NCBI RefSeq assembly: GCF_037076455.1
Contig: NZ_AP028679.1
Span: 1,689,501 to 1,753,500 of the forward strand
Direction: 5' to 3'
Source of the DNA: Desulfoferula mesophila
GTDB lineage: Bacteria; Desulfobacterota; Desulfarculia; Desulfarculales; Desulfarculaceae
Length of the DNA stretch: 64,000 nucleotides
Shown here: positions 1 to 64,000 of the stretch, piece after piece
How the letters are laid out: every line of letters starts with the position of its first letter
Position numbering within the stretch: the first letter of the stretch is position 1
The notes under the pieces: model-generated
Database searches by the model: none
Told to the model about the DNA's origin: nothing
The model's input: only the letters and a program-made list of their open reading frames with translations
Position numbers and translations under genes: made by a program

Positions 1-57
1 TAGGTGGGGCGGAGTTAATATTCGGCCTGAAAACACCTTCTGCCAAAGAGGCGGGCC

Positions 58-1464
58 ATGAAATCGATGTTGGTGGCCACCACCGATCCCTCGGTGAAAG
101 CCAGCCTGCGCAGCGCTCTAAAACGCGGACAACGCTTGGAAGAAGCCGCCTCGGCCCAGGACTGTCTGGCGCTGGTGGCCCGCCGCCGTTTTGATCTGGC
201 CTTTGTGGACATATCCTTTATCAATGAGCAGCTCACACCAGGGGCGGAGCCGGACTACGGCGCCGCTTTACGGCCTTTTCGCGCCTCCGGGGGGGGCACC
301 CAGCTCATCGTGCTCACGCCTCCCGAAAGCATCCGCCAGACCGTTTCCGCCGTAAAGGCGGGGGCGGACAACTACCTCACCTATCCGGTGAATCCCCACG
401 AGGTGGAGCTGGTCATCGCCGGGCTCAACGCCAGGCGCCAGATCGAGTCGGAGCTGGAATATCTGCGGGAGAGCTCTTGGCGGGGAGATGCCTCTGGCCT
501 TTTGCGCACCCGCTCGCCGCTCATGCGCGAGGTATACGAAAAGCTGGAGATGGTGGCGCCTACCCGGGCCACGGTGCTGCTGACCGGAGAGACCGGCACC
601 GGCAAAAGCTTTTTGGCCCGCCTGATCCACATGCACTCGTCGCGCTCCAAGGGCCCCTTTGTGGCGGTGCATTGCGGCTCCATACCAGACACCCTGGTGG
701 AAAGCGAACTTTTCGGCCACGAAAAGGGGGCCTTCACCGGGGCCGAGCGCCGCAAGCTGGGCAAGTTCCAGATCGCCGACCAGGGGACCATCCTCCTGGA
801 CGAAGTGGGCACCATCTCCCCGGCGGCCCAGATAAAGCTGTTGCAGGTTTTGCAGGAAGGCAGCTTTTCCCGGGTGGGCGGCGAGCAGGACATCTCGGTG
901 GACGTGCGGGTGGTGGCGGCCAGTAACGTGGATTTGGCCAAGAAAATCAGCGAGGGCGGCTTTCGCAACGACCTCTATTACCGCCTGAACGTATTCGCCA
1001 TCGAGCTGCCCCCCCTGCGCTCCCGCCGCGAAGACCTGCCCCTGTTGGTGGCCAATCTCATGGATCGCCTGGAGCGCAAGTACGGCAAGGGGATCAGCGG
1101 GGTGGACGAGCAGGCCATGCAGGTGCTCACCGCCTACGACTGGCCGGGCAATATCCGTGAGCTGGAGAACCTCCTGGAGCGGGCCTACATCCTGGAGAGG
1201 GGCCGCCGTCTGGGTCTGGCCGGTTTGCCGGCCGATCTGGTGGCCTTGGAGCACCCCGGAGAAGCTGACGAGCCCAGCGAAGGCCAGAGCCTGGCCGAGG
1301 TGCGCCGCCGGGCCGTGGAAGAGGTGGAGCGGCGCTATTTGGAGCGTTTGCTGACCGCCAAAAAGGGCCGGGTGGATCAGGCGGCCGCCCAGGCCGGAGT
1401 CACCACCCGCCAATTGCGCAACCTTTTGGCCAAATACGCCCTGAGCTCGCGTGGTTTCAAATAG
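58..1464 (+). CDS. sigma-54-dependent transcriptional activator with degenerate receiver domain (NtrC family)
   Basis: This 468-residue protein has an N-terminal receiver-like domain (about 1-125), a central AAA+ sigma-54 activation domain (about 140-375) and a C-terminal Fis-type helix-turn-helix. Walker A is GETGTGKS at 177-184. The sigma-54 contact loop GAFTGA is at 224-229 and Walker B is ILLDEVG. The receiver keeps the acceptor-like D51 and T87, but the invariant lysine is Tyr109 (NYLTYP) and the N-terminal acidic pair is reduced to one Asp (D10). It may therefore be phosphorylated poorly or not at all. The start at 58 has a purine-rich site (AAAGAGGCGGG) upstream. A strong sigma-54 promoter lies 76 bp past its stop, so the neighbouring gene is a likely target. 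No partner kinase is adjacent. Confidence 0.93.
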   Translation: MKSMLVATTDPSVKASLRSALKRGQRLEEAASAQDCLALVARRRFDLAFVDISFINEQLTPGAEPDYGAALRPFRASGGGTQLIVLTPPESIRQTVSAVKAGADNYLTYPVNPHEVELVIAGLNARRQIESELEYLRESSWRGDASGLLRTRSPLMREVYEKLEMVAPTRATVLLTGETGTGKSFLARLIHMHSSRSKGPFVAVHCGSIPDTLVESELFGHEKGAFTGAERRKLGKFQIADQGTILLDEVGTISPAAQIKLLQVLQEGSFSRVGGEQDISVDVRVVAASNVDLAKKISEGGFRNDLYYRLNVFAIELPPLRSRREDLPLLVANLMDRLERKYGKGISGVDEQAMQVLTAYDWPGNIRELENLLERAYILERGRRLGLAGLPADLVALEHPGEADEPSEGQSLAEVRRRAVEEVERRYLERLLTAKKGRVDQAAAQAGVTTRQLRNLLAKYALSSRGFK

Positions 1465-1539
1465 GCTCCTAGGCGGAAAACTCACTTCCCTGCCGCGGAT
1501 TACTCGAAAAAAATAACATAAATACAGCTACATACAATG

Positions 1540-1555
1540 TGGCACGGCGTTTGCT
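1540..1555 (+). promoter_or_regulatory. sigma-54 (-24/-12) promoter
   Basis: TGGCACG at 1540-1546, four bases, then TTGCT at 1551-1555 matches the sigma-54 consensus, including the exact GG-to-GC spacing. Initiation is expected about 12 bases past the GC, near 1566. That is upstream of the GTG start at 1599 and downstream of an in-frame ATG at 1539, which rules that ATG out for this promoter. It sits directly behind a sigma-54 activator gene. Confidence 0.9.
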
Positions 1556-1598
1556 ATTCCCGCGGGAGAACCGGCACCTGAACGGGAAAGGACAAAAG

Positions 1599-2243
1599 GT
1601 GGACGCCAAGGCCGAAACCCAACGGATCACGGGACTGGTTATCCCGGTGGAATGGGACCCGCAAGGCAAGGCGAGGGCCGTGGCCATCGCCGCCTATGAC
1701 GAGTCCACCTACCGGGTGGCGCAGGGCGGCGTGGGAGCGGAGCTTTTGGGCCGCCTAAAGCGCGAAGTGACGGTTTGGGGCCGGGTGGAGAGTCTGGCTG
1801 AGGGAAAAACCATTTTGATCGAGAGGTTTGAGATGAGCAAAAGCAGCAAAGGCAAGATTACGGGTATGGCCCTGGCGGCCGTAGTCGGCATGGCCCTGTG
1901 CGTGGCCCCGTTGGCCATGGCCGCCGATCAACCGGCCGCCGCCCAGCCGGCGGCCACCGCCCCGGCCGCCGCCGCTCCGGCGGAAGCCAAGGCGGCTCCG
2001 GCTCCCAAGGCGAAGAAAGCCAAGGCCAAGAAGGCGACCGCCAAGAAGGTGGCTGTGAAGCCCAACCCCAAGGTGCGCACCTTGCAGGACCTCCTGAACA
2101 CCAAGGGTAACTACAACCTGAAGGTGGACGGCGTGATGGGCAAGCAGACCAAGGCCGCCCTGAAGGATTTCCAGAAGGCCAACGGCCTGAAGGTTACCGG
2201 CAAGGTGGACGCGGCCACCAAAAAGGCCCTGGGCCTGAAGTAA
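1599..2243 (+). CDS. fusion of a short conserved cytoplasmic domain with an exported peptidoglycan-binding-domain protein
   Basis: The GTG start at 1599 has GGGAAAGGA just upstream and lies after the predicted sigma-54 transcription start. Residues 1-78 form a compact hydrophilic domain I do not recognise; it reads like a small beta-rich stand-alone protein. At residue 79 (ATG at 1833) an internal Met with its own GAGAGG site begins a textbook signal peptide (MSKSSKGKITGMALAAVVG, cleavage after AMA). An Ala/Pro/Lys-rich linker follows, then a PG_binding_1 domain (VRTLQDLLN to ALGLK) that would bind peptidoglycan in the envelope. The two parts share one frame without a stop. Either two proteins are made from nested starts, or one product has an internal membrane anchor. 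A GC-rich hairpin follows the stop. Confidence 0.75.
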   Translation: MDAKAETQRITGLVIPVEWDPQGKARAVAIAAYDESTYRVAQGGVGAELLGRLKREVTVWGRVESLAEGKTILIERFEMSKSSKGKITGMALAAVVGMALCVAPLAMAADQPAAAQPAATAPAAAAPAEAKAAPAPKAKKAKAKKATAKKVAVKPNPKVRTLQDLLNTKGNYNLKVDGVMGKQTKAALKDFQKANGLKVTGKVDAATKKALGLK

Positions 2244-2252
2244 TTGGGCTAT

Positions 2253-2276
2253 CCGCCCGGGCCCAGGCCCGGGCGG
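2253..2276 (+). terminator. GC-rich hairpin after the peptidoglycan-binding gene
   Basis: Perfect 11-bp arms (CCGCCCGGGCC and GGCCCGGGCGG) are separated by CA, 9 bases after the stop. Only AAAAGCTTT follows, not a clean T-run. It may therefore be a weak terminator, or a 3-prime stabilising hairpin that separates the sigma-54 transcript from the next operon. Confidence 0.6.
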
Positions 2277-2328
2277 AAAAGCTTTAACCACGGCAAGCGA
2301 GTCAGAAGATTTTTGGAAGGAACGACCA

Positions 2329-3609
2329 ATGAGTCGAAGCGAAAATAGCGTTGCCGCCGCGGAGCCTCCCCATCAGGGTTGCGCATCCGCCCAAACTCTG
2401 ACCCCAGCCGCGCCCCCGGCGCCGCTGACGGGCCTGGCCCTGGAGCCTCGTCCTTGCGCAACCCGCCCGGCGGCCTCCTTCCGCCGCCGCTTTTATCCCG
2501 GCGTCACCGCCGCCCAGTGGAACGACTGGCGCTGGCAGGTGCGCAACCGGGTAACCAACCTGACCGGACTGGCGCGCTTCCTGCGCCTGAGCCCGTCCGA
2601 GGAGAGGGCCTTCAGCGCCCATTCGGGCAAGTTGCCCATGGGGATTACCCCCTACTACCTAAGTTTGATGGACCCGGAAAATCCGGAGGACCCCCTGCGC
2701 CGCACCATGGTGCCCACCTGGTACGAGGCGGTGGTGAGCCCCGGTGAGAGCAACGACCCCTTGGGCGAAGAGCACGACATGGCCGCGCCCGGGCTGGTGC
2801 ACCGCTATCCCGACCGGGTCCTGTTTTTGGCCACCGGCTTTTGCAGCGCCTATTGCCGCTACTGCACCCGCTCGCGCATGGTGGGCGGGAACGGCCACGG
2901 CATGGCCCGCAGCAAGAGCGACATGGAGCGGGCTATCGCCTACATCGAAGCCACGCCTTCGGTGCGCGACGTGCTGATCTCCGGCGGCGATCCACTGACC
3001 ATGGCCGACGACCGGCTGGAATGGTTGCTGGATCGCCTGCGCCGCATACCCCACGTGGAAATGCTGCGCATCGGCACCAAGACCCCGGCGGTGCTGCCCC
3101 AGCGCATAACCAAGGACTTGGTGCGGCGGCTCAAAAAATATCATCCGCTGTTCATGAGTCTGCACTTCACCCACCCGGCGGAGCTGACTCCAGAGACGGC
3201 CAAGGCCTGCGCCCGGCTGGCCGACGCGGGCATCCCCCTGGGCAGCCAGACGGTGCTCTTGGCCGGGGTCAACGACTCGGTGCCGGTGATGCGCAAGCTG
3301 ATGCAGGGCCTTTTGCAGATGCGGGTGCGCCCCTACTACCTGTACCAGTGCGACCCCATTGCCGGGTCGGGGCATTTCCGCACCCCGGTCAGCAGGGGCC
3401 TGGAGATGATCCAGGGCCTCAGGGGCCACACCACGGGCTACGCGGTGCCCACCTTCGTCATCGACGCCCCCGGCGGCGGCGGCAAGGTGGCCCTGTACCC
3501 CGAGGCGGTGATCGGCCGCCAAGGGGGGGATCTGCTGCTCAAAAACTATGCGGGTGAAACCTATTCCTACCCCGACCAAGGCGGGGAGTGGGGCCCGGCG
3601 GCCTGCTGA
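2329..3609 (+). CDS. kamA: lysine 2,3-aminomutase-like radical SAM enzyme (KamA family)
   Basis: The product is 426 residues. The radical SAM cluster motif CxxxCxxC is at C172, C176 and C179 (CSAYCRYC). The PLP-binding lysine is K386 in APGGGGK. In clostridial lysine 2,3-aminomutase two aspartates (293 and 330) hold the lysine side chain. Here D342 (YQCD) and D379 (IDAP) fall at the same 37-residue spacing, and the PLP lysine follows seven residues on, exactly as in that enzyme. This favours L-lysine to L-beta-lysine chemistry over the glutamate variant. The N-terminal 50 residues are Ala/Pro-rich. The start at 2329 is preceded by GGAAGGA. It is the first gene of a four-gene operon with two ATP-grasp ligases and a GNAT enzyme, only 13 bases before the next start. 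Confidence 0.9.
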   Translation: MSRSENSVAAAEPPHQGCASAQTLTPAAPPAPLTGLALEPRPCATRPAASFRRRFYPGVTAAQWNDWRWQVRNRVTNLTGLARFLRLSPSEERAFSAHSGKLPMGITPYYLSLMDPENPEDPLRRTMVPTWYEAVVSPGESNDPLGEEHDMAAPGLVHRYPDRVLFLATGFCSAYCRYCTRSRMVGGNGHGMARSKSDMERAIAYIEATPSVRDVLISGGDPLTMADDRLEWLLDRLRRIPHVEMLRIGTKTPAVLPQRITKDLVRRLKKYHPLFMSLHFTHPAELTPETAKACARLADAGIPLGSQTVLLAGVNDSVPVMRKLMQGLLQMRVRPYYLYQCDPIAGSGHFRTPVSRGLEMIQGLRGHTTGYAVPTFVIDAPGGGGKVALYPEAVIGRQGGDLLLKNYAGETYSYPDQGGEWGPAAC

Positions 3610-3622
3610 GCCCCTGGGAGAC

Positions 3623-4645
3623 ATGGTCATGTTGGTGGGTATGACCTATGACCTGCGCTCGGAATACCTGGCCCAAGGATTTTCCGAGGAAGAGGTGGCC
3701 GAGTTCGACAGCCCCCGCACCGTGGAGGGCATCGAAGACGCCCTGCGCAAGGCCGGGCACCAGGTGGAGCGCATCGGGTCCCTACCTTCCCTGGTGAGCC
3801 GCCTGGCCCAAGGGGAGCGCTGGGACCTGGTGTTCAACATCGCCGAGGGCCTGGGCCGCTATGGACGCGAGGCCCAGGTCCCGGCCCTGCTGGAGTACTA
3901 CGGCGTTCCCTACACCTTTGCCGATCCCCTGACCCTGTGCCTTACCCTGCACAAGGGCATGGCCAAGCGGGTGGTGCGCGACCTGGGCCTGGCCACCCCC
4001 GACTTCGCGGTGGTGGCCGAGCCCCGCGAGGCCGCGGCGGTGCGCCTGCCTTATCCCCTGTTCGTCAAGCCGGTGGCCGAGGGCACCGGCCGGGGCATCG
4101 GCGCGGTTTCCAAGGTGAAGGGCCCCGAGGATTTGGCCCAGGCCTGCATCGAGCTGATAGAGCGCTACCGTCAGCCGGTGCTGGTGGAGACCTATCTGCC
4201 GGGCCGGGAGTTCACGGTGGGCATCGTGGGCACCGGGTCCAAGGCCCGGGTAATCGGGGTGATGGAGGTAACGCTGCGCGCCGGAGCCGACCAGGACGCC
4301 TACACCATGCGCAACAAGGAAGAGTGCGACGACCTGGTGCGCTACCGTCGGGTCAAGGGCTCGGTGGCCGGCCAGGCCGGCGAACTGGCCCTGGCCGCCT
4401 GGCGGGGCCTGGAGTGCCGCGACGCCGGCCGGGTGGACCTGCGCTGCGACGCCCATGGTCAACCCAACTTTTTGGAGGTGAACCCCCTGGCCGGGCTGCA
4501 TCCGGAGCACTCGGACCTGCCCATCCTCTGCTCCCTTGTGGATTATCCCTACCAGAAACTCATCGAGCGCATTGTGGCCTCGGCCTGGGAGCGGGCCCGG
4601 AACGAGACTCGCCCCGCCTCCGGCCTGGCGGCGAGCGTGGGTTGA
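3623..4645 (+). CDS. ATP-grasp ligase, D-Ala-D-Ala ligase-like (first of two)
   Basis: This 340-residue protein belongs to the ATP-grasp superfamily closest to D-alanine-D-alanine ligases, which join two amino-acid-like substrates using ATP through an acyl phosphate. Visible features are the N-terminal preATP-grasp fold (DLVFNIAEGLGR), the ATP-binding strand LFVKPVAEGTGRGIG and the Mg-binding FLEVNPLAGL near the C-terminus. The ATG at 3623 has GGGAG upstream and lies 13 bases after the aminomutase stop; an earlier in-frame start would overlap that gene. It is unlikely to be the housekeeping Ddl, because it is one of two dissimilar paralogues in a lysine-aminomutase operon. A role in ligating beta-lysine or a related amino acid is inference. 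Confidence 0.88.
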   Translation: MVMLVGMTYDLRSEYLAQGFSEEEVAEFDSPRTVEGIEDALRKAGHQVERIGSLPSLVSRLAQGERWDLVFNIAEGLGRYGREAQVPALLEYYGVPYTFADPLTLCLTLHKGMAKRVVRDLGLATPDFAVVAEPREAAAVRLPYPLFVKPVAEGTGRGIGAVSKVKGPEDLAQACIELIERYRQPVLVETYLPGREFTVGIVGTGSKARVIGVMEVTLRAGADQDAYTMRNKEECDDLVRYRRVKGSVAGQAGELALAAWRGLECRDAGRVDLRCDAHGQPNFLEVNPLAGLHPEHSDLPILCSLVDYPYQKLIERIVASAWERARNETRPASGLAASVG

Positions 4646-4652
4646 GGCAAAG

Positions 4653-5648
4653 ATGAGAGTATCGGTACTACATGACGCGCCTCCGGTGGGGGCGCGGCCG
4701 GACCAGGACGACAACCTGGTGCAGGCCCGCGAGGTAGCCCTGGCCCTGGAGGCGGGCGGCCATCAAGCGGCGCTCTGCGCCTGGGAGGGCTCGCCCCGCC
4801 GGAGCCTGGAACGGCTGGCCGGCCAGGGCCCCGACGCGGTGTTCAATCTGGTGGAGGAGCCCCTGGGCCGGGCGGCGCGCATCCACACCGCCCCCGTGTG
4901 GCTGGCCCACCAGGGCCTGGCCTTCTGCGGGGCCGGGGGGAGGGCCATGCTGCTCACCTCCCACAAGCTCTTGGCCAAGCGGGCCCTGGATAAGGCCGGC
5001 CTGCCCACTCCGGCCTGGCGCACCACCCAGGGCGCGGGGCAGGGTGAGTGCCGCGAGCCCTGGCTCATCAAGGCGGTGTGGGAGCACGGCTCCCTGGGCA
5101 TCGACGACGACTCCCTGGTGCCCGCCGACCGTCCCCTGCGCCTGACCCAGGCCCTGGCCGCCAAAGAGGCCCAGGTGGGCGGCCCCTGCTTTGCCGAGGC
5201 CTACATCGAGGGCCGCGAGTTCAACCTGGCCCTGTTGGCCGGGCCCGGCGGGGTGCGCCTGCTGCCCCCGGCGGAGATCGTTTTCGAGGGCTACGACGCG
5301 GGCCAGCTCAAGGTGGTGGGCTACCGGGCCAAGTGGGAGGCGAACTCCTTCGAGTATCATCACACCCCGCGCCGCTTCGAGTTCCCCCCCGAGGACCGGG
5401 CCCTGTTGGCCCGCCTGCAAGACCTGGCCCACGCCTGTTGGGGCCTGTTCGGCCTGCGCGGCTGGGCTCGGGTGGACTTTAGGGTGGACCGGCAGGGGCA
5501 GCCCTGGATTCTGGAAGTGAACGCCAACCCCTGCCTGGCGGCCGACGCCGGGTTCGCCGCCGCCGCCCTGCGGGCCGGTCTGGACCAAGCCGCCGTGGTG
5601 GCCGCCATCCTGGCCGATCGCCATCAACCCCCACAAGGACGGGTCTGA
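4653..5648 (+). CDS. ATP-grasp ligase, D-Ala-D-Ala ligase-like (second of two)
   Basis: This 331-residue ATP-grasp protein starts at the ATG at 4653 (MRVSVLHDAPP), seven bases after the previous stop. It has the preATP-grasp motif AVFNLVEEPLGRAARIH, the ATP lid WLIKAVWEHGSLGIDDD and the metal-binding ILEVNANPCL. It differs clearly from the upstream ligase (no glycine-rich loop of the GTGRGIG type), so the pair is not a recent duplication and probably catalyses two successive condensations. It is co-transcribed with the aminomutase, the first ligase and the GNAT gene. The substrate is not readable from the sequence. Confidence 0.87.
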   Translation: MRVSVLHDAPPVGARPDQDDNLVQAREVALALEAGGHQAALCAWEGSPRRSLERLAGQGPDAVFNLVEEPLGRAARIHTAPVWLAHQGLAFCGAGGRAMLLTSHKLLAKRALDKAGLPTPAWRTTQGAGQGECREPWLIKAVWEHGSLGIDDDSLVPADRPLRLTQALAAKEAQVGGPCFAEAYIEGREFNLALLAGPGGVRLLPPAEIVFEGYDAGQLKVVGYRAKWEANSFEYHHTPRRFEFPPEDRALLARLQDLAHACWGLFGLRGWARVDFRVDRQGQPWILEVNANPCLAADAGFAAAALRAGLDQAAVVAAILADRHQPPQGRV

Positions 5649-5656
5649 GACCCAGT

Positions 5657-6184
5657 ATGTTCAGCCAATCCCGTCCCGCCTTTGTTTGGCGGGAAGAAGT
5701 ATTGCCTTCCGACGTGGCCGTGATCCAGCAGATGACCGCGGCCAGCGGATTCTTCCGCCCCGAGGAGGTGGCCGTGGCCGCCGAGCTGGCCGACGAGCGC
5801 CTGGCCAAGGGCTCGTCCAGCGGCTATCTGTTTGTCTTCGCCCAGGAGGGTGATCAGGTGCTGGGCTATGCCTGCTACGGGCCCATCGCCGGCACCCTGC
5901 ATTCCTGGGATCTGTACTGGATCGTGGTGCAGAACCACCTGCGCGGCCAGGGCCTGGGCCGCGAGCTGCTGGAGTTGGTGGAGCGCCGGGTATGGGCCGC
6001 CGGGGGCGAGCGCCTCTACGTGGAGACCTCTTCCCAGCCCCGCTACCGCCCCACCCGCCGCTTTTACCAAAGCGCGGGCTATGCCCCCCAAGCGGTGCTG
6101 CCGGATTTCTACGCCCCGGGGGACGACAAGGTGATCTACGTAAAGCGCACCACCCGCCCCGGCGCCGCGAACGATCCGGATTGA
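5657..6184 (+). CDS. GNAT-family N-acetyltransferase
   Basis: This 175-residue single-domain acetyltransferase has the acetyl-CoA-binding motif A as NHLRGQGLGRELLELVE (R/Q-x-x-G-x-G/A type) and a C-terminal FYQSAGY signature typical of GNAT folds. It lies eight bases after the second ATP-grasp gene, as the last gene of the aminomutase operon. It is shorter than, and unlike, the AblB acetyltransferase that makes N-epsilon-acetyl-beta-lysine as an osmolyte. The operon is therefore probably not a plain ablAB system, although acetylation of a beta-lysine-containing product remains plausible. The Shine-Dalgarno is weak, consistent with translational coupling. Confidence 0.88.
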   Translation: MFSQSRPAFVWREEVLPSDVAVIQQMTAASGFFRPEEVAVAAELADERLAKGSSSGYLFVFAQEGDQVLGYACYGPIAGTLHSWDLYWIVVQNHLRGQGLGRELLELVERRVWAAGGERLYVETSSQPRYRPTRRFYQSAGYAPQAVLPDFYAPGDDKVIYVKRTTRPGAANDPD

Positions 6185-6188
6185 TCCC

Positions 6189-6212
6189 GGCCCGTCCCCG
6201 GCGGGCCCTCGC
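6189..6212 (+). terminator. weak hairpin at end of aminomutase operon
   Basis: GGCCCG (6189-6194) pairs with CGGGCC (6202-6207) across a 7-base loop, followed by CTCGCCTTT. The stem is short and the T-run is poor, so this is only a possible terminator. Confidence 0.35.
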
Positions 6213-6305
6213 CTTTGGGTGTCGATTGAATGACGATGCCGCCGGGCGCAAAGCAGTTCAAGCTATTCTCCTCGCATTTAGCTATACTTAAAGAAAAGGA
6301 GAATA

Positions 6306-7805
6306 ATGAACGCTCTTTTGCTCTATCCCCAAAGTCCGGATACCTTCTGGAGCTTTAAACACGCCCTGAAATTCATCTCTAAAAAAGCTCTGCACCCCCC
6401 GCTCGGGCTGCTTACCGTGGCCTCCATGTTGCCGGGCACCTGGCAAAAAAAGCTGGTGGACGAAAATGTGGAGCCCCTGCTGGACAAGCACCTGCGATGG
6501 GCTGATTACGTTTTTATCAGCGCCATGGACATTCAACGCAAGTCGGTGGTCCGTTTACTGGCGCGCTGCCAAGCCGCGGGAGTCAAGGTGGTGGCCGGCG
6601 GACCGCTTTTCACCACTTCCCATCAAGAGTTCGACGGGGTGGACCATTTCGTGCTGGGCGAGGCCGAAATCACCCTGCCTCCCTTCCTGCGCGACCTGGA
6701 GGCCGGACAGGCCAAGGCCCTCTACACCACGGACCGCTTCCCCGAGCTGGCCGAGACCCCTGTGCCCATGTGGAGCTTGCTCAAGCTCAGGCGCTACGCT
6801 TCCATGAGCGTGCAATATTCCCGTGGCTGCCCTTATCACTGCGAGTTTTGCGATATCACCACGCTGTTCGGCCGCAAGGTGCGCACCAAGGACACCAGCC
6901 GGATTATCGCCGAGCTGGACAGCTTGCACGCCGCCGGTTGGCGGGGCAGCCTGTTCATCGTGGATGACAACTTCATCGGCAACAAGGTGAAGCTGAAAAA
7001 GCAGGTGCTGCCCGCCATGACCGAATGGATGGCCCGGCACCGCAACCCCTTTGTCTTCTCCACCGAGGCTTCCATCGACCTGAGCGACGACGAGGAGCTG
7101 ATGACCATGATGGTGCGGGCGGGCTTCGACGGGGTGTTCGTGGGCATCGAAAGCCCCAACGAGGACAGCCTGGCCGAGTGCAGCAAGCTGCAGAACCGCA
7201 ATCGCGACCTGGTGGCCTGTGTCAAGAAGATCCAGCGTTTCGGCATGGAAGTGCGGGGCGGCTTCATCGTCGGCTTTGACAACGACACCCCCTCGGTTTT
7301 TGAAAAGCAGATCGAGCTGATCCAGAAGAGCCGCATCATCACCGCCATGGTGGGCCTGCTCAACGCGCCCAAGGGCAGTCAGCTCTACCAGCGCATCGTG
7401 GCCGAAGGCCGCCTGCTCATGGAAGCCAGCGGCGACAACACCGATTTCTCCACCAACCTGGAACCCAAGATGGGCCTGGAAGCCTTGTCCCAGGGCTACC
7501 ACCACGTGATCAGCGGCATCTACTCGCCCCGGCCCTATCACGCCCGGGTGCGCAACTATCTGCGGGAATACCGCCCCCAGGTCAAAAGCAAGCGGCACTT
7601 CCATATCCGCTACGTCAGCCTGCATCGCGGCTACGCCTGGGCCTTTTTCAAGAGCCTGGTTTTGCTGGGGGTCAAGGACGGGGCCCGGGTTCAGTACTGG
7701 AAGCTGTTTTTCTGGTCCCTGTTCCGCCGCCCCCGCCTGTTTCCCATGGCCATAACTTTCTCCATCTATGGCTTCCATTTCCGCAAGGTTTTCATGGCCC
7801 GTTAA
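6306..7805 (+). CDS. B12-binding radical SAM protein with DUF4070-type C-terminus
   Basis: The protein is 499 residues. The N-terminal cobalamin-binding Rossmann domain (about 1-135, with VVAGGPLFTT) is followed by a radical SAM barrel with the cluster motif CPYHCEFC in YSRGCPYHCEFCDITTLFG. The tail after about residue 380 is the long basic C-terminal region seen in DUF4070 proteins, a group that includes the hopanoid C-2 methylase HpnP. No hopanoid genes are near, so methylation of a lipid or other unactivated carbon is only a family-level guess. The ATG at 6306 has a strong AAGGAG site. The gene is a single transcription unit that ends in a strong terminator at 7838-7866. Confidence 0.88.
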   Translation: MNALLLYPQSPDTFWSFKHALKFISKKALHPPLGLLTVASMLPGTWQKKLVDENVEPLLDKHLRWADYVFISAMDIQRKSVVRLLARCQAAGVKVVAGGPLFTTSHQEFDGVDHFVLGEAEITLPPFLRDLEAGQAKALYTTDRFPELAETPVPMWSLLKLRRYASMSVQYSRGCPYHCEFCDITTLFGRKVRTKDTSRIIAELDSLHAAGWRGSLFIVDDNFIGNKVKLKKQVLPAMTEWMARHRNPFVFSTEASIDLSDDEELMTMMVRAGFDGVFVGIESPNEDSLAECSKLQNRNRDLVACVKKIQRFGMEVRGGFIVGFDNDTPSVFEKQIELIQKSRIITAMVGLLNAPKGSQLYQRIVAEGRLLMEASGDNTDFSTNLEPKMGLEALSQGYHHVISGIYSPRPYHARVRNYLREYRPQVKSKRHFHIRYVSLHRGYAWAFFKSLVLLGVKDGARVQYWKLFFWSLFRRPRLFPMAITFSIYGFHFRKVFMAR

Positions 7806-7837
7806 AAGCCGCGGGCAAAATAACGGATCGCATGCCG

Positions 7838-7866
7838 TGCCGGGGCCCTCGGGCCCCGGCATTTTT
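7838..7866 (+). terminator. Rho-independent terminator
   Basis: Arms TGCCGGGGCCC and GGGCCCCGGCA (11 bp, perfect) flank TC and are followed by TTTTT at 7862-7866. It terminates the B12 radical SAM gene. Confidence 0.9.
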
Positions 7867-7940
7867 AGGTTTTCCCTGTCCCGGTGGTTTTCGCATAACA
7901 TAGGGGGCGAGCCAAGACCACCCATCCCACAAGGCGGGAC

Positions 7941-9884
7941 ATGGAAGAATTTCACTGGCAACGGATTCTGGAGTTCGTCCGCGCGGTGACTCCTTTTGAC
8001 TCTCTGCCCCAGGAAGACCTGGAGCTGGCGGTCTCGGCCATGGAAGTGGCCTACTTCCCCCGCGACACGGTGATCATCGAGCAGGGCGGGCCTTCCTCCC
8101 GCTACCTGTATTTCATCCAGAGCGGCTCGGCCCGGGTGAGCCTGCCCGGCGCCGGGGAAAACGGCGGCGAGCTGTTGGTGGACGAGCGCGGCGAGGGTGA
8201 CACCTTCGGCGGCCTGTCGCTGCTGCAGGGCGGCAAGGCCATGTTCCGGGTCACCGCCCGCGAGGACCTGATCTGCTACCTCCTGCCCGGCGGGGTGTTC
8301 AAGAGCCTGTGCGCGGACCATCCCGCCCTGGAGCGCCACTACGGGGCCTCCCTGGCCCGCAACCTCCAGGCGGTGCGCGAGCACGTCTCCTGCGAGTTGC
8401 CCGCCGTGGCCGGCCTGGAGGGCCTAAGTCTGAGCGCGGCCATGGTGCGCAGCCGGGTGCGCCAGCTGATGAGCCCCAAGCCGGTGACCTGCCTGCCGGC
8501 CATGCCGGTGAAGGCCGCCGCCCACATCATGACCCAGCGCCAGGTGGGCTCCATCGTGGTGGCCCAGGAGGGCGGCCACCCCCTGGGCATCCTCACCGAT
8601 ACCGACTTCCGGGTGCGGGTGATGCTCCGGGCCCGCAGCCTGGACGAGCCGGTGGCCGAGTTCATGTCCGCCCCGCCCCACACCATCAGCCCAGACGCCT
8701 ACGCCTTCGAGGCCCTGCTCCATATGAGCCGCCACGGGGTGCACCACCTGGTGGTGGTGGAGGACGACCGGGTGGTGGGGGTGCTCAGCGACCGCGACTT
8801 GCAGGCCATCACCGGCGGCTCGCCGGTGGGGGTGGTGCGGGCCATCGACAAGGTGGCCTCGGTGGCGGAGTTGGTGCGCCTGCACCCCAGCATCGACCGG
8901 GTGGTGGAGCTGCTGCTCAGGATGGGCGGCTCGGCCGGGGAGATGCTGGCCCTAGTCACCGAGTTCAACGACCGGGTGACCGCCAAGCTCATCGCGCTCA
9001 CCGAGGAGGACATGGAGCACACCGGGCAGGGGCGGCCGCCGGTGCCCTACGGCTGGATGGCCCTGGGCAGCGAGGGCCGCCGCGAGCAGACCCTGCGCAC
9101 CGACCAGGACAACGCCCTGATCTTCGCCAACGTGCCCGAGGCCTCCTTGGAGCGGGTCAAGGGCTGGTTCCTGGGTTTTGCCGAGCGCATCGTGACCGGC
9201 CTGGAGCGTTGCGGCTTTCCCCGCTGCACCGGCGGGGTCATGGCCTCCAACCCGGACTGGTGCCTGAGCGAGGAGGGCTGGCACCAGACCTTCGTGCGTT
9301 GGATCAGCGACCCCCAGCCGATTACCCTGCGCTTGGCCAGCATCTTCTTCGACTTCCGCGAGATCTACGCCGAGGCCGACTATTTGGACACCCTGCGTTT
9401 GCGCCTCAAGCAGGCCATGGAGGACAACCGCCTGTTCCTGCGCTACATGGCCGCCAACGCCCTGTACAACCGCCCGCCTCTGGGCTTTTTGCGTCAGTTC
9501 GTGGTGGAGAAGGGCGGCGAGCACGCCAACAAGCTCAACCTCAAGCTCTCGGGCCTCACCCCCATCGTGGACGGGGCGCGGGTCATGGCCCTGGACCTGG
9601 GCATCGAGACCACCAACACCCTGGAGCGCCTGGCGGCCATCGAGGCCCAGGGCATCATTAAGCAAGAGCTGGCCGCCGATTTGGTGGAGGCCTTCAGCTT
9701 CATCACCCTGCTCAGGATCAGCCGACATCTGGAGGCCCGGGCTGAGGGCAAAACCCCGGACAACTTCGTGGACCCTGAGAGCCTGAACAACTTCCAGCGC
9801 AAGATGCTCAGGGAGGCTTTCAAGGTGGTGAGCGAAATGCAGAGCCTGCTGGAGCAAAGGTATCAGACCAGGCTGATCACGTAG
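7941..9884 (+). CDS. cyclic-nucleotide-binding/CBS/DUF294 nucleotidyltransferase-like signalling protein
   Basis: This 647-residue multidomain protein has a cNMP-binding (CAP-like) domain at about 20-140 (VIIEQGG, YLYFIQSG), a CBS pair at about 165-290 (LSDRDLQAITGG), a DUF294 nucleotidyltransferase domain and a DUF294 C-terminal substrate-binding domain. The nucleotidyltransferase core GS-x10-DxD is visible as GSEGRREQTLRTDQD. The family resembles GlnD/GlnE-type regulatory enzymes and is thought to act in cytoplasmic signalling; the target is unknown. It is commonly found beside a DnaQ-like exonuclease, and one occurs here at 11004-11723, with a toxin-antitoxin pair in between. The ATG at 7941 follows a GGCGGGAC site. 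Confidence 0.9.
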   Translation: MEEFHWQRILEFVRAVTPFDSLPQEDLELAVSAMEVAYFPRDTVIIEQGGPSSRYLYFIQSGSARVSLPGAGENGGELLVDERGEGDTFGGLSLLQGGKAMFRVTAREDLICYLLPGGVFKSLCADHPALERHYGASLARNLQAVREHVSCELPAVAGLEGLSLSAAMVRSRVRQLMSPKPVTCLPAMPVKAAAHIMTQRQVGSIVVAQEGGHPLGILTDTDFRVRVMLRARSLDEPVAEFMSAPPHTISPDAYAFEALLHMSRHGVHHLVVVEDDRVVGVLSDRDLQAITGGSPVGVVRAIDKVASVAELVRLHPSIDRVVELLLRMGGSAGEMLALVTEFNDRVTAKLIALTEEDMEHTGQGRPPVPYGWMALGSEGRREQTLRTDQDNALIFANVPEASLERVKGWFLGFAERIVTGLERCGFPRCTGGVMASNPDWCLSEEGWHQTFVRWISDPQPITLRLASIFFDFREIYAEADYLDTLRLRLKQAMEDNRLFLRYMAANALYNRPPLGFLRQFVVEKGGEHANKLNLKLSGLTPIVDGARVMALDLGIETTNTLERLAAIEAQGIIKQELAADLVEAFSFITLLRISRHLEARAEGKTPDNFVDPESLNNFQRKMLREAFKVVSEMQSLLEQRYQTRLIT

Positions 9885-10018
9885 GGGAGGATGGGACGGA
9901 GAGGGGGATGGTTGGTGAAGGAAAAAGAGAAGGGTTGTTAAGGGGGGAAGGGTTGCTTCATGCTCCGCCGCCTGATCCAGGCCATGCTATACTTCCAGCT
10001 AAGGAAAGGGTTAAGGAC

Positions 10019-10324
10019 ATGAGCGCCTCTAGCGCCCAAACAACCAGACAGGATTTGCTGCGCAGGATGCGGCCGGTGCTGGAGTCCCATCAGGTGGTGC
10101 GGGCCTCGGTGTTTGGTTCCCTGGCCAGGGGGGAGGAGTCCCCTGAGAGCGACGTGGACCTGCTGGTGGACTTTGGCCCCAACCGCAAGAGCCTTTTCGA
10201 CCTGCAGGACCTCCAGGACGACTTGGAGCGGGTGCTGGCGCGCAAGGTGGACTTGGTGCTTTTCAACAGCATAAAGCCTAGGCTTAAGCCCAAAATCCTC
10301 GCCGAACAGATTCCGGTGCTATGA
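10019..10324 (+). CDS. mntA: MntA-type nucleotidyltransferase antitoxin
   Basis: This 101-residue minimal nucleotidyltransferase carries the signature GS-x10-DxD (GSLARGEESPESDVD) and a third acidic residue in KVDLVLF. In characterised MntA/HepT pairs this enzyme AMPylates a tyrosine in the HEPN toxin and neutralises it. The ATG at 10019 has AAGGAC upstream; an in-frame upstream extension to 9908 runs through purine-rich noncoding sequence and is rejected. It overlaps the HEPN gene by 4 bp (ATGA), the usual translational coupling of this toxin-antitoxin type. Confidence 0.9.
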   Translation: MSASSAQTTRQDLLRRMRPVLESHQVVRASVFGSLARGEESPESDVDLLVDFGPNRKSLFDLQDLQDDLERVLARKVDLVLFNSIKPRLKPKILAEQIPVL

Positions 10325-10674
10325 CCAACCGGCCTGATCCTTTGGTCTATTTGGAGGATATCCTCCAAAGCCTTCGTATGATCCGAAGCTATATTGCCAC
10401 AAGTTCCGAAAAAGCGTTCCTGGACGATCCGCAACTGCAAGACGCGGTAATCCGCAGGTTGCTGGTGATTGGCGAGGCGTCGGCCAGGATGCCCGAGGCC
10501 TATAAACTAGCGCATCCGGATATTCCCTGGCATAAGATGAGTGGCATGCGCAACCGGCTGGTACATGGCTATGCGGAAGTAGACATGTCTCTCGTCTGGG
10601 ATACCGTTCAAAACGACCTCCCTCCCTTGGAAACCAGCCTGGGCGGCCTTTTGGGTGGTACCGACGTTACCTAA
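10321..10674 (+). CDS. hepT: HepT-type HEPN toxin (putative RNase)
   Basis: This 117-residue all-helical HEPN protein (DUF86) contains the complete catalytic and AMPylation motif RX4HXY as RNRLVHGY. The arginine and histidine form the RNase centre, and the tyrosine is the residue that MntA modifies in studied systems. Its start overlaps the antitoxin stop by 4 bp. All key residues are intact, so the pair looks functional. It sits between the DUF294 gene and a small membrane protein, with a visible break in spacing downstream. Confidence 0.9.
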   Translation: MTNRPDPLVYLEDILQSLRMIRSYIATSSEKAFLDDPQLQDAVIRRLLVIGEASARMPEAYKLAHPDIPWHKMSGMRNRLVHGYAEVDMSLVWDTVQNDLPPLETSLGGLLGGTDVT

Positions 10675-10765
10675 GTGACCTCGCGGCTCCTACCAGCTTA
10701 CTCAGGGCGCCAAATGCGCTATCCTATAAGCCAACGATCAAAGCTCAAACCAAGGAGAAACCTCC

Positions 10766-10972
10766 ATGGCCCCCGACTACGTGTCCCCCCGCGAGCCCCG
10801 TCCCTTCAGCGCCAACCTGCTGCTCATACTTCTGGCCATTCTTTTGCCTCCCCTGGCCGTGGCCCTTGTCGCCGGACTGGGCGGCCGCTTCTGGCTCAAT
10901 ATCCTGTTGACCCTGCTGGGCTTCATCCCCGGTTTGGTGCACGCCGTGTGGGTGGTGGCCAAGACCGCCTAG
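10766..10972 (+). CDS. YqaE/Pmp3-family small membrane protein
   Basis: This 68-residue protein has two hydrophobic helices (about 18-38 and 45-64) joined by a short GGRFWLN turn, with FIPGLVHAVWVV in the second helix. That is the pattern of YqaE/Pmp3 proteolipids. These peptides sit in the cytoplasmic membrane and are linked to membrane potential and stress in other organisms; the role here is unknown. An AAGGAG site lies eight bases before the ATG. The next gene starts 31 bp downstream. Confidence 0.8.
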   Translation: MAPDYVSPREPRPFSANLLLILLAILLPPLAVALVAGLGGRFWLNILLTLLGFIPGLVHAVWVVAKTA

Positions 10973-11003
10973 CCCGGCTGCGCCGGACGCGAGGGAGCGC
11001 CCC

Positions 11004-11723
11004 ATGAGCCTGGTCAAGGCCAAGCTGGCCAACCTCCTGGCCCGGCGGCGCTTCGGGGGGCGGGGCCTGCATCCCCACGCCCTGGCCAACCTGGAGGCCC
11101 TGGAGGGCCTGGATCCCGCCCTGCCCATCGACGCCTGCCGCTTCGTGGTGCTGGATCTGGAGACCACCGGCCTGGACCCGGAAAAGGACCGGGTGGTCAG
11201 CGTGGGGGCGGTGCGCCTGGTGGAGGGCCGGGTGCGCCTGGGCGAGTCCTTTCGCGAGCTGGTCAATCCGGGCCGCGACATCCCGGCCGTGGCGGTAAAG
11301 GTGCACGGTATCACCCCGGACAAGATCGCCGGAGCCCGCCACGGCGCCCAGGTGTTCGAGGATTTCCTGGGCTTTTTGGGCCGCGACATCCTGGTGGCTC
11401 ACTACGCCAATTTCGACCTGCACTTCATCAACCGGGTGATGCTGGGGCGCTACGGATTCTCCCTGCAAAACCTGGTGCTGGATACCGTGCTCATGTGCCA
11501 GGCGGTGGTGCTGGCCTCCGACCCCTACGGCATCAACCGCCACCAAAAGGCCTGCCGCCTGGAGGCCCTGGCCAAGCGCTTCGGCATCGCCGCGCCCGAG
11601 CGCCACACCGCCCTGGGCGACGCCCTGATCACGGCCATGATCTTCCAGCGCATGCTGGCCCGCTTGGAGGCGGTGGGCGGCACGCGGCTCAAGGACCTCA
11701 TGCGGGTAGCCCAGGTCAAGTAG
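11004..11723 (+). CDS. 3'-5' exonuclease, DnaQ/DEDDh type
   Basis: This 239-residue exonuclease of the DEDD superfamily has Exo I as VVLDLETTGLD (residues about 47-57), Exo II around HYANFDLHFIN and Exo III as HTALGDALITA, which gives the DEDDh set. It resembles the proofreading epsilon subunit of DNA polymerase III but lacks long extra domains. Relatives are often encoded next to DUF294/CBS proteins, as here. The ATG at 11004 follows GAGGGAGCG. Function in DNA repair or RNA turnover cannot be separated from the sequence alone. Confidence 0.88.
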   Translation: MSLVKAKLANLLARRRFGGRGLHPHALANLEALEGLDPALPIDACRFVVLDLETTGLDPEKDRVVSVGAVRLVEGRVRLGESFRELVNPGRDIPAVAVKVHGITPDKIAGARHGAQVFEDFLGFLGRDILVAHYANFDLHFINRVMLGRYGFSLQNLVLDTVLMCQAVVLASDPYGINRHQKACRLEALAKRFGIAAPERHTALGDALITAMIFQRMLARLEAVGGTRLKDLMRVAQVK

Positions 11724-11781
11724 GGCTGGACGCGGAGCCCGGCGGTGGTATAGCCTTGCCCTAACCTTCAGGGATTAAGCG

Positions 11782-12198
11782 TTGCGCGATTCACACACCC
11801 TCATAGCGGCCTGGGTGGGCCGCCGGCTCAAGCAGCTCCGGGGCGAGCGGACCCAGCAGGAGTTCGCCGACCTGTTGGGCCTGAGCCAGGCCCAGTACAA
11901 CCGCTACGAGACCGGCAAACGCCTGGCCCATGACAAGGTGTTGGAGCAGGTGGCCCAGGTGTGCGGCCTCAGCCCCGAGCAGGTTATCTGGGGCGACGAG
12001 CTGCCCGCCGAGGCGGGCTCGCGCCTGGAGGCGGCCCGGGAGTTCGCCGCGCTCCTCGATCTGCTGGACGACGCGGCCAAGGAAGACATCTTCGTCTTCC
12101 TCAAGCACAAGGCCGAGGAACTGGCCCGCCAGCGCCGGGCCGAGGCCCGCCAGGCTCTAAAAGCACTCGAAGGTTTCGCCAAAAAGGCCCTGGGTTAG
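11782..12198 (+). CDS. XRE-family helix-turn-helix regulator
   Basis: This 138-residue protein has an N-terminal Cro/C1-type helix-turn-helix (about 10-65: LRGERTQQEFADLLGLSQAQYNRYETGKR) and a C-terminal helical tail rich in Ala, Glu and Arg that could dimerise. The start is a TTG at 11782 with AGGGA upstream; no ATG is available before the HTH. It is convergent with the heme operon, with 169 bp between. Its target is not evident. Confidence 0.8.
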   Translation: MRDSHTLIAAWVGRRLKQLRGERTQQEFADLLGLSQAQYNRYETGKRLAHDKVLEQVAQVCGLSPEQVIWGDELPAEAGSRLEAAREFAALLDLLDDAAKEDIFVFLKHKAEELARQRRAEARQALKALEGFAKKALG

Positions 12199-12367
12199 CG
12201 CCAGGCTTCGCCAGCCGGCGGCATACCGCGTTGCTGGCATCGCTCCAGCCTCGCTGTAGGCCCATCTACAGCTCCGGCCGTCGCTCGCCGGTCGCCTTGT
12301 CTGCCACCGGCTGTCTGTGCCGGGTCTTGGCTTGAACCCTACGTAGATTTTGACCGATACTCTCGGG
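12199..12367. repeat. intergenic region with CTGTAG/CTACAG hairpin, possible dispersed repeat
   Basis: This convergent 169-bp spacer contains CTGTAG-GCCCAT-CTACAG (12255-12272) and GC-rich sequence unlike coding DNA. It has the look of a dispersed intergenic repeat, but only one copy is in this window. No clean T-run terminator is visible for either flanking gene. Confidence 0.3.
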
Positions 12368-12823
12368 TCAGACCGGGAAGTCCACCTTTATTTTGTACAT
12401 CTCCACCGCGGGCATGGAGCAGATGTCCGGCACTCCGGTGTCCTGGGCGATCTGGGCCAGGTTGGCCTCGATCTGATCCATGGACTCGGCGATGAAGGTG
12501 AACCACACGTTGTAGCGGTGGTCGCGGCGGTAGTTGTGGGTCACCCCGTGATAGGCGTTCACCGCGGCCACGAACCGCTCGAACTTGTCCTCGGGCACCT
12601 GGGCGGCGCACAGGGTGGAGGAAAAGCCCAGGGCGGTGGAGGTGAAGTTGCCCCCGATGCGCCGGATCACCCCGCTTTGCTTCAGGGCCTGGAGCCGCTC
12701 CAGCACCTCGTCCTCGCTGAGCCCCAGCTGTTCGCCCAGCTTGGCAAAGGGCCGCGCGTCGATGGGCAGGTTGGATTGCACCGCCCGCAGGATGGCCTTG
12801 TCCGTGGCGTCCAGCTTGCTCAT
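12368..12823 (-). CDS. siroheme decarboxylase subunit (AhbA/AhbB, Lrp/AsnC-like)
   Basis: This 151-residue protein has an N-terminal Lrp-like winged helix (LDATDKAILRAVQ to SGVIRRIGG) and an AsnC-like C-terminal domain with HNYRRDHRYNVWFTF, the pattern of the two subunits of siroheme decarboxylase. In sulfate reducers AhbA and AhbB form a heterodimer that converts siroheme to 12,18-didecarboxysiroheme, an early step of the alternative heme pathway. I cannot assign A or B with confidence. The second subunit and AhbC are not in this window. It is the last gene of a minus-strand operon headed by ahbD; the ATG at 12823 lies five bases after the previous stop. Confidence 0.85.
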   Translation of the reverse strand: MSKLDATDKAILRAVQSNLPIDARPFAKLGEQLGLSEDEVLERLQALKQSGVIRRIGGNFTSTALGFSSTLCAAQVPEDKFERFVAAVNAYHGVTHNYRRDHRYNVWFTFIAESMDQIEANLAQIAQDTGVPDICSMPAVEMYKIKVDFPV

Positions 12824-12828
12824 GGGGC

Positions 12829-13212
12829 TCACTTGCCCAGGGGGATGGAGGCGGTGCCGACCCAGTGCAGCACAAAGGGCTGGGGGGCCACGAAGTATTT
12901 TTGGATCAGCTTGACCAACTCGGGGGTGAGGTCGCGGCCCGCGGCCACGATGTAGGAGAAGTTGGTCTGGCGTACCAGCTTGCCGCCCTGGCGGGAGGCT
13001 CCCTCGCTGGGTCCCCACTCGGTGTAGCCCCCGGCCAGATCGGCCAGCCCCTGGCGGAAGCCCTCCAGGGCCTGCAGGTTGCTCATGCCCCCCGCCGGGC
13101 TGGGCGGGGCCACCAGGAAGTGAATATGGGCCTGGCCCGCCTGGGCCGGAGCGCCCAGGGCCAGCAACAGGGCCAGGGCCAGCAGACAGGGAAAAAGTCT
13201 TTTGAGGCTCAT
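12829..13212 (-). CDS. small exported protein of unknown function in the heme operon
   Basis: This 127-residue protein has a clear signal peptide (LFPCLLALALLLALG, cleavage after AQA), so it is periplasmic. The mature part contains FRQGLADLAGGYTEWGP, VRQTNFSYIVAAG and FVLHWVG, with no Cys and no heme-binding CxxCH. I do not recognise the family. It is embedded between ahbD and the siroheme decarboxylase gene with tight spacing, which suggests a role tied to heme handling in the envelope, or simple co-expression. Confidence 0.7.
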   Translation of the reverse strand: MSLKRLFPCLLALALLLALGAPAQAGQAHIHFLVAPPSPAGGMSNLQALEGFRQGLADLAGGYTEWGPSEGASRQGGKLVRQTNFSYIVAAGRDLTPELVKLIQKYFVAPQPFVLHWVGTASIPLGK

Positions 13213-13230
13213 GTGGGTAACCCCCGTGTT

Positions 13231-13503
13231 TTAAGGCTTGCACACCTTGCAGGGAACGTATCCCGCCTGGATGGCCTGTTCCCGGCTGGTGAAGCGCGCC
13301 GTGCAGTTCTTGCAATTATAATAGCGGCAGCCCGGCCGGTGAAACTTTTTGGAGCGCACGTTGCCGTGATAAACCGTGTCGGCCTGGGCGAGTCTGAGCG
13401 GCGCGCCCAAGGGCGCTGCGTTGTCCTGGGCCCAGGCGGCGGCGCAAAACAGCAGGGCCAGGCTCAGGCCCAAGGCCCAGACCTTGCCCCGCCGCCGCTT
13501 CAT
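13231..13503 (-). CDS. exported protein with Ada-like zinc-binding domain
   Basis: This 90-residue protein has a signal peptide (residues 1-25, cleavage after AWA). Its C-terminal half, YHGNVRSKKFHRPGCRYY then CKNC and PCKVC, matches the Ada-type four-cysteine metal-binding module also found at the end of some secreted nucleases. Here the module stands alone, with no enzyme attached. It starts one base after the ahbD stop, with GGGAGG overlapping the end of ahbD. A periplasmic metal- or DNA-binding role is inference. Confidence 0.75.
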   Translation of the reverse strand: MKRRRGKVWALGLSLALLFCAAAWAQDNAAPLGAPLRLAQADTVYHGNVRSKKFHRPGCRYYNCKNCTARFTSREQAIQAGYVPCKVCKP

Positions 13504-13504
13504 C

Positions 13505-14623
13505 TCAGGCGCCTCCCGCCTTGGCCGGCTGGTACATGCACAGGGGCTCCTCGGCCAGATGGTCGCCGCTCACCTCGTAGGCCCGGGCCCGGCAACCGCC
13601 GCACACCCGGCGGTATTCGCACAGGCCGCATTTGCCCTTGAGCAGGTCCGGGTCCCTTAGCTCCTTGAACAACTGCGAGTCGCGCCAGATGACGCTGAAG
13701 GGCTGCTCACGGATGTTGCCTGCGCTTAGCTCCAGATAGCCGCAGGGCTGCACCTGGCCCACGTGGCTGACAAAGGCGAAGCCCTGGCCGCCCAGACAGC
13801 CCTTGGTCACCGCGTCCAGGCCGTGGGTCTCGAAGGTCAGTTTCTCGCCGGTCTCCTTGGCCCGCTGGCGGATGATGCGGAAGTAGTGGGGCGCGCAGGT
13901 GGCCTTCAGCTCCAGGGGCACCTTGCCCCGCATGTCGCAGAACCAGTTCAGCACGTCCTCGTATTCCTGGGCGCTGATGATCTCCCCGGTCAGGGCCCGG
14001 CCCCGGCCGGTGGGCACCAGCAGGAAAATGTGGTGGGCCACCGCGCCCAGGTCCACCGCGGTCTGCTGGATGCCCGGCACCTGGGGCAAATTGCCCCGGG
14101 TCACCGTGGTGTTGATCTGGAACTCCAGGCCCGCCTCGGTGGCCGCCTGCATGCCTTCCACCGACTTGTCGTAGGCCCCACCCTGGCCGCGAAACTGGTC
14201 GTGGCTGGCCGCGTCCGGGCCGTCGATGCTGATGCTCAGGCGCTGGATGCCCGCCTCCTTGAGACGGCGGGCCATCTCGGGGGTGAGCAGGGTGCCGTTG
14301 GTGCCCATGACCATGCGCAGGCCCAGCTCGTGGCCATAGCGGGTCAGGTGCAGGATGTCATCGCGCAACAGGGGCTCGCCGCCGGTCATGATAACCACCG
14401 AGCGGCCCATGCCGGCCAGGTCGCGCAAAAAGGCCTCGCCCTCGGCGGTGGTCAGCTCGTCGGGATAGTGCTCGTCCTCGGCCCCGGCCCGGCAGTGCAG
14501 GCAGGACAGGTTGCAGCGGCGGGTGGTCTCCCAGGCCACCAGCCTGAGGGCCGGGGTGCCGTCGGGAGAGGCCGCCGGAGGGCGGCCGCCGGGGTGGCCG
14601 CCGGTTTTGCTGGGGTGGTTCAC
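13505..14623 (-). CDS. ahbD: heme b synthase AhbD (radical SAM, Fe-coproporphyrin III decarboxylase)
   Basis: This 372-residue radical SAM/SPASM-type enzyme has the cluster motif CNLSCLHC in ETTRRCNLSCLHCRAGA. The C-terminal auxiliary cluster cysteines are in KGKCGLCEYRRVCGGCRARA and at LCMYQP. The segments QINTTVTRGNL, AHHIFLLVPTGRG and ELKATCAPHY are typical of AhbD, which converts Fe-coproporphyrin III to heme b by two oxidative decarboxylations in sulfate reducers and archaea. The start chosen is the GTG at 14623, because AAGGAG lies six bases upstream; an ATG 90 bp earlier adds a low-complexity leader with no site. It is followed directly by two exported proteins and the siroheme decarboxylase subunit. 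Confidence 0.9.
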   Translation of the reverse strand: MNHPSKTGGHPGGRPPAASPDGTPALRLVAWETTRRCNLSCLHCRAGAEDEHYPDELTTAEGEAFLRDLAGMGRSVVIMTGGEPLLRDDILHLTRYGHELGLRMVMGTNGTLLTPEMARRLKEAGIQRLSISIDGPDAASHDQFRGQGGAYDKSVEGMQAATEAGLEFQINTTVTRGNLPQVPGIQQTAVDLGAVAHHIFLLVPTGRGRALTGEIISAQEYEDVLNWFCDMRGKVPLELKATCAPHYFRIIRQRAKETGEKLTFETHGLDAVTKGCLGGQGFAFVSHVGQVQPCGYLELSAGNIREQPFSVIWRDSQLFKELRDPDLLKGKCGLCEYRRVCGGCRARAYEVSGDHLAEEPLCMYQPAKAGGA

Positions 14624-14798
14624 GCTTGCTCCTTGCGGGGCGGTTGAGGCGCCGGCGCCGGAGTTGTTGCCGCCGGTGCGAGTTCCAATGATAGTCTCAT
14701 CATACGGTTGCAAGTCTATATCCGGGGCAAAAGGGAATCAAGCCGGGGTTGAGCGGCTGATCTTCTGACGATGCGGTTGGCACGGTTGGAGTAACGCC

Positions 14799-15452
14799 TT
14801 AAAACAAATTCAGCAGGTCCGCCGGGCAGGAAACCTCGAAGTCGGGTTGCATTCCGCGACATTTTTGGGCGTCGCCATATCCGTAGGAAACCCAGCAAGA
14901 GGCGGCGCCGGTGTTGTGGGCGAACTCCAGGTCAATGTGGGTGTCTCCCACCATAATCATTTTCCTGGGGGGCGGGTTGCCAAAGCGGGGACGGATCAGC
15001 TCTTCGTAGAGTCTGGGGTCCGGCTTGTTGGGCCCCTGCGGGCTGTCTCCGAAAACCTCCATGATGGTTTCGCTCAAGCCGAATTTATCCAATAACATGT
15101 TGGTGATCTCGGCCTTGCGGGCGCTGACGATTATCGCCGGGATTTCCTGGTCGGCCAGGGCGGCCAGAAACCGGGCCGCTCCCTCGAACAGATGCAGCCG
15201 GGGCGGGCCCTCGGTCATGAATATCTCGCGGTAGGCCCTGGCCCAGGTTTGACCTTTCTCACGGCCGCCCTTGCCCCTCAGTTGCGTCAACGCGTCGGGC
15301 AGGGGCAAACCAATGGTGGCGCGGATGGCGGCTTCAGAAGGCGGCTCCTCGCCCTGGGCCGCAAAAGTGCGCTGCACGCAATGGACTACAGAACTTGCCG
15401 AGTCGACCAGGGTGCCGTCGAAGTCCAACATGACCAAGTCGTAAGGAGGCAT
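14799..15452 (-). CDS. HAD-superfamily phosphatase (phosphoglycolate phosphatase-like)
   Basis: This 217-residue HAD hydrolase has motif I DFDGTLVDS with the nucleophile Asp, motif II IIVSARK, a motif III lysine in GPNKPDP and motif IV VGDTHIDLEFA. A helical cap of the Gph/PGMB type lies between motifs I and II. The substrate is likely a small phosphorylated metabolite in the cytoplasm; phosphoglycolate is the family default only. The ATG at 15452 has TTGGAG upstream. It is divergent from the TetR gene across a 524-bp gap and lies 175 bp upstream of ahbD on the same strand. Confidence 0.85.
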   Translation of the reverse strand: MPPYDLVMLDFDGTLVDSASSVVHCVQRTFAAQGEEPPSEAAIRATIGLPLPDALTQLRGKGGREKGQTWARAYREIFMTEGPPRLHLFEGAARFLAALADQEIPAIIVSARKAEITNMLLDKFGLSETIMEVFGDSPQGPNKPDPRLYEELIRPRFGNPPPRKMIMVGDTHIDLEFAHNTGAASCWVSYGYGDAQKCRGMQPDFEVSCPADLLNLF

Positions 15453-15505
15453 GAGCTTTTGCTCCAAGATTAGGGTCCTTTACCGGCTGAGTGTGGCCCG
15501 CGAAC

Positions 15506-15522
15506 GATCAGGGGCCCTGATC
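15506..15522. repeat. palindrome GATCAGGG-G-CCCTGATC
   Basis: This perfect 8+1+8 palindrome lies 54 bp upstream of the HAD gene start. Its core TCAGGG/CCCTGA recurs as a 12-bp perfect palindrome at 15765-15776, so both may bind the same dimeric regulator. Confidence 0.5.
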
Positions 15523-15764
15523 AAGAACGGCGGATTTGCGACAAATGTAAAGGTCTCTCGCCGTACGCGCAAGGGACAGGGGAGGTCGCTACACCGGCAT
15601 TGCATGCTATGAAAGTTGCCGCAAAACCTTTGCAACCTGGGTAGCCCGGCCGGTCCATGTGCTGTGGTGTTATGCCAAGGAGCCGCAAAAAATATTTAAG
15701 CTGGCAATACAGGGCTTGGGCCGGCTACCAGGTTGCATGGGCTTGGTCTTAAATGTGTGCCAAA

Positions 15765-15776
15765 TCAGGGCCCTGA
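15765..15776. repeat. palindrome TCAGGGCCCTGA
   Basis: This perfect 12-bp palindrome is the second copy of the core seen at 15506-15522. It lies 73 bp upstream of the -35 box of the TetR promoter. Confidence 0.45.
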
Positions 15777-15848
15777 GAAGGGATTTTTGGCGAGTGGGAC
15801 TTTGCGGTTCGCTTACGTTTCTGCCCTGGGCAAGCTGTTAAATTGTTC

Positions 15849-15898
15849 TTGACAAGGGGGCGGGGATAGGGCCATATTGCATCTGAGCGAGCGCTCAG
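15849..15898 (+). promoter_or_regulatory. sigma-70 promoter with TetR-type operator
   Basis: TTGACA (15849-15854), an 18-base spacer and CATATT (15873-15878) form a sigma-70-like promoter. Directly over the expected start lies CTGAGCG-AG-CGCTCAG (15883-15898), an inverted repeat with 7-bp arms of the kind bound by TetR-family fatty-acid regulators. The downstream TetR gene probably represses itself and icmF from here. Confidence 0.75.
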
Positions 15899-15976
15899 TC
15901 GGGATATTGGCAAACTCGGAAGTCCCGGCTGGCCTTCCAGTGTACGGACATAATTAATATTTTCAGAGGATGTGCC

Positions 15977-16618
15977 ATGGGCGATGCCGCGGACCCTTCC
16001 CAGGGCCCCAATATCCACACCGAGGTAAAAGACGAGGACCTGGTCCTGCGCCGCCGCCGCCAGATAGTGGACGCGGCGGTGCATCTGTTCATCAACAAGG
16101 GCTTTCACAAGACCACCACCCGGGAAATCGCCAAGGCGGCGGGTTTTTCCATCGGCACCCTCTACGAGTACGTCAACTCCAAGGAGGACGTGCTCTACCT
16201 GGTGTGCCAGGCCATCCACAGCGAGATGGAGCAGCGCCTCAAGCAGCGGCTCAGGCACGGCATCAACGGGGCGCGGGACCTGGAGGCGGCCATCGCGGTC
16301 TATTTCACGGTGTGCGACCAGATGAGCGACCACATCCTGCTCATCTACCAGGAGACCAAGAGCCTGCCCGCCGAGAGCCGCCGCTTCGTCTTGGAGCACG
16401 AGCTAAGGATCACCGGGGTGTTCAAGGATCTCTTGGCCCGGGGCGTGGCCGACTTTTCCCTGCGCCCCCTGCACCCCCCGGAGATAACCCTGGTGGCCCA
16501 CAACATCATGGTGGTGGGCCACATGTGGAGCTTTCGCCGCTGGGCCCTGGCCCCGGCGTTCAGCCTGGAGCAGTACATCCAGCTCCAGAGCGACTACCTG
16601 CTGGGTGAGCTGACCTAG
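15977..16618 (+). CDS. TetR-family transcriptional regulator
   Basis: This 213-residue protein has a TetR N-terminal helix-turn-helix ([18 protein letters not shown] then [20 protein letters not shown]) and a helical C-terminal ligand domain with TetR_C features. It lies 22 bp upstream of icmF, and a palindromic operator covers its own promoter. A TetR regulator next to the fused acyl-CoA mutase is a common arrangement, and an acyl-CoA ligand is plausible but not shown. The ATG at 15977 follows an AGAGGA site. Confidence 0.9.
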
Positions 16619-16640
16619 CACAGCCATTCGAGGGAGCACT

Positions 16641-19600
16641 ATGGCCATGCAGACGCGTCCCTACACTCCCCAAAACCCGGTGCGGGCCATAACCGCGGCC
16701 AGCCTGTTCGACGGCCACGACGCGGCCATCAACATCATCCGGCGCATCCTCCAGGCCACCGGCGTGGAGGTGATCCACCTGGCCCACAACCGGGGGGTGC
16801 ACGAGATCGTCAAGGCGGCCATCGCCGAGGACGTGCAGGCCATCTGCGCCTCCTGCTACCAGGGCGGGCACGTGGAGTTCTTCAAGTACATGGTGGACCT
16901 GCTCAAACAGAACGGCCGCCCGGACATCATGGTCTTTGGCGGGGGCGGCGGGGTCATCGTGCCCGAGGAGATCAAGGAGCTAACCGACTACGGCGTGACC
17001 CGCATCTATTCCCCCGCTGACGGCCAGCGCCTGGGCCTGCAAGGCATCATCAACGACATGGTGCGCCAGATGGACGAGATGGCCGGGCAGGAGATAAATT
17101 CGCCCGACCTGGCCGAGCTCGGCCCCGAGCACCCGGCGGTGGTGGCCCGCACCATCAGCCTGGTGGAGCGGGCCGCGCTGGAGCGCCAGGGCATCGACGC
17201 CTGGCGGGAGCGCCTGGAAGGCATCCAGGGCGAGCGCAAGGTGCCGGTGGTGGGCATCACCGGCACCGGCGGAGCGGGCAAGTCCTCGCTCACCGACGAG
17301 ATTCTGCTGCGCTGGCTCATCGACTTCCCCGAGGGCAGCGTGGCGGTCATCTCAGTGGACCCCACCCGGCGCAAGTCCGGCGGGGCGCTGTTGGGCGACC
17401 GCATCCGCATGAACACCCTGGACAACCCCCGGGTGTACATGCGCTCCCTGGCCACCCGGGGCAGCTCCATGGAGATCAGCCGGGCCCTGGGCGACGTGAT
17501 CAAGGTGGCCCAGGCCGCCGGATACGACCTGGTGGTGGTGGAGACCGCGGGCATCGGCCAGGGCGACGCCGCCGTAGTGGACGTGGTGGATTTGAGCCTC
17601 TACGTGATGACCAGCGAGTTCGGGGCCGCCTCCCAGCTGGAGAAGATCGACATGCTCGACTTCGCCGACCTGGTGGCGGTGAACAAGTTCGAGCGCCGGG
17701 GCAGCGAGGACGCGCTCCGCGACGTGCGCAAGCAGATGCAGCGCAACCTGAACGCCTGGGCCACCGACCCGGCCAAGATGCCGGTCTACGGCACCATCGC
17801 CAGCAAGTTCAACGACGACGGGGTCACCGCCCTGTACCTGGCCCTCTTGGCCGAGATAAAGCAAAAGACCGGGGTGGCCTTTGCCAGCCCCCGCAAGGCC
17901 AGCGGGGCCACCTATTCCACCAGTCGCACCATCATCGTGCCGCCCGAGCGCACCCGCTATCTGGCCGAGATCGCCGAGGCCATCCGCGAGTACCACCAGC
18001 GCACGGGGCAGCAGGCCGACCTGGTGCGCCGGGTCTGGCAGATGAAGGCCACCCACGACGCCATGGCGGGCTCCTGGCAGGGCGATCCCGGCCTGGAGGC
18101 GGCCCTGGAAAAGCTGCGGGTGGCGGTGCACAAGCTGGAGGAGGGCTACGAGGAGGAGACCCACCGCCTGCTGGCCGCCTGGCCCAAGCTCAAGCGGGAC
18201 TACTCGGGCGAGGAGTACGTTTACACGGTGCGCGACCGCGAGATCCGCGTGCCGCTGACCACCCGCTCCCTGGCCGGCAGCCCCATCCCCAAAGTGTGCC
18301 TGCCCCGCTGGCAGGATCCGGCCCAGGTCTACGCCTGGCTGCGCTCGGAGAACGTGCCCGGCTCCTTCCCCTACACCGCCGGGGTCTTCCCCTTCAAGCG
18401 CACCGACGAGGACCCCACCCGCATGTTCGCGGGCGAGGGCGACCCCTTCCGCACCAACCGCCGCTTCAAGCTGCTCAGCGCCGACGCCAAGGCCGCCCGG
18501 CTCTCCACCGCCTTCGACTCGGTGACCCTCTACGGCTGGGACCCGGACGAGCGCCCGGACATCTACGGCAAGGTGGGCAACTCCGGGGTGAGCATCTGCA
18601 CCCTGGAGGACATGAAGGCGTTGTACGACGGCTTCGACCTGGTGAACCCCAACACCAGCGTGTCCATGACCATCAACGGCCCGGCGCCCATCATGCTGGC
18701 CTTTTTCTTCAACACCGCCATCGACCAGCAGGCGGCCAAGTTCCGCGCCGAAAACGGCCGCGAGCCCAGCGCGGAAGAGCGCAAGCGCATCAAGGACATG
18801 GTGCTCAAGAACGTGCGGGGCACGGTGCAGGCCGACATCCTCAAGGAGGACCAGGGCCAGAACACCTGCATCTTCTCGGTGGAGTTCGCCCTGCGCATGA
18901 TGGGCGACATCCAGCAGTTCTTCATCGACAAGGACGTGCGCAATTTCTACAGCGTGTCCATCAGCGGCTATCACATCGCCGAGGCCGGGGCCAACCCCAT
19001 CAGCCAGCTGGCCTTCACCCTGGCCAACGGCTTCACCTACGTGGAGTACTACCTGGCCCGGGGCATGCACATCGACGACTTCGCGCCCAACCTGAGCTTC
19101 TTCTTCTCTAACGGCATGGACCCCGAGTACACCGTGATCGGTCGGGTGGCCCGGCGCATCTGGGCCATCGCCATGCGCGAGCTCTACGGCGGCGGGCCGC
19201 GCAGCCAGATGCTCAAGTACCACATCCAGACCTCGGGCCGCTCCCTGCACTCCCAGGAGATTCAGTTCAACGACATCCGCACCACCTTGCAGGCCCTGTG
19301 CGCCATCTACGACAATTGCAACTCCCTGCACACCAACGCCTACGACGAGGCCATCACCACCCCCACCGAGGAATCGGTGCGCCGGGCCCTGGCCATCCAG
19401 ATGATCATCAACCAGGAGTGGGGCCTGGCCAAGAACCAGAACCCCCTGCAAGGCGCCTTCATCGTGGACGAGCTCACCGATCTGGTGGAGGAGGCGGTGT
19501 TGGAGGAGTTCATGCGCATCACCAGCCGGGGTGGCGTCTTGGGGGCCATGGAGACCGGTTACCAGCGCTCCAAGATTCAGGAGGAGAGCATCTACTACGA

Positions 19601-19922
19601 GATGCTCAAGCACTCCGGCGAGCTGCCCATCATCGGCGTGAACACCTTCAAGAACCCCCACGCCGACGAGGCCGATGCGGGCTGCGCCGTGGAGCTGGCC
19701 CGGGCCACCGAGGAGGAAAAACAAAGCCAACTGAAGCGCCTGCGCGAGTTCCAGGACAAGCACTCCGGCGAGGCCTCCGCCGCCCTCAAGCGCCTGCAAA
19801 AGGTGGCCCTGGACGGCGGCAACATCTTCGCCGAGCTCATGGACACGGTGCGGGTCTGCTCCCTGGGGCAGATCACCCAGGCGCTCTACGACGTGGGGGG
19901 CAAGTACCGCCGCGGCATGTAG
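16641..19922 (+). CDS. icmF: fused acyl-CoA mutase IcmF (isobutyryl-CoA mutase type)
   Basis: This 1093-residue protein has the IcmF domain order: B12-binding domain (1-130, axial His26 in DGHDAA), MeaB-type G-protein chaperone (about 190-420, Walker A GTGGAGKS at 208-215) and the methylmalonyl-CoA-mutase-like TIM barrel (about 540-1093). It interconverts branched and linear acyl-CoAs (isobutyryl/butyryl-CoA and relatives) using adenosylcobalamin. The segment [20 protein letters not shown] carries the Phe typical of IcmF where methylmalonyl-CoA mutase has Tyr. The length is normal and there is no frameshift. It follows the TetR gene in an operon and ends in a terminator at 19942-19980. Confidence 0.95.
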
Positions 19923-19941
19923 GCCCCAATACGCTCATCAT

Positions 19942-19980
19942 GCCTCCCGCCGGCCGCCCGCCGGTGGGAGGCTTTGCTTT
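19942..19980 (+). terminator. Rho-independent terminator after icmF
   Basis: GCCTCCC-G-CCGGC pairs with GCCGG-T-GGGAGGC (one mismatch), and TTTGCTTT follows at 19973-19980. Confidence 0.85.
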
Positions 19981-20065
19981 GGGGCGCGGCCGCCAGGACT
20001 TATAATGTTTATGGAGGCTCTTAACCAGGCAGAGGCCCGGACGGCGGGCCGAGGGGAGGGCGGCC

Positions 20066-20257
20066 ATGGGCAACGATCAGGATCGGATGGATATCTTCGA
20101 TAGGTGCGCCTGTGACGAGTGCCGGCACTTCTTTGGCGAAGGCGAGTGCCAGGCCTTTCCCGAGGGCATACCCCTGGCCGTCTTGAACGGCGAGGTGGAG
20201 CATTGCCACCCCATCGCCGGGGATCATGGGATCATGTTCGAGCCGAGGGAGAAGTGA
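20066..20257 (+). CDS. small conserved Cys/His protein, unknown function
   Basis: This 63-residue protein has a CACDECRHFFGEGEC cysteine cluster followed by QAFPEGIPLAVLNGEVEHCH and GDHGIMFEP. I have seen this kind of short metal-binding-looking protein as a conserved hypothetical in many bacteria; it has no assigned function. The ATG at 20066 is preceded by GAGGGGAGGG. It stands alone between the icmF terminator and an AT-rich acquired gene. Confidence 0.75.
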   Translation: MGNDQDRMDIFDRCACDECRHFFGEGECQAFPEGIPLAVLNGEVEHCHPIAGDHGIMFEPREK

Positions 20258-20394
20258 GAGGGTAGGTAGTTAGGCAGTAAGGGGAGGCTGTGGGGAACAT
20301 CATAGCTTATTTTAATTTCCGGACGCGATTCTAAGATTATATTTTAAGTTACCTGTGCCACACTGCTAACCGAAAAATATTTAAGGGGGGAGCA

Positions 20395-21249
<855 letters not shown>

Positions 21250-21344
21250 TGAAACTATTGCTGATTTAACAGGTAGATAAAGGTGCTAAAGATCGCCATC
21301 TACCAAACCTACACGATTCTGAATTTTTATTTCCATTAGCGTAG

Positions 21345-21375
21345 GTTGGGTAGAGGGCACAGCCCGAAACCCAAC
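21345..21375. repeat. compact hairpin, REP-like
   Basis: GTTGGGT (21345-21351) pairs with ACCCAAC (21369-21375), enclosing GGGC-ACA-GCCC with a symmetric AGA/GAA internal loop. There is no T-run, so it is not a normal terminator. It resembles repetitive extragenic palindromes, but only one copy is visible here. Confidence 0.45.
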
Positions 21376-21392
21376 AAACCCCATAAAACAAA

Positions 21393-21420
21393 AGCCCGGA
21401 CGGCTGGCGCCGTCCGGGCT
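21393..21420. terminator. bidirectional Rho-independent terminator
   Basis: AGCCCGGACGGC (21393-21404) and GCCGTCCGGGCT (21409-21420) form a perfect 12-bp stem with a TGGC loop. Read on the minus strand it is followed by TTTGTTTTATGG, so it mainly serves the FKBP gene. On the plus strand it is followed by TCTCATTTT and can stop the SEC-C transcript. Confidence 0.9.
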
Positions 21421-21451
21421 TCTCATTTTCAAGCTAGCGTCGTAGCTCGGG

Positions 21452-21865
21452 CTACTCCACGATCTCCAGGGAGAAGATCAGGGTCTGGCCGGCCAGGGGA
21501 TGGTTGGCGTCCACGGTGACCGTGTCCTCGCCCATCTCGATGACCCGCACCAACATCTCACCCTGCTCGCTCACGGCCTTGAAGGTGTCGCCCACCGCTA
21601 CCTCGCGCGGGAAGTGCTGCTTGGGCACCTCCTGCACCGCCTGGGGCTGGTGGGGGCCATAGCCCTGGTCCGGGGGCACGGTCACGGTCTTGCTGTCGCC
21701 CACCGCCATGCCGATCACCGCGTTGGACACGCCGGGTATAAGCTGATTGCTGCCCGCCTCGAACTCCAGCGGGTCCTTGCCTTCGCTGCTGTCCACCACC
21801 GTGCCGTCTTCCAGCTTTACGGTGTAGTGCATGCGAACCTTGTCTCCGGCGCTGATCTGTGCCAT
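21452..21865 (-). CDS. FKBP-type peptidyl-prolyl isomerase, SlyD-like
   Basis: This 137-residue protein has the FKBP core with an inserted flap: GDKVRMHYTVKLEDGTVVDSS, LIPGVSNAVIGMAVGD, then GYGPHQPQAVQEVP and DANHPLAGQTLIF. That is the layout of SlyD/SlpA prolyl isomerases, which act as folding helpers in the cytoplasm. The His-rich metal-binding tail of E. coli SlyD is absent. The ATG at 21865 has AGGAG nine bases upstream; the TTG one codon earlier is not preferred. Confidence 0.93.
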   Translation of the reverse strand: MAQISAGDKVRMHYTVKLEDGTVVDSSEGKDPLEFEAGSNQLIPGVSNAVIGMAVGDSKTVTVPPDQGYGPHQPQAVQEVPKQHFPREVAVGDTFKAVSEQGEMLVRVIEMGEDTVTVDANHPLAGQTLIFSLEIVE

Positions 21866-22074
21866 CAATGGCTCCTGTAATGTCCCGGTCGTAAAAAATT
21901 GGCTACCCGGCCGGCACCAGGACCATGGCGGCGGAGCAACTTTATTTTTGGGTTACCGAGAACCTAACAACTGCGCGCCGCATATGCCACTATTTTTAGG
22001 AAAACGCCGGGAATTTGACCTTGGCCGCGCCGCTGGTACAGCATCGAAGCGCAAAGGGAGGCCCAGGAAAGCCC

Positions 22075-22713
22075 ATGGATAAGCGGTTGCTCAAGATCAC
22101 CGGCTGGAGCGCGGCGGCCACCGTGCTGTTGGTGGCGGTGTTTTTTCTGTGGCTGGACCGGCCCATCGACACCCTGGCCCACGGCCTCAAGGGTGGCGCG
22201 CTGTTCGCCGCGGCCCAGGCCCTGAGCCTGGTGGCCGATCATGACTGGTTCAACGTGTGGCTGGTGGTGGGCCTGGTGTTGGGCGGGGCGCTGGCCCTGG
22301 GCCGGGGGCTCACCCCCGGGGTGCGCGGCCTGCTGATGGTGTGCGCGGCGGTGGCCCTGACCATGCTGGTGGGCGAGACCCTGAAGTGGTTCTTCGGCCG
22401 CTACCGCCCGGTGATGTACTTTGAGCACGACCTGTACGGTTTTTCCTGGCTGGCCGCCAAGGGCAAGATGCACTCCTTCCCCTCGGGCCACACCTTCCGC
22501 ATTTTCTCGGCCATGACCGCCCTGGCCCTGCTGTGGCCTCGGGCGCGGGTGCCCCTGCTGGGCTTCGCCGCGCTGGTGGGGGTGTGCCGGGTGCTGGTTA
22601 CCCGCCACTATCCCAGCGACGTCATCGCCGGGGCCTTTGTGGGCATCTTCGGCGCCCTGTGGGTGTGGAGCCTTTTGCGGGGCGGCAGGTCCGAATCGCC
22701 GCCTATCACCTAG
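22075..22713 (+). CDS. PAP2-family membrane phosphatase
   Basis: This 212-residue integral membrane protein has about five to six hydrophobic helices and all three phosphatase motifs: KWFFGRYRP, PSGHTF and RVLVTRHYPSDV. The family hydrolyses lipid phosphates such as phosphatidate or undecaprenyl pyrophosphate at the outer face of the membrane. The substrate is not determinable. The ATG at 22075 follows AGGAAAG. Its 3-prime end overlaps the convergent hydrolase gene by 8 bp. Confidence 0.9.
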   Translation: MDKRLLKITGWSAAATVLLVAVFFLWLDRPIDTLAHGLKGGALFAAAQALSLVADHDWFNVWLVVGLVLGGALALGRGLTPGVRGLLMVCAAVALTMLVGETLKWFFGRYRPVMYFEHDLYGFSWLAAKGKMHSFPSGHTFRIFSAMTALALLWPRARVPLLGFAALVGVCRVLVTRHYPSDVIAGAFVGIFGALWVWSLLRGGRSESPPIT

Positions 22714-24022
22714 CCCCGCAGTCGCAGGGCTTTTTGTCCAGCGCCTGGTCCAGCCAATCGAAGACGCGCTGGTTGGAAACGGCCATGGCCCCCATCTGGC
22801 AGTGGGGCGTGGCGTCCTCTGCGGCGGTGAACTCCAACAGGGTCTTGGAGCAGGTCATGGCCTCGTAGAGCTTTTTCTGCTCGTCGTAGGTCATGAAGTG
22901 ATCGCCCCGGCTGACGATGACCAGGCTGTTGGCGGTGATCTTGGCGGCCTCCTGGGGAGTGAGGCGGTAGCGGGCAAACTGCTCCATGAACTTGAGAGGC
23001 GTCTTCACCCCCATGGTGAACATGCCGTTGTTCACCAGCCAGCGGAAGCCGATGTCCTGGGCCATCCTCTGGCGCAGGGCCTTGTTGGTGGCCGAGGGAT
23101 CGGCGCGCATCTCTTGCCACTGCTTGGCGCTGGGCCGCCGGCCGGCCATCATGTCCATGACCCCCGGATTGCACACCAGGGCGGCCAGGCGGTGCTCATG
23201 CGCGGCGGCCCGGGCCACCAGATAGCCGCCCATGGACAGGCCCATGAGGGCCAGGCGGCTTGGATCCACCTCCGGGCGGGCCAGGGCGTAGTCCACTACC
23301 GGGGTCACCACCGCCTCCCAGTCGGGCCGGAAAAACAGGCCCTGCTCGCGCACCACCCCGCCTTGGCCGGGGCCCTCGAAGATCAGCACGTTGTAGCCCC
23401 GGGCCAGCGCGAAGAACGCCACCTCGAAGTAGAGCTCCTCGCCGGTGCCGTCAAAGCCGGTCTGCACGATCAGGGTCCTGCGGGCCTGGCGGGAGGCGCT
23501 TGGCCCCAGGAAATAGCCGGGCAGGGTGGTGTCTTGGTAGGGGATGGTCACCGTCTCCACGGGGCGTTCCATGAGCACGGCCGCCCGCTGGAAGGTGTCG
23601 CGGCTCAATCGCCAGGCCTTGAGGATGCGCGGGTCCCGGGGGTTGGCGTGCAAGAAGAAATCGGCCGGGCGGTAGTAGGCGCTGGCCCGGAGCAGGGCCT
23701 CGCGGGCCGATACCAGGCGTCCCAAGGCCAGCGAGGTCTCCGCGGTCAGCCGAACCCTTTCGGCCAGGGCGAACCAGGCTTGGTACCATGAATCGCCGTC
23801 GCCCGGCTGGATGGTATGGGCCGCGGCCAAGACTTCGTTGAGGTCGGCCCCGCCGGACAGGGCGTAGCCCAGCCCCCGGCGCAGCTCAAAGTCGTAGGTG
23901 GGATCGCTGAACGCCACCGGCGGCAGGGGCGGGGAGGGCGCGGATGGCTCCGCCGCGCCCAGCGGCGAGGCGGCGAGCAGGATCAGGGCCAGGCAAGCAA
24001 ACAGGCGCGGGGCACGTGACAT
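22706..24022 (-). CDS. exported alpha/beta hydrolase, FrsA/DUF1100-like
   Basis: This 438-residue protein has a signal peptide (LFACLALILLAASPLG, cleavage near GAA), a helical cap region (about 40-165) and an alpha/beta-hydrolase fold with the nucleophile elbow GLSMGG and a late catalytic His in TPHCQMG. It resembles FrsA-like or 2,6-dihydroxypseudooxynicotine-hydrolase-like enzymes that cleave C-C or ester bonds. The substrate is unknown. The tail KKPCDCGAR contains a CDC pair. The ATG at 24022 has GGAG seven bases upstream. Confidence 0.82.
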   Translation of the reverse strand: MSRAPRLFACLALILLAASPLGAAEPSAPSPPLPPVAFSDPTYDFELRRGLGYALSGGADLNEVLAAAHTIQPGDGDSWYQAWFALAERVRLTAETSLALGRLVSAREALLRASAYYRPADFFLHANPRDPRILKAWRLSRDTFQRAAVLMERPVETVTIPYQDTTLPGYFLGPSASRQARRTLIVQTGFDGTGEELYFEVAFFALARGYNVLIFEGPGQGGVVREQGLFFRPDWEAVVTPVVDYALARPEVDPSRLALMGLSMGGYLVARAAAHEHRLAALVCNPGVMDMMAGRRPSAKQWQEMRADPSATNKALRQRMAQDIGFRWLVNNGMFTMGVKTPLKFMEQFARYRLTPQEAAKITANSLVIVSRGDHFMTYDEQKKLYEAMTCSKTLLEFTAAEDATPHCQMGAMAVSNQRVFDWLDQALDKKPCDCGAR

Positions 24023-24074
24023 GGGCGGCTCCAACTGAAGTTGAGCGCGATTATGTCACGGCCCGGCGGGCGGG

Positions 24075-24899
24075 TCAAAAATGCTCTTTCTGGCAGTGGG
24101 GGCAAAAGTGGGTGGAGCGCCCGGCCACCACGATGCGCTCGATCTCACAGCCGCACTCGTTGCAGGCCTGTCCGCCGCGCTGGTACACCCGGTGGGCGTG
24201 CTGAAAGGTGCCGGGCCGTCCGTGGGCGTCCACGAAGTTGCTGATGGAAGAGCCGCCCTTGGCCAGGGCTTCGGCCAGGGTTTCTTGTAGGTGATGATGC
24301 AGGGCGGTCAACTGGGCCTGGCTCAGGTCTTTGGGGGCGACCAGGGGATGCAGGCCCGCCCGGTGCAGGGACTCGTCCGCATAGATATTGCCCACCCCGG
24401 CCAGCACCCGCTGGTCCAGGAGAACGCTCTTGAGCTTGCCGCCCTTGCCTGAGACGCGCTCCAGGAACACCTCCAGGGGGATGCCCAGGGCGTCGGGGCC
24501 CATGTTGGCCAGCGGTCCGGCGTCCAGGGCGGCCTGATCCGGGCACCAGGCCATGAAACCGAACTGGCGGGGGTCGCGGTAATACAGGCGCGGTCCGCCG
24601 TCGTCAAAGCCCACGGTGACGTGGATGTGCTTGGCGTCGGGCCGCCGATCGGCGATGATCACCTGGCCGGTCATGCCCAGGTGGATGGCCCAGGTGCCGT
24701 GGCCGGACATGCGCAGCATGAGCAGTTTGCCGTGGCGGTCCACCTGGGATATGCTCTGGCCCCGGATACCGGCGCTCAGGGCCTGGGGCGTGGGCCGGAC
24801 CAGCTTGGCCAAACCCACCCGCACGGTGCTTGGGGTGCGCCCGAGCAGATCGGGGGCCATGGTGCGGCGTACGTTTTCAACTTCAGGTAGTTCAGGCAT
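24075..24899 (-). CDS. mutM: formamidopyrimidine-DNA glycosylase
   Basis: This 274-residue protein starts MPELPEVE, with the catalytic Pro2 and Glu3, and has the H2TH region (QRVLAGVGNIYADESL) and a C-terminal zinc finger (CNEC then CPHC) with the intervening arginine. It excises oxidised purines such as 8-oxoguanine and nicks the AP site in base excision repair. The length and all catalytic positions are standard. It is divergent from the DUF6485 gene across an AT-rich promoter region. Confidence 0.97.
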   Translation of the reverse strand: MPELPEVENVRRTMAPDLLGRTPSTVRVGLAKLVRPTPQALSAGIRGQSISQVDRHGKLLMLRMSGHGTWAIHLGMTGQVIIADRRPDAKHIHVTVGFDDGGPRLYYRDPRQFGFMAWCPDQAALDAGPLANMGPDALGIPLEVFLERVSGKGGKLKSVLLDQRVLAGVGNIYADESLHRAGLHPLVAPKDLSQAQLTALHHHLQETLAEALAKGGSSISNFVDAHGRPGTFQHAHRVYQRGGQACNECGCEIERIVVAGRSTHFCPHCQKEHF

Positions 24900-24979
24900 A
24901 TTTTAGTAATAATTCCTTTCCGCTGAAGCGCAAGGGAAATTTTACAGTTTTTTAAGGCACAAACCCCATTATTTTGTGG

Positions 24980-25006
24980 TTGACACAAATATACTAACTA
25001 TATAGA
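24980..25006 (+). promoter_or_regulatory. AT-rich sigma-70-like promoter
   Basis: TTGACA (24980-24985) is followed after 15 bases by TATAGA (25001-25006) in a markedly AT-rich stretch upstream of the DUF6485 gene at 25069. The spacer is short, so the exact -10 is uncertain. Confidence 0.45.
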
Positions 25007-25068
25007 GTGGTTTCAAAGGCTAACGGCCAGTTATAAATCGTTTTTTTATCAGTTGGAGAGCCGGATTA

Positions 25069-25287
25069 GTGGCCGATTACGAAAAAATGAAAAAGGCCTG
25101 CCCCAATTTGCAAGCCAATTTGGCCCAGTGCACTTGCACTTACAGTGCCTGCGACAAGACGGGCCTGTGCTGCCAGTGCGTTGCCTATCACCGGAAAATG
25201 CGCCAGATTCCGGGGTGTTTTTTCACCTCGGAGGGTGAGCGCGGTTACGATCGGTCCTATGGCAGTTTCTGCGGCGATTGCAGCTGA
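25069..25287 (+). CDS. DUF6485 small Cys-rich protein
   Basis: This 72-residue protein has CPN near the N-terminus, CTCTYSAC, GLCCQCVAYH, a CFF segment and a terminal CGDC, giving ten cysteines in the DUF6485 arrangement. This is probably a small metal-binding or iron-sulfur-type protein; the function is unknown. It starts with GTG at 25069 behind TTGGAGAG. The following GAF gene overlaps its end by 29 bp, which implies coupling. Confidence 0.85.
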   Translation: MADYEKMKKACPNLQANLAQCTCTYSACDKTGLCCQCVAYHRKMRQIPGCFFTSEGERGYDRSYGSFCGDCS

Positions 25288-26254
25288 GACCCCGGCTTTG
25301 CCCGGTCGTCTTCCCACGCAGTCCCGTCATGGTTTAAAAGACGCGGTGGACCTCTTGGCCAACCTGACCGAGGCCTACACCGTGGCTCTATACCTGCGCG
25401 AGCCCGGCGGCCGCCAACTGCATGCCGCCGCCTGGCATTCCATGGGCCGTTCCTTCCGCTCCGAGGACCCGGTGCAGATGGGCGAGGGCCTGGTGGGTTG
25501 GGTGGCCAAGCACAACCGCCCGGTGGACGTGGACCGCTACAAGCAGAGCTCCGAGGCCACCGGCCTGTACCACGCCGACGAGGGCATCCAGGCCTTTGTG
25601 GGCATGCCGGTGGGCGATCTGGGGGTGTTGGTGGTCGACACCAAGAACCGTCAGATCTTTGGCGAGCGCGAAAAGAAAATTATACGTGATTTCGCGGTGT
25701 TCATGGGGCAGATGGTCGCCCAGCAGGAGACCTGCGCCAGGGAGGCCCTCTATGGCCGTATCCTGGATTTGCTCTATGACGTGGAAAACGCGGCCTTGAG
25801 CTTCAGCGGCCGCCGCGAGCTGTATGATGAAATATTGGACGCCGGCCGCCGTTTCAGCGGCCTGTCCATGGGTTTTTTGTGTCTGTTGCACCAGGGACGC
25901 AAGCAGTTTTGGGTGGAAGCGGTGCAGGGGCCCAGCGTGGCCACCCTGCGCGGCCGTTCCTTCCCGGTGACCCAGGGATTGGTGGGTTGGGTGCTAAGGG
26001 AGGCCCGTCCGCTGACCCATCACCGCATGCGCCCCGGGCAGGGCAAGTCCTACCTCATCTCCCCGGACGAACCTCTCAGGGGCTACAACGCCTTTGTGGG
26101 GGTGCCGCTTTTGGCTTGGCGGCGGCTGATGGGGGTGTGGGCTTTTGCCGGTCAAACCGAACGCTCTATCGACGAGGAAGAGGAGAGGGCCCTGCAGTTG
26201 GCCGGTCACCGCGTGGCCGCCACCTTGGCCCACTATCGTTTGGCCTCGTTTTAG
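25259..26254 (+). CDS. tandem GAF-domain protein
   Basis: This 331-residue cytoplasmic protein has two GAF modules (about 20-165 and 180-330). Each contains the GLVGWV turn (EGLVGWVAKHNRPV and QGLVGWVLREARPL). No kinase, cyclase or DNA-binding domain is attached, so it is a stand-alone ligand or redox sensor, or a partner of another protein. The ATG at 25259 is the best start; an earlier in-frame ATG translates the reverse-biased part of the DUF6485 gene. It is followed 45 bp later by mreB. Confidence 0.82.
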   Translation: MAVSAAIAAETPALPGRLPTQSRHGLKDAVDLLANLTEAYTVALYLREPGGRQLHAAAWHSMGRSFRSEDPVQMGEGLVGWVAKHNRPVDVDRYKQSSEATGLYHADEGIQAFVGMPVGDLGVLVVDTKNRQIFGEREKKIIRDFAVFMGQMVAQQETCAREALYGRILDLLYDVENAALSFSGRRELYDEILDAGRRFSGLSMGFLCLLHQGRKQFWVEAVQGPSVATLRGRSFPVTQGLVGWVLREARPLTHHRMRPGQGKSYLISPDEPLRGYNAFVGVPLLAWRRLMGVWAFAGQTERSIDEEEERALQLAGHRVAATLAHYRLASF

Positions 26255-26299
26255 GCTGAGCCATGCCCCACAGGGGGGCGGAAAAAGGCAGGTAGCATT

Positions 26300-27322
26300 G
26301 TGCTGAGCAAACTCATGGGGCTGTTTTCCAAGGACTTGGCCATGGACTTGGGTACGGCCAATACCCTCATCTTCGTCAAAGGCAAGGGCGTGGTGCTCAA
26401 CGAGCCCTCGGTGGTGGCGCTCAAGCGGGACAGCGGCAAGCCCCTGGCCGTGGGCCTGGAAGCCAAGCAGTACCTGGGACGCACCAGCCCCAGCGTGGTG
26501 GCGGCCCGCCCCCTCAAAGACGGGGTGATCGCCGACTTCGACATGACCCGCATAATGATCCGCGAGTTCATCCTCAAGGTGAAATCGGCCACCGGTTTCA
26601 TGAAGCCGCGCATGCTCATCGGGGTGCCCAGCGGGGTGACCCAGGTGGAAAAACGGGCGGTTATCGAGAGCGCCGAGCAGGCGGGAGCCCGCGACATCTA
26701 CCTCATCGAAGAGCCCATGGCCGCGGCCATCGGGGCCGGCCTGCCCATAAGCCTGCCCCAGGGCTGCATGATCGTGGACATCGGCGGCGGCACCACCGAG
26801 GTGGCGGTGATCAGCCTTTACGCCACCGCCTATTCCGAATCGGTGCGGGTGGCCGGCGACGAGGCCAACGAATCCATCGTTCGCTACATCCAAAAGAAAT
26901 ATCAGGTTCTGGTTGGCGAAAACACCGCCGAGCAGGTAAAGATATCAATTGGCTCGGCTTATCCCCTGGATCATCCGCTGTCCATGGAGGTCAGCGGCAA
27001 GGATCTGGTGGAAGGCATCCCGCGCACCATTACCCTCACCGACGAGGAGGTGCGCGAGGCCATGTCCGAGCCCATAGAGGTGATTTTGGAGAGCGTCAAG
27101 CGCGCCTTCGAGAAAACGCCTCCCGAGTTGGCCGCGGACGTGGGCGAGCAGGGCATCACCCTGGCGGGAGGCGGGGCTCTCATCCGGGGGCTGGATCGCT
27201 TGATTCAGCACGAGATGAAGCTTAAGGTAAACGTGGCCGACGACCCCTTGACCTGCGTGGTGATGGGGGCGGGCATTGCGCTACACGACGTGAAAGAGTA
27301 TAGACGGGTATTCATCAACTGA
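26300..27322 (+). CDS. mreB: rod-shape-determining actin homologue MreB
   Basis: This 340-residue protein has the actin-like phosphate 1 motif AMDLGTANTLIF, phosphate 2 VDIGGGTTEVAV and the adenosine motif TLAGGGALIRGLD. It forms membrane-associated filaments that guide lateral wall synthesis. The start is a GTG at 26300, or the ATG five codons later; the N-terminal MGLFSKD could be the membrane-contacting segment. mreC and mreD do not follow, so it is a solitary or second mreB copy. A small Cys-containing gene is 16 bp downstream. Confidence 0.95.
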   Translation: MLSKLMGLFSKDLAMDLGTANTLIFVKGKGVVLNEPSVVALKRDSGKPLAVGLEAKQYLGRTSPSVVAARPLKDGVIADFDMTRIMIREFILKVKSATGFMKPRMLIGVPSGVTQVEKRAVIESAEQAGARDIYLIEEPMAAAIGAGLPISLPQGCMIVDIGGGTTEVAVISLYATAYSESVRVAGDEANESIVRYIQKKYQVLVGENTAEQVKISIGSAYPLDHPLSMEVSGKDLVEGIPRTITLTDEEVREAMSEPIEVILESVKRAFEKTPPELAADVGEQGITLAGGGALIRGLDRLIQHEMKLKVNVADDPLTCVVMGAGIALHDVKEYRRVFIN

Positions 27323-27338
27323 TTCGGCGAGGACTGAT

Positions 27339-27530
27339 TTGGCCCGACTCCTTATATTGGAGGAATTGGAAGACCGCATAGATTGCTTCGGCGAGTTCGA
27401 CCGGGGCGATCACGTCTGTCTGGCCCATTGCGGTCTCAGCTTTGAATGCGCCGCCGCCCGCGAGCGCTATCAGGCCCTCCAGAGGCACGACGAATCACTG
27501 GAACACCTGGGCTGCCCCCATAGCGCCTAG
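27339..27530 (+). CDS. small conserved protein downstream of mreB
   Basis: This 63-residue acidic protein has four cysteines and several histidines (DCFGEF, CLAHCGLSFEC, LGCPH). I do not recognise the family. The start is a TTG at 27339 with GAGGA upstream, 16 bp after mreB, so it is likely co-transcribed. Its TAG stop interlocks with the TAG stop of the convergent peptidase gene within the palindrome CTAG. Confidence 0.6.
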   Translation: MARLLILEELEDRIDCFGEFDRGDHVCLAHCGLSFECAAARERYQALQRHDESLEHLGCPHSA

Positions 27531-28510
27531 GTTTCTTCTCGGCTCCGGGAGCTTTCCCGGGGACGGGGTGTGTCCATTCCCGCTTCCCTGAGCACAATCC
27601 GTCGCCCCCGTCCGCTCCTGGGCCGGGGGCGCATTTGCGTCTGGACCCCGCCGGCGTCGTCCATGCGCGCCACCGCCATCTTCTGCCGGCGCCGCCGGGC
27701 CACCAGGCCCACCCCCGCCCCCAGGGCCACCAGGCCCCACAAGACCCCCCCGGTGCCCAGCACCGCGATCCAGGAGAAGCGCGAGTGCATGTCGTCGCTG
27801 AAGCGCTCCTCCAGCGCGGCCAGGCTCAGGCCGGTGGTTTGTCGCAGCGCGGCGGTTAGGGGGCGGCCTTGGGACAGGCCCTTGATTATCTTGGCCAGGG
27901 CCTGGGGGCCGTACTCGTTTTGCAGCCAGGTGACCAGGTAATAGCTCTGGGCATAGGCCAGGGCGGCCTGCTGGGCCTGGTCCGGGAAGCGCTCGGCCAA
28001 CTCGCCAAAGGGTATCAGGCCCGCGCCCAGCACCCCCCCGGCCATGGTGGCGCTGCGGCCCCAGCCGCCCTCGCCGGACAGGCGCATGGCCAGGCCCTCC
28101 TCCAGCCACAGGGGGGCCCGGCGGCCCTTGAGCCCGGCGGCCAGGTACAGGTGCAGTAATTCGTGGATCGTCAGGTGGCGGAACTGTTCGGGGTCGCCCA
28201 GCTGGCGGGGGGAGCGCAGTACGATAAGCCCCCGCTCGGGCAGGGCCAGCCCGGCGGCCCAGCGGGGCCCGCCCAACTGATTCATGCGCTTTTCAAACCA
28301 TTCGCGGGTGGGCATTACCTGGATGAGCACCTTGCCCGGCGAGGCCCCGGTCCAGGCCTCCAGCTTGGGCGCGGCCTCGGCGGCGATGGCCCGCACGTGG
28401 TCGGCCAGCTCCGGGGAAGGGGCCTGCACGGAAAGCTCCAGGGGCCCGGCGGCCAGGGCGGCCGTGGCCCCCAGCAGGGCCAAGAGCAGGATGGCCAGGC
28501 GCCGGATCAC
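27527..28510 (-). CDS. membrane-anchored peptidase of the MA (HExxH) type
   Basis: This 327-residue protein has a signal peptide (residues 1-20) and a zinc-protease motif HELLH, with a downstream glutamate in WLEEGLA as in gluzincin Peptidase_MA proteins. One transmembrane helix (about 245-268) is followed by a basic cytoplasmic tail. The catalytic domain would face the periplasm. The GTG start overlaps the DUF167 stop by 4 bp (GTGA). The substrate is unknown. Confidence 0.82.
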   Translation of the reverse strand: MIRRLAILLLALLGATAALAAGPLELSVQAPSPELADHVRAIAAEAAPKLEAWTGASPGKVLIQVMPTREWFEKRMNQLGGPRWAAGLALPERGLIVLRSPRQLGDPEQFRHLTIHELLHLYLAAGLKGRRAPLWLEEGLAMRLSGEGGWGRSATMAGGVLGAGLIPFGELAERFPDQAQQAALAYAQSYYLVTWLQNEYGPQALAKIIKGLSQGRPLTAALRQTTGLSLAALEERFSDDMHSRFSWIAVLGTGGVLWGLVALGAGVGLVARRRRQKMAVARMDDAGGVQTQMRPRPRSGRGRRIVLREAGMDTPRPRESSRSREET

Positions 28511-28794
28511 AGGCCCAGCCGCCCGCGCACCTCGTCCGGGCTCAGCCCCTCGACCAGCACCCGCTTGTTGCGCGAGCGCTCCCCGCTGACCACGCTGATC
28601 TTGCCCTTGGCCACGCCCAGGGACTTGGCCAACAGCTTGACGAGGGCCTGGTTGGCCGCGCCCTCCACGGGCGGGGCGGTAAGGCGCACCTTGAGGGCCC
28701 CGGCCTCCACGCCGGCCAGTTCGTTGCGCGAGGCTCGGGGAGCCACCCGCACGGCCAGGCTCGCACCGAGGGCCTCTTTTTTAAGACTAGGCAC
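28507..28794 (-). CDS. DUF167 (YggU-family) protein
   Basis: This 95-residue protein has the YggU pattern VAPRASRNELAGVEAGALKV, LTAPPVEGAANQALVKLLAK and SGERSRNKRVLVEG. It is a widespread small cytoplasmic protein of unknown function. It starts with GTG at 28794, 12 bp after the DivIVA-like gene, and overlaps the peptidase gene, so the three form one operon. Confidence 0.9.
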   Translation of the reverse strand: MPSLKKEALGASLAVRVAPRASRNELAGVEAGALKVRLTAPPVEGAANQALVKLLAKSLGVAKGKISVVSGERSRNKRVLVEGLSPDEVRGRLGL

Positions 28795-28806
28795 GGGAGA
28801 TAAAAA

Positions 28807-29307
28807 CTAGGAAGAGGGGCTCCTGAGGATCTTGATCTTGTCCTCCAACTCCGAAAGGTCGCGGTCGCGGTCGGCCTCCACCTCCAGGAGCTTCAGGTGC
28901 GCCTCCACCAGGGAGCGCAGGCGGACCTCGAACTGGGCCCGCTGGCGTTTGAGTTCGGTGATGTCGTCGTGGATCTGGGCCAAACGGTTATGGGCCTGGC
29001 TTAGGATCTTTTCGGCCTGCAGCTCGGCCTCGGCCACGATGAACTTGGCCTCCTTCTCGCTGTTGGCCTTCATGTCCTCGGCGATGCGTCGGCTCTGGGC
29101 CAGATTGGCCTCCAGGGCGTCTTCGCGGACGCGATATTCCTTGAGTTCCTGGGTGTTTTGGTTCAGTTGCTGGTTGAGGTTGTCCAACTCACGATGCAGG
29201 TCCGCGACATAGTCGGCCAGTTTGCCCACATAGCTTTCCACCTCGCGGGCGTCAAAGCCAAAAAAGCGCCGGGCAAAGCTTCTGCCTCTGATTTCTTGGA
29301 CGTCCAT
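28807..29307 (-). CDS. DivIVA-family coiled-coil protein
   Basis: The product is 166 residues. The N-terminal DivIVA membrane-binding motif (IRGRSFARRFFGFDAREVESYV) is followed by long coiled coil from about 35 to 160. DivIVA homologues bind curved membrane and recruit division or polar-growth proteins. It is the first gene of a three-gene operon. The ATG at 29307 has GGTGAG upstream. Confidence 0.88.
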   Translation of the reverse strand: MDVQEIRGRSFARRFFGFDAREVESYVGKLADYVADLHRELDNLNQQLNQNTQELKEYRVREDALEANLAQSRRIAEDMKANSEKEAKFIVAEAELQAEKILSQAHNRLAQIHDDITELKRQRAQFEVRLRSLVEAHLKLLEVEADRDRDLSELEDKIKILRSPSS

Positions 29308-29403
29308 AATCTCACCGTACCCTTAGGGTCAACGCAGGAACATCACAACATTTTCGTACCGTAATTACAGGAAAAAGTCAAGTTTTATCGTAAGTTAAAT
29401 ATA

Positions 29404-31047
29404 TTAATCTTCCTCGGAGGCCAACTGGGCCAGCATGATTTCACGCATGCGGAACTTCTGGATCTTGCCCAAGGGCGTGGTGGGAAATTCCTCCACGAAA
29501 CGCAGCCAGGCGGGCAGGTGGCTTTGGCTGAGCCGCTCGGCGAGATAGTCCATGATCTCGCCCTCCGTGGCCGTGGCGTGGCGTTCCAGCTTGATCCAGC
29601 AGGCCACCTCTTCGCCCAGCTCGGCATGGGGCACCCCGAACACGGCCGCGGTGTTCACCGCCGGATGGGCGAAGAGCACCTCTTCAATGTCCGCCGGGAA
29701 CACGGTGGCCCCTCCCTTGCGGATCACCTCCTTGAGCCGCCCCGAGATGCGGATATAGCACTCGGCGTCCATGGTGCCCAAATCGCCGGTGCGCAGCCAG
29801 CCGTCCTGGTCCACGGCCTGGGCCGTCTCGGCGGGCAGGTCGAAATAGCCCAGCATCACGTGGCCCTGGGTGCATATCTCCCCCACCTCGCCGGGGGGCA
29901 GGGGTTGGCCGTCGGCCAGGTCGGCGATCTTGACCCTCGCCCCCGGCACCGGGCGGCCCACGGTGGAGACCCTGAGCTCCAGGGGATCTTCCGGGCGGCT
30001 GGTGGAGATCCAGGAGGAAGCCTCGGTCTGCCCGTAGCCGATGAGGATGTCCCTGACCCCCATGTCCTCCACCACCCGGCGCATAACCTCCATGGGGCAC
30101 TGGGCCCCGGCCATGATCCCGGTGCGCAGGCCGCCGCCCACCTGCTGGTAGGCCGGTTCGTCCAACATGGCGATGAAAGAGGTGGGCGGGCCGTACAGGG
30201 CGGTGCAGTTTTCCTTGACTACCGCATTGAGGGTGGCCCCGGCCTCGGGCAGCCGGGAGGGAATCACCAGGGCCGCGCCCTTGATGATGCCCGCCAGGGC
30301 GATACAGATGCAGCCGAACATGTGGCACAGGGGCACCGACACCGCCAGGCGGTCCTCCTGGCTCAGGCGTTGGTGGTCGCCGCCGGCCGCCGAGGTGAGG
30401 ATCAGGCCCTGGTGGGGGCTCAGCACCCCCTTGGGGCGGCCGGTGGTGCCCGAGGTGTAGAGCAGGGTGGCCGCGTCCTGGGGCCGCACCTCGGCCATGC
30501 GCCGGGCCAACTCCCCCGCCGGCGCCTGGTCGCCCAGCTTCAGAGCCTGGCCCCAGGTCAGGGCCCCGGCCGGGGCCGCATCGCCCAAGACGATCACCCG
30601 CTTGAGCTCGGGCAGGGCGGTGCAATCCAGGCCCGCCGGGGCGGGGCGGGCCAGCGCGGGGCACAGCTCGCCCAGGGCCTTGAGGTATTCATTGCCCTGG
30701 ACACCCGGAGCCAGGACCAGGGCGCTGCAGCGGGACTGGGCCAGTTGATAGGCCAACTGCTCCCGGCCGAAGCTGGTGTCCACGCTGGAGAGCACCAAGC
30801 CGGCCTTGGCCGCCGCGTACATCACCACCAGCCATTGGGGCTGGTTGGGGGCCCACAGGGCCACCCGCTGGCCCTTGGCCAGGCCCAGGGCCAAAAAGGC
30901 GCGGGCCAGCCGGTCGCTGGCCCGGTCGAACTGGGCGTAGGTGAGGCGCTCCCCGCTGGGCAGGTCCACCAGGGCCTCGCGCTCCCCCCAGCGCCCGGCC
31001 ACCTCCTTGAGCAATCCTCCCAGGGTCAGAGCCCCCTCATAGGCCAT
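29404..31047 (-). CDS. AMP-forming acyl-CoA synthetase
   Basis: This 547-residue adenylate-forming enzyme has the P-loop-like A3 motif LLYTSGTTGRPKGV, A5 YGQTEAS, the A7/A8 hinge GDLGTMDAECYIRISGRLKE and the A10 lysine in TPLGKIQKF. It activates a carboxylic acid, probably a fatty or aromatic acid, as acyl-AMP and then acyl-CoA. The chain length is not evident. It starts at ATG 31047 behind GGAGGGGGAG, 37 bp after the GalT-like gene. Confidence 0.9.
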   Translation of the reverse strand: MAYEGALTLGGLLKEVAGRWGEREALVDLPSGERLTYAQFDRASDRLARAFLALGLAKGQRVALWAPNQPQWLVVMYAAAKAGLVLSSVDTSFGREQLAYQLAQSRCSALVLAPGVQGNEYLKALGELCPALARPAPAGLDCTALPELKRVIVLGDAAPAGALTWGQALKLGDQAPAGELARRMAEVRPQDAATLLYTSGTTGRPKGVLSPHQGLILTSAAGGDHQRLSQEDRLAVSVPLCHMFGCICIALAGIIKGAALVIPSRLPEAGATLNAVVKENCTALYGPPTSFIAMLDEPAYQQVGGGLRTGIMAGAQCPMEVMRRVVEDMGVRDILIGYGQTEASSWISTSRPEDPLELRVSTVGRPVPGARVKIADLADGQPLPPGEVGEICTQGHVMLGYFDLPAETAQAVDQDGWLRTGDLGTMDAECYIRISGRLKEVIRKGGATVFPADIEEVLFAHPAVNTAAVFGVPHAELGEEVACWIKLERHATATEGEIMDYLAERLSQSHLPAWLRFVEEFPTTPLGKIQKFRMREIMLAQLASEED

Positions 31048-31084
31048 GCGCTCCCCCTCCTCGGCGTGGCCGCGCCCGGTCGCC

Positions 31085-32104
31085 TCAGTCGCGCCACATG
31101 GTTTTTATGTCCTTGGCAATCTCCTCGGGGCTCAAGAAGCACACCGTTTCGTCGTGCAGCTTTTCGAAGTAATTGATCTCGTCCACGCCCATGGGCGGTA
31201 TCTGCACCCGGCTGGCGATGCGCAACATGAAGGGTAGTCCGGCCTCGGGCTTCAACGAGGTGTGCAGGGCCATGTTGTAGGCGTTCACCCCCCGGGCCTC
31301 CAGGAAGCGAACCACCCGGCGGATGCCCTTGGCCAGGCCCAGGATCTGGGCCGGGCTGAACTCCATGAGCCCCTTGCCGCTGGGCGACAGGGCCATTAAA
31401 TCATAAATGGCTCGGGGCGCGAAAGGCGCCAGCCAAATCACCGGCCCCACCTGGCCCACCCAGCGGGTGCGCTCCGCCTTCTCGTGCTCCAGGTAGGCGC
31501 TCATCATGTCGCCCCCCTCGCGCTTGGCAAAGGCCTTGGCCCGGCGGATGAGGCGGCTCTGGAAGCGGGTGGGCTCGATGCCGGCCACGATCTGGAAGTG
31601 GGGGTGCACCACTCCGCCCCCGGCGGGCATCATGTAGTTCCAGTTCACCGCCGCGTAGCGGGCCTTGGGGGTCACCCGCTTAAAGGAGTCCACGGCCATC
31701 AAAAGGCCGTCGGCCAACTGGCGGGCGGTGAACTGGCTGGGCAATACGTGGTGCTCGTTGGTCAGGCGCAGCACCGCGTTGTGGGCCTCGTAGGGGAACA
31801 TGTTGGGAAAGCCCACCGCCTCGCCCCGGCGCAAGAGCCCCTCGGGCACCTCCTCGGGCAAAAAGCGCGAAACCATGGTTTCCACGTTGCCCGGGCAAAA
31901 GGGGCAGGTGCGGTCCTTGTCGCGCTCCAGGTACAGGGAGTGGTCCAGCTTGCCCAGCGAGCGCAGGCGAAAGCTCAGGATGCGGCTGCGGTCGTCGGTG
32001 AGGGGGTCGCGGCGGATCTCCACGTCCACCGTGGTGGGCTTCATGTCGTCGGCGGGGTTGAGGTAACCGGTGCGGTGATGGGTGATCTTGAACTTCAGCG
32101 GCAT
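31085..32104 (-). CDS. galactose-1-phosphate uridylyltransferase-like HIT-superfamily protein
   Basis: This 339-residue GalT-fold protein has a zinc-type CPFCPGN near the N-terminus. The active-site triad is GGGVVHPHFQ, where canonical GalT has HPHGQ; the nucleophilic His and the preceding HP are kept. No galactose genes are nearby. The gene sits between an acyl-CoA synthetase and a receiver protein, so it is more likely a nucleotidylyltransferase or phosphorylase with another substrate. The ATG at 32104 has AGGAG eight bases upstream. Confidence 0.78.
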   Translation of the reverse strand: MPLKFKITHHRTGYLNPADDMKPTTVDVEIRRDPLTDDRSRILSFRLRSLGKLDHSLYLERDKDRTCPFCPGNVETMVSRFLPEEVPEGLLRRGEAVGFPNMFPYEAHNAVLRLTNEHHVLPSQFTARQLADGLLMAVDSFKRVTPKARYAAVNWNYMMPAGGGVVHPHFQIVAGIEPTRFQSRLIRRAKAFAKREGGDMMSAYLEHEKAERTRWVGQVGPVIWLAPFAPRAIYDLMALSPSGKGLMEFSPAQILGLAKGIRRVVRFLEARGVNAYNMALHTSLKPEAGLPFMLRIASRVQIPPMGVDEINYFEKLHDETVCFLSPEEIAKDIKTMWRD

Positions 32105-32128
32105 GAGGTATCTCCTAGTTGGGGCGGC

Positions 32129-32773
32129 TCAGCCTCCCAGTTCCCGGCGCACCAGCTCGAGCAGCTGGCTGGGCCGGAAGGGTTTGGCCAGGCGGGGGTA
32201 TCCAAAGCGAACCAGCTCTTGCATGAGTGAATTTTGAATGGAGTGGGTGCCGAAAAAACCGGAAATGAAGATCACCTTGATTTCCGGGTCCCGTTGGCGC
32301 AGGGCGCGAACCATCTCCACTCCGTCCATTATAGGCATTAGAATATCGCTGATTACCAGTTCCGGTCTGAAACTCATATGCAGGCGCAGGCCGGCCAGGC
32401 CGTCCGGAGCGGTGGCCACCTGGTGGCCCTCCATTATAAGCAAATCGCCCAAGTTGTCGGCCAGACAGATTTCGTCTTCCACGATCAGCACCCGGGGGCG
32501 TCCGGCGCGCGACCGGGCCGAGGTTTGCAGGAAGCTCCCCAACTCCTCGTCGCTGGTGGCGTCCAGGCGCTGTTTCAGGGCGTTGAGGCGGCGCTGGCCC
32601 TCTTCGGCGGCTCGGCGGTTTTCTTGGTGCAGGTCCGGGTGATAGACCTTGGAGAGCAGGCGATAGGCGTGGCGGATATAGCGAATCGCCGCCTCCGGGC
32701 CCAACTCGGCGGTGATTTGCCGGGCCTTTTCCAGCACCCCCAGATAGCGCAGATCCTGCTCCAGTTGGCTCAA
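32129..32773 (-). CDS. J-domain-like/response-regulator receiver fusion
   Basis: The protein is 214 residues. The N-terminal 75 residues look like a DnaJ J-domain: a helix, then RHAYRLLSKVYHPDLHQEN with HPD at 45-47, then a third helix. Residues about 93-214 are a complete receiver with E99/D100, the phospho-acceptor D143 (ELVISDILMP), the SGF segment and the conserved Lys in LAKPFRP. No output domain is present. The TTG start overlaps the ubiA stop as TTGA. It may connect phosphorelay input to an Hsp70 partner; that is inference. Confidence 0.8.
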   Translation of the reverse strand: MSQLEQDLRYLGVLEKARQITAELGPEAAIRYIRHAYRLLSKVYHPDLHQENRRAAEEGQRRLNALKQRLDATSDEELGSFLQTSARSRAGRPRVLIVEDEICLADNLGDLLIMEGHQVATAPDGLAGLRLHMSFRPELVISDILMPIMDGVEMVRALRQRDPEIKVIFISGFFGTHSIQNSLMQELVRFGYPRLAKPFRPSQLLELVRRELGG

Positions 32774-33645
32774 GCCGCGCCCCCCAGCCACAGGTCCAGG
32801 ATCAAAAACACCAGAAAGGCGATGGACACGAAACCGTTGACCGTGAAAAAGGCCATGGGAATGTTGGCCCGCTTCACCGCCACCAACGCTTGCTCCACCA
32901 CCAGGGCCAGGGCCACCACCCCGGATCCCAGCAAATAAATGTCGCCCAGGTTGAAAAGCGGGGCCAGGGCGAAGAAGCCCAGGATGGTCAGGGCGTGCAT
33001 CCCCCGGCTCACCCACAGGGCCCGCTCCAATCCCAGGCGGGCGGGCAGGGAGTGCAGGCATTGGGAGGTGTCGAATTCTATGTCCTGGCAGGCGTAGATG
33101 ACGTCGAAGCCCACCACCCACAGGGCGGCCGCCCCGGCCAGCACCGCGGCCCGCCAGTCCCAGGCCCCGGTGACCGCGATCCAGGCGCCCAAGGGGGCCA
33201 GGGCGGTGGCCAGGCCCAGCCAGAGGTGGCACAGCCAGGTGAAGCGCTTGGTGAAGCTGTAGCCCAAGACCCAGGCCAGGGCCACGGGCGAGAGTCTGAG
33301 GCACAGGGGGTTGAGCATGGCCGCGGCCAACACCAGCAACGCACAAGCCAACACCAGCCAGGCCCAGGCCAGGGCCGGGCTCACCCGGCCGGTGACCAGG
33401 GGGCGCATGGCGGTGCGGGGGTTGAGGGCGTCGTAGCGGCGGTCGGCGATGCGGTTCATGATCATGGCCGCGCTGCGCGCCGCCACCAGTGCCACCACCA
33501 CCCAGAAAAAGATGCCCACGGTGAGCGGGTGCTCCCGGGTGGCCAGCAGCAGGGCGCTCAGGGCAAAGGGAAACAAGAAGATGGTGTGGCTGAACTTGAC
33601 CAGGTCGCCGAAGTCCTTGAGCCGTCCCCCCGGATTCAGGGCCAT
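32770..33645 (-). CDS. UbiA-family prenyltransferase (menaquinone type)
   Basis: This 291-residue protein has eight to nine membrane helices and both Asp-rich motifs: NRIADRRYDALNPRT and a second DxxxD as DIEFDTSQ. It attaches a polyprenyl chain to an aromatic ring in the membrane. It is located directly after a UbiD-type decarboxylase, so the pair most likely acts late in menaquinone biosynthesis, in the futalosine route common in this phylum. That pathway assignment is inference. The ATG is at 33645, five bases after the ubiD stop. Confidence 0.9.
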   Translation of the reverse strand: MALNPGGRLKDFGDLVKFSHTIFLFPFALSALLLATREHPLTVGIFFWVVVALVAARSAAMIMNRIADRRYDALNPRTAMRPLVTGRVSPALAWAWLVLACALLVLAAAMLNPLCLRLSPVALAWVLGYSFTKRFTWLCHLWLGLATALAPLGAWIAVTGAWDWRAAVLAGAAALWVVGFDVIYACQDIEFDTSQCLHSLPARLGLERALWVSRGMHALTILGFFALAPLFNLGDIYLLGSGVVALALVVEQALVAVKRANIPMAFFTVNGFVSIAFLVFLILDLWLGGAA

Positions 33646-33650
33646 GGCGC

Positions 33651-35123
33651 CTACTTCTCCGGGGTGACCAGGCCCCAGGCCTTGAGCCGGGCCAGGGCCG
33701 CCCGCTCCACCTCGGGGTCCATCGCGATGCGCTCCGGCCAGGGGCGCTCGAAGCCCTCGCCGGGTAGCTTCTTGGTGCCGTCGATGCCCATCTTGCTGTG
33801 CAGACAGGGGAGCTGGGCCGCGTGATCCAGCACGTCGGCCGGTCCCTTGCTGAACAGGATGTCCCGCTGGGGGTCGATGTGGTTTAGGGCCTCCCACCAG
33901 GCGCGCTGGGGGTCTTGCACGTCCACGTCGGCGTCCACGATCACCAGGATCTTGGCGAACATCATCTGTCCCTGGCCCCACAGGGCGTTCATCACCTTGT
34001 AGGCCTGGCCGGGGTGGTCTTTCTTGATGGACACGAACACCAGGTTGTGGAACACCCCCTCGGCGGGCATGTGGTAGTCCACCACCTCGGGCAGCACCGT
34101 CTGCAACAAGGGCAGGAAGATGCGCTCGGTGGCCATGCCCAAGTAATAGTCCTCCATGGGCGGTATTCCCACGATGGTGGTGGGGTAGAGATAGTCCTTG
34201 CGATGGGTGACGGCGGTGACGTGCAGCACCGGGTAGTCGTCGGCCAGGGAGTAATAGCCGGTGTGGTCGCCAAAGGGGCCCTCGACCCGCAGGGGCTCGG
34301 CCGGGTCCACGTAGCCTTCGATGATCACCTCGGCCTCGGCCGGGACCAACAGCTCGCTGGTGACCGCCTGGACCAGCTCCACCGGCCGGCGCAGCAAAAA
34401 GCCGCTGAACATGTACTCGGGCAGGTTTTCGGGTAGGGGGGCGCAGGCCGCGTAGACCGAGGCGGGCGCCCCGCCCAGGGCCACGGCCACCGGCAGCTTC
34501 TGCCCCAGCTCCTTGGCCCGGCGATAGTGGGAGGCCCCGCCCTTGTGGCGGTGCCAGTGCATGCCCGTGGTGTGCTCGTCGAACCGCTGCAAGCGGTACA
34601 TGCCCACGTTGTGTTTGCCGGTGTCCGGGTCGGCGGTGATCACCTGGGGCAGGGTGATGAAGGGCCCGGCGTCCTGGGGCCAGCAGGTGAGGATGGGCAA
34701 GAGGTCCAAAGAAGCCTGCTCGCCGCGCAGCACCACCTCCTGGCAAGGGGCGCTCTTCACCTTCTGGGGGGCAAAGGCCTTGAGCTCCTTGAGCTTGGGC
34801 AACACGCTGAGTAGCTTGGACCACAGGCCGCCCGAGGGCAGCTCCAGCTCCAACAGCCCCCGCAGGCGACCGGCCACCTCGTCCAGGTGCTCCACCCCCA
34901 GGGCCAGGGCCATGCGCTGGGGCGAGCCGAAGAGGTTGATAGCCAGGGGGCAGGAGACGCCCTTGACCTTTTCGAACATCAGGGCCGGGCCGCCGGCCTT
35001 CATCACCGCGTCGCTCAGGGCGGTGATCTCCAGGAAGGGGTCCACCTCCTCGGAGACGCGTTTCAGCCAGCCCCGGCTCTCCAGGGCCTTGACGAATTGT
35101 CGCATGTTAAGGGGGGCCTGCAT
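33651..35123 (-). CDS. UbiD-family prenylated-FMN decarboxylase (menaquinone biosynthesis type)
   Basis: This 490-residue UbiD-fold enzyme includes the glycosyl-like substrate loop NVGMYRLQRFDEHTTGMHW and the metal/prFMN region with the E-R-E triad (PFGDHTGYYS and PAEAEVIIEG). It decarboxylates an aromatic acid using prenylated FMN. It starts at ATG 35123 with GGAG upstream and is followed immediately by ubiA. Close relatives are annotated as menaquinone biosynthesis decarboxylases. The flavin prenyltransferase UbiX is not in this window. Confidence 0.9.
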   Translation of the reverse strand: MQAPLNMRQFVKALESRGWLKRVSEEVDPFLEITALSDAVMKAGGPALMFEKVKGVSCPLAINLFGSPQRMALALGVEHLDEVAGRLRGLLELELPSGGLWSKLLSVLPKLKELKAFAPQKVKSAPCQEVVLRGEQASLDLLPILTCWPQDAGPFITLPQVITADPDTGKHNVGMYRLQRFDEHTTGMHWHRHKGGASHYRRAKELGQKLPVAVALGGAPASVYAACAPLPENLPEYMFSGFLLRRPVELVQAVTSELLVPAEAEVIIEGYVDPAEPLRVEGPFGDHTGYYSLADDYPVLHVTAVTHRKDYLYPTTIVGIPPMEDYYLGMATERIFLPLLQTVLPEVVDYHMPAEGVFHNLVFVSIKKDHPGQAYKVMNALWGQGQMMFAKILVIVDADVDVQDPQRAWWEALNHIDPQRDILFSKGPADVLDHAAQLPCLHSKMGIDGTKKLPGEGFERPWPERIAMDPEVERAALARLKAWGLVTPEK

Positions 35124-35203
35124 GGGCTCGCTCCAATGATGATACTCGTCAATATAGCCCAGGCCGCCGGGGGGCGCAAACCGGTGGGACCAAAAGAGAA
35201 AGC

Positions 35204-35854
35204 TTAGAAGTGCAGGATGGGCCAGCCGCGCTGGGCGGCCCGGCGGCGAAGCTGGAAATCCGGGTTGACCGCGTGGGGGTGGCCCACGGCGTCCAGAAGC
35301 TGGTAATCCGAGTGATGGTCGCCATAGGCGTAGGATTCGGCCAGGTTGATGCCGTGGGTGCGGGCCAGCTCGCGCACCAGGCGGGCTTTTTCCGGGCCGT
35401 AGGGCCTGAGCCCCTCCAGCTCACCGGACAGGGCCCCGTCCTTGACCTCCAGGCGGGCGGCCAGGGCCATGTCCGCGCCCAACTCGCGCTGGATCTGGGC
35501 GGCCAGGGGCTCCAGGCTGCCGGTGAGCAGCACCACCAAGTGGCCCTTGCGGCGGTGGTCGTCCATGCGGCGGCGGCCTTCGCTGCTGATGCGGGGCCGG
35601 ATTTTGGTCTGGAAGCACTCGGCGGCCAGGCGGGCCAACTCGTCGGGGTCCTTGCCCTGGAGGTGGGCCTTGTTCTGGGCCGCCGAGGAATCGCCGCCCA
35701 GGCCGCGGGTGAGGTAGAGGAGAACGTAGCGGGCCAGGTCCGGGGCGCGCAGATAGCCGCGCCGGATCAGAAAAGGCACGAATACCTTTTCCATGGAACT
35801 GGGGACCACCAGGGTCCGGTCCACGTCGAAAATGGCGGCGGCTTGCCCGCTCAC
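35204..35854 (-). CDS. HAD-IB phosphatase (SerB-like)
   Basis: This 216-residue HAD enzyme has motif I DVDRTLV (D-x-D-x-T), motif II LLTGS, the lysine in YGPEKARL and motif IV AYGDHHSDYQLLD. Subclass IB enzymes include phosphoserine phosphatase and lipid- or sugar-phosphate phosphatases. The start taken is GTG at 35854. It lies just after the CDP-alcohol phosphatidyltransferase gene, so a phospholipid-phosphate substrate (for example phosphatidylglycerophosphate) is a reasonable guess. Confidence 0.85.
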   Translation of the reverse strand: MSGQAAAIFDVDRTLVVPSSMEKVFVPFLIRRGYLRAPDLARYVLLYLTRGLGGDSSAAQNKAHLQGKDPDELARLAAECFQTKIRPRISSEGRRRMDDHRRKGHLVVLLTGSLEPLAAQIQRELGADMALAARLEVKDGALSGELEGLRPYGPEKARLVRELARTHGINLAESYAYGDHHSDYQLLDAVGHPHAVNPDFQLRRRAAQRGWPILHF

Positions 35855-35868
35855 TGGATGGGCTGCTC

Positions 35869-36498
35869 CTAGTTTGGCCGGGGGACTTGATCCATGAGGC
35901 GGCGAATGTCCGCCAATACCGGCAGGCCCCGGGCAATGCAAAGAATTACCGACAAATATACCAGAGCCGGGGTCAGCCAGAAAAACACTTTCATTTCGGA
36001 AACGGCCTCGGGCCCCAGGGCGATCAAAGCCTGGCACAGGGTGAGTCCGCCGAAGGCCAGCCCCTTGGCCAGGCCGTAGAAGCCGCGCATGAAGCGCCCG
36101 GCCACCAAAAATTTGCCCAGCGGCGAGTGCATCATGCCAAAGGCGCTGTAGCCCTTGGACAGGGCGTACTCCCGAAGGCCGTCCACCAGGAAGCTGCGGA
36201 TGATGAACACCAGGCCCACCCACAGGGGCACCGAGCCCAGGCTCACGAACACGAACCACAGCACGTTTTCCACCACCCGGTCCATGGCGATGTCCAGCAC
36301 GCTGCCCAGGTCGGTGACCTCGTTTTTGAAACGGGCCACGTAGCCGTCCAGCCAGTCCATGAGGTAGAGGGCGGTGATGAGCACCAGGCAGATGAAAGGC
36401 GCGACCGCGCCGGGCAGGTGCAGCAGCAGGACGATGAGAATCAGCAGCGGCAGGCGCAACAGGGTGATGAAGTTGGCCGTGGACATTGGTACGGGCAT
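35869..36498 (-). CDS. CDP-alcohol phosphatidyltransferase
   Basis: This 209-residue integral membrane protein carries the family signature D-x2-DG-x2-AR-x8-G-x3-D-x3-D in full (DWLDGYVAR then GSVLDIAMD). It transfers a phosphatidyl group from CDP-diacylglycerol to an alcohol such as glycerol-3-phosphate or inositol phosphate. The start is probably 36498 (or ATG 36486); a longer in-frame start lacks a ribosome site. It is upstream of the HAD-IB phosphatase, consistent with a two-step head-group synthesis. Confidence 0.88.
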   Translation of the reverse strand: MPVPMSTANFITLLRLPLLILIVLLLHLPGAVAPFICLVLITALYLMDWLDGYVARFKNEVTDLGSVLDIAMDRVVENVLWFVFVSLGSVPLWVGLVFIIRSFLVDGLREYALSKGYSAFGMMHSPLGKFLVAGRFMRGFYGLAKGLAFGGLTLCQALIALGPEAVSEMKVFFWLTPALVYLSVILCIARGLPVLADIRRLMDQVPRPN

Positions 36499-36585
36499 GT
36501 GGCTGGCACCTTGGCAAAGGGAAAAATAAGTTGGCCAAGTGTAGGCAGGGAGGCCCGGCATGTCAATGAGGATGGCTCAGGTCGT

Positions 36586-37023
36586 TCAGCGCTCCAAGGC
36601 GTCCAGGATCTGGTCGCCGAAGTAAAAGTTAACCAGACACAAGGCAAGCAGGGTCAGGTTGACGAGGCCGTGGAACAGGGGCAGGCCCTTGCGGGGCTTG
36701 GGGTGGCGCTCCAGGACAAGGCCGGTAATGAGCCCCACCCCGGCCAGGATCACCAAGATCAGGCCCAGCCAGCCGTGCACTCCGGTGACCAGCCAGTTTT
36801 CCCACAGCCAGCGCACCATGATAGCCCCTCCCAGGCTGCCCAGGATGAGCCCCACCAGGGCCAGCTTGCCGAGCAGGACGTGGCGCGGCCGGGGAAAGGA
36901 GGTCTGGCGGCCCAGGTGCAAGGAGGCCAGGCGCTTGAGGCCCAGCCAGGCCACGTAGAGCCCCAGCAGGGTGCAGGTCACCTGCCAGGCCGGATGGAAG
37001 ATCACGAAGTCGCGGGGGTTCAT
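36586..37023 (-). CDS. DUF4079-like four-helix membrane protein
   Basis: This 145-residue protein has four hydrophobic helices (about 7-27, 48-68, 80-101, 118-138) and conserved histidines (FHPAWQ, VHGWLG, LFHGLVN). That resembles DUF4079/cytochrome-b561-like small membrane proteins, which can bind heme. The function is unknown. It is the first gene upstream of the phosphatidyltransferase on this strand. The ATG at 37023 follows AGAGG. Confidence 0.7.
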   Translation of the reverse strand: MNPRDFVIFHPAWQVTCTLLGLYVAWLGLKRLASLHLGRQTSFPRPRHVLLGKLALVGLILGSLGGAIMVRWLWENWLVTGVHGWLGLILVILAGVGLITGLVLERHPKPRKGLPLFHGLVNLTLLALCLVNFYFGDQILDALER

Positions 37024-37141
37024 AACGCCTCTTCAAGGAGTTGATAGTCTCGATTAGTCCCGCGGGACGCGGGGTTGGCCCATGGGGCCCTGAGTTCAGC
37101 ATGAGCCACCACGGCAAGCCGGGTCAAGCCGGGGGAAAACT

Positions 37142-37169
37142 TTGGACAATGGTCTCAGGCGTGTACAAT
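37142..37169 (+). promoter_or_regulatory. sigma-70 promoter
   Basis: TTGGAC (37142-37147), a 16-base spacer and TACAAT (37164-37169) lie 64 bp upstream of the small zinc-ribbon gene. Confidence 0.5.
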
Positions 37170-37232
37170 AAATTATAGGAATAGCTCCGGCCCGGCGGCC
37201 GGAGAGCGGCTTAATCACATGAGGAGTTGAAC

Positions 37233-37415
37233 ATGTCCAAGCGTAAGTACAAAGTGCGCGCCGAATGCCCCGCCTGCGCCTGCGGGGACCTCACCTTCCT
37301 GAGCCCGGAAAAGCTGCGCGAGAAGTTCATCGGCGACGAAGCGGAGATCGAGATCACCTGCCCCATGTGCGGCCACAAGCACAAGAGCCAGGTGGAGGAA
37401 GTGAAAGAGGACTAG
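37233..37415 (+). CDS. small zinc-ribbon protein
   Basis: This 60-residue protein has two cysteine knuckles, CPACAC and CPMCGH, separated by a charged segment (EKLREKFIGDE). That suggests a zinc ribbon. It is very basic at the N-terminus (MSKRKYKVR) and acidic at the C-terminus. A good GAGGAG site precedes the ATG. The family is not recognised. It lies 60 bp upstream of the YyaL-type gene and may share its promoter. Confidence 0.75.
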   Translation: MSKRKYKVRAECPACACGDLTFLSPEKLREKFIGDEAEIEITCPMCGHKHKSQVEEVKED

Positions 37416-37475
37416 GCCCCGCAGGCCGCGCCTTGGCCCCTTGGAAAGCACCGCCAGCAGAGGAAGCGACCGCCC

Positions 37476-39521
37476 ATGGAAAACCGCCTGGCCCAGCAAA
37501 AAAGCCCCTATCTTTTGCAGCATGCCCACAATCCCGTGGCCTGGCAGCCCTGGGATCGACAGGCGCTGGAGTTGGCCAAGGCCGAGGACAAACCCATCTT
37601 CCTCTCCATAGGCTACGCCACCTGCCACTGGTGCCACGTGATGGCCCACGAGTCCTTCGAGGACCCGGAGGTGGCCGAGTTGCTCAACCGGGAGTACGTG
37701 CCCATCAAGGTGGACCGCGAGGAGCGGCCCGACCTGGACGGGGTGTACATGGCCGTGTGCCAGACCCTCACCGGCCGGGGCGGCTGGCCGCTGAGCGTAT
37801 GGCTCACCCCGGACGGCAAGCCCTTTTACGCGGGCACCTACTTTCCCAAGACCACCCGCCAGGGCATGCCCGGTTTCATCCCGGTGCTGCAGGAATTGGC
37901 CCGGCGCTGGAAGAGCCCCGAGCGGGTCAAGATGCTCAGCGCCAGCCAGGAGATCATCAAGGCCCTCAAGGGCGCGGCCCAGGGCCAAGGGGGCAACCTG
38001 GGGCTCAAGACGCTGCAACAGGCCCACGAGGGCCTGGCCGGCATCTACGACTCCCGGTTCGGCGGTTTCGGCCAGGCCCCCAAGTTTCCCAGCCCCCATC
38101 ATTTGACCTTCCTGCTGCGCTGGCATTTGCGCGCCCCCCAGGACCAAGCCCTGGCCATGGTGGAAAAGACCCTCACCGAGATGTGGCGGGGCGGCATGTT
38201 CGACCAGGTGGGCGGCGGCTTCCACCGCTACTCGGTGGACGCCCGCTGGCTGGTGCCCCACTTCGAGAAGATGCTCTACGACCAGGCCATGCTCACCATG
38301 GCCTATGTGGAGACCCATCAGCTCACCGGCGAGGCCGAGCACGCCCGGGCGGCCCGCGAGGTCCTGGACTACGTGCTCCGGGACATGACCGCGCCCGAGG
38401 GCGGTTTCTACTCGGCCGAGGACGCCGACTCCGAGGGCGAGGAGGGCCTGTTCTACGTGTGGACCCCGGCCCAGGTACGCGAGGTGTTGGGGCCGGAGTT
38501 GGGCGAGCGCTTCTGTAGGGTCTACAACATCAGCGAGGCGGGCAACTTCGAGCACGGCCGCTCCATCGCCCACCTCGCCCTGGGCTGGGACGAGCTGGCC
38601 CAGGCCGAGGGCGTGGCGGTCGAGGCCCTGCGCCAGGAGATGGCCGAGGCCCGGGCCAAGCTCTTTGCGGCCCGCGAAAAGCGGGTGCACCCCCTCAAGG
38701 ATGACAAGGTCATCACCTCCTGGAACGGCCTGATGATCGCCGCCCTGGCCCAGGCCGGGGCCGCCCTGGGCGAGAGCGCCTATCTGGAGGCCGCGCGGCG
38801 CGCCGCCGCCTTTGTGGAGCAATACCTGGTGGGCACCGACGGCCGCCTGGCCCGCCGCTGGCGCCAGGGGCACCTCACCGGGCCGGGCTATCTGGATGAC
38901 TACGCTTTATACATCTGGGGGCTCCTGGAGCTGCACCAGGCCGGGCAAGACCCGCGCCATCTGGAGCGGGCCCTGGAGCTTACCGAGTTGGCGGGCCGCC
39001 TGTTCTGGGACGACGAGGGCGGCGGCTATTTCTACACCCCGGCCGACGGGGAGGCCCTGATCTTTAGGGACAAGGAGATCTACGACGGGGCCTTGCCCTC
39101 GGGCAACTCGGTCATGGCGGGCAACCTGTTGCGCCTGGGGCGCCTGGTGGCCCGCCCGGAGTTGGAAGACCGGGCCGAGGATTTGCTTAACGCCTTCGCC
39201 GGCACGGTGGAGCGCATGCCCATGGGCTACACCCAGCTCATGAACGCCCTGGATTTCGCCCAAGGCCACACCCAGGAGGTGGTGGTGGTGGGCCGGGCCG
39301 GGGAGCCGGACACCAAGGCCATGCTCGAGAAGTTCCACACCAGCTTCGGACCCCGGCGGGTGATCCTGTTCCGGCCGGTGGGCCAGGACGAGCCCCTGGT
39401 GGAGTCCCTGGCCCCCTATAGCGCGGCCATGGAGATGGTGGGCGGAGCGGCCACGGCCTATGTCTGCGCCAACTACGCCTGCCTGGCCCCGGTGAACGAC
39501 CCGGCCGATCTGGAGTTGTGA
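37476..39521 (+). CDS. thioredoxin-domain/six-hairpin glycosidase-like protein (YyaL, DUF255)
   Basis: This 681-residue protein has an N-terminal DUF255 thioredoxin-like domain with the CHWC active-site-like motif ([18 protein letters not shown]). Residues about 180-640 form an alpha/alpha-barrel of the N-acylglucosamine-2-epimerase/mannosidase type, with [21 protein letters not shown] and [10 protein letters not shown]. The family is universal but its enzymatic role is unsettled; no signal peptide is seen, so it is cytoplasmic. Its length is typical. The ATG at 37476 follows AGAGGAAG. Confidence 0.92.
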
Positions 39522-39991
39522 GAGCCGGGAGGCAGGGTAGCGCCAGGGTAGCCAGCCTGCGATAAAGCTGCATAGCGGCCGCACGCGGAGGATGAAGAGT
39601 CAGGAAGAGGTAATAGGCTAAGCGCCGGTTTCCGCCGGGCGTCGCGTTTTTCCTGCGGTGCCCGGATACTCCTCAACATGCCCCCGGTGAGGCTGGGCGC
39701 CCCGGCCGCTCCCGGTCCGCAGACGCTACCGCTGGCCTCGCGAGTCATGCCGCCAGAAAGGTGAGCCGAGAAAAAGTAGGGAAGGGTGGAACACTCGGCT
39801 CCGGCGGTCCCGCTGCCCCCTGGTGATTTGCCTGGCCTGCCAATACTCCCGTCCGGTGCGGCTAAGTTACAGCGCACATGATGCCGCTTTGAGCAGGGCA
39901 ACCATGCCTGCTCCTCTTTCTAAAAACTCCCCATTGATTGAGCGTGAGTTGCGGCACCGGTGGCCGTTAGGAACGGCCTTGTCTCCGCGCT
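39522..39991. other. 470-bp convergent gap with no gene
   Basis: The region lies between two convergent 3-prime ends and shows no supported coding sequence. Open frames here have no ribosome sites and no protein-like composition. A GC-rich segment at 39653-39722 is bounded by CTGCGG/CCGCAG and contains an inner CCTCA/TGAGG pair, so it could fold as RNA on either strand. No clear terminator is seen. Confidence 0.6.
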
Positions 39992-41182
39992 CTAAATCTT
40001 CGGAGGGCGCACCAGAAAGATCAGGCCCGCCGAAGCCATGAAGAACAAACCCAGGTAGCCGAAGACCAGGGCGAAGTCCCCGCCCGTGGCATCCAGCAAA
40101 TGCCCGCCCAGCCAGGGGCCCAGAGCCCCGGACAAAAAGCCGTAGGCGGTGAACACCACCCCGAAGATGGCCCCGAAATGCTCCAAGCCGAAGCAGTCGG
40201 TGGCCAGGGGGGCGCTCACCGCGAACAGGGTGCCAAAGGCGAAACCCACCAGGGCGGCCAGGGCGGCCCATTGATACAGGCCCTGGGCGTGGGGCAGGAG
40301 CAGGTAGGCCGTGCCGGCCAGGACGAAAGCCCCGGCCATGGTCAGGTTGCGCCCCACCAGGTCGGAGAGCCAGCCGCTGAGCAGGCGGCTCAGGCCGTTG
40401 GTCAGGTTGAAGGCGGTGAGGATCATCACCGCCTGGCGCAGGTTCAGGCCCCGGCCCAGGCCGAAGCCGACGGACAGGGTGACCATGGCTATGCCCGCCG
40501 CCCCGGCCAGGGCCCAGGTGCACCACAGGGCCCAAAAGGAGCGGGTGCGTAGCGCCTGGCCCACCCGCAGGGAAAGCCCCGGCGCGCCGTGGCCGGTGCC
40601 TGCCAGCGCGGGCCGGGGCGCGGGAAAGGACATGAAGGGCGCGGCGATCAGGCCGGTGACCAGGGCGGCCAGGCCGGCCACCAGGCACAGCGCCGTGGGC
40701 CCCGCCTCGCCCAGCACCCAGGAGTACAAGGGGGCGGTGGCCGCGGCGGCCAGGCCGAAGACCATGCTCACCAGGCCGGCGACCAGGCCCCGCCGGGTGG
40801 GGAACCAGCGCTGCACCACGCTCAGGGCGGGCAGGTAGAGGCAGGAATGGGAGGCCCCGGTGATAAAGGCCCAGGCGTGCACCGCGCCGATGCTCGGGGC
40901 CAGGGGCAGGGCGAGGGACACCGTGGAGGAGATTAGGGTGCCCAGGAGCACCAGGCGGGTGGGTCCCAGGCGCTCCTGCCAGCGCCCGGCCAGGTACATG
41001 CTGGAGCCCACCCCCAGCAGCAGGAAGAACAGGATCTGGCCCACCGCCGCCCGGTCCACCCCAAAGACGATCTGCCAGTGCTGGGCCATGATGCCCGGAA
41101 AGCCGAAGGCCATGGAGCCGGGCCAGAAGATGGCCGCGCAACTGGACCACAGGGCCTTTTCCGGCGAGGGAGTTACCGCCAC
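39992..41182 (-). CDS. major facilitator superfamily transporter
   Basis: This 396-residue protein has twelve hydrophobic helices. MFS signature loops are visible as AGRWQERLGPTR between helices 2 and 3 and SGWLSDLVGRNLTM between helices 8 and 9. It resembles the oxalate/formate-antiporter-like or monocarboxylate branch; the substrate is unknown. The GTG start at 41182 has AAGGA upstream. It lies 43 bp downstream of the lipid-kinase gene and may be unrelated to it. Confidence 0.88.
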   Translation of the reverse strand: MAVTPSPEKALWSSCAAIFWPGSMAFGFPGIMAQHWQIVFGVDRAAVGQILFFLLLGVGSSMYLAGRWQERLGPTRLVLLGTLISSTVSLALPLAPSIGAVHAWAFITGASHSCLYLPALSVVQRWFPTRRGLVAGLVSMVFGLAAAATAPLYSWVLGEAGPTALCLVAGLAALVTGLIAAPFMSFPAPRPALAGTGHGAPGLSLRVGQALRTRSFWALWCTWALAGAAGIAMVTLSVGFGLGRGLNLRQAVMILTAFNLTNGLSRLLSGWLSDLVGRNLTMAGAFVLAGTAYLLLPHAQGLYQWAALAALVGFAFGTLFAVSAPLATDCFGLEHFGAIFGVVFTAYGFLSGALGPWLGGHLLDATGGDFALVFGYLGLFFMASAGLIFLVRPPKI

Positions 41183-41225
41183 GCGGGTCCTTTCTGTGCG
41201 GGCGCGGTTGGTCGGGATGCCGGGC

Positions 41226-42116
41226 TCAGGCCGGGGCCACCACCTTGAGGGCCCCCGGCAAAATCTCCACGCTCAGGGGAGAAGCGGCCACCGGCTCGCC
41301 ATCGGCCCAAAGCTCCATGGGCCGGTCGCAGGCTATCTCAACCTTGCGGGTGCGCAGGAAGCTGACTTCGGGCACCGCGCCGTGGCTGCCCTTGAGCACC
41401 GAGGGCAAGAAGCGCATCACCTTGAAAATACCCACCGGGCGCACCAGGCAGATGTCCAGGTGGCCGTCGTCGGCCCGGGCTTGGGGCACGATGCGTATCT
41501 GGTTGCCGTAGGTGGGGGTATTGGCTACGGCGGCCAGGAACAGGGGGCCGTGGTAGTGGCCCTCGTCCCAGGTGAGCCGCACCTGGGGCGGACGGTAGCG
41601 GCCCAGGGTGCGCAGCACGGCGTAGATGTAGGCGGGTTGGCCCCACAGGGGAGCCCGCATCAGGTCCACGTAGCGGCTCACCTCTGCGTCGAAGCCCACC
41701 GCGCCCACGGTGCAGTAGTTGCGGCCGTTGACCCGGGCCAGATCCACCGCGCGGGTGGCTCCCCCGGCCACCGCCGCCACCAGGGCCTCGGGCTCGCAGG
41801 CCAGGCCGAGGGAGCGGCAAAAATCGTTGCAGCGCCCGGCGGGCAGGGTGGCCAGGCGGACGTGGCTGTCGGCCAGGGCCTGGGCCGCCTCGTGCACCGT
41901 GCCGTCGCCGCCCACCACCATGACCACCTCCGCTCCCTGTTCCACGGCCCGTCCCACCAACTCCTCGGCGTGGCCTCGGCCCTTGGTCAAGAGCTCGCGC
42001 GGAGCCATCCCCGCCCCGGCCAGGGCGGCTTGCAGACGCCGGGCCGCGTCCACGGCCTTGCCCCGCCCCGCCTGGGGGTTGTGGATCAAGGCTATGCGAG
42101 GATGGTTGAGGGCCAT
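41226..42116 (-). CDS. diacylglycerol/sphingosine kinase-family lipid kinase (YegS/DagK type)
   Basis: This 296-residue kinase has the nucleotide-binding VVGGDGTVHE, the N-terminal NPQAGRGKAVD and the acidic patch near GAVGFDAEVSRY. YegS/BmrU/DagK proteins phosphorylate diacylglycerol or related lipids. One substitution is notable: LATLPAGRCNDFCRSLG has Arg-Cys where most members have Gly-Thr in GTGNDFAR. The ATG at 42116 is chosen as the first Met of the conserved fold. Confidence 0.85.
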   Translation of the reverse strand: MALNHPRIALIHNPQAGRGKAVDAARRLQAALAGAGMAPRELLTKGRGHAEELVGRAVEQGAEVVMVVGGDGTVHEAAQALADSHVRLATLPAGRCNDFCRSLGLACEPEALVAAVAGGATRAVDLARVNGRNYCTVGAVGFDAEVSRYVDLMRAPLWGQPAYIYAVLRTLGRYRPPQVRLTWDEGHYHGPLFLAAVANTPTYGNQIRIVPQARADDGHLDICLVRPVGIFKVMRFLPSVLKGSHGAVPEVSFLRTRKVEIACDRPMELWADGEPVAASPLSVEILPGALKVVAPA

Positions 42117-42235
42117 GGGGAGTTCTTTCCCGGTCCCGCCGGCCGGGGCCAAGCGGGGAAAAAGTCAGGCACGCTGAGAAGCGATCCTAGCAGAAATATC
42201 CGCCGTGGGTAAAGGAGGAGGGGAGCCGGCGAACG

Positions 42236-43054
42236 TCACCTTTGATGCTTCCAAGGTTGGCCATGGGAAATTTTTCGGTATTCGTCCCGCACCACCTCGG
42301 CGCCGTATTTTCTTTCCAGCCGCCTCACCGTGAAATGACCGCGCCCCACTTCCTGAAAATGGTTGATGAACAACAGGTTGATGGTGCAGCCCCCGGCCGC
42401 GCCCACCAGGGGAATCAACTGGGCCGCAACCTTGGCGGTTATCTGTATCTGCAAGCGGGCGGCGATCAGGGTCAGCAGCCTTACGATGGCCGGGGCGGTC
42501 TGGTCGGCGATGCCCTGGCTGGCGATGTATTCGGCCGCCTCGTTGATGGCCTTGGCCAGCATGGCGCGTACGAAGTAATAACCTGATTCAGCGCCGTCGT
42601 CCGCCTCGGTCCGGCTGCCAAAGGCGAACACCTCGATGCAGGCCAGCTGGGTATCGATGTCGTGGATGTTTTCGCCGTTGCTGCGGGCGATGTCGGCCAG
42701 GGAGCGCAAGATGATGCCGGTGGAAATGGGCATCTCTATGGGCAGGCCCACCAGACCCAGCGCCCCGCCCCCGGCGCCGGTCGCGCCGGCCATGAGCTTG
42801 TGGAGCAGGTTGCTGGGCGGCCCCTCGTGGTTGGCGTCAAGGGTGATCGCCACCAGCTTCAGGGCGGCCTGCATGGATTTGCGGGTGGCCTCTTTTACGG
42901 TCTTTTCCGCCTTGGCGGGCAAGCTTTTCATCGCCAATTCAATGGGTTTGCCGATGTAGTTGGACAAGGAGGCCGCCAGGCCGGGATTTTCCAGGTCTTG
43001 CACCGCCTTCACCAGGTCGGCATAATCCTTGGGCTCCAGTTCCATGTAACTCAT
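42236..43054 (-). CDS. EcsC-family protein
   Basis: This 272-residue protein has the EcsC pattern: a glycine-rich amphipathic central stretch (GATGAGGGALGLVGLPIEMP) then STGIILRSLADIARSNGE, and IPLVGAAGGCTINLLFINHF near the end. EcsC was named in a Bacillus ABC-exporter locus; the biochemical role is unclear, and the protein is probably peripheral at the membrane. The start is ATG 43054, or the ATG three codons later. It is a single gene between the lipid kinase and tRNA-His. Confidence 0.82.
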   Translation of the reverse strand: MSYMELEPKDYADLVKAVQDLENPGLAASLSNYIGKPIELAMKSLPAKAEKTVKEATRKSMQAALKLVAITLDANHEGPPSNLLHKLMAGATGAGGGALGLVGLPIEMPISTGIILRSLADIARSNGENIHDIDTQLACIEVFAFGSRTEADDGAESGYYFVRAMLAKAINEAAEYIASQGIADQTAPAIVRLLTLIAARLQIQITAKVAAQLIPLVGAAGGCTINLLFINHFQEVGRGHFTVRRLERKYGAEVVRDEYRKISHGQPWKHQR

Positions 43055-43151
43055 CCCCGCTGCATTGTGGGCTAGCCGTGCAATAAGTTTAGTTGGCGCG
43101 GGGATAAATGAAAAGGTGTCTTGGCCGGACGGCGGGGAGGCGGGCCTCCAC

Positions 43152-43176
43152 AAAAAAAGCGGCCCCAGGGGCCGCT
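43152..43176 (-). terminator. terminator of tRNA-His
   Basis: AGCGGCCCC and GGGGCCGCT flank a single A. Read on the minus strand, seven T residues follow (A-run at 43152-43158). It lies 18 bp past the tRNA 3-prime end. Confidence 0.9.
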
Positions 43177-43193
43177 TAGGGATGATTTTGGGG

Positions 43194-43272
43194 TGGGGTG
43201 GCTAGTGGGACTTGAACCCACGGCCTCCAGGGCCACAACCTGGCGCTCTAACCAAACTGAGCTATAGCCACC
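43194..43272 (-). tRNA. tRNA-His (GTG)
   Basis: The cloverleaf is complete: acceptor GTGGCTA/TAGCCAC, D-arm AGCTC/GAGC, anticodon arm CCAGG-TTGTGGC-CCTGG (anticodon GTG) and T-arm GTGGG-TTCAAGT-CCCAC. The extra 5-prime G (G-1) pairs with C73, the histidine identity element. CCA is encoded. Confidence 0.97.
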
Positions 43273-43314
43273 ACATGGGCTCCCCGGATGTGACAACCCG
43301 GAGAGTAGGTGCGA

Positions 43315-43343
43315 TTTATAACAGAGCGCCCGGTTGCTGGCAA
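43315..43343 (-). promoter_or_regulatory. sigma-70 promoter of tRNA-His
   Basis: On the minus strand, TTGCCA (43343-43338), a 17-base spacer and TATAAA (43320-43315) lie 43 bp before the tRNA. The arrangement is near consensus. Confidence 0.8.
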
Positions 43344-43506
43344 GTGTTTTCACCTGATTGGCCATTCAGTTCGGGCGATGTTTTTGCCAGCCTGGCCGGT
43401 AACTTGACACCCGGCTACCCCGGCCATAGGATTATGGAGTTTCTCAGGGCCGTGGCGCAAGGCGGCCCGCTTTGCCCGGCCCTCTGGTCTTAGGGAGAAT
43501 AACGGT

Positions 43507-45381
43507 TTGGCGTTAATCGACATATTTAAAAACCGCACCCGTCACCCCTTCCGCCCCCGTGCCTCCGACATCGTGCAGCGGGTCTTCGCCGACTTCCGCG
43601 ATTACCAGGCCGAAGGCGAAAACCTGATCCTGGGCGAAGGGCACCTGGCCGAGCGCCGGGTCTATGTGGTGGGCCAGCAAAAACCCAAGCCGGAAAAATT
43701 CCGCTCGGCCGAGGATGTGAGCAAGCTCAACTGGGGCATGCTAACCGCGGACGAGCACTCCCAGGTGCTGGCCTTTTTGCGGCGGCTCAGCGACACCGGC
43801 CCCCATGAGGACGCGGTGCTGCTGTCCATCGTGGACACCTACGGCGCGGACATCTCCATGGAATCGGCCAGCCATTTGCAGGCCTTTTTCATCGCCCACC
43901 TCCTCCGGGCCTATATCAACGTGCCCATCCGCACCGTCAGCATCGTGCTGGGCGAGGGCGGCTCGGGCGGAGCCATCGCCCTGCAGGTGGCCGACCGGCG
44001 GGCGGCGGTGGAAGACGCCATGTACGCCACCGCGCCCCCGGAGTCGGTGGCGGCCATCATCTTCCGCGATCCGGCGCGCATCGACGACGCCCTGGCGGTG
44101 AGCAAATCCACCGCCAAGCACCTCAAGCACTTCAAGGTGGTGGACACGCTCATCCCCCAGACCAAGAGCGTCATGGACACCGACGGGCTGGCCGAGAACA
44201 TCGGGGTCTATCTGGAAAAGACCATCAAGGACCTGATGCGCCGCCGCCTGGACAAGCTCATGGAAAAACGCCTGGAGACCGCCGATGAGCTGGGGGTGTT
44301 GGACCGGGGCAAGTTTTTCGAGATCAAGCGCTTTATCGAGCGCCCCCTGAAGCACCTGTACAAGCCGCCGGCCCAGCTCAAGATCATCAGCGATCCCAGC
44401 GGGGCCACCATCCACCTGGACGACACCTACGGCGACGGCACCGTGTTTGAGCCCGGCCAGCCGCTGGTGCGCTGCGGACACGAGGAGGAGCACGCCAAGG
44501 GCGATGGCTGTGGGGCCTTGATCCCCTTGGAGGACTACCTCAAGAACTTCCAGATCTGCCCCAACTGCGGCAAGCGTCACGTGCTGGACGCGGCCGGCTG
44601 GATAAGCGCCCTGGCCGATCCCAGCAGCTTCCACGAGCTGTTCCGCAACATGACCGTGTTCGACCTGCTGCCCGAGGAAGACCTGCACGATTATTACCGC
44701 GACTTTTTGGAAAAGCAGAAAAAGCGCAGTTCCTTCAACGAATCCCTGGTGACCGCCCACGCCACGGTGCACGGCTATCCCGCCGTGTTGGCCCTGAGTG
44801 ATTTCGCCTTTGCCGGCGGCTCCATGGGCGTGGTGTTCGGCGAGAAGTTCCGCCTGGCCGTGGAATACTCCCTGCGCAAAAAATGGCCCTTGATCAGCGT
44901 ATGTTGCTCCGGCGGGGCGCGGCTCTACGAGGGCATCGTGGCCTTGATGCAGATGTACAAGACCGTGGCCTCCCTGGAGCGCCTCAAGCGCGCCGGGGTG
45001 CCCTACATCTCCATCCTGGCCGACCCGGCCACCGGCGGGGCCATCGCCTCCTATGCCGCCCTGGGCGACATCTGCCTGGCCGAGCCCGGCGCCCTGGTCA
45101 TCTTCACCGGTCCCCGGGTCATGAAGGCCCGCGGCTTCGCGGTGGAGGAAGACAAGGTGCGCTCCGACAGCCTGGTGATTTCCTCTGCCGATACCTATCG
45201 CCAGGAGGACTACTACGGCGACATCCGGGGCATCCAGGAAGTGGTGCCTCGCCACGAGATGAAGCGCGCCGTGGCCCGCTATCTGGAGCTGTACGCCAGG
45301 GTGCGCGCCGGGGAGCCCAAGAAAAAGGGCGTGCGCCCCTACAAGCGCAGGACGCAGAACAGCCTGGAAAACAGCGACTAA
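43507..45381 (+). CDS. acetyl-CoA carboxylase carboxyltransferase, AccA-AccD fusion
   Basis: This 624-residue protein has an N-terminal half (1-300) like the alpha subunit AccA (VLGEGGSGGAIALQVADR) and a C-terminal half (about 310-624) like the beta subunit AccD (AFAGGSMGVVFGEKF, CCSGGARLYEG, TGGAIASYAALGD). It transfers carboxyl from carboxybiotin to acetyl-CoA in fatty-acid synthesis. The AccD zinc finger is unusual: the first knuckle is C323-x11-C335 with three histidines or acids between, instead of CxxC, while the second is normal (C351, C354). The start is TTG 43507 after GGGAGAA. Confidence 0.88.
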   Translation: MALIDIFKNRTRHPFRPRASDIVQRVFADFRDYQAEGENLILGEGHLAERRVYVVGQQKPKPEKFRSAEDVSKLNWGMLTADEHSQVLAFLRRLSDTGPHEDAVLLSIVDTYGADISMESASHLQAFFIAHLLRAYINVPIRTVSIVLGEGGSGGAIALQVADRRAAVEDAMYATAPPESVAAIIFRDPARIDDALAVSKSTAKHLKHFKVVDTLIPQTKSVMDTDGLAENIGVYLEKTIKDLMRRRLDKLMEKRLETADELGVLDRGKFFEIKRFIERPLKHLYKPPAQLKIISDPSGATIHLDDTYGDGTVFEPGQPLVRCGHEEEHAKGDGCGALIPLEDYLKNFQICPNCGKRHVLDAAGWISALADPSSFHELFRNMTVFDLLPEEDLHDYYRDFLEKQKKRSSFNESLVTAHATVHGYPAVLALSDFAFAGGSMGVVFGEKFRLAVEYSLRKKWPLISVCCSGGARLYEGIVALMQMYKTVASLERLKRAGVPYISILADPATGGAIASYAALGDICLAEPGALVIFTGPRVMKARGFAVEEDKVRSDSLVISSADTYRQEDYYGDIRGIQEVVPRHEMKRAVARYLELYARVRAGEPKKKGVRPYKRRTQNSLENSD

Positions 45382-45397
45382 CTACCCGGGAGAGCGC

Positions 45398-46033
45398 GTG
45401 CCCGCCGATCCCAACGAAAACCGCCTTTTCCGCTGGGCCAGCGACCTGCCGCCCCAGCTTTGGGAGGACTTGGCGGCGCGGCCGCCCGCCGAGGCGGCCC
45501 AGGCCACCGGCGCCGCCTGGGACGGCCAGGGCTACACCATAAGCATGTTGGGCCGGGAGCATCGCCTGGATCTCGCCTCCCGGCGGGTGTACCTAACCGC
45601 CGACCCGGAGCACAATCTCTCCTATCAGAGCGGCTTGGTGCTCATCAGCACCTTGATCCGCAGCCTGGGAGTGCCGCCGGCCGGGCGCATGGTCACCGCG
45701 GCCGAGCTGCCCGGCGGGGCCCAGTTTTTCCAGGGCCCGCACGCCATCAACGACCAACCTTTGGCCCAGCGCTTTGGCCACGACCCCGCCGCCCTGCCGG
45801 CCGCGGCCCGGGCCCTGGGCGGCGAGGCCTTTGCGGCCGGGGATCAAGGCGTGCGCCTGCCGGGCCTGCCCATGATCCCCCTGTACGCCCTCATCTGGGC
45901 CGGCGACGAGGAGTTCGCGCCCCGCGCGGTGGTGGGCATGGACGCCAACGTTCATTACCACCTGGCCCTGGACGGCATCTGGGCGCTGAGCAACCTCATG
46001 GTGCAGCGCCTGATAAAGGAAGGTTCGGCATGA
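45398..46033 (+). CDS. DUF3786-domain protein
   Basis: This 211-residue protein has no membrane segments and resembles DUF3786 proteins of anaerobes (LSYQSGLVLISTLIRSLG, FFQGPHAINDQPLAQRFG, MIPLYALIWAGDEEFAP). The function is unknown; homologues often sit near corrinoid or C1 genes. The start is GTG 45398 with GGGAGA upstream, 16 bp after accAD. It overlaps the DUF3795 gene by 4 bp (ATGA). Confidence 0.85.
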   Translation: MPADPNENRLFRWASDLPPQLWEDLAARPPAEAAQATGAAWDGQGYTISMLGREHRLDLASRRVYLTADPEHNLSYQSGLVLISTLIRSLGVPPAGRMVTAAELPGGAQFFQGPHAINDQPLAQRFGHDPAALPAAARALGGEAFAAGDQGVRLPGLPMIPLYALIWAGDEEFAPRAVVGMDANVHYHLALDGIWALSNLMVQRLIKEGSA

Positions 46034-46380
46034 ACCAGGGTACCGGAGCCTGCGGCCTCAACTGCATGGTGTGCGGCCTGATGCGCCAGGGCAAGTGCAG
46101 CCCCTGCGGTGCGGGCACCGAACCCCAGGCCCAGGCCAAGCTGGCCGCCCAGCTCAGCCTCATGGGTTCGGTTTGCCCCATCCTGCAATGCGCGGTGAAC
46201 AAGAAGGTGGACTACTGCTCCGCCTCCTGCGAGGTCTACCCCTGTCGCCACTTCATGTCCGGGCCCTATCCCCTCAGCTCGGCCTATCTGGAGATGCAGG
46301 TCCGCCGCCGGGGCCAGAACAAGGTGGTCTCCACCGCCCAACAATCTCCGGGCAGCGGAGACAAAAGCCGCCTGCACTAA
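46030..46380 (+). CDS. DUF3795-like Cys-rich protein
   Basis: This 116-residue protein has about eleven cysteines: ACGLNCMVCGL, CSPCGAG, VCPILQCA, DYCSASCEVYPC. That is the DUF3795 pattern of a likely zinc- or iron-sulfur-binding protein. The ATG overlaps the DUF3786 stop by 4 bp, which indicates a functional pair. The function is unknown. It is the last gene before tRNA-Arg and the integrated element. Confidence 0.82.
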   Translation: MNQGTGACGLNCMVCGLMRQGKCSPCGAGTEPQAQAKLAAQLSLMGSVCPILQCAVNKKVDYCSASCEVYPCRHFMSGPYPLSSAYLEMQVRRRGQNKVVSTAQQSPGSGDKSRLH

Positions 46381-46434
46381 ACGGCGGCTTGGCAGAGCCG
46401 CCCCGCTGTGCTAAGTTTCCGCCAACCTTCCTTT

Positions 46435-46511
46435 GCCCTCGTAGCTCAGCAGGATAGAGCAACGGCCTCCTAAGCCGTAGGCCGCCCGTTCGAATCGGGC
46501 CGGGGGCACCA
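46435..46511 (+). tRNA. tRNA-Arg (CCT)
   Basis: Acceptor GCCCTCG/CGGGGGC, D-arm AGCTC/GAGC, anticodon arm ACGGC-CTCCTAA-GCCGT (anticodon CCT) and T-arm GCCCG-TTCGAAT-CGGGC are all visible, with CCA encoded. Its 3-prime 47 bp are duplicated at 54647-54693, so it is the attachment site of the adjacent element and remains intact. Confidence 0.97.
46465..46511 (+). repeat. attL (tRNA side), 47-bp direct repeat
   Basis: This is the 3-prime part of tRNA-Arg from GCCTCCTAAG to GGGGGCACCA. It is identical base for base to 54647-54693, and identity stops on both sides. Confidence 0.97.
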
Positions 46512-46519
46512 GTATTATC

Positions 46520-46552
46520 AGGCGGTTAGGTGATAAGCCTAACCGCCTTTTT
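46520..46552 (+). terminator. Rho-independent terminator just inside attL
   Basis: AGGCGGTTAGG and CCTAACCGCCT (11 bp, perfect) flank TGATAAG and are followed by TTTTT. It lies inside the element, so the element brought its own terminator for the tRNA transcript. Confidence 0.92.
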
Positions 46553-46607
46553 CTTCCAAGTGACCACATAATGACTAACCATTAAAAAGCATGCGGGCAT
46601 TTTTTTG

Positions 46608-46666
46608 TTGACATATATTCGAAATGTAGTTAGTTTGGCTTCATAAGGTGACTACGTTACGAATAT
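46608..46666 (+). promoter_or_regulatory. element promoter with paired operator half-sites
   Basis: TTGACA (46608-46613), a 17-base spacer and TAGTTT (46631-46636) form the promoter. Two 16-bp inverted copies (ATATTCGAAATGTAGT at 46615-46630; reverse complement at 46651-46666 with two mismatches) bracket the -10 box. The first gene product, a ribbon-helix-helix protein, is the obvious candidate to bind here and repress itself. Confidence 0.75.
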
Positions 46667-46676
46667 AGGTGTAGTT

Positions 46677-47042
46677 ATGGCAAAAGTACAAACGACGGTA
46701 AGGGTTGATTCGGAGCTTCGCTCCTGGATCGAAAAAATGGCTGAGGAAAAAAACCTGTCTCAGGCCCAGGCGCTTGAGCGGGTGATGATGGCGGGCAAGG
46801 CGGCGATAGAGTCCTTCGGGACGATTTATCCCGAGGGCGTCTTGCCGCGAGCTCGAGAGGCCCTTACCAGGCCTCCGGCCGCGGATCCCCTCGAGAGCCT
46901 GGCGAAGATCTTCGAGAGGCTGGACAAACTCGAGGAGGACCGCGACCTGACCTTCGGGATGCTGAGGACCCTTCTCGATAAGGCTGGACTGGTTGGGAAG
47001 GTCCAAACGCCTTGGCCCGAGTCCGAAGGGGCCGACAACTAA
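46677..47042 (+). CDS. ribbon-helix-helix regulator of the satellite
   Basis: This 121-residue protein's N-terminal 45 residues (VQTTVRVDSELRSWIEKMAE then LSQAQALERVMMAG) fit a ribbon-helix-helix DNA-binding fold: a short beta strand then two helices. The C-terminal part (about 70-105) is a predicted coiled coil (LAKIFERLDKLEEDRDL) that could oligomerise. It is preceded by its own promoter with inverted operators and followed by two tandem terminators, so it forms a self-contained regulatory unit. It probably controls the lysogeny-like state or copy number of the element. No homologue is recognised by name. Confidence 0.78.
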   Translation: MAKVQTTVRVDSELRSWIEKMAEEKNLSQAQALERVMMAGKAAIESFGTIYPEGVLPRAREALTRPPAADPLESLAKIFERLDKLEEDRDLTFGMLRTLLDKAGLVGKVQTPWPESEGADN

Positions 47043-47053
47043 AAATTGAATCT

Positions 47054-47083
47054 GGCCCGGGACTGATCCCCCCGGGCCTTTTT
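47054..47083 (+). terminator. Rho-independent terminator (first of two)
   Basis: GGCCCGGG and CCCGGGCC flank nine bases and are followed by TTTTT. It lies 11 bp after the regulator stop. Confidence 0.9.
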
Positions 47084-47138
47084 GGGGAGACCTCATCTGG
47101 CCGGCCAGGTCTTGAGATGAGGTCTCCCCTCTCTTTTT
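47084..47138 (+). terminator. long hairpin terminator or attenuator (second of two)
   Basis: GGGGAGACCTCATCT (47084-47098) pairs perfectly with AGATGAGGTCTCCCC (47115-47129), with TGGCCGGCCA spanning the apical stem-loop. TCTCTTTTT follows. It directly abuts the first terminator and ends 13 bp before the next start, so it could regulate the downstream operon. Confidence 0.85.
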
Positions 47139-47151
47139 GGGAGCAAGTCCG

Positions 47152-47388
47152 ATGATGCTCGATTCTGAAATCGTGGTCCGGTCGGCCAGGGAAGTCGGGA
47201 TAGACCGCCACTCCACTCTGGCCCAGGTGTCGGGCGTTGATTCCAAGAGGCTTCAGAAGGCCATAGGAGGGAGGGCCGAGCTCGTCCCGCTGGAGATCTT
47301 GGCGCTGGCCCGGGCCCTCAACCGAGAGCCCTTGGAAATCGTCTCTTGTCCTATCCCTTCTTCTCTTATTCTTAATCTCTTTAATTAA
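47152..47388 (+). CDS. small XRE-like DNA-binding protein
   Basis: This 78-residue protein has residues 15-62 (DRHSTLAQVSGVDSKRLQKA then LVPLEILALARALNREPLEI) that fit a Cro/C1-type helix-turn-helix. The start is the ATG at 47152, nine bases after GGAG. It lies immediately downstream of the double terminator and 11 bp before the ATPase gene, so it is likely the first gene of the main operon. It could be a Cro-like switch protein. Confidence 0.65.
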   Translation: MMLDSEIVVRSAREVGIDRHSTLAQVSGVDSKRLQKAIGGRAELVPLEILALARALNREPLEIVSCPIPSSLILNLFN

Positions 47389-47399
47389 GAGCACGATCG

Positions 47400-48479
47400 A
47401 TGCCAAACCCCTCGATAAATTCAGCCGAAGAAAACAAAAGGCTGATTTACGAGACCGCCCTGAAATTAAAGGCGGGTGGGATGGACGAGATCAAGGCGCT
47501 TCAAGCCATATCAATAATTATCGAAAACACTATCGCCCATAACGACCAGGTCGAAGTGTTGGCGAAATGTAAAAGTGTCCTCGGGGCGGAAAGTAGTCCC
47601 GAAATAAGCCTCGCCGCCGCCATTAGGGAGTGGATTTTAGACCAGAGCGTTACACCGGGAGTTACTTTCAGCGTTACACAGGCCGACCAAGAGTTACGCC
47701 TCGTTACAAAAAACGAAAAACTTAATCGCCGGGTGATTTTTCACCGCCTGGTCAAAGAGGGGTTGATCGAACCTTGGGGCAAAAAGGCGGGCATGTACCG
47801 CGTTGTCAGCCGCGAGATCGAAGAAATCGACTTCGTAAACCTTCCGGAGGAAAGCCAGGCTCTAGATCTCCACTTCCCCTTAGAGCTTCACAAGAGATTT
47901 GAAATTCCCCCGGGCTCCATAATCATCGTCTCAGGCGAATCCAACGCCGGGAAAACGGCCTTCATTCTCAACATCGCTCGCCTGAACATGGGCCGGATGC
48001 GCGTCACTTACTTCGGGAGCTCCGCCGAGTCCAACGCCCGGACGCTCAACAAGCGAATCAGGGCGTTCGGGGATCCCCTGGAGGAGTGGGCCCCCATGCG
48101 GGCGATCCGGAGGTCCGGCGACTTCGCCGACGTTATCGACGCGGACGGCCTGAATCTGATCGACTATCTCGAGCTCACCGGCGCGCAAGGGAAGGAATTT
48201 TTCCTCGTCGGGGAGGAGATCTCGCGGATCCATGAGGCCCTCGGGGATGGGGTAGCCGTCATTGGTCTCCAGCATAAGCCGGGGGCGGATTACGCGGTGG
48301 GCGGCCATATGACCGTCCACAAGGCCACCGTGGCGCTGAGTCTCCACGCTGGGAAAATCGACAAGGGGATCCCCCATACCCTTCGATTCCAAAAATTGAA
48401 ATATCCGAAATGCGATAACGCGTACTACGCCGTCAAGTTCCGCCTCGGCGGCGGGTGCCACTTCGTAGGGGTCGAGTGA
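47400..48479 (+). CDS. winged-helix plus RecA-fold ATPase
   Basis: The product is 359 residues. Residues about 75-140 resemble a winged helix (REWILDQSVTPGVTF to EPWGKKAGMYRV), and residues about 165-355 form a RecA/DnaB-like ATPase with Walker A GESNAGKT at 179-186. A Walker B-like strand is in YLELTGAQGKEFFLVGEE. It resembles RepA/DnaB-like AAA_25 ATPases that act in plasmid and phage replication. No primase or origin-binding domain is recognisable beyond the winged helix. It probably supports replication of the element with host or helper proteins. It overlaps the next gene by one base (TGATG). Confidence 0.75.
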   Translation: MPNPSINSAEENKRLIYETALKLKAGGMDEIKALQAISIIIENTIAHNDQVEVLAKCKSVLGAESSPEISLAAAIREWILDQSVTPGVTFSVTQADQELRLVTKNEKLNRRVIFHRLVKEGLIEPWGKKAGMYRVVSREIEEIDFVNLPEESQALDLHFPLELHKRFEIPPGSIIIVSGESNAGKTAFILNIARLNMGRMRVTYFGSSAESNARTLNKRIRAFGDPLEEWAPMRAIRRSGDFADVIDADGLNLIDYLELTGAQGKEFFLVGEEISRIHEALGDGVAVIGLQHKPGADYAVGGHMTVHKATVALSLHAGKIDKGIPHTLRFQKLKYPKCDNAYYAVKFRLGGGCHFVGVE

Positions 48480-48700
48480 TGGGCTCCCGGGATCAAGCCT
48501 TCTATACCGTCAAGGAAGCCGCGGTCTATCTGCGGATCGCCCGGGCGACGGCTTACTCCTGGATCCAGTCGGGACTCATTCCCTGCTACCGCCTCGGGCC
48601 TAAGCCAAGGCCCGGGGAGCCCGACCGGCGAGTCGTCCGGATCAAGGCCGAGGACCTCGAGGCATTCGTCCAGGAAGGGCGGGAAGTGGGTAGCTTCTGA
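48479..48700 (+). CDS. excisionase/AlpA-like helix-turn-helix protein
   Basis: This 73-residue protein is a MerR/HTH_17-type fold: AFYTVKEAAVYLRIARATAY then SWIQSGLIPCYRLG, with a basic wing ending RRVVRIKAEDLEAFVQEG. This is the classic excisionase or AlpA-like pattern. In satellites and prophages such proteins trigger excision by assisting the integrase or activating its gene. The start overlaps the ATPase stop (TGATG). Confidence 0.82.
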   Translation: MGSRDQAFYTVKEAAVYLRIARATAYSWIQSGLIPCYRLGPKPRPGEPDRRVVRIKAEDLEAFVQEGREVGSF

Positions 48701-48805
48701 TGTTTATGACCGAGGATCTCCGAGCGAAGCAAATAGGGGCCTACGGTCTATCAATCGGTGGACGCACAATTCTACCTAGTAATTACAGGGAGATATAAAA
48801 CCGGA

Positions 48806-49228
48806 ATGACCACGAGCGACCGAGTAAAGAAGCTCCCTGAAAGGGTAAGGGCCGATACCCCTTGGGGTACGCTTCGCCTCTTGTCCTTAGGGGTTGCACC
48901 GGACAAGCGGACCCGCCTGGCGAAGACGATCGACGGGTACGAGTCGATGCTTATCGAGAGCTTCGGCCCCTTGAACGAAGCCCAGAAGGTCGTCCTCGCC
49001 GGAGCTCGCCCGCTCGTGGGCCTGGTCTTCGGCTTCCTCGCGGATCCGGGCAAGGCTGCTCTCCCTCCCGATAAATTCCAGTGGGCCTGGGACCGGGTGT
49101 TCCTCCGGGTCCCTTCCCAACTCGCTTCCCTGGCCACCACCGGGACCAAGGCTCCCAGCCTGGACGAGGTCCTGGCCGGACTCCAGAGCGCAAAGCCTGA
49201 GGATGAAGATGCAACGGATCCCGATTGA
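48806..49228 (+). CDS. possible small terminase subunit
   Basis: This 140-residue soluble, mostly helical protein has a basic N-terminus (TSDRVKKLPERVRA), a helical middle and an acidic C-terminal tail (KPEDEDATDPD). I recognise no domain. Its position directly before, and overlapping by 26 bp, the large terminase gene, together with its size and charge pattern, suggests TerS. The start chosen is ATG 48806; a GTG 48 bp earlier is possible. Confidence 0.55.
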   Translation: MTTSDRVKKLPERVRADTPWGTLRLLSLGVAPDKRTRLAKTIDGYESMLIESFGPLNEAQKVVLAGARPLVGLVFGFLADPGKAALPPDKFQWAWDRVFLRVPSQLASLATTGTKAPSLDEVLAGLQSAKPEDEDATDPD

Positions 49229-50609
49229 TCGCTTCGCCGAGGCCCTGTTCGTCCTCGACGATGGACGGCCCATGTGCTTGGAGGACTGGCAACGCGAGCG
49301 AGTCTTCGAGCCGGTCTTCGACACTATGGACGACCGCGGCCTTCGTCAATTTAACGAGGCGTTGATAGGGCTCCCGAAGAAGAATTCCAAGTCCACCATG
49401 GCCGCCCTGGTCGCTTGCTACGGCCTCTTGGCGGACGGCGAGCCCGAGCCTGAGATCTACGGTGTCGCCGGGGACAAGGACCAGGCCCGGGTGATCTTCC
49501 GCCAGACTTCGCGGGCTATCCAGCGGAGCCCGGTCCTTCTGAACGAGGTCAGGATCTACAAGGACGTGATCGAGCGGAAGGACGGGACGGGCTTTTATCG
49601 CGTCCTATCCGCCGACGCTCCCACGGCCCACGGGTTGAATCCGCACTTCGTTATTTTCGACGAGCTCTGGAACCAAAGATCCTATGACCTGTACGAGGCC
49701 CTTACTCACTCGCCCGTCCGGCGCCAGCCGCTTCATTTCATCGTTACCTACGCCGGATACGAGCAATACGAGGGGAATCTCCTTTGGGATCTTTACCAGC
49801 GCGGCCTCCGGGGCGACGACCCCCGCTTTTATTTCATCTGGTCGCACGAGAATCTGGCTTCCTGGATTACCGCCGAGTATCTCGAGCAACAACGGCGGCG
49901 CCTTCCCGAGCACGTATTCCAGAGGCTCCACGAAAACCGGTGGACCTCGGGCTCCAGTGCCTTCCTACCGCGCGACGACGTGGACCTGGCCATTACCCCT
50001 CGACTAGGCCAAACGTGGGCTCCTGGGGGCGGACACGCCTTCTCGGTAGGCGTAGACCTGGGCCTGGCGAACGACGCGACCGTAGTCACGACCGTTCACT
50101 ATGACCGGGACTCCGGGAAGGTGGTCCTGGATAACGTGAAGACCTGGCGGGGATCCAAGCTCCAGAAGGTGCGGATCGAGGACGTCGAGGATCATTTAAT
50201 GAACCTCCACGAGAATTTTCCCGGCGTCCGCGTAAGCGCCGACCCATGGCAAGCGGTCAACTCGATTCAGCGGCTCAAGGAGCGGGGCCTAAAGGTGGAA
50301 GAATTCGTCTTCAGCCCGTCGAATATTACGCGCCTCACTCAAAACCTTTTCTCCCTTTTCAAGGACCGGCGGATCGAGATCTTCGACTATCCGGACCTGA
50401 TTAAGGAGCTCGTGTCCGTGAAGGTGGTCGAAAAAAGTTACGGCTACCGGATCGACCACGAGAGCGGGGCGCACGACGACCACGTTATCAGCCTTGGAAT
50501 GGCCGCTTTGGCGGCGGTGAGCAAGGCCCAAAGGAAAATCAGGGCGCGTTGGCTTGATGGAGATGATGAATTGCCCGCGGCTTTTTCTCGCGCGAGCGGC
50601 GGGTTCTAA
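49203..50609 (+). CDS. terL: phage terminase large subunit
   Basis: The product is 468 residues. The N-terminal ATPase has the Walker A-like LPKKNSKST (57-65) and Walker B VIFDE (150-154). The C-terminal RNase H-like nuclease has VGVDLGLAND (Asp285), a middle acidic SADPW and the final acidic pair in SGAHDDHVISL. This is the motor and nuclease that cuts and pumps DNA into a procapsid. Both active sites are intact. A portal would normally be encoded next, but here only 122 bp separate it from the capsid gene. Confidence 0.93.
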   Translation: MKMQRIPIDRFAEALFVLDDGRPMCLEDWQRERVFEPVFDTMDDRGLRQFNEALIGLPKKNSKSTMAALVACYGLLADGEPEPEIYGVAGDKDQARVIFRQTSRAIQRSPVLLNEVRIYKDVIERKDGTGFYRVLSADAPTAHGLNPHFVIFDELWNQRSYDLYEALTHSPVRRQPLHFIVTYAGYEQYEGNLLWDLYQRGLRGDDPRFYFIWSHENLASWITAEYLEQQRRRLPEHVFQRLHENRWTSGSSAFLPRDDVDLAITPRLGQTWAPGGGHAFSVGVDLGLANDATVVTTVHYDRDSGKVVLDNVKTWRGSKLQKVRIEDVEDHLMNLHENFPGVRVSADPWQAVNSIQRLKERGLKVEEFVFSPSNITRLTQNLFSLFKDRRIEIFDYPDLIKELVSVKVVEKSYGYRIDHESGAHDDHVISLGMAALAAVSKAQRKIRARWLDGDDELPAAFSRASGGF

Positions 50610-50731
50610 TGTCGGCCCGTCGCCGAGACGCCTGGCGGAGGGGGGCATGGACCCCAAACCTCACGCCCTTGGGCGCCCTCGGCGGCGGAAGGTCGACAAA
50701 AGCGCGACATTTTCAACCATAAGGAGAAACG

Positions 50732-51883
50732 ATGTTTCTAAGCCAAGAAGATAAAAAAGAGATCCGGGGCGCGTTGGGCCCCATAATCCAGGGCGTCGTG
50801 GACGAGAAAACCGCGGTCCTCGAGGCGAAGGTCGATTCCCGTTTATTGGACCTGAAGGACTCTTTGCAAAACCTTCATCCTTCGTTTTCGGGATCCCGGA
50901 TAAGCCGAGAGGACCGGGCCAACCTGGAGGGCCTGGCCGGGCTCCTGAAGGGCGCCTATCGCCACTCCCGTCACGGAGACGCCCGGGCCCTCGACGAATT
51001 CGGCGGGCTCGATGCGGTGATGAAAACCGACATGACTGAGGGGACCGGCTCTCAGGGCGGATATACGGTGCCGACCGAGTTGGAAGGGTCCATCCTGCGG
51101 ATCGCGGAGGAGTCCAGCTTGTTCCTCGGTAAGACCCGGGGCGTCAGCATGGGAAGCAACCAAATTACGGTCCCGGCCCTGAACACCCCGCCCAGCGTGG
51201 CCTGGCATTCCGAGGGTGATACGATCACCCAGACCAGCCCGACCCTCGACCAGGTGACTCTGAACGTCTACCGCCTGGATGCCTACGTCACCGTCACCAA
51301 CGAGCTCTTGGAGGATTCCCGGGCCAATATCGCCAACTGGCTCGCCCAGGAGTTTACCGAGGCGATGGGCAAGGAGGTTGACAACCAGATCTTCAACGGG
51401 ACCGGGACCCCTTGCTCCGGGATCCTGACCGCCGCCGCGGGCCATTCCGTGGTCATGAGCGCTGGGGATACCAATTTCTCGGCCATTACCCCGACCTACC
51501 TGAGTGAGATGATGTCCAAGATGGACTCTACCGCCCTGGCCGGGGCCTTCTTTGCGATGAACCAGGCGGTCGCCCACTACCTCCGGACCCTGACCGATAG
51601 CAACGGTCGCTACTTGGTCGACCTGAGCAACGGGAACCTGTGGGGCCTTCCGATCCATACCCGCGAGGTATGCCCGAGCTCCTCGGGAGCGGAGACCGCC
51701 TTCGTTGCGCTCTGCAATCCGAGGTACTTCCTGACCGGGTTAAGGTACGGGATGATGCAGATCGATATGGACCCCTACTCGAACTTCACTTCCAACAAGA
51801 CCAACATTCGGGTCATTTGGCGTATGGCCCTGAATATTGGCAAGGCCGCCGCCTTCGTAAGGCTTCTAACCGCCGCCAGCTAG
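50732..51883 (+). CDS. HK97-type major capsid protein
   Basis: The protein is 383 residues. The N-terminal ~100 residues are charged and helical (VDEKTAVLEAKVDSRLLDLK), like the scaffolding delta domain that is usually cleaved. From about 105 the HK97 capsid fold begins (TEGTGSQGGYTVPTELEGSI, TVTNELLEDSRANIANWLAQ, FAMNQAVAHYLRTL, WGLPIHT). A clean AAGGAG precedes the ATG at 50732. No protease gene is visible in the element, so maturation may depend on a helper phage or not involve cleavage. A strong terminator follows. Confidence 0.92.
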   Translation: MFLSQEDKKEIRGALGPIIQGVVDEKTAVLEAKVDSRLLDLKDSLQNLHPSFSGSRISREDRANLEGLAGLLKGAYRHSRHGDARALDEFGGLDAVMKTDMTEGTGSQGGYTVPTELEGSILRIAEESSLFLGKTRGVSMGSNQITVPALNTPPSVAWHSEGDTITQTSPTLDQVTLNVYRLDAYVTVTNELLEDSRANIANWLAQEFTEAMGKEVDNQIFNGTGTPCSGILTAAAGHSVVMSAGDTNFSAITPTYLSEMMSKMDSTALAGAFFAMNQAVAHYLRTLTDSNGRYLVDLSNGNLWGLPIHTREVCPSSSGAETAFVALCNPRYFLTGLRYGMMQIDMDPYSNFTSNKTNIRVIWRMALNIGKAAAFVRLLTAAS

Positions 51884-51930
51884 GCGGCGTTGGAGGGCAT
51901 TAAACCTTTCGTTTAACCGTTAACTCTTTC

Positions 51931-51979
51931 CCCTGGCCCGCGTGGTGGGTGGTGCGTTGGGAGCGGGCCAGGGCCTTTT
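51931..51979 (+). terminator. terminator between capsid and gp10-like genes
   Basis: CCCTGGCCCGC (51931-51941) pairs with GCGGGCCAGGG (51963-51973), followed by CCTTTT. The loop is large (21 bases). It reduces expression of the following gene relative to capsid. Confidence 0.8.
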
Positions 51980-51998
51980 AAAAAAGAAGGGTTGTTCG

Positions 51999-52448
51999 AT
52001 GAAGATCGATATGAAGATAGAAAATCCGGAGGTCCTGGAGAAGTTCCGCCAGGCTCATATGCGCCTGGGGCCGGAGGTACGGGAAGCCGCGATGAAGGGG
52101 GCTACCCTGATCGCCGGGGAGGCCCGGGAGAACCTCTCCGGGAAGGTGCTGAAGGTTCAGACCGGGCGCCTCCGGGCCTCGATCCTCCCCCTTATCACTC
52201 GGGACACCCCCGACCGCGTTACCGCTGAGGTCGGTACGAATGTCGAATATGCCCGGATCCACGAGCTCGGGGGAACGATCAAGCCAAATCGGGCGGAGTG
52301 GCTCCGCTTCAATATTCCCGGAGTAGGATGGAGATCCGCGAAGGAGGTCCGGATCCCGGCGCGGCCATTCATGGGGCCCGCCCTGGAGAAAAGCCTCGAC
52401 AGGATCGCCTTCCTTCTGGAGTCGGCGGTAAAGCGAGCTTTTGAATAG
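51999..52448 (+). CDS. HK97 gp10-like head-closure/head-tail protein
   Basis: This 149-residue protein has the gp10 pattern: helical N-terminus (REAAMKGATLIAGEARENLS), KVQTGRLRASI, NVEYARIHELGGTI and IPARPFMGPALEKSLD. These proteins close the filled head or join it to the tail. Its presence, with capsid and terminase but no portal or tail genes, suggests it adapts satellite capsids to a helper tail. The start has AGAAGGG upstream. It ends 12 bp from the convergent cargo gene. Confidence 0.88.
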   Translation: MKIDMKIENPEVLEKFRQAHMRLGPEVREAAMKGATLIAGEARENLSGKVLKVQTGRLRASILPLITRDTPDRVTAEVGTNVEYARIHELGGTIKPNRAEWLRFNIPGVGWRSAKEVRIPARPFMGPALEKSLDRIAFLLESAVKRAFE

Positions 52449-52460
52449 GGGGAAGTTACC

Positions 52461-53024
52461 CTATTTGTGGACCGAAAGATGTTTGTCAAAAACTTTGTCG
52501 ATGGACTCCAACATTTTGGATACTTTGTCAAACTCTTCGTCGATCTTATTTTTCATTTCTACCAAGTATTCAGGATCTTCTTCATGAAGCCAGCCGATCC
52601 CATAGCTTTCTTGATAGAAACTAAGGTCTATTGCTGCGTTGTAAAAATCATTAAAATATTTTCTCACGTTGGGAGGAAACAAAAATCTACTAGTATCTAT
52701 TGGTTCATATTCTTTGCTGAATTCCTCGCGATCGAACTTTCCCGCCGTACCCGTCGTTCTTTTCATCAATTTTTTTATAAGGCTGTAAACCTCGGCTCTT
52801 TTATCGAATAGTTTAAATTTATGTTCCATTTTACGAACCAAATATTGTTGGTATGAAATGAAAATACCTGCCAAAGCAACTATCGGTGCCATTATTGCGG
52901 TAAAGCTTGTTACGTTTTTAGAAATAGCAATCCATATCAGAAAAGCGGTAAAAGTGGCCCAGCCAATTAAGATAATGCTTGCGATAATTTTTGTAGATTT
53001 ATCCATATCCTCGGGGAATATCAT
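52461..53024 (-). CDS. two-helix membrane protein, AT-rich cargo gene
   Basis: The product is 187 residues. Two transmembrane helices (IIASIILIGWATFTAFLIWI and FTAIMAPIVALAGIFISYQQ) are followed by a cytoplasmic helical domain that starts KFKLFDKRAEVYSLIKKLM and continues through FLFPPNVRKYFNDFYNAAI. I know this layout from many unnamed accessory membrane proteins, but no function is established. The ATG at 53024 has GGAG six bases upstream; longer starts lack one. Base composition is far more AT-rich than the rest of the element, and it is the only minus-strand gene, so it is a separately acquired cargo gene. Confidence 0.8.
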   Translation of the reverse strand: MIFPEDMDKSTKIIASIILIGWATFTAFLIWIAISKNVTSFTAIMAPIVALAGIFISYQQYLVRKMEHKFKLFDKRAEVYSLIKKLMKRTTGTAGKFDREEFSKEYEPIDTSRFLFPPNVRKYFNDFYNAAIDLSFYQESYGIGWLHEEDPEYLVEMKNKIDEEFDKVSKMLESIDKVFDKHLSVHK

Positions 53025-53157
53025 TTTAATCTCCAAACGGGCGACCATTACGATTCGGGTTGACCGGGCTGGCACAAAATCATACAATAAAATCGCTAAA
53101 ATCGTAAAGCGGGAGGATCACCGTTATGGGTCCTATTTTGTGCCTTCAATATGATTT

Positions 53158-53223
53158 TGCCGACGTGCCGGGATACCGTGAGGTCCCGGGAGGCTTCTTT
53201 GCGAGCCTTAGCACACGTCGGCA
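53158..53223 (+). ncRNA. candidate structured RNA or structured leader (three-way junction)
   Basis: An outer 10-bp stem (TGCCGACGTG at 53158-53167 with CACGTCGGCA at 53214-53223) encloses two hairpins: CCGGG..ACC-GTGA-GGT-CCCGG (53168-53189) and AGGCT-TCTTTGCG-AGCCT (53191-53208). It lies in the divergent region upstream of the 65-residue gene and integrase, 20 bp before the start codon. No T-run follows. Confidence 0.6.
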
Positions 53224-53243
53224 CCTTTATTTTGGAGGAAGCC

Positions 53244-53441
53244 ATGTCTACCAAAGCCGCACACCCCAGAGACGCCATTAGCACTGCCTTGTCGCCCTTC
53301 GAGGCCCTCGAGGCCCTGGCCGCGAGTATCCCCCCCAGGAACACGGAGCCGGAGGTACTCGGCCACATTTCCACGCTCCTAGCCGTCTGTATTGATAACG
53401 CGAACCAGGTTCTCGGGGAGTGCTTCGCCGAGGAGGAGTAA
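53244..53441 (+). CDS. small satellite protein upstream of integrase
   Basis: This 65-residue, mainly helical and acidic protein (RDAISTALSPFEALEALAAS, LGHISTLLAVCIDNANQVLG) has no recognised domain. It has a strong TTGGAGGAAGCC site, ends two bases before the integrase start and is probably translated with it. It could modulate integrase activity or be a small anti-repressor; nothing in the sequence decides this. Confidence 0.65.
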   Translation: MSTKAAHPRDAISTALSPFEALEALAASIPPRNTEPEVLGHISTLLAVCIDNANQVLGECFAEEE

Positions 53442-53443
53442 TC

Positions 53444-54556
53444 ATGGCGATCAGAACGATCAAGCACCCCTCGGGGGCGGTGACGTACCAGATCGACTAT
53501 TACGACCCCAACGGGAAGCGATGCCGCCAAAACTTCAAACGGAAGAAGGACGCGGTCGCCGAACATAGCAAGCGGGTCTCCCTGGTCGCGGAGGGCCGCT
53601 ACCTGGACGTTAAACAGGAGTCCCGGCATACCCTCGGGGAGCTCATGACTCGCTACCATGCCGCCCATGAAAATCAGACCGCTTTTCGGACTCAGAAGCG
53701 CGTTGCGCTCCAAGCCTTTGCCAGATACTTCAAATGCGAAATAAGGGCTTCTGGAGGCAAAACTACCTACGTAGGCGGCCCCTTATTGTCAAAAATGGGC
53801 CTATACCGGCTCGAGCAATACCGCAACGACAGGCTGGCGACGCCGAAGGTGCGCGGGGGAGGGGAGAGATCCAAGGCCGCGGTCAATCGCGAGCTCTCCG
53901 CCGTCCGCCACCTTTTCTCGAAGGCGGTCGAGTGGGAGATGATGGAGAAAACCCCCTTCGCCGCCGCCCGGAGATTTTTCTACAAGGAGACCTCGGGAAG
54001 GCTCCGCTTCCTGACCCAGGACGAAGCGACCAAGCTCCTGGACGAGTGTCCGGCCCACCTCCGCCCGGTGGTCTTCGCCGCCCTCCATACCGGGATGCGG
54101 CGGGGTGAGATCCTTAAGCTCAAATGGGAGGCTATTCGCGCCGGGTATATCTACCTCACCGAAACCAAGACCGGGGAGGGGAGGGAGATCCCGGTGTCCG
54201 ACGACCTGGCCGACCTTTTCAAGACCCTTCGCCAGGAAAACGGGCTCCGGTCCCCTTACGTATTCCTTGGCCGGGACGGGAAGCGGATCCGCGAGCTCAG
54301 GAGGTCCTTTGCGGGCGCCTGTCGGCGGGCCGGGATCAAGGAGTTTCGATTCCACGACCTTCGCCACACCTTCGCGTCCTGGCTCGTTATGAAGGGGGTG
54401 GACCTAAAGGCCGTCCAGGAGCTCCTGGGCCATAAGTCGATCACCATGACGATGCGCTATGCCCACCTTTCCCAGGCCCACAAAAAGGCGGCGGTTAACC
54501 TAATATCAGTGACCAATAATGACCATACACCCCTCCAAGGGAGCGTAAGTGGCTGA
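53444..54556 (+). CDS. int: tyrosine recombinase/integrase of the satellite
   Basis: This 370-residue integrase has an N-terminal arm-type binding segment (GAVTYQIDYYDPNGKR), a SAM-like core-binding domain (about 70-185) and a catalytic domain with the full set: Arg in HTGMRRGEIL, Lys in TETKTGEG, HDLRHTFASWL, LGHKSITMTM and the Tyr nucleophile in RYAHLSQ. It integrates the element at tRNA-Arg and lies 90 bp from attR, as is usual. The ATG at 53444 has GAGGAG upstream. Confidence 0.95.
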   Translation: MAIRTIKHPSGAVTYQIDYYDPNGKRCRQNFKRKKDAVAEHSKRVSLVAEGRYLDVKQESRHTLGELMTRYHAAHENQTAFRTQKRVALQAFARYFKCEIRASGGKTTYVGGPLLSKMGLYRLEQYRNDRLATPKVRGGGERSKAAVNRELSAVRHLFSKAVEWEMMEKTPFAAARRFFYKETSGRLRFLTQDEATKLLDECPAHLRPVVFAALHTGMRRGEILKLKWEAIRAGYIYLTETKTGEGREIPVSDDLADLFKTLRQENGLRSPYVFLGRDGKRIRELRRSFAGACRRAGIKEFRFHDLRHTFASWLVMKGVDLKAVQELLGHKSITMTMRYAHLSQAHKKAAVNLISVTNNDHTPLQGSVSG

Positions 54557-54646
54557 ACTGAATAGACAGGATGGACAGTCACAAAAGGGGGCGGGGTTAA
54601 GGGTAAAATGCTGGAATATTTGATAAAAATATATATTAGGCGCCTT

Positions 54647-54693
54647 GCCTCCTAAGCCGTAGGCCGCCCGTTCGAATCGGGCCGGGGGCACCA
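54647..54693 (+). repeat. attR, 47-bp direct repeat of tRNA-Arg 3' end
   Basis: It is identical to 46465-46511. Only the 3-prime part of the tRNA is present (no acceptor 5-prime strand or D-arm), so it is not a functional tRNA gene. Confidence 0.97.
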
Positions 54694-54768
54694 ATTATTT
54701 CAATCAGCTAGGTTGATTGGGCGAGCGCTGAAAATGGGCGCGTGTGGAGATATGTGGAGGGAGGGTGC

Positions 54769-54828
54769 TCATACTCCGCGTATTTCCCGCAGATAATTGT
54801 TGGTGGTGGCGGCCTGAGAGTGGCCCAG
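54769..54828 (-). pseudogene. C-terminal fragment of a second tyrosine integrase
   Basis: On the minus strand, 19 codons plus a TGA stop read LGHSQAATTNNYLREIRGV, which matches the end of tyrosine integrases: the LGH box, then TT and the Tyr nucleophile within NNYLRE. Upstream of it the frame no longer resembles an integrase and no start is present. The satellite integrase has a different C-terminus, so this is a relic of another element. Its 3-prime end points at the tRNA-Arg attachment site, 75 bp away. Confidence 0.75.
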
Positions 54829-54941
54829 CCTGCCCGAATGCCGGTCAGGCTCGGGCCCTGCCGGAGGCGGAGTTTAGTTGGCAGGGCTGAGCAGGGCCGT
54901 CTGGGTTTGCGCGATCCTGGTTCCTGGTGGATACTAGCGCC

Positions 54942-55808
54942 ATGCAACGCCACCAACCCAAACCCCCCTGGCTGCGCCGCAAGCTGGCCTCCGTGGGCTG
55001 CAGCACCAAGGTGCAGGCCAGCCTGGCCGCGGGCGGCCTGTTCACCGTGTGCCAGGAGGCCCAGTGCCCCAACCAGGGTGAGTGCTACGGCCGGGGCGAG
55101 GCCACCTTCCTGCTCCTGGGCCCCGCCTGCACCCGGCGCTGCACCTTTTGCGCGGTGAGCAAGGTTAAGCCAGCGCCGGTCGATCCCCAGGAACCGGCCC
55201 ACGCGGCCCGGGCCGCGGCGGAGATGGGGCTCACCTACGTGGTGCTGACCATGGTCACCCGCGACGACCTGCCCGACGGCGGGGCGGCCCAGGTGGCGGC
55301 CACCATCGAGGCCCTGCACCAGGCCCTGCCTGGAGTGGGGGTGGAGGCCCTTATCTCCGACCTGGGGGGCAGCGAGCAGGACCTGGCCACCGTGTTGGCC
55401 GCCGGGCCGGTGGTCCTGAATCACAACCTGGAGACGGTGCCCCGCCTCTATCCCCAGCTGCGCCCCCAGGCCCGCTACCAGCGCTCCCTGGATCTGCTGC
55501 AACGGGCGGCCAACGCCGGGGCCCTCACCAAGAGCGGCCTCATGCTGGGCTTGGGCGAGACCCGCGACGAGCTGTTGGCCGTGTTCGACGACCTCTTGGC
55601 CCACGGCTGCCGGGTGCTGACCCTGGGACAATACCTGGCTCCCAGCCGGGAGCATTTCCCGGTGGTCAGCTACGTGCATCCCGACGAGTTCGCCTCCTTG
55701 CGCGAGGCGGCCCTGGCTCGGGGATTCGTGGCCGTGGCCAGCGGGCCCTATGTGCGCTCCTCCTACCAGGCGGGCGAGCTTTGGCGCCAGGCGACGCGAT
55801 CCGCCTAG
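54942..55808 (+). CDS. lipA: lipoyl synthase
   Basis: This 288-residue protein has the auxiliary cluster motif C37-x4-C42-x5-C48 (CQEAQCPNQGEC), the radical SAM motif C63-x3-C67-x2-C70 (CTRRCTFC) and the C-terminal RSSY serine. That is the diagnostic LipA set. It inserts two sulfurs into octanoyl groups on carrier proteins. The start is ATG 54942, or GTG 54927. No lipB is adjacent; a BioB-like radical SAM gene and an ABC importer follow. Confidence 0.95.
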   Translation: MQRHQPKPPWLRRKLASVGCSTKVQASLAAGGLFTVCQEAQCPNQGECYGRGEATFLLLGPACTRRCTFCAVSKVKPAPVDPQEPAHAARAAAEMGLTYVVLTMVTRDDLPDGGAAQVAATIEALHQALPGVGVEALISDLGGSEQDLATVLAAGPVVLNHNLETVPRLYPQLRPQARYQRSLDLLQRAANAGALTKSGLMLGLGETRDELLAVFDDLLAHGCRVLTLGQYLAPSREHFPVVSYVHPDEFASLREAALARGFVAVASGPYVRSSYQAGELWRQATRSA

Positions 55809-56013
55809 CTTTTCCGCCGGACCTTTCGCCGCTCCGCCGTTTATACAACTGGTAAGCAAAAATTCGGGCCGATTGCCAGGTATGGCTTTACAATTCCAAG
55901 TGATGCGTTATGTTTGCCACAAGGCATCGGAACTTATCGACATTATCGATCAGTAGCCTGGGCGGCCATTGCTTCGACTGCGCCAACCAGATAGCAATCC
56001 TGGAGAGTCCATT

Positions 56014-57081
56014 TTGAGCCCCTGGAACCCCCTTGATCCCAAGGTAACGGAAATACTTACCAAGGCCGAGGACATGGCCGGCATCACCCGGGAAGAGGCG
56101 GTTTGTTTGCTGCGCCTGGAGTTGTGCTCGCCCGAGGCTTACGCGGTGATGGCCCTGGCCAACCGCATGAGTCGCCAGGCCTTCGGGGGCAAGGGCGAGC
56201 TGCACTTTCACATCGGGCTCAACGTGGAGGGCTGCTCCTTTAACTGCAAGTTCTGTTCTCTGACCAAGCAGGCGGGCATTTTTAATGAAAGCGAGGAGTT
56301 CAGCCACGAGCAACTCCTGGCCTGGGCCAAGAAGGGCGAAGAGCAGGGGGCCGACGCCCTCAATCTGATGACCACCGGCCGCTATCGTTTTGAGCGACTG
56401 TTGGAGGTGGGGGCTTGGCTCAGCCGGGAGGTCAACGTGCCTTTGGTGGCCAACACCCGTGACATCAACCACCAGGAGGGCGAGGCGCTGTTGGCCCACG
56501 GCTTCCAGGGCTTTTATCACGCCGTGCGCCTGCGCGAGGGGGTGGACTCCCCCTTCCCGGTGGCCAAGCGCATCGCCACCATCAAGGTGATCACCGAGGT
56601 GGGGCTCAAATGGGCCAACTGCATCGAGCCGGTGGGGCCGGAGCACCAGCCCGAGGAGATCGCGGAGCTCATGGTCCTGGCCCGGGAGCTGGGCGCCACC
56701 TATTCGGGAGTGATGCGCCGCATCAACTTCCCCGGTTCGCCCCTGGGCCACCACGGCATGATCAACGAGTTGGAGATGGCCCGCATGGTGGCGGTGAGCC
56801 GCCTGGTCATGGGCGACGTGCCTCGGGCCCACTGCACCCACGAGCCCAATACCGCCGCCCTGATGGCCGGGGCCAACCTGTTTTTCCCCGAGGTGGGCTC
56901 CAGCCCGCGCGAGACCCAGGCGGACACCGGCCAGGGGCGCGGCAGGGACGTGGCAGCCTGCGCGGCCATCATGCGTGAAATGGGCCTGAATCCGAGCCTG
57001 CCTTCCAACTGCTTTGACGCGCCCCCCAGCGACGCAGGCCCGCAAGACACCTGCCCCTCGGCTTACCCCGGCCTGCCCTGA
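56014..57081 (+). CDS. BioB/HmdB/PylB-like radical SAM enzyme, substrate unknown
   Basis: The protein is 355 residues. The radical SAM motif CSFNCKFC lies in HIGLNVEGCSFNCKFCSL, followed by a BATS-type C-terminal half (FPGSPLGHHGMINELEMARM, AHCTHEPNTAALMAGANLFF). It lacks the set of extra cysteines that hold the sulfur-donating cluster of biotin synthase, so it is not BioB. It falls with BioB-like enzymes that do carbon rearrangement or methylation (HmdB, PylB). The start is TTG 56014, six bases after GGAGAG. It is 44 bp upstream of an ABC importer operon, so it may act on the imported compound. Confidence 0.82.
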   Translation: MSPWNPLDPKVTEILTKAEDMAGITREEAVCLLRLELCSPEAYAVMALANRMSRQAFGGKGELHFHIGLNVEGCSFNCKFCSLTKQAGIFNESEEFSHEQLLAWAKKGEEQGADALNLMTTGRYRFERLLEVGAWLSREVNVPLVANTRDINHQEGEALLAHGFQGFYHAVRLREGVDSPFPVAKRIATIKVITEVGLKWANCIEPVGPEHQPEEIAELMVLARELGATYSGVMRRINFPGSPLGHHGMINELEMARMVAVSRLVMGDVPRAHCTHEPNTAALMAGANLFFPEVGSSPRETQADTGQGRGRDVAACAAIMREMGLNPSLPSNCFDAPPSDAGPQDTCPSAYPGLP

Positions 57082-57125
57082 GCCCATCCGTCCGTTGGCC
57101 ATTGACGGTGGCCGGAGGAGACATC

Positions 57126-58076
57126 ATGCGCCTAGCACACCTTCGCTGGATCGCCCTATCTCTGGTGGCCGGTCTGCTCCTGATCGGGGCCGGTCCGGCC
57201 CGAGCCGAGGACCCCTGGAAAGTAGGCACCTGGAAGACCGCCCAGACGATCCAGCCCTTTTTCTATCAACAGTTTTTGCCCAGGCAAAAAATCGCGGTGT
57301 TTCCCTTCACCAACCCGGCCGACCAGAAGATGGCCCTGTTGGCGGGGAGCCTAGACATGTGCGGCACCACCCTGGCCCACGCCATCCACGCCGCCTCCCG
57401 TGGCGAGCCGGTGGTGGTGGTGGCCGCTCTGTGCAACAAGTGCTCGGCCCTGGTGGTGAGAAAAGACGGCCCCGTGCGTAGCGTCAAGGAGCTGGCGGGC
57501 AAGAAGATCGGCTACGTACCCGGCACCATGCACGAGATCCTGCTGCGCGAGGCCCTGACCAAAAACGGCCTCAATCCCAACCGGGACGTCAAGCTGGTGC
57601 GGGTGGATTTTTTCGACATGGGCCTAGCCCTGGCTCGCGGCTCCATCGACGCCTTTCTCTCGGGCGAGCCGTTCCCCACCCTGGCGGTGATGCAGGGCTA
57701 CGGCCGCATCCTGGCCTATCCTTATTACGGCCAGGGCATCGGCACCATCAATGCGGGCATGCTGGTCAAGCGCGAGGCCGTCGCCAAGTCGCCCCAAAGG
57801 GTGGCCGCCCTGGTCCAGGCCCACGCCGAGGCCACCGAATACCTCCAGGCCCATCCCCAAAAATGGTTGCAGCGGGCGGCGACTTTCGGCACCCCGCTGG
57901 AGGTGCTGACCAAGGCGGCCCCCAACATGGAACTGGCCTGGAAAATGGACCCGGAGTTCATCCGGCGGGTGGCCGCCCTGGGCGCGCGCATGAAGGCCCT
58001 GGGCCTGATCAGCCAAGAGCCGGACTATGCTAAACTCATTGATCTGAGCTTCGTTGAGCGCGTTAAACTTAAGTAA
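57126..58076 (+). CDS. ABC transporter substrate-binding protein (SsuA/TauA/NMT1 type)
   Basis: The product is 316 residues with a signal peptide (LRWIALSLVAGLLLIGAG, cleavage after ARA). The periplasmic binding fold includes DQKMALLAGSLDMCGTTLAH, VRSVKELAGKKIGYVPGTMH and GSIDAFLSGEPFPTLAV, as in SsuA/ThiY-type receptors for sulfonates, nitrate or pyrimidine precursors. The ligand is not determinable. An excellent GGAGGAG site precedes the ATG. The stop overlaps the permease start by one base. Confidence 0.9.
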   Translation: MRLAHLRWIALSLVAGLLLIGAGPARAEDPWKVGTWKTAQTIQPFFYQQFLPRQKIAVFPFTNPADQKMALLAGSLDMCGTTLAHAIHAASRGEPVVVVAALCNKCSALVVRKDGPVRSVKELAGKKIGYVPGTMHEILLREALTKNGLNPNRDVKLVRVDFFDMGLALARGSIDAFLSGEPFPTLAVMQGYGRILAYPYYGQGIGTINAGMLVKREAVAKSPQRVAALVQAHAEATEYLQAHPQKWLQRAATFGTPLEVLTKAAPNMELAWKMDPEFIRRVAALGARMKALGLISQEPDYAKLIDLSFVERVKLK

Positions 58077-58894
58077 TGATGATCCTGAAGGAACCAGTCC
58101 AACCCCAACCCCTTAAAAGGCCGCTGGCGGCCATGTTGCTGCCCTGGTTGCTGCCTGCCTGCGTTTTGGGTTTGTGGGCCCTGCTCAGCCTGGGAGGGCT
58201 GGTGCCCGCCTACCTGCTGCCCCCTCCGGGGCAGGTGCTGGCCACGGCGCGGGACTACATCTTCGCCCCGCCGGGCAGCGCGCCCTATGCCGGTCGGTTT
58301 TTAAGCGACGCCCTGGCCAGCCTGGGCCGGGTGGGCGGCGGCTTCGCCTTGGCCGTGCTCCTGGGCCTGCCCCTGGGGCTCATCTCGGGCCGCCTGAGGT
58401 TTATGCGCCTTTTCCTGGACACCTTCATCAACGGGGTGCGGGCGGTGCCGGGCATCGCCTGGCTGCCCCTGGCCCTGGTGTGGTTCGGCATCGGTTTCAA
58501 GACCACCGTGTTTCTGGTGGCGCTGGCAGCCTTTTTCCCCATCTACCTGGGCGCGGCCGCCGGGGCCCGCCAGGTGAACCCCCTGTACATGCGCTCCGGG
58601 GCCATGCTGGGCCTGGGCCGGGGCCAACTGATCTTTTCGGTGCTCATCCCCGCGGCCATGCCCCACGTGGTCACCGGGCTCAGGCTGGGCCTAGGCATAT
58701 CCTTCGCCTACCTGGTGCTGGGCGAGCTGACCGGAGTGCCCGACGGCTTGGGCGCGGCCATCATGGACGCGCGCATGCTGGGACGGGTGGACATCATCGT
58801 CATGGGCATCCTGCTCATCGCGGTGATCGGGCGGTTGTGCGATCTGGCCATGGTGGGCGGGTTGAAGCTTCTCAAGAGCGTGCGGAGGCGGTGA
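58076..58894 (+). CDS. ABC transporter permease (SsuC/TauC type)
   Basis: This 272-residue protein has six predicted membrane helices and a BPD_transp_1 domain. The EAA-like loop GAAAGARQVNPLYMRSGAML is followed by GLGRGQLIFSVLIPAAMPHV. It forms the channel with the ATP-binding protein encoded next. The start overlaps the binding-protein stop (TAATG), and its stop overlaps the next start (TGATG), so the three genes are translationally coupled. Confidence 0.92.
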   Translation: MMILKEPVQPQPLKRPLAAMLLPWLLPACVLGLWALLSLGGLVPAYLLPPPGQVLATARDYIFAPPGSAPYAGRFLSDALASLGRVGGGFALAVLLGLPLGLISGRLRFMRLFLDTFINGVRAVPGIAWLPLALVWFGIGFKTTVFLVALAAFFPIYLGAAAGARQVNPLYMRSGAMLGLGRGQLIFSVLIPAAMPHVVTGLRLGLGISFAYLVLGELTGVPDGLGAAIMDARMLGRVDIIVMGILLIAVIGRLCDLAMVGGLKLLKSVRRR

Positions 58895-59682
58895 TGGGCG
58901 CCAGGGTCGGGGAAAACACCGCCGCGCCCTGCCTGCAGGTGGAGGGCCTGAGCAAGGGCTTTGTGGTGAACGGCCGCCGGGTGCAGGCCCTCAGCGACAT
59001 CTCCTTTGCGGTGCGCTCCGGCGAGGTGCTGGGCATCCTGGGCCCCAGCGGTTGCGGCAAGACCACCCTGCTCAACATCCTGGCGGGCTTTTTGGCCCAC
59101 GACCAGGGCCGGGTGCTCATGAACCAGCGGCCGGTTAGCGGCCCCGGCCCGGAGCGGGGGGTGGTGTTCCAGGAGGACGCCCTGTTTCCCTGGCTCACCG
59201 TGGCCGAGAACGTGGGCTTCGGCCTGCGCAACGGAGACGGCCGGGCGGGCCGCCTGGCCAAGGTGGAGGCCATGCTGGAGATGGTGGGGCTCACGGGCTA
59301 CGGGCGCTATCTGCCCCGGGCCATCTCCGGGGGCATGAAACAGCGGGTGGCCCTGGCCCGGGTGCTGGTGCTGGGGCCGGCCGCCCTGCTGATGGACGAG
59401 CCCTTCGCCGCCCTGGACGCCCAGACCAGGGCGGACATGCACCAGTTGCTCATATCCTTGCAGCAGCGCCTGCGCCAAACCGTGATCTTCGTCACCCACG
59501 ACCTGGAAGAGGCGGTCAAGCTGGCCGACCGGGTGCTGGTGATGGACACCTCGCCCGGCCGCATCCGCCGTGAATTCGTGGTGGAGCTGCCCCGGCCCCG
59601 CGACCTGGACGCCCCGGAGTTTCTGGCCTTGAAGCGCGCGGTGCACGCCTGCCTGTGCGAGCCGGAGCCTCCCCAGTCTTAG
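58894..59682 (+). CDS. ABC transporter ATP-binding protein (SsuB/TauB type)
   Basis: This 262-residue protein has Walker A GPSGCGKTT, a Q-loop in GVVFQEDALFPWLTV, the signature AISGGMKQRVALAR, Walker B ALLMDEPFAALD and the H-loop VTHDLEEAV, all intact. It powers the importer with the two preceding genes. It ends 40 bp before the convergent CitE-like gene. Confidence 0.94.
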   Translation: MGARVGENTAAPCLQVEGLSKGFVVNGRRVQALSDISFAVRSGEVLGILGPSGCGKTTLLNILAGFLAHDQGRVLMNQRPVSGPGPERGVVFQEDALFPWLTVAENVGFGLRNGDGRAGRLAKVEAMLEMVGLTGYGRYLPRAISGGMKQRVALARVLVLGPAALLMDEPFAALDAQTRADMHQLLISLQQRLRQTVIFVTHDLEEAVKLADRVLVMDTSPGRIRREFVVELPRPRDLDAPEFLALKRAVHACLCEPEPPQS

Positions 59683-59722
59683 CGGAACCGGATCGCCATC
59701 TCCGGCGCGGCCGGGGGTCGGC

Positions 59723-60613
59723 TTAACCTGCCGAGGAATCGAGCCGGGCCCGGCGCAGCAAGCGGCGACAGCTCTCCACCACCGGCTCGTCCACGAACTC
59801 GCCGTCCACCTTGAGCACCCCTTGACCCTGGGTCAGGGTCTCCTCAAAAGCCGCGACGATTTTTTGGGCCCGGGCGATGTGGCGCTCGCTGGGGGAGAAG
59901 ACCCGGTTGCACACCGGCACCTGGTTGGGGTGGATGCACAGCTTGCCGCCAAAGCCCACCGCCTTGGCCCGCCGGGCGTCGGCCTCCAGGGCGGCCAGGT
60001 CGTCCAGGTCGCGCATGAAGGGGCTGTCCAAGGGGCCGGGCAGGCCGGCGGCGTGGCTGGCGTTGCTCACCCGGTGGCGGGGGTAGTAGAGTTCGTCTCC
60101 CTGCGGGCTCAGCTCCATGCCCAGGTCGTTGGCGTAGTCCGCCGCGCCAAAGGCCAGCATGGCCGGGCGTTGGCCATGAACCGGATGGCCGGCGATGGCA
60201 AAGGCGTTTTCCACCCCCAAGGCCGATTCGATGAGGTACATGGCTCCGATGGAATAGGGGGTCAGCCCGGCGGCCTCTTCCAGGCCGCGGAGGGCCTGGT
60301 CGATGCTCTCAACCTGCGGCCCGCGCTCCACCTTGGGCACGAACAGGCAACTCAGGGGCAGACCCCGCAAGGCGGTCAGGTCCAACTCGAACTGGCCCGA
60401 ATCCAACGAATTGGCCCGCACCATGATTTCCCGCCGCGCGTGCTGCTCCAGCTTGGCGCGGGCCACCTCGCGGGCCTCGACCTTTTTCTCGGGGGGCACC
60501 GCGTCTTCCAGATCGATGATTACCGCGTCCGCCTGGGTGGCCAGGGCCTTGTCCACCCGGTCGGGACGGGTGCCGGGTACGAACAGGGCGCTTCTGATCG
60601 AGGAGAATTCCAT
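59723..60613 (-). CDS. CitE-like lyase (HpcH/HpaI aldolase, citrate lyase beta family)
   Basis: This 296-residue TIM-barrel protein has SALFVPGTRPDRVDKALA, the metal/CoA region IIDLEDAVPPEKK, the arginine in MVRANSLDS, the acidic LIESALGVENAFAIA and FGAADYANDLGME, then GGKLCIHPNQVP. The family cleaves or forms citramalyl-, malyl- or beta-methylmalyl-CoA type bonds. CitD and CitF are not adjacent, so it is a stand-alone CitE-like enzyme. The start is ATG 60613, with AAGGCGG upstream. Confidence 0.9.
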   Translation of the reverse strand: MEFSSIRSALFVPGTRPDRVDKALATQADAVIIDLEDAVPPEKKVEAREVARAKLEQHARREIMVRANSLDSGQFELDLTALRGLPLSCLFVPKVERGPQVESIDQALRGLEEAAGLTPYSIGAMYLIESALGVENAFAIAGHPVHGQRPAMLAFGAADYANDLGMELSPQGDELYYPRHRVSNASHAAGLPGPLDSPFMRDLDDLAALEADARRAKAVGFGGKLCIHPNQVPVCNRVFSPSERHIARAQKIVAAFEETLTQGQGVLKVDGEFVDEPVVESCRRLLRRARLDSSAG

Positions 60614-60816
60614 GGGACCGCCTTGCTGGGCAACATGGCGCGGCGTATGGCCTAACCGCCTGCCATTAGTGACTTCTTCATGGTTTGCAACGCCGTCAAT
60701 GTAAGTAGGGAACGCGGCCTTTGTCAAGTTGCTTGCCTGGGGCGGGCCGCGGCGCGCGGGAAAAGTGAGGCAATTTGCCGCAATTTATCCCCAACCTGAC
60801 GCGGTGGTGCTAAAAT

Positions 60817-60835
60817 AGCCTAATAAATTTAGGCT
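60817..60835. promoter_or_regulatory. inverted repeat upstream of the histidine kinase
   Basis: AGCCTAA-TAAAT-TTAGGCT, with 7-bp perfect arms, lies 32 bp before the kinase start in an AT-rich patch. It is more likely an operator than a terminator, because no T-run follows. Confidence 0.5.
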
Positions 60836-60866
60836 TTAATCGCAGTATGCGGCTTGGGAGGGGCTC

Positions 60867-62411
60867 ATGCCCACTGGTTTAATTAAGGAACAGGAAATGC
60901 TTCGCATGGCGGTGATCGGCGGCGGAAAACGCTGCCGCTCCATGCTGGAGATGCTTGAATCCAAAACATTCAAATACCTGCGCGCGGATATCGTGGGGGT
61001 GGCCGACCTGAATCCCGAAGCCGAGGGAGTATGCCGGGCCCGGGAAAAGGGCATCTTCACCACCACCGACTGCGCCCAGTTATTCAACCTGGAACATTTG
61101 GACCTGGTTATCGAACTAACCGACGACCAGGAGTTGCTCAGCAACCTGGAGGCCAGCAAGCCCGAATCGGTGGGGGTGATCGGGCACACCGCCTCGCGCC
61201 TTTTTCATGACCTGATTTTCCTCTACCAGCAACTTTCCCAAACCGAGGACGCGGCCAGCATTGCCCGGTCTTTCAACGAGGCCCTGGTGGACAGCACCAA
61301 TCAGGGAGTGATGGTGCTGGGGGGCGACTACCGTATCGTGCATGCCAATCAAGTGGCCCTGACCAACGCCGGCTTGAGCCGGGAGGATGCCCTGGGGCGT
61401 TACTGCTTTCAGGTTAGCCACCAGGCCATCACCCCCTGCGACAGCCCGGAAACCCCTTGTCCAATGAGGCAGACCCTGGCCACCGGCAAGAGCGCTCACG
61501 CCATCCACGAGCATGTGCAGCAGGACGGCGCCACCCATTACTGCGACGTTTCCACCTATCCGCTCATGAACCGCAAGGGCGAGGTGGTACAGGTGTTGGA
61601 GCTTTTCCGCGACATCACCGACGAGCTTAGCCTACGCATGGAAAAGCGCACCGAGGCCATAAAAGCGGACCTGGCCCGCATGGTGCAGGAAGACAAACTG
61701 GTGGCCCTGGGCAAACTGGTGGCTTCGGTGGCCCATGAGATCAACAACCCCATCGCGGCCATTTACAATTTTGTAAAGCTGATGCGCAAGGGCATGGGCG
61801 AAGGCCGGCTCAAGGCCCAGGAGTTACGCGATTACCAAGGCTATTTGGATCTGTGTGCCCAGGAGGCGCAACGCTGCAGCAAGATCGTGGCCAGCCTGCT
61901 TTCCTTTGCCCGCCAGAACAGCCCCGCCCCGCGCGCGGTGGATCTGCGCGAGTTGTTGGACACCACCGTGATTCTCACCGGCCACCGCATGGATCTCTCC
62001 GGAGTGGAATGCACCCTGGAGGTGCCCGCCAACGAGTTGGAGGTGTGGGGAGACTCCTCGCAACTGCAGCAGGTGTTCACCAACCTCATCTTCAACGCCA
62101 TGGAGGCCATGCCCCAGGGCGGCAAGCTGCGAATCAGCGGAGGGCTGTTGGAGGAAGAGGCCAAGGTATGGCTGGAGTTCAGCGACACCGGGGAAGGAAT
62201 TGCTCCGGAAAACCTGTCGCGTATTTTCGAGCCCTTTTTCTCCACCAAGGGAGACGGCCACGGGGTGGGCCTGGGGCTTAGCATGGTTTACGGCATCGTG
62301 CGCGAGCACCGGGGAGAGGTGTCGGTGGACAGCAGGCCGGGTGGGGGCACCACCTTCCGCCTGGTGCTGCCCAAGGCAGGCCAGGGAGAGAGCCTGGGAG
62401 AGGACGATTAG
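60867..62411 (+). CDS. histidine kinase with Rossmann-like N-terminal domain and PAS
   Basis: The protein is 514 residues. Residues 1-105 resemble a nucleotide-binding Rossmann fold (MAVIGGGKRCRSMLEMLES, VGVADLNPEA), followed by a linker, a PAS domain (about 140-260, NQGVMVLGGDYRIVHANQVA), HisKA with the phospho-acceptor H290 (SVAHEINNP) and a HATPase domain (DTGEGIAPENL, GVGLGLSMVYGI). It is cytoplasmic, with no membrane helix. The PAS segment carries CDSPETPC, a possible redox or metal pair. The regulator gene follows after two bases, so they form a two-component pair. Confidence 0.9.
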   Translation: MPTGLIKEQEMLRMAVIGGGKRCRSMLEMLESKTFKYLRADIVGVADLNPEAEGVCRAREKGIFTTTDCAQLFNLEHLDLVIELTDDQELLSNLEASKPESVGVIGHTASRLFHDLIFLYQQLSQTEDAASIARSFNEALVDSTNQGVMVLGGDYRIVHANQVALTNAGLSREDALGRYCFQVSHQAITPCDSPETPCPMRQTLATGKSAHAIHEHVQQDGATHYCDVSTYPLMNRKGEVVQVLELFRDITDELSLRMEKRTEAIKADLARMVQEDKLVALGKLVASVAHEINNPIAAIYNFVKLMRKGMGEGRLKAQELRDYQGYLDLCAQEAQRCSKIVASLLSFARQNSPAPRAVDLRELLDTTVILTGHRMDLSGVECTLEVPANELEVWGDSSQLQQVFTNLIFNAMEAMPQGGKLRISGGLLEEEAKVWLEFSDTGEGIAPENLSRIFEPFFSTKGDGHGVGLGLSMVYGIVREHRGEVSVDSRPGGGTTFRLVLPKAGQGESLGEDD

Positions 62412-62413
62412 CC

Positions 62414-63763
62414 ATGAGCAATCCGCTACGGGTTTTGGTGGTGGACGACGAGTTGGCCATGCGCGAGTCCATCGCCGCCTGGCTGGTGCAGGACGGCCAA
62501 CAGGTGGCCAAGGCCGCCGGCGGGCGCGAAGCGCTGGATCTCATGGAGGAGCGGGAGTTCGACCTGGCCCTGGTGGACATCAAGATGCCGGGCATGGACG
62601 GCCTGGAGTTGCTCAAGCACATCAAGGAAGGCCACCCGGACACCCTGGTCATCATCGTCACCGCCTACGGCTCCATAGAATCGGCGGTGGACGCCATGAA
62701 ATCCGGGGCCAGCGACTACCTGCTTAAGCCCTTCGACCCCGAACATTTGATGCTGCTCTTGGAAAAGATGGGCCGCCAGCGGCGCCTGATGCAGGAAAAC
62801 AAGATGCTGCGCCTGCGCGTGGCCGAGGGACGGGCCTCCGGCTTCGAGGACATGGTGGGCGGCTCCCCGGCCATGCTCAAGGTCTTCGAGCAGATCGAGG
62901 AGGTGGCCGCCACCGACGCGCCGGTGCTCATCGCGGGCGAAACCGGCTCCGGCAAGGAGTTGGTGGCCCGGGCCATCCACAACCGTAGCGCCCGTTCCTT
63001 CGGGCCCTTCGTGGCCATCAACTGCGGGGCCCAGAGCGAGAGCCTGTTGGAAAGCGAACTGTTCGGCCACGAGCGGGGCGCCTTCACCGGCGCGGTCAAG
63101 GCCAGGCGGGGCCGCCTGGAAATGGCCGACGGCGGCACCTTGTTCCTGGACGAGGTGGGCGAGATCTCCCCCAAGATGCAGGTGGCCTTGCTCCGGGTGT
63201 TGGAGGACGGCAGCTTCATGCGGGTGGGAGGCGGCCAGCCGCTGACCAGCGACTTCCGCCTGATCTGCGCCACCCACCGCAACCTGCCCGAGCTAATCGC
63301 GGCCGGCGGTTTCCGCCAGGACTTCTATTACCGCATCAACGTTTTCTCGGTGAACGTGCCCCCCTTGCGCCAGCGCCGCGAAGACGTGATCCCCTTGGCC
63401 GAGCACTTCATTGCCGTTTTCTCCCAGGAAACCGGCAAGGCCGCTCCAGAGTTGGAGGACAAGGCCCGCCGGGCCCTGTTGGGTTACGCCTGGCCGGGCA
63501 ACGTGCGTGAGCTGCGCAACATCATGGAGCGGGCGGTCATCGTCAGCAAAGGCGGCCACATCGGTCTGGAGCAGCTCACCTTCCTGGAAGAAGGGCCCAA
63601 GCCCGGCGCCTCTTCCATGAGCCTGGCGGAAATGGAGGCCGAGCACATCCGCCGCGTCTTGCAGGCCCACGGCAACAACATCACCCAGGCGGCGGCCGCC
63701 CTGGGCATAGACCGCACCACCCTGGCCCGCAAGATCAAGAAGGCTGGGCTGCGTACTTCATGA
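62414..63763 (+). CDS. sigma-54-dependent response regulator (NtrC family)
   Basis: The product is 449 residues. It has a complete receiver (D11/D12, acceptor D55 in LVDIKMPG, Lys in YLLKPFD), an AAA+ domain with Walker A GETGSGKE, GAFTGA and LFLDEVGE, and a Fis-type C-terminal HTH (NITQAAAALGIDRTTLARKI). Phosphorylation by the adjacent kinase would activate sigma-54 promoters. Unlike the activator at the start of the window, all receiver residues are canonical. Confidence 0.95.
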   Translation: MSNPLRVLVVDDELAMRESIAAWLVQDGQQVAKAAGGREALDLMEEREFDLALVDIKMPGMDGLELLKHIKEGHPDTLVIIVTAYGSIESAVDAMKSGASDYLLKPFDPEHLMLLLEKMGRQRRLMQENKMLRLRVAEGRASGFEDMVGGSPAMLKVFEQIEEVAATDAPVLIAGETGSGKELVARAIHNRSARSFGPFVAINCGAQSESLLESELFGHERGAFTGAVKARRGRLEMADGGTLFLDEVGEISPKMQVALLRVLEDGSFMRVGGGQPLTSDFRLICATHRNLPELIAAGGFRQDFYYRINVFSVNVPPLRQRREDVIPLAEHFIAVFSQETGKAAPELEDKARRALLGYAWPGNVRELRNIMERAVIVSKGGHIGLEQLTFLEEGPKPGASSMSLAEMEAEHIRRVLQAHGNNITQAAAALGIDRTTLARKIKKAGLRTS

Positions 63764-63817
63764 GGCGGGGATATTGCCGCTTGCCGATTTCCCCGGCGGG
63801 TGCCATCAATAAGTTGC

Positions 63818-64000
63818 ATGAGCCCTGATCCACACATGCCCGCCGCGGGGGCCGGCGCGCCCCAGGTGGAGGTGGTGCCCTTGGGCCGGGTGAACCACAC
63901 CGCCGCCCAGGTGGTGGCCGCCAACCTGCAGGCCCTGTTGTCCCTGGACGTTCTGGTGACCGATCCCCGGCCCGAACCGGCCCAGGCCCTGGTGCCCACC
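63818..64000 (+). CDS. archaemetzincin-like protease, N-terminal part (cut by window edge)
   Basis: Only 61 codons are visible. The start is ATG 63818, or the ATG six codons later. VEVVPLGRVNHTAAQVVAAN and LDVLVTDPRPEPAQALVPT resemble the N-terminus of archaemetzincin zinc proteases. The catalytic HExxHxxGxxH would lie beyond the window, so the call rests on the N-terminal pattern only. Confidence 0.5.
   Translation, partial: MSPDPHMPAAGAGAPQVEVVPLGRVNHTAAQVVAANLQALLSLDVLVTDPRPEPAQALVPT

Follow-up and report, generated by a model that had tools for sequence, protein, structure and literature searches.

A J-domain joined to a response-regulator receiver in Desulfobacterota: a candidate phosphorylation-gated Hsp70 co-chaperone

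Background

What would a phospho-receiver do when it is joined to a J-domain? The question is raised by a gene of Desulfoferula mesophila that lies in the stretch of 64,000 nucleotides analyzed here (the window), and that we call J-REC. Where Hsp70 acts is a choice made by J-domain proteins, and for bacteria it is mostly regarded as fixed by client-binding domains; with a receiver in such a protein, the choice would depend on a phosphate signal.

In this work we characterized J-REC and its relatives using profile searches, structure prediction, residue conservation and the analysis of gene neighbourhoods. From these analyses we conclude that J-REC consists of an HPD-bearing J-domain homologue, a short linker and an intact receiver, and that it contains no further domain. 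The reading that we favour, and that we regard as fairly probable, is that J-REC is an orphan class C J-domain co-chaperone in which the recruitment of DnaK is gated by phosphorylation of the receiver.

Results and discussion

Layout of the gene

An earlier note on this DNA had described the gene without giving its strand; its coordinates were right, and the gene lies on the minus strand, running from 32773 to 32129, the reading frame on the plus strand at these positions being broken by stops. Conservation was assessed in an alignment of 36 full-length proteins, which remained once truncated copies had been removed; 19 of them are Desulfarculaceae proteins, and the other 17 belong to five further family-level groups. 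In 19/19 Desulfarculaceae sequences the position of the start holds ATG, GTG or TTG. The features of J-REC are the following.

32129..32773, minus strand: J-REC, the J-domain/receiver gene, 214 aa, TTG start (translation)
32744..32770, minus strand: predicted extra N-terminal helix, residues 2-10, ahead of the J-domain proper (AlphaFold)
32501..32734, minus strand: J-domain, residues 14-91 (14-24, 26-43, 53-72 and 75-91; Pfam, hhalign, AlphaFold, VIA-align)
32633..32641, minus strand: HPD motif, residues 45-47 (sequence; invariant in 36/36)
32138..32494, minus strand: receiver (REC), residues 94-212 (Pfam PF00072, AlphaFold strands and helices, Foldseek)
32345..32347, minus strand: predicted phospho-acceptor Asp, D143 (invariant in 36/36)
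32249..32260, minus strand: GFFG motif, residues 172-175, right after the switch Ser S171 (conservation, 36 members)

The HPD that had been placed at residues 45-47 is found at the same residues of the translation (window 32641-32633), and the presence of a J-domain and a receiver in one gene, also claimed earlier, was confirmed by the 214-aa translation, Pfam and hhalign. Beyond DnaJ and Response_reg, no further domain was found in J-REC with Pfam.

The N-terminus is a J-domain homologue

The Pfam DnaJ family matches residues 26-68 of J-REC with 23.8 bits (E 4.9e-5, profile 10-51 of 63), a score that lies under the Pfam cut-off of 27.8 bits; the same family is matched at E <= 1 by 19/19 members scanned, with a best E of 9.9e-6. 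Given that the single-sequence score is weak, homologues were gathered and the N-terminus of the family was compared with canonical J-domains by hhalign, which gave E 6.9e-11 over residues 16-89 and, in a repeat, E 1.7e-12 over residues 26-71. When residues 43-48, which form the HPD loop, were masked, the match to J-domains still reached E 4e-6, and the controls stayed flat, with E 0.46 for the reversed alignment, 0.05 for the receiver and 0.03-0.9 for 20 column-shuffles. Therefore, more than the HPD letters underlies the homology, and these profile comparisons, well beyond chance, confirm the N-terminus as a J-domain homologue, in support of the J-domain that had been proposed from the sequence.

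The structure of the N-terminus was predicted with AlphaFold from an alignment of 29 sequences (mean pLDDT 84.8, pTM 0.73), and the predicted helices span residues 2-10, 14-24, 26-43, 53-72 and 75-91. According to the profile alignment, 14-24 corresponds to J helix I, 26-43 to helix II and 53-72 to helix III, 75-91 is a helix IV-like segment that would run towards the receiver, and 2-10 is an extra helix; the HPD sits in the loop between the predicted helices 26-43 and 53-72. The fold of the N-terminus had been singled out earlier as a check on the J-domain assignment, and a J-type order of helices is what AlphaFold predicts. Titles identify five of the first eight VIA-align rows as J-domains, including 5nro_B (the DnaJ J-domain bound to DnaK); two are auxilin, which has a J-domain, and one is a chain of the radial-spoke complex, which presumably contains an Hsp40. 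The top Z values are 4.8-6.0, unrelated helical proteins appear from 4.8, and Z in this range can arise by chance between helical folds; because of this overlap the fold match alone is not decisive. Foldseek with the N-terminal model gave no match at E <= 0.001. In the full-length AlphaFold model (pTM 0.56; five models, with mean pLDDT from 80.3 to 50.0) the orientation of the J-domain relative to the receiver is poorly predicted.

Conservation of the HPD loop and of the DnaK-facing surface

The residues H45, P46 and D47 are unchanged in 36/36 proteins; conservation of the HPD in homologues was the second check that had been set for the J-domain, and its outcome speaks for the J-domain. Of the first 92 positions just 11 are invariant, and no run of four invariant positions occurs other than YHPD (n=36). 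The identity between the Desulfarculaceae sequences and the rest is 35-49%, and both halves of the protein are about equally constrained (mean identity 41% and 44%).

In DnaJ, the basic residues R22, K26, R27, K48 and K51 are described as positioning the J-domain on DnaK (PMC8215388). When DnaJ residues were mapped onto J-REC by a fixed offset from the HPD, with one residue more in helix III, the equivalent of R22 was R34, a position with R or K in 36/36 proteins, and the equivalent of K26 was R38, with R in 32 and H in 4 of the 36. At the equivalent of K48, R or K is present in 20/36. Other positions are replaced: that of R27 is L39 in 35/36 (T in one), that of K51 is N64 in 36/36, and that of F47 is Q60 in 35/36. 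Since the HPD loop is intact and some of the DnaK-facing residues are kept, the N-terminus appears to be a divergent J-domain with part of the docking surface.

These replacements, together with the sub-threshold Pfam DnaJ score, are what would be expected if the N-terminus were a former J-domain that now serves as a helical adaptor or dimerisation domain without Hsp70 function; we consider this very unlikely, given that the HPD persists in all 36 members down to about 35% overall identity and that R34 and R38 are largely kept, and that, in the J-proteins whose interaction with Hsp70 is described as impaired, the HPD is altered (PMC13254874).

The genome of the window encodes one full-length Hsp70 (DnaK), so that a partner for J-REC is available. 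Two weaker Hsp70 matches in this genome cover about 100 profile positions each, one of them being the MreB-like gene of the window, and two canonical J-domain genes are present besides J-REC.

The receiver keeps the residues of the phosphorylation switch

Residues 95-208 match Pfam Response_reg (PF00072) with 70.2 bits over profile positions 1-110 of 111, in agreement with the complete receiver that the earlier note had recognized; Response_reg, like DnaJ, is matched at E <= 1 by 19/19 members scanned. In the full-length AlphaFold model the C-terminal half is predicted to adopt a receiver fold, and with this model Foldseek returned only response-regulator receivers among the 50 matches listed. 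D100, D143 and K197 are each present in 36/36 proteins, and position 171 is S in 35/36 and T in one; the acid pocket, the phospho-Asp, the Ser/Thr switch and the Lys are all kept. In the GFFG loop, G172, F173 and G175 are invariant (36/36) and F174 is found in 34/36, with L in two; this loop may be a surface that contacts the J-domain or a partner protein.

No HTH output family is present among the listed Pfam matches of J-REC and the 19 members scanned, and no DNA-binding or enzymatic output domain was found in J-REC with Pfam. This result bears on the possibility that information flows in the opposite direction, with the binding of DnaK altering the phosphorylation or the stability of the receiver, so that J-REC would inform a two-component pathway about free DnaK and hence about folding stress. 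In heat-shock control, feedback by free DnaK is well established, and the output domain of most response regulators follows the receiver, whereas in J-REC the J-domain is N-terminal; both facts would suit a flow of this kind. However, given that J-REC has no output domain, such a flow would need a further partner of the receiver, and we think it improbable.

Distribution of the architecture

Strong matches to the N-terminus of J-REC were found in 19 of the 63 genomes of the class, all of them within the 20 genomes of Desulfarculaceae (19/20; none in G059), and no strong match was found in the other 43 genomes of the class (best E 0.002). The 19 aligned Desulfarculaceae sequences come from 18 genomes, since G058 gives two; before the counts were made, L022, with an open frame of 86 aa, and an additional partial copy in G051 were left out. 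The draft genome G058 holds two distinct copies of J-REC (L014 and L033), which may have arisen by duplication or may come from a mixed bin (contamination given as 4%).

When 395 genomes of the phylum were searched with a profile, matches at E <= 1e-19 were obtained in 9 Desulfarculaceae genomes and in 10 others. In a deeper search of two further classes, matches were obtained in 13/85 and 2/5 genomes, some of which are shared with the phylum-wide search. The 36 full-length proteins span six family-level groups of one phylum, Desulfobacterota. With the same profile, which recovers members in other classes of this phylum, no member was found in samples of 299 genomes from the phylum of Cocleimonas flava, 188 from that of a Bradymonadaceae genome and 149 from that of a Holophagaceae genome. 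A distribution over one phylum, with no member in the samples of three others, fits the earlier description of the architecture as rare. In the phylogenetic tree the Desulfarculaceae sequences form one group (100/100), and the members from outside are largely unresolved, on long branches and with unsettled bootstrap values.

Several candidates were rejected. L185, the lone match among the genomes sampled from the phylum of a Holophagaceae genome, is a canonical DnaJ. In a contig search with 12 strong loci (L034-L045), the 68 loci from L046 on match only or mainly the receiver region, as judged from the match table except for L078 and L088; these two, from Butyrivibrio, seemed to match the whole query and are receivers of longer kinase-like proteins without an HPD. 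Weak N-terminal matches (E 1e-3 to 1e-6) are present in other families of the phylum, and none of 11 such loci (L133-L143) has a full-length match to the J-REC family. Among them, L138, L140 and L143 are stand-alone short J-domain proteins of about 100-120 aa with an HPD, from the same phylum; they were rejected as members, being ordinary J-domains or J-only proteins.

Kinase and signalling genes near J-REC

In the genome of the window no HATPase_c gene is closer to J-REC than about 29 kb. In some relatives, kinase genes are nearby. For instance, in Desulfocarbo indianensis (L162) a PAS-HisKA-HATPase kinase (L162:3388-5340) is located 174 nt downstream of J-REC on the same strand, and in three genomes of one genus (L186-L188) a REC-PAS-HATPase-REC hybrid kinase is placed tail-to-tail with J-REC, 16-20 nt away; the domains of this kinase were assigned by Pfam in L187 (L187:4416-6392) and in the other two by the 92.7-95.7% identity among the three. 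In L191 a hybrid kinase is encoded two genes downstream of J-REC and starts slightly more than 1 kb past the stop of J-REC. Overall, at least 5 of the 36 loci have a kinase within 1 kb, when the one just beyond this distance in L191 is included. In the latter locus (L191:1846-3968) the gene of a DUF7793 protein, downstream of J-REC, overlaps by 4 nt that of the HAMP-PAS-HisKA-HATPase-REC hybrid kinase. In a different locus (L150:3913-5412), Pfam identifies a CheX-CheX-FliN protein, in which a FliN C-terminal domain comes after two CheX stretches, encoded directly downstream of J-REC, and a homologue 65% identical to it occupies the same place by J-REC in L151 (L151:1-1507).

The adjacency of kinases or other signalling genes in several loci can be explained in another way, in which the J-domain works all the time and the receiver serves for docking, leading DnaK to a single client that could be, for instance, a signalling complex or a kinase; any phosphorylation would then alter which partner is bound and not the J-domain. 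Class C J-proteins are described as commonly using an extra domain for targeting, and DjlA as acting on the Rcs phosphorelay through DnaK (PMC8215388; PMC11709261), and both observations are in line with this explanation. Nevertheless, a pure docking module is expected to lose some of the residues of the phosphorylation site, and D100, D143 and K197, as well as a Ser or Thr at position 171, are kept in 36/36 proteins; we therefore judge targeting without gating to be rather unlikely, though less so than the other alternatives.

A possible mechanism for J-REC

From the architecture of the protein and from the kinases near J-REC in some relatives, we infer that the recruitment of Hsp70 is under phospho-control. 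In the gated co-chaperone that we favour, a histidine kinase encoded elsewhere would phosphorylate D143, and the switch face of the receiver (the SGFFG loop after S171, and K197) would then contact the J-domain, or else a partner protein, differently. This change could expose or position both the HPD loop and helix II with its basic residues (R34, R38, K42), the J-domain would dock on ATP-bound DnaK and trigger ATP hydrolysis, and DnaK would close on a protein held by the receiver of J-REC; the phosphate might either activate or release the J-domain. Both the stimulation of DnaK and its phospho-control are thus expected properties, which we infer for J-REC. J-REC, for whose 214 aa Pfam gives DnaJ and Response_reg, has neither a G/F region nor a zinc finger nor a client-binding beta-sandwich; therefore, it is most likely the receiver that supplies the targeting.

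In its general form, the proposal is that a two-component system plugs directly into Hsp70, with phosphorylation of the receiver switching the J-domain and so sending DnaK to a chosen protein, in several lineages of one phylum; in our estimation the chances of this are evenly balanced. If it is true, the recruitment of Hsp70 joins the known outputs of response regulators, and chaperone action would be controlled by a signal after translation and without transcription. The join is preserved in many related bacteria, and J-REC may let the cell switch chaperone help on and off in response to a signal. With its 214 aa the protein is small, and it has two well-understood active sites, predicted at H45 and D143.

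Relation to known systems

J-REC belongs with the class C J-proteins and is not a new category: as in DjlA, HscB and auxilin, an HPD-bearing J-domain is joined to an unrelated domain. It differs from them in that the partner is a phospho-receiver, in the extra N-terminal helix, and in the replacement of the equivalents of DnaJ R27, F47 and K51. Unlike the class A and B proteins (DnaJ, CbpA), it lacks the G/F region and the C-terminal substrate-binding domains.

RssB and CpdR are adaptors in ClpXP proteolysis, and among the NCBIfam rows for the receiver of J-REC they rank second and third, far under the cut-offs. They resemble J-REC in that a receiver likely hands a protein to an ATP-driven machine; in contrast, the machine of J-REC would be Hsp70 and not a protease, and its effector domain precedes the receiver.

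Two other systems come close to parts of this arrangement. CsdK1 and CsdK2 of Myxococcus xanthus are described as PilZ-DnaK chaperones (PMC10313047), in which, as in J-REC, a bacterial signal-receiving domain is fused to part of the Hsp70 machinery; from the same description, they use c-di-GMP and not phosphorylation, and the fusion is to Hsp70 itself and not to a J-domain. DjlA and Rcs, like J-REC in the reading that we favour, tie a J-domain protein to a phosphorelay through DnaK, but they are two systems that meet in trans, with no receiver in DjlA as far as that account describes it (PMC11709261). At the level of titles and abstract openings, and outside surveys of J-domain partners, we found no J-domain/receiver fusion in the literature; an earlier listing of the architecture is quite possible.

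Menaquinone genes beside J-REC in Desulfarculaceae

In the window, J-REC is flanked by the following genes.

32770..33645, minus strand: ubiA-like prenyltransferase, directly upstream of J-REC (Pfam UbiA 169.9 bits)
33651..35123, minus strand: UbiD-family menaquinone decarboxylase, upstream of ubiA (TIGR03701 mena_SCO4490)
31085-32104, minus strand: GalT-like protein just downstream of J-REC (sub-threshold matches)

The ubiA-like gene scores 281 bits with TIGR01475 (cut-off 180.8), and the UbiD-family gene 629.1 bits with TIGR03701 (cut-off 495.9). The TGA stop of ubiA and the TTG start of J-REC overlap by 4 nt, as expected from the coupling of both genes that had been noticed earlier. A ubiA gene lies directly upstream of J-REC in 19/19 Desulfarculaceae sequences, with an overlap in 13 and a spacing of -8 to +63 nt. 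This constant position would suit a role for J-REC as a factor of menaquinone biosynthesis that chaperones or regulates UbiA or UbiD. However, no UbiA or UbiD match was found near any of the 10 loci tested outside Desulfarculaceae, and therefore menaquinone is not the general function of J-REC and we give this role hardly any credence; the tie to a menaquinone-type ubiA that the earlier note had pointed out is specific to the lineage.

Downstream of J-REC, most Desulfarculaceae loci carry GalT-like, acyl-CoA-ligase-like, divIVA and DUF167-like genes, where the names acyl-CoA-ligase-like and DUF167-like were read from the sequences and are not Pfam calls. No match to the GalT-like, ligase-like, divIVA or DUF167-like proteins was found near the 10 outside members tested, which indicates that the operon is a local arrangement. 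The GalT-like protein, conserved in most Desulfarculaceae loci, matches DUF4931_N with 16.4 bits and PRK11720 with 17.7 bits, both sub-threshold, and probably represents an unnamed nucleotidyltransferase family.
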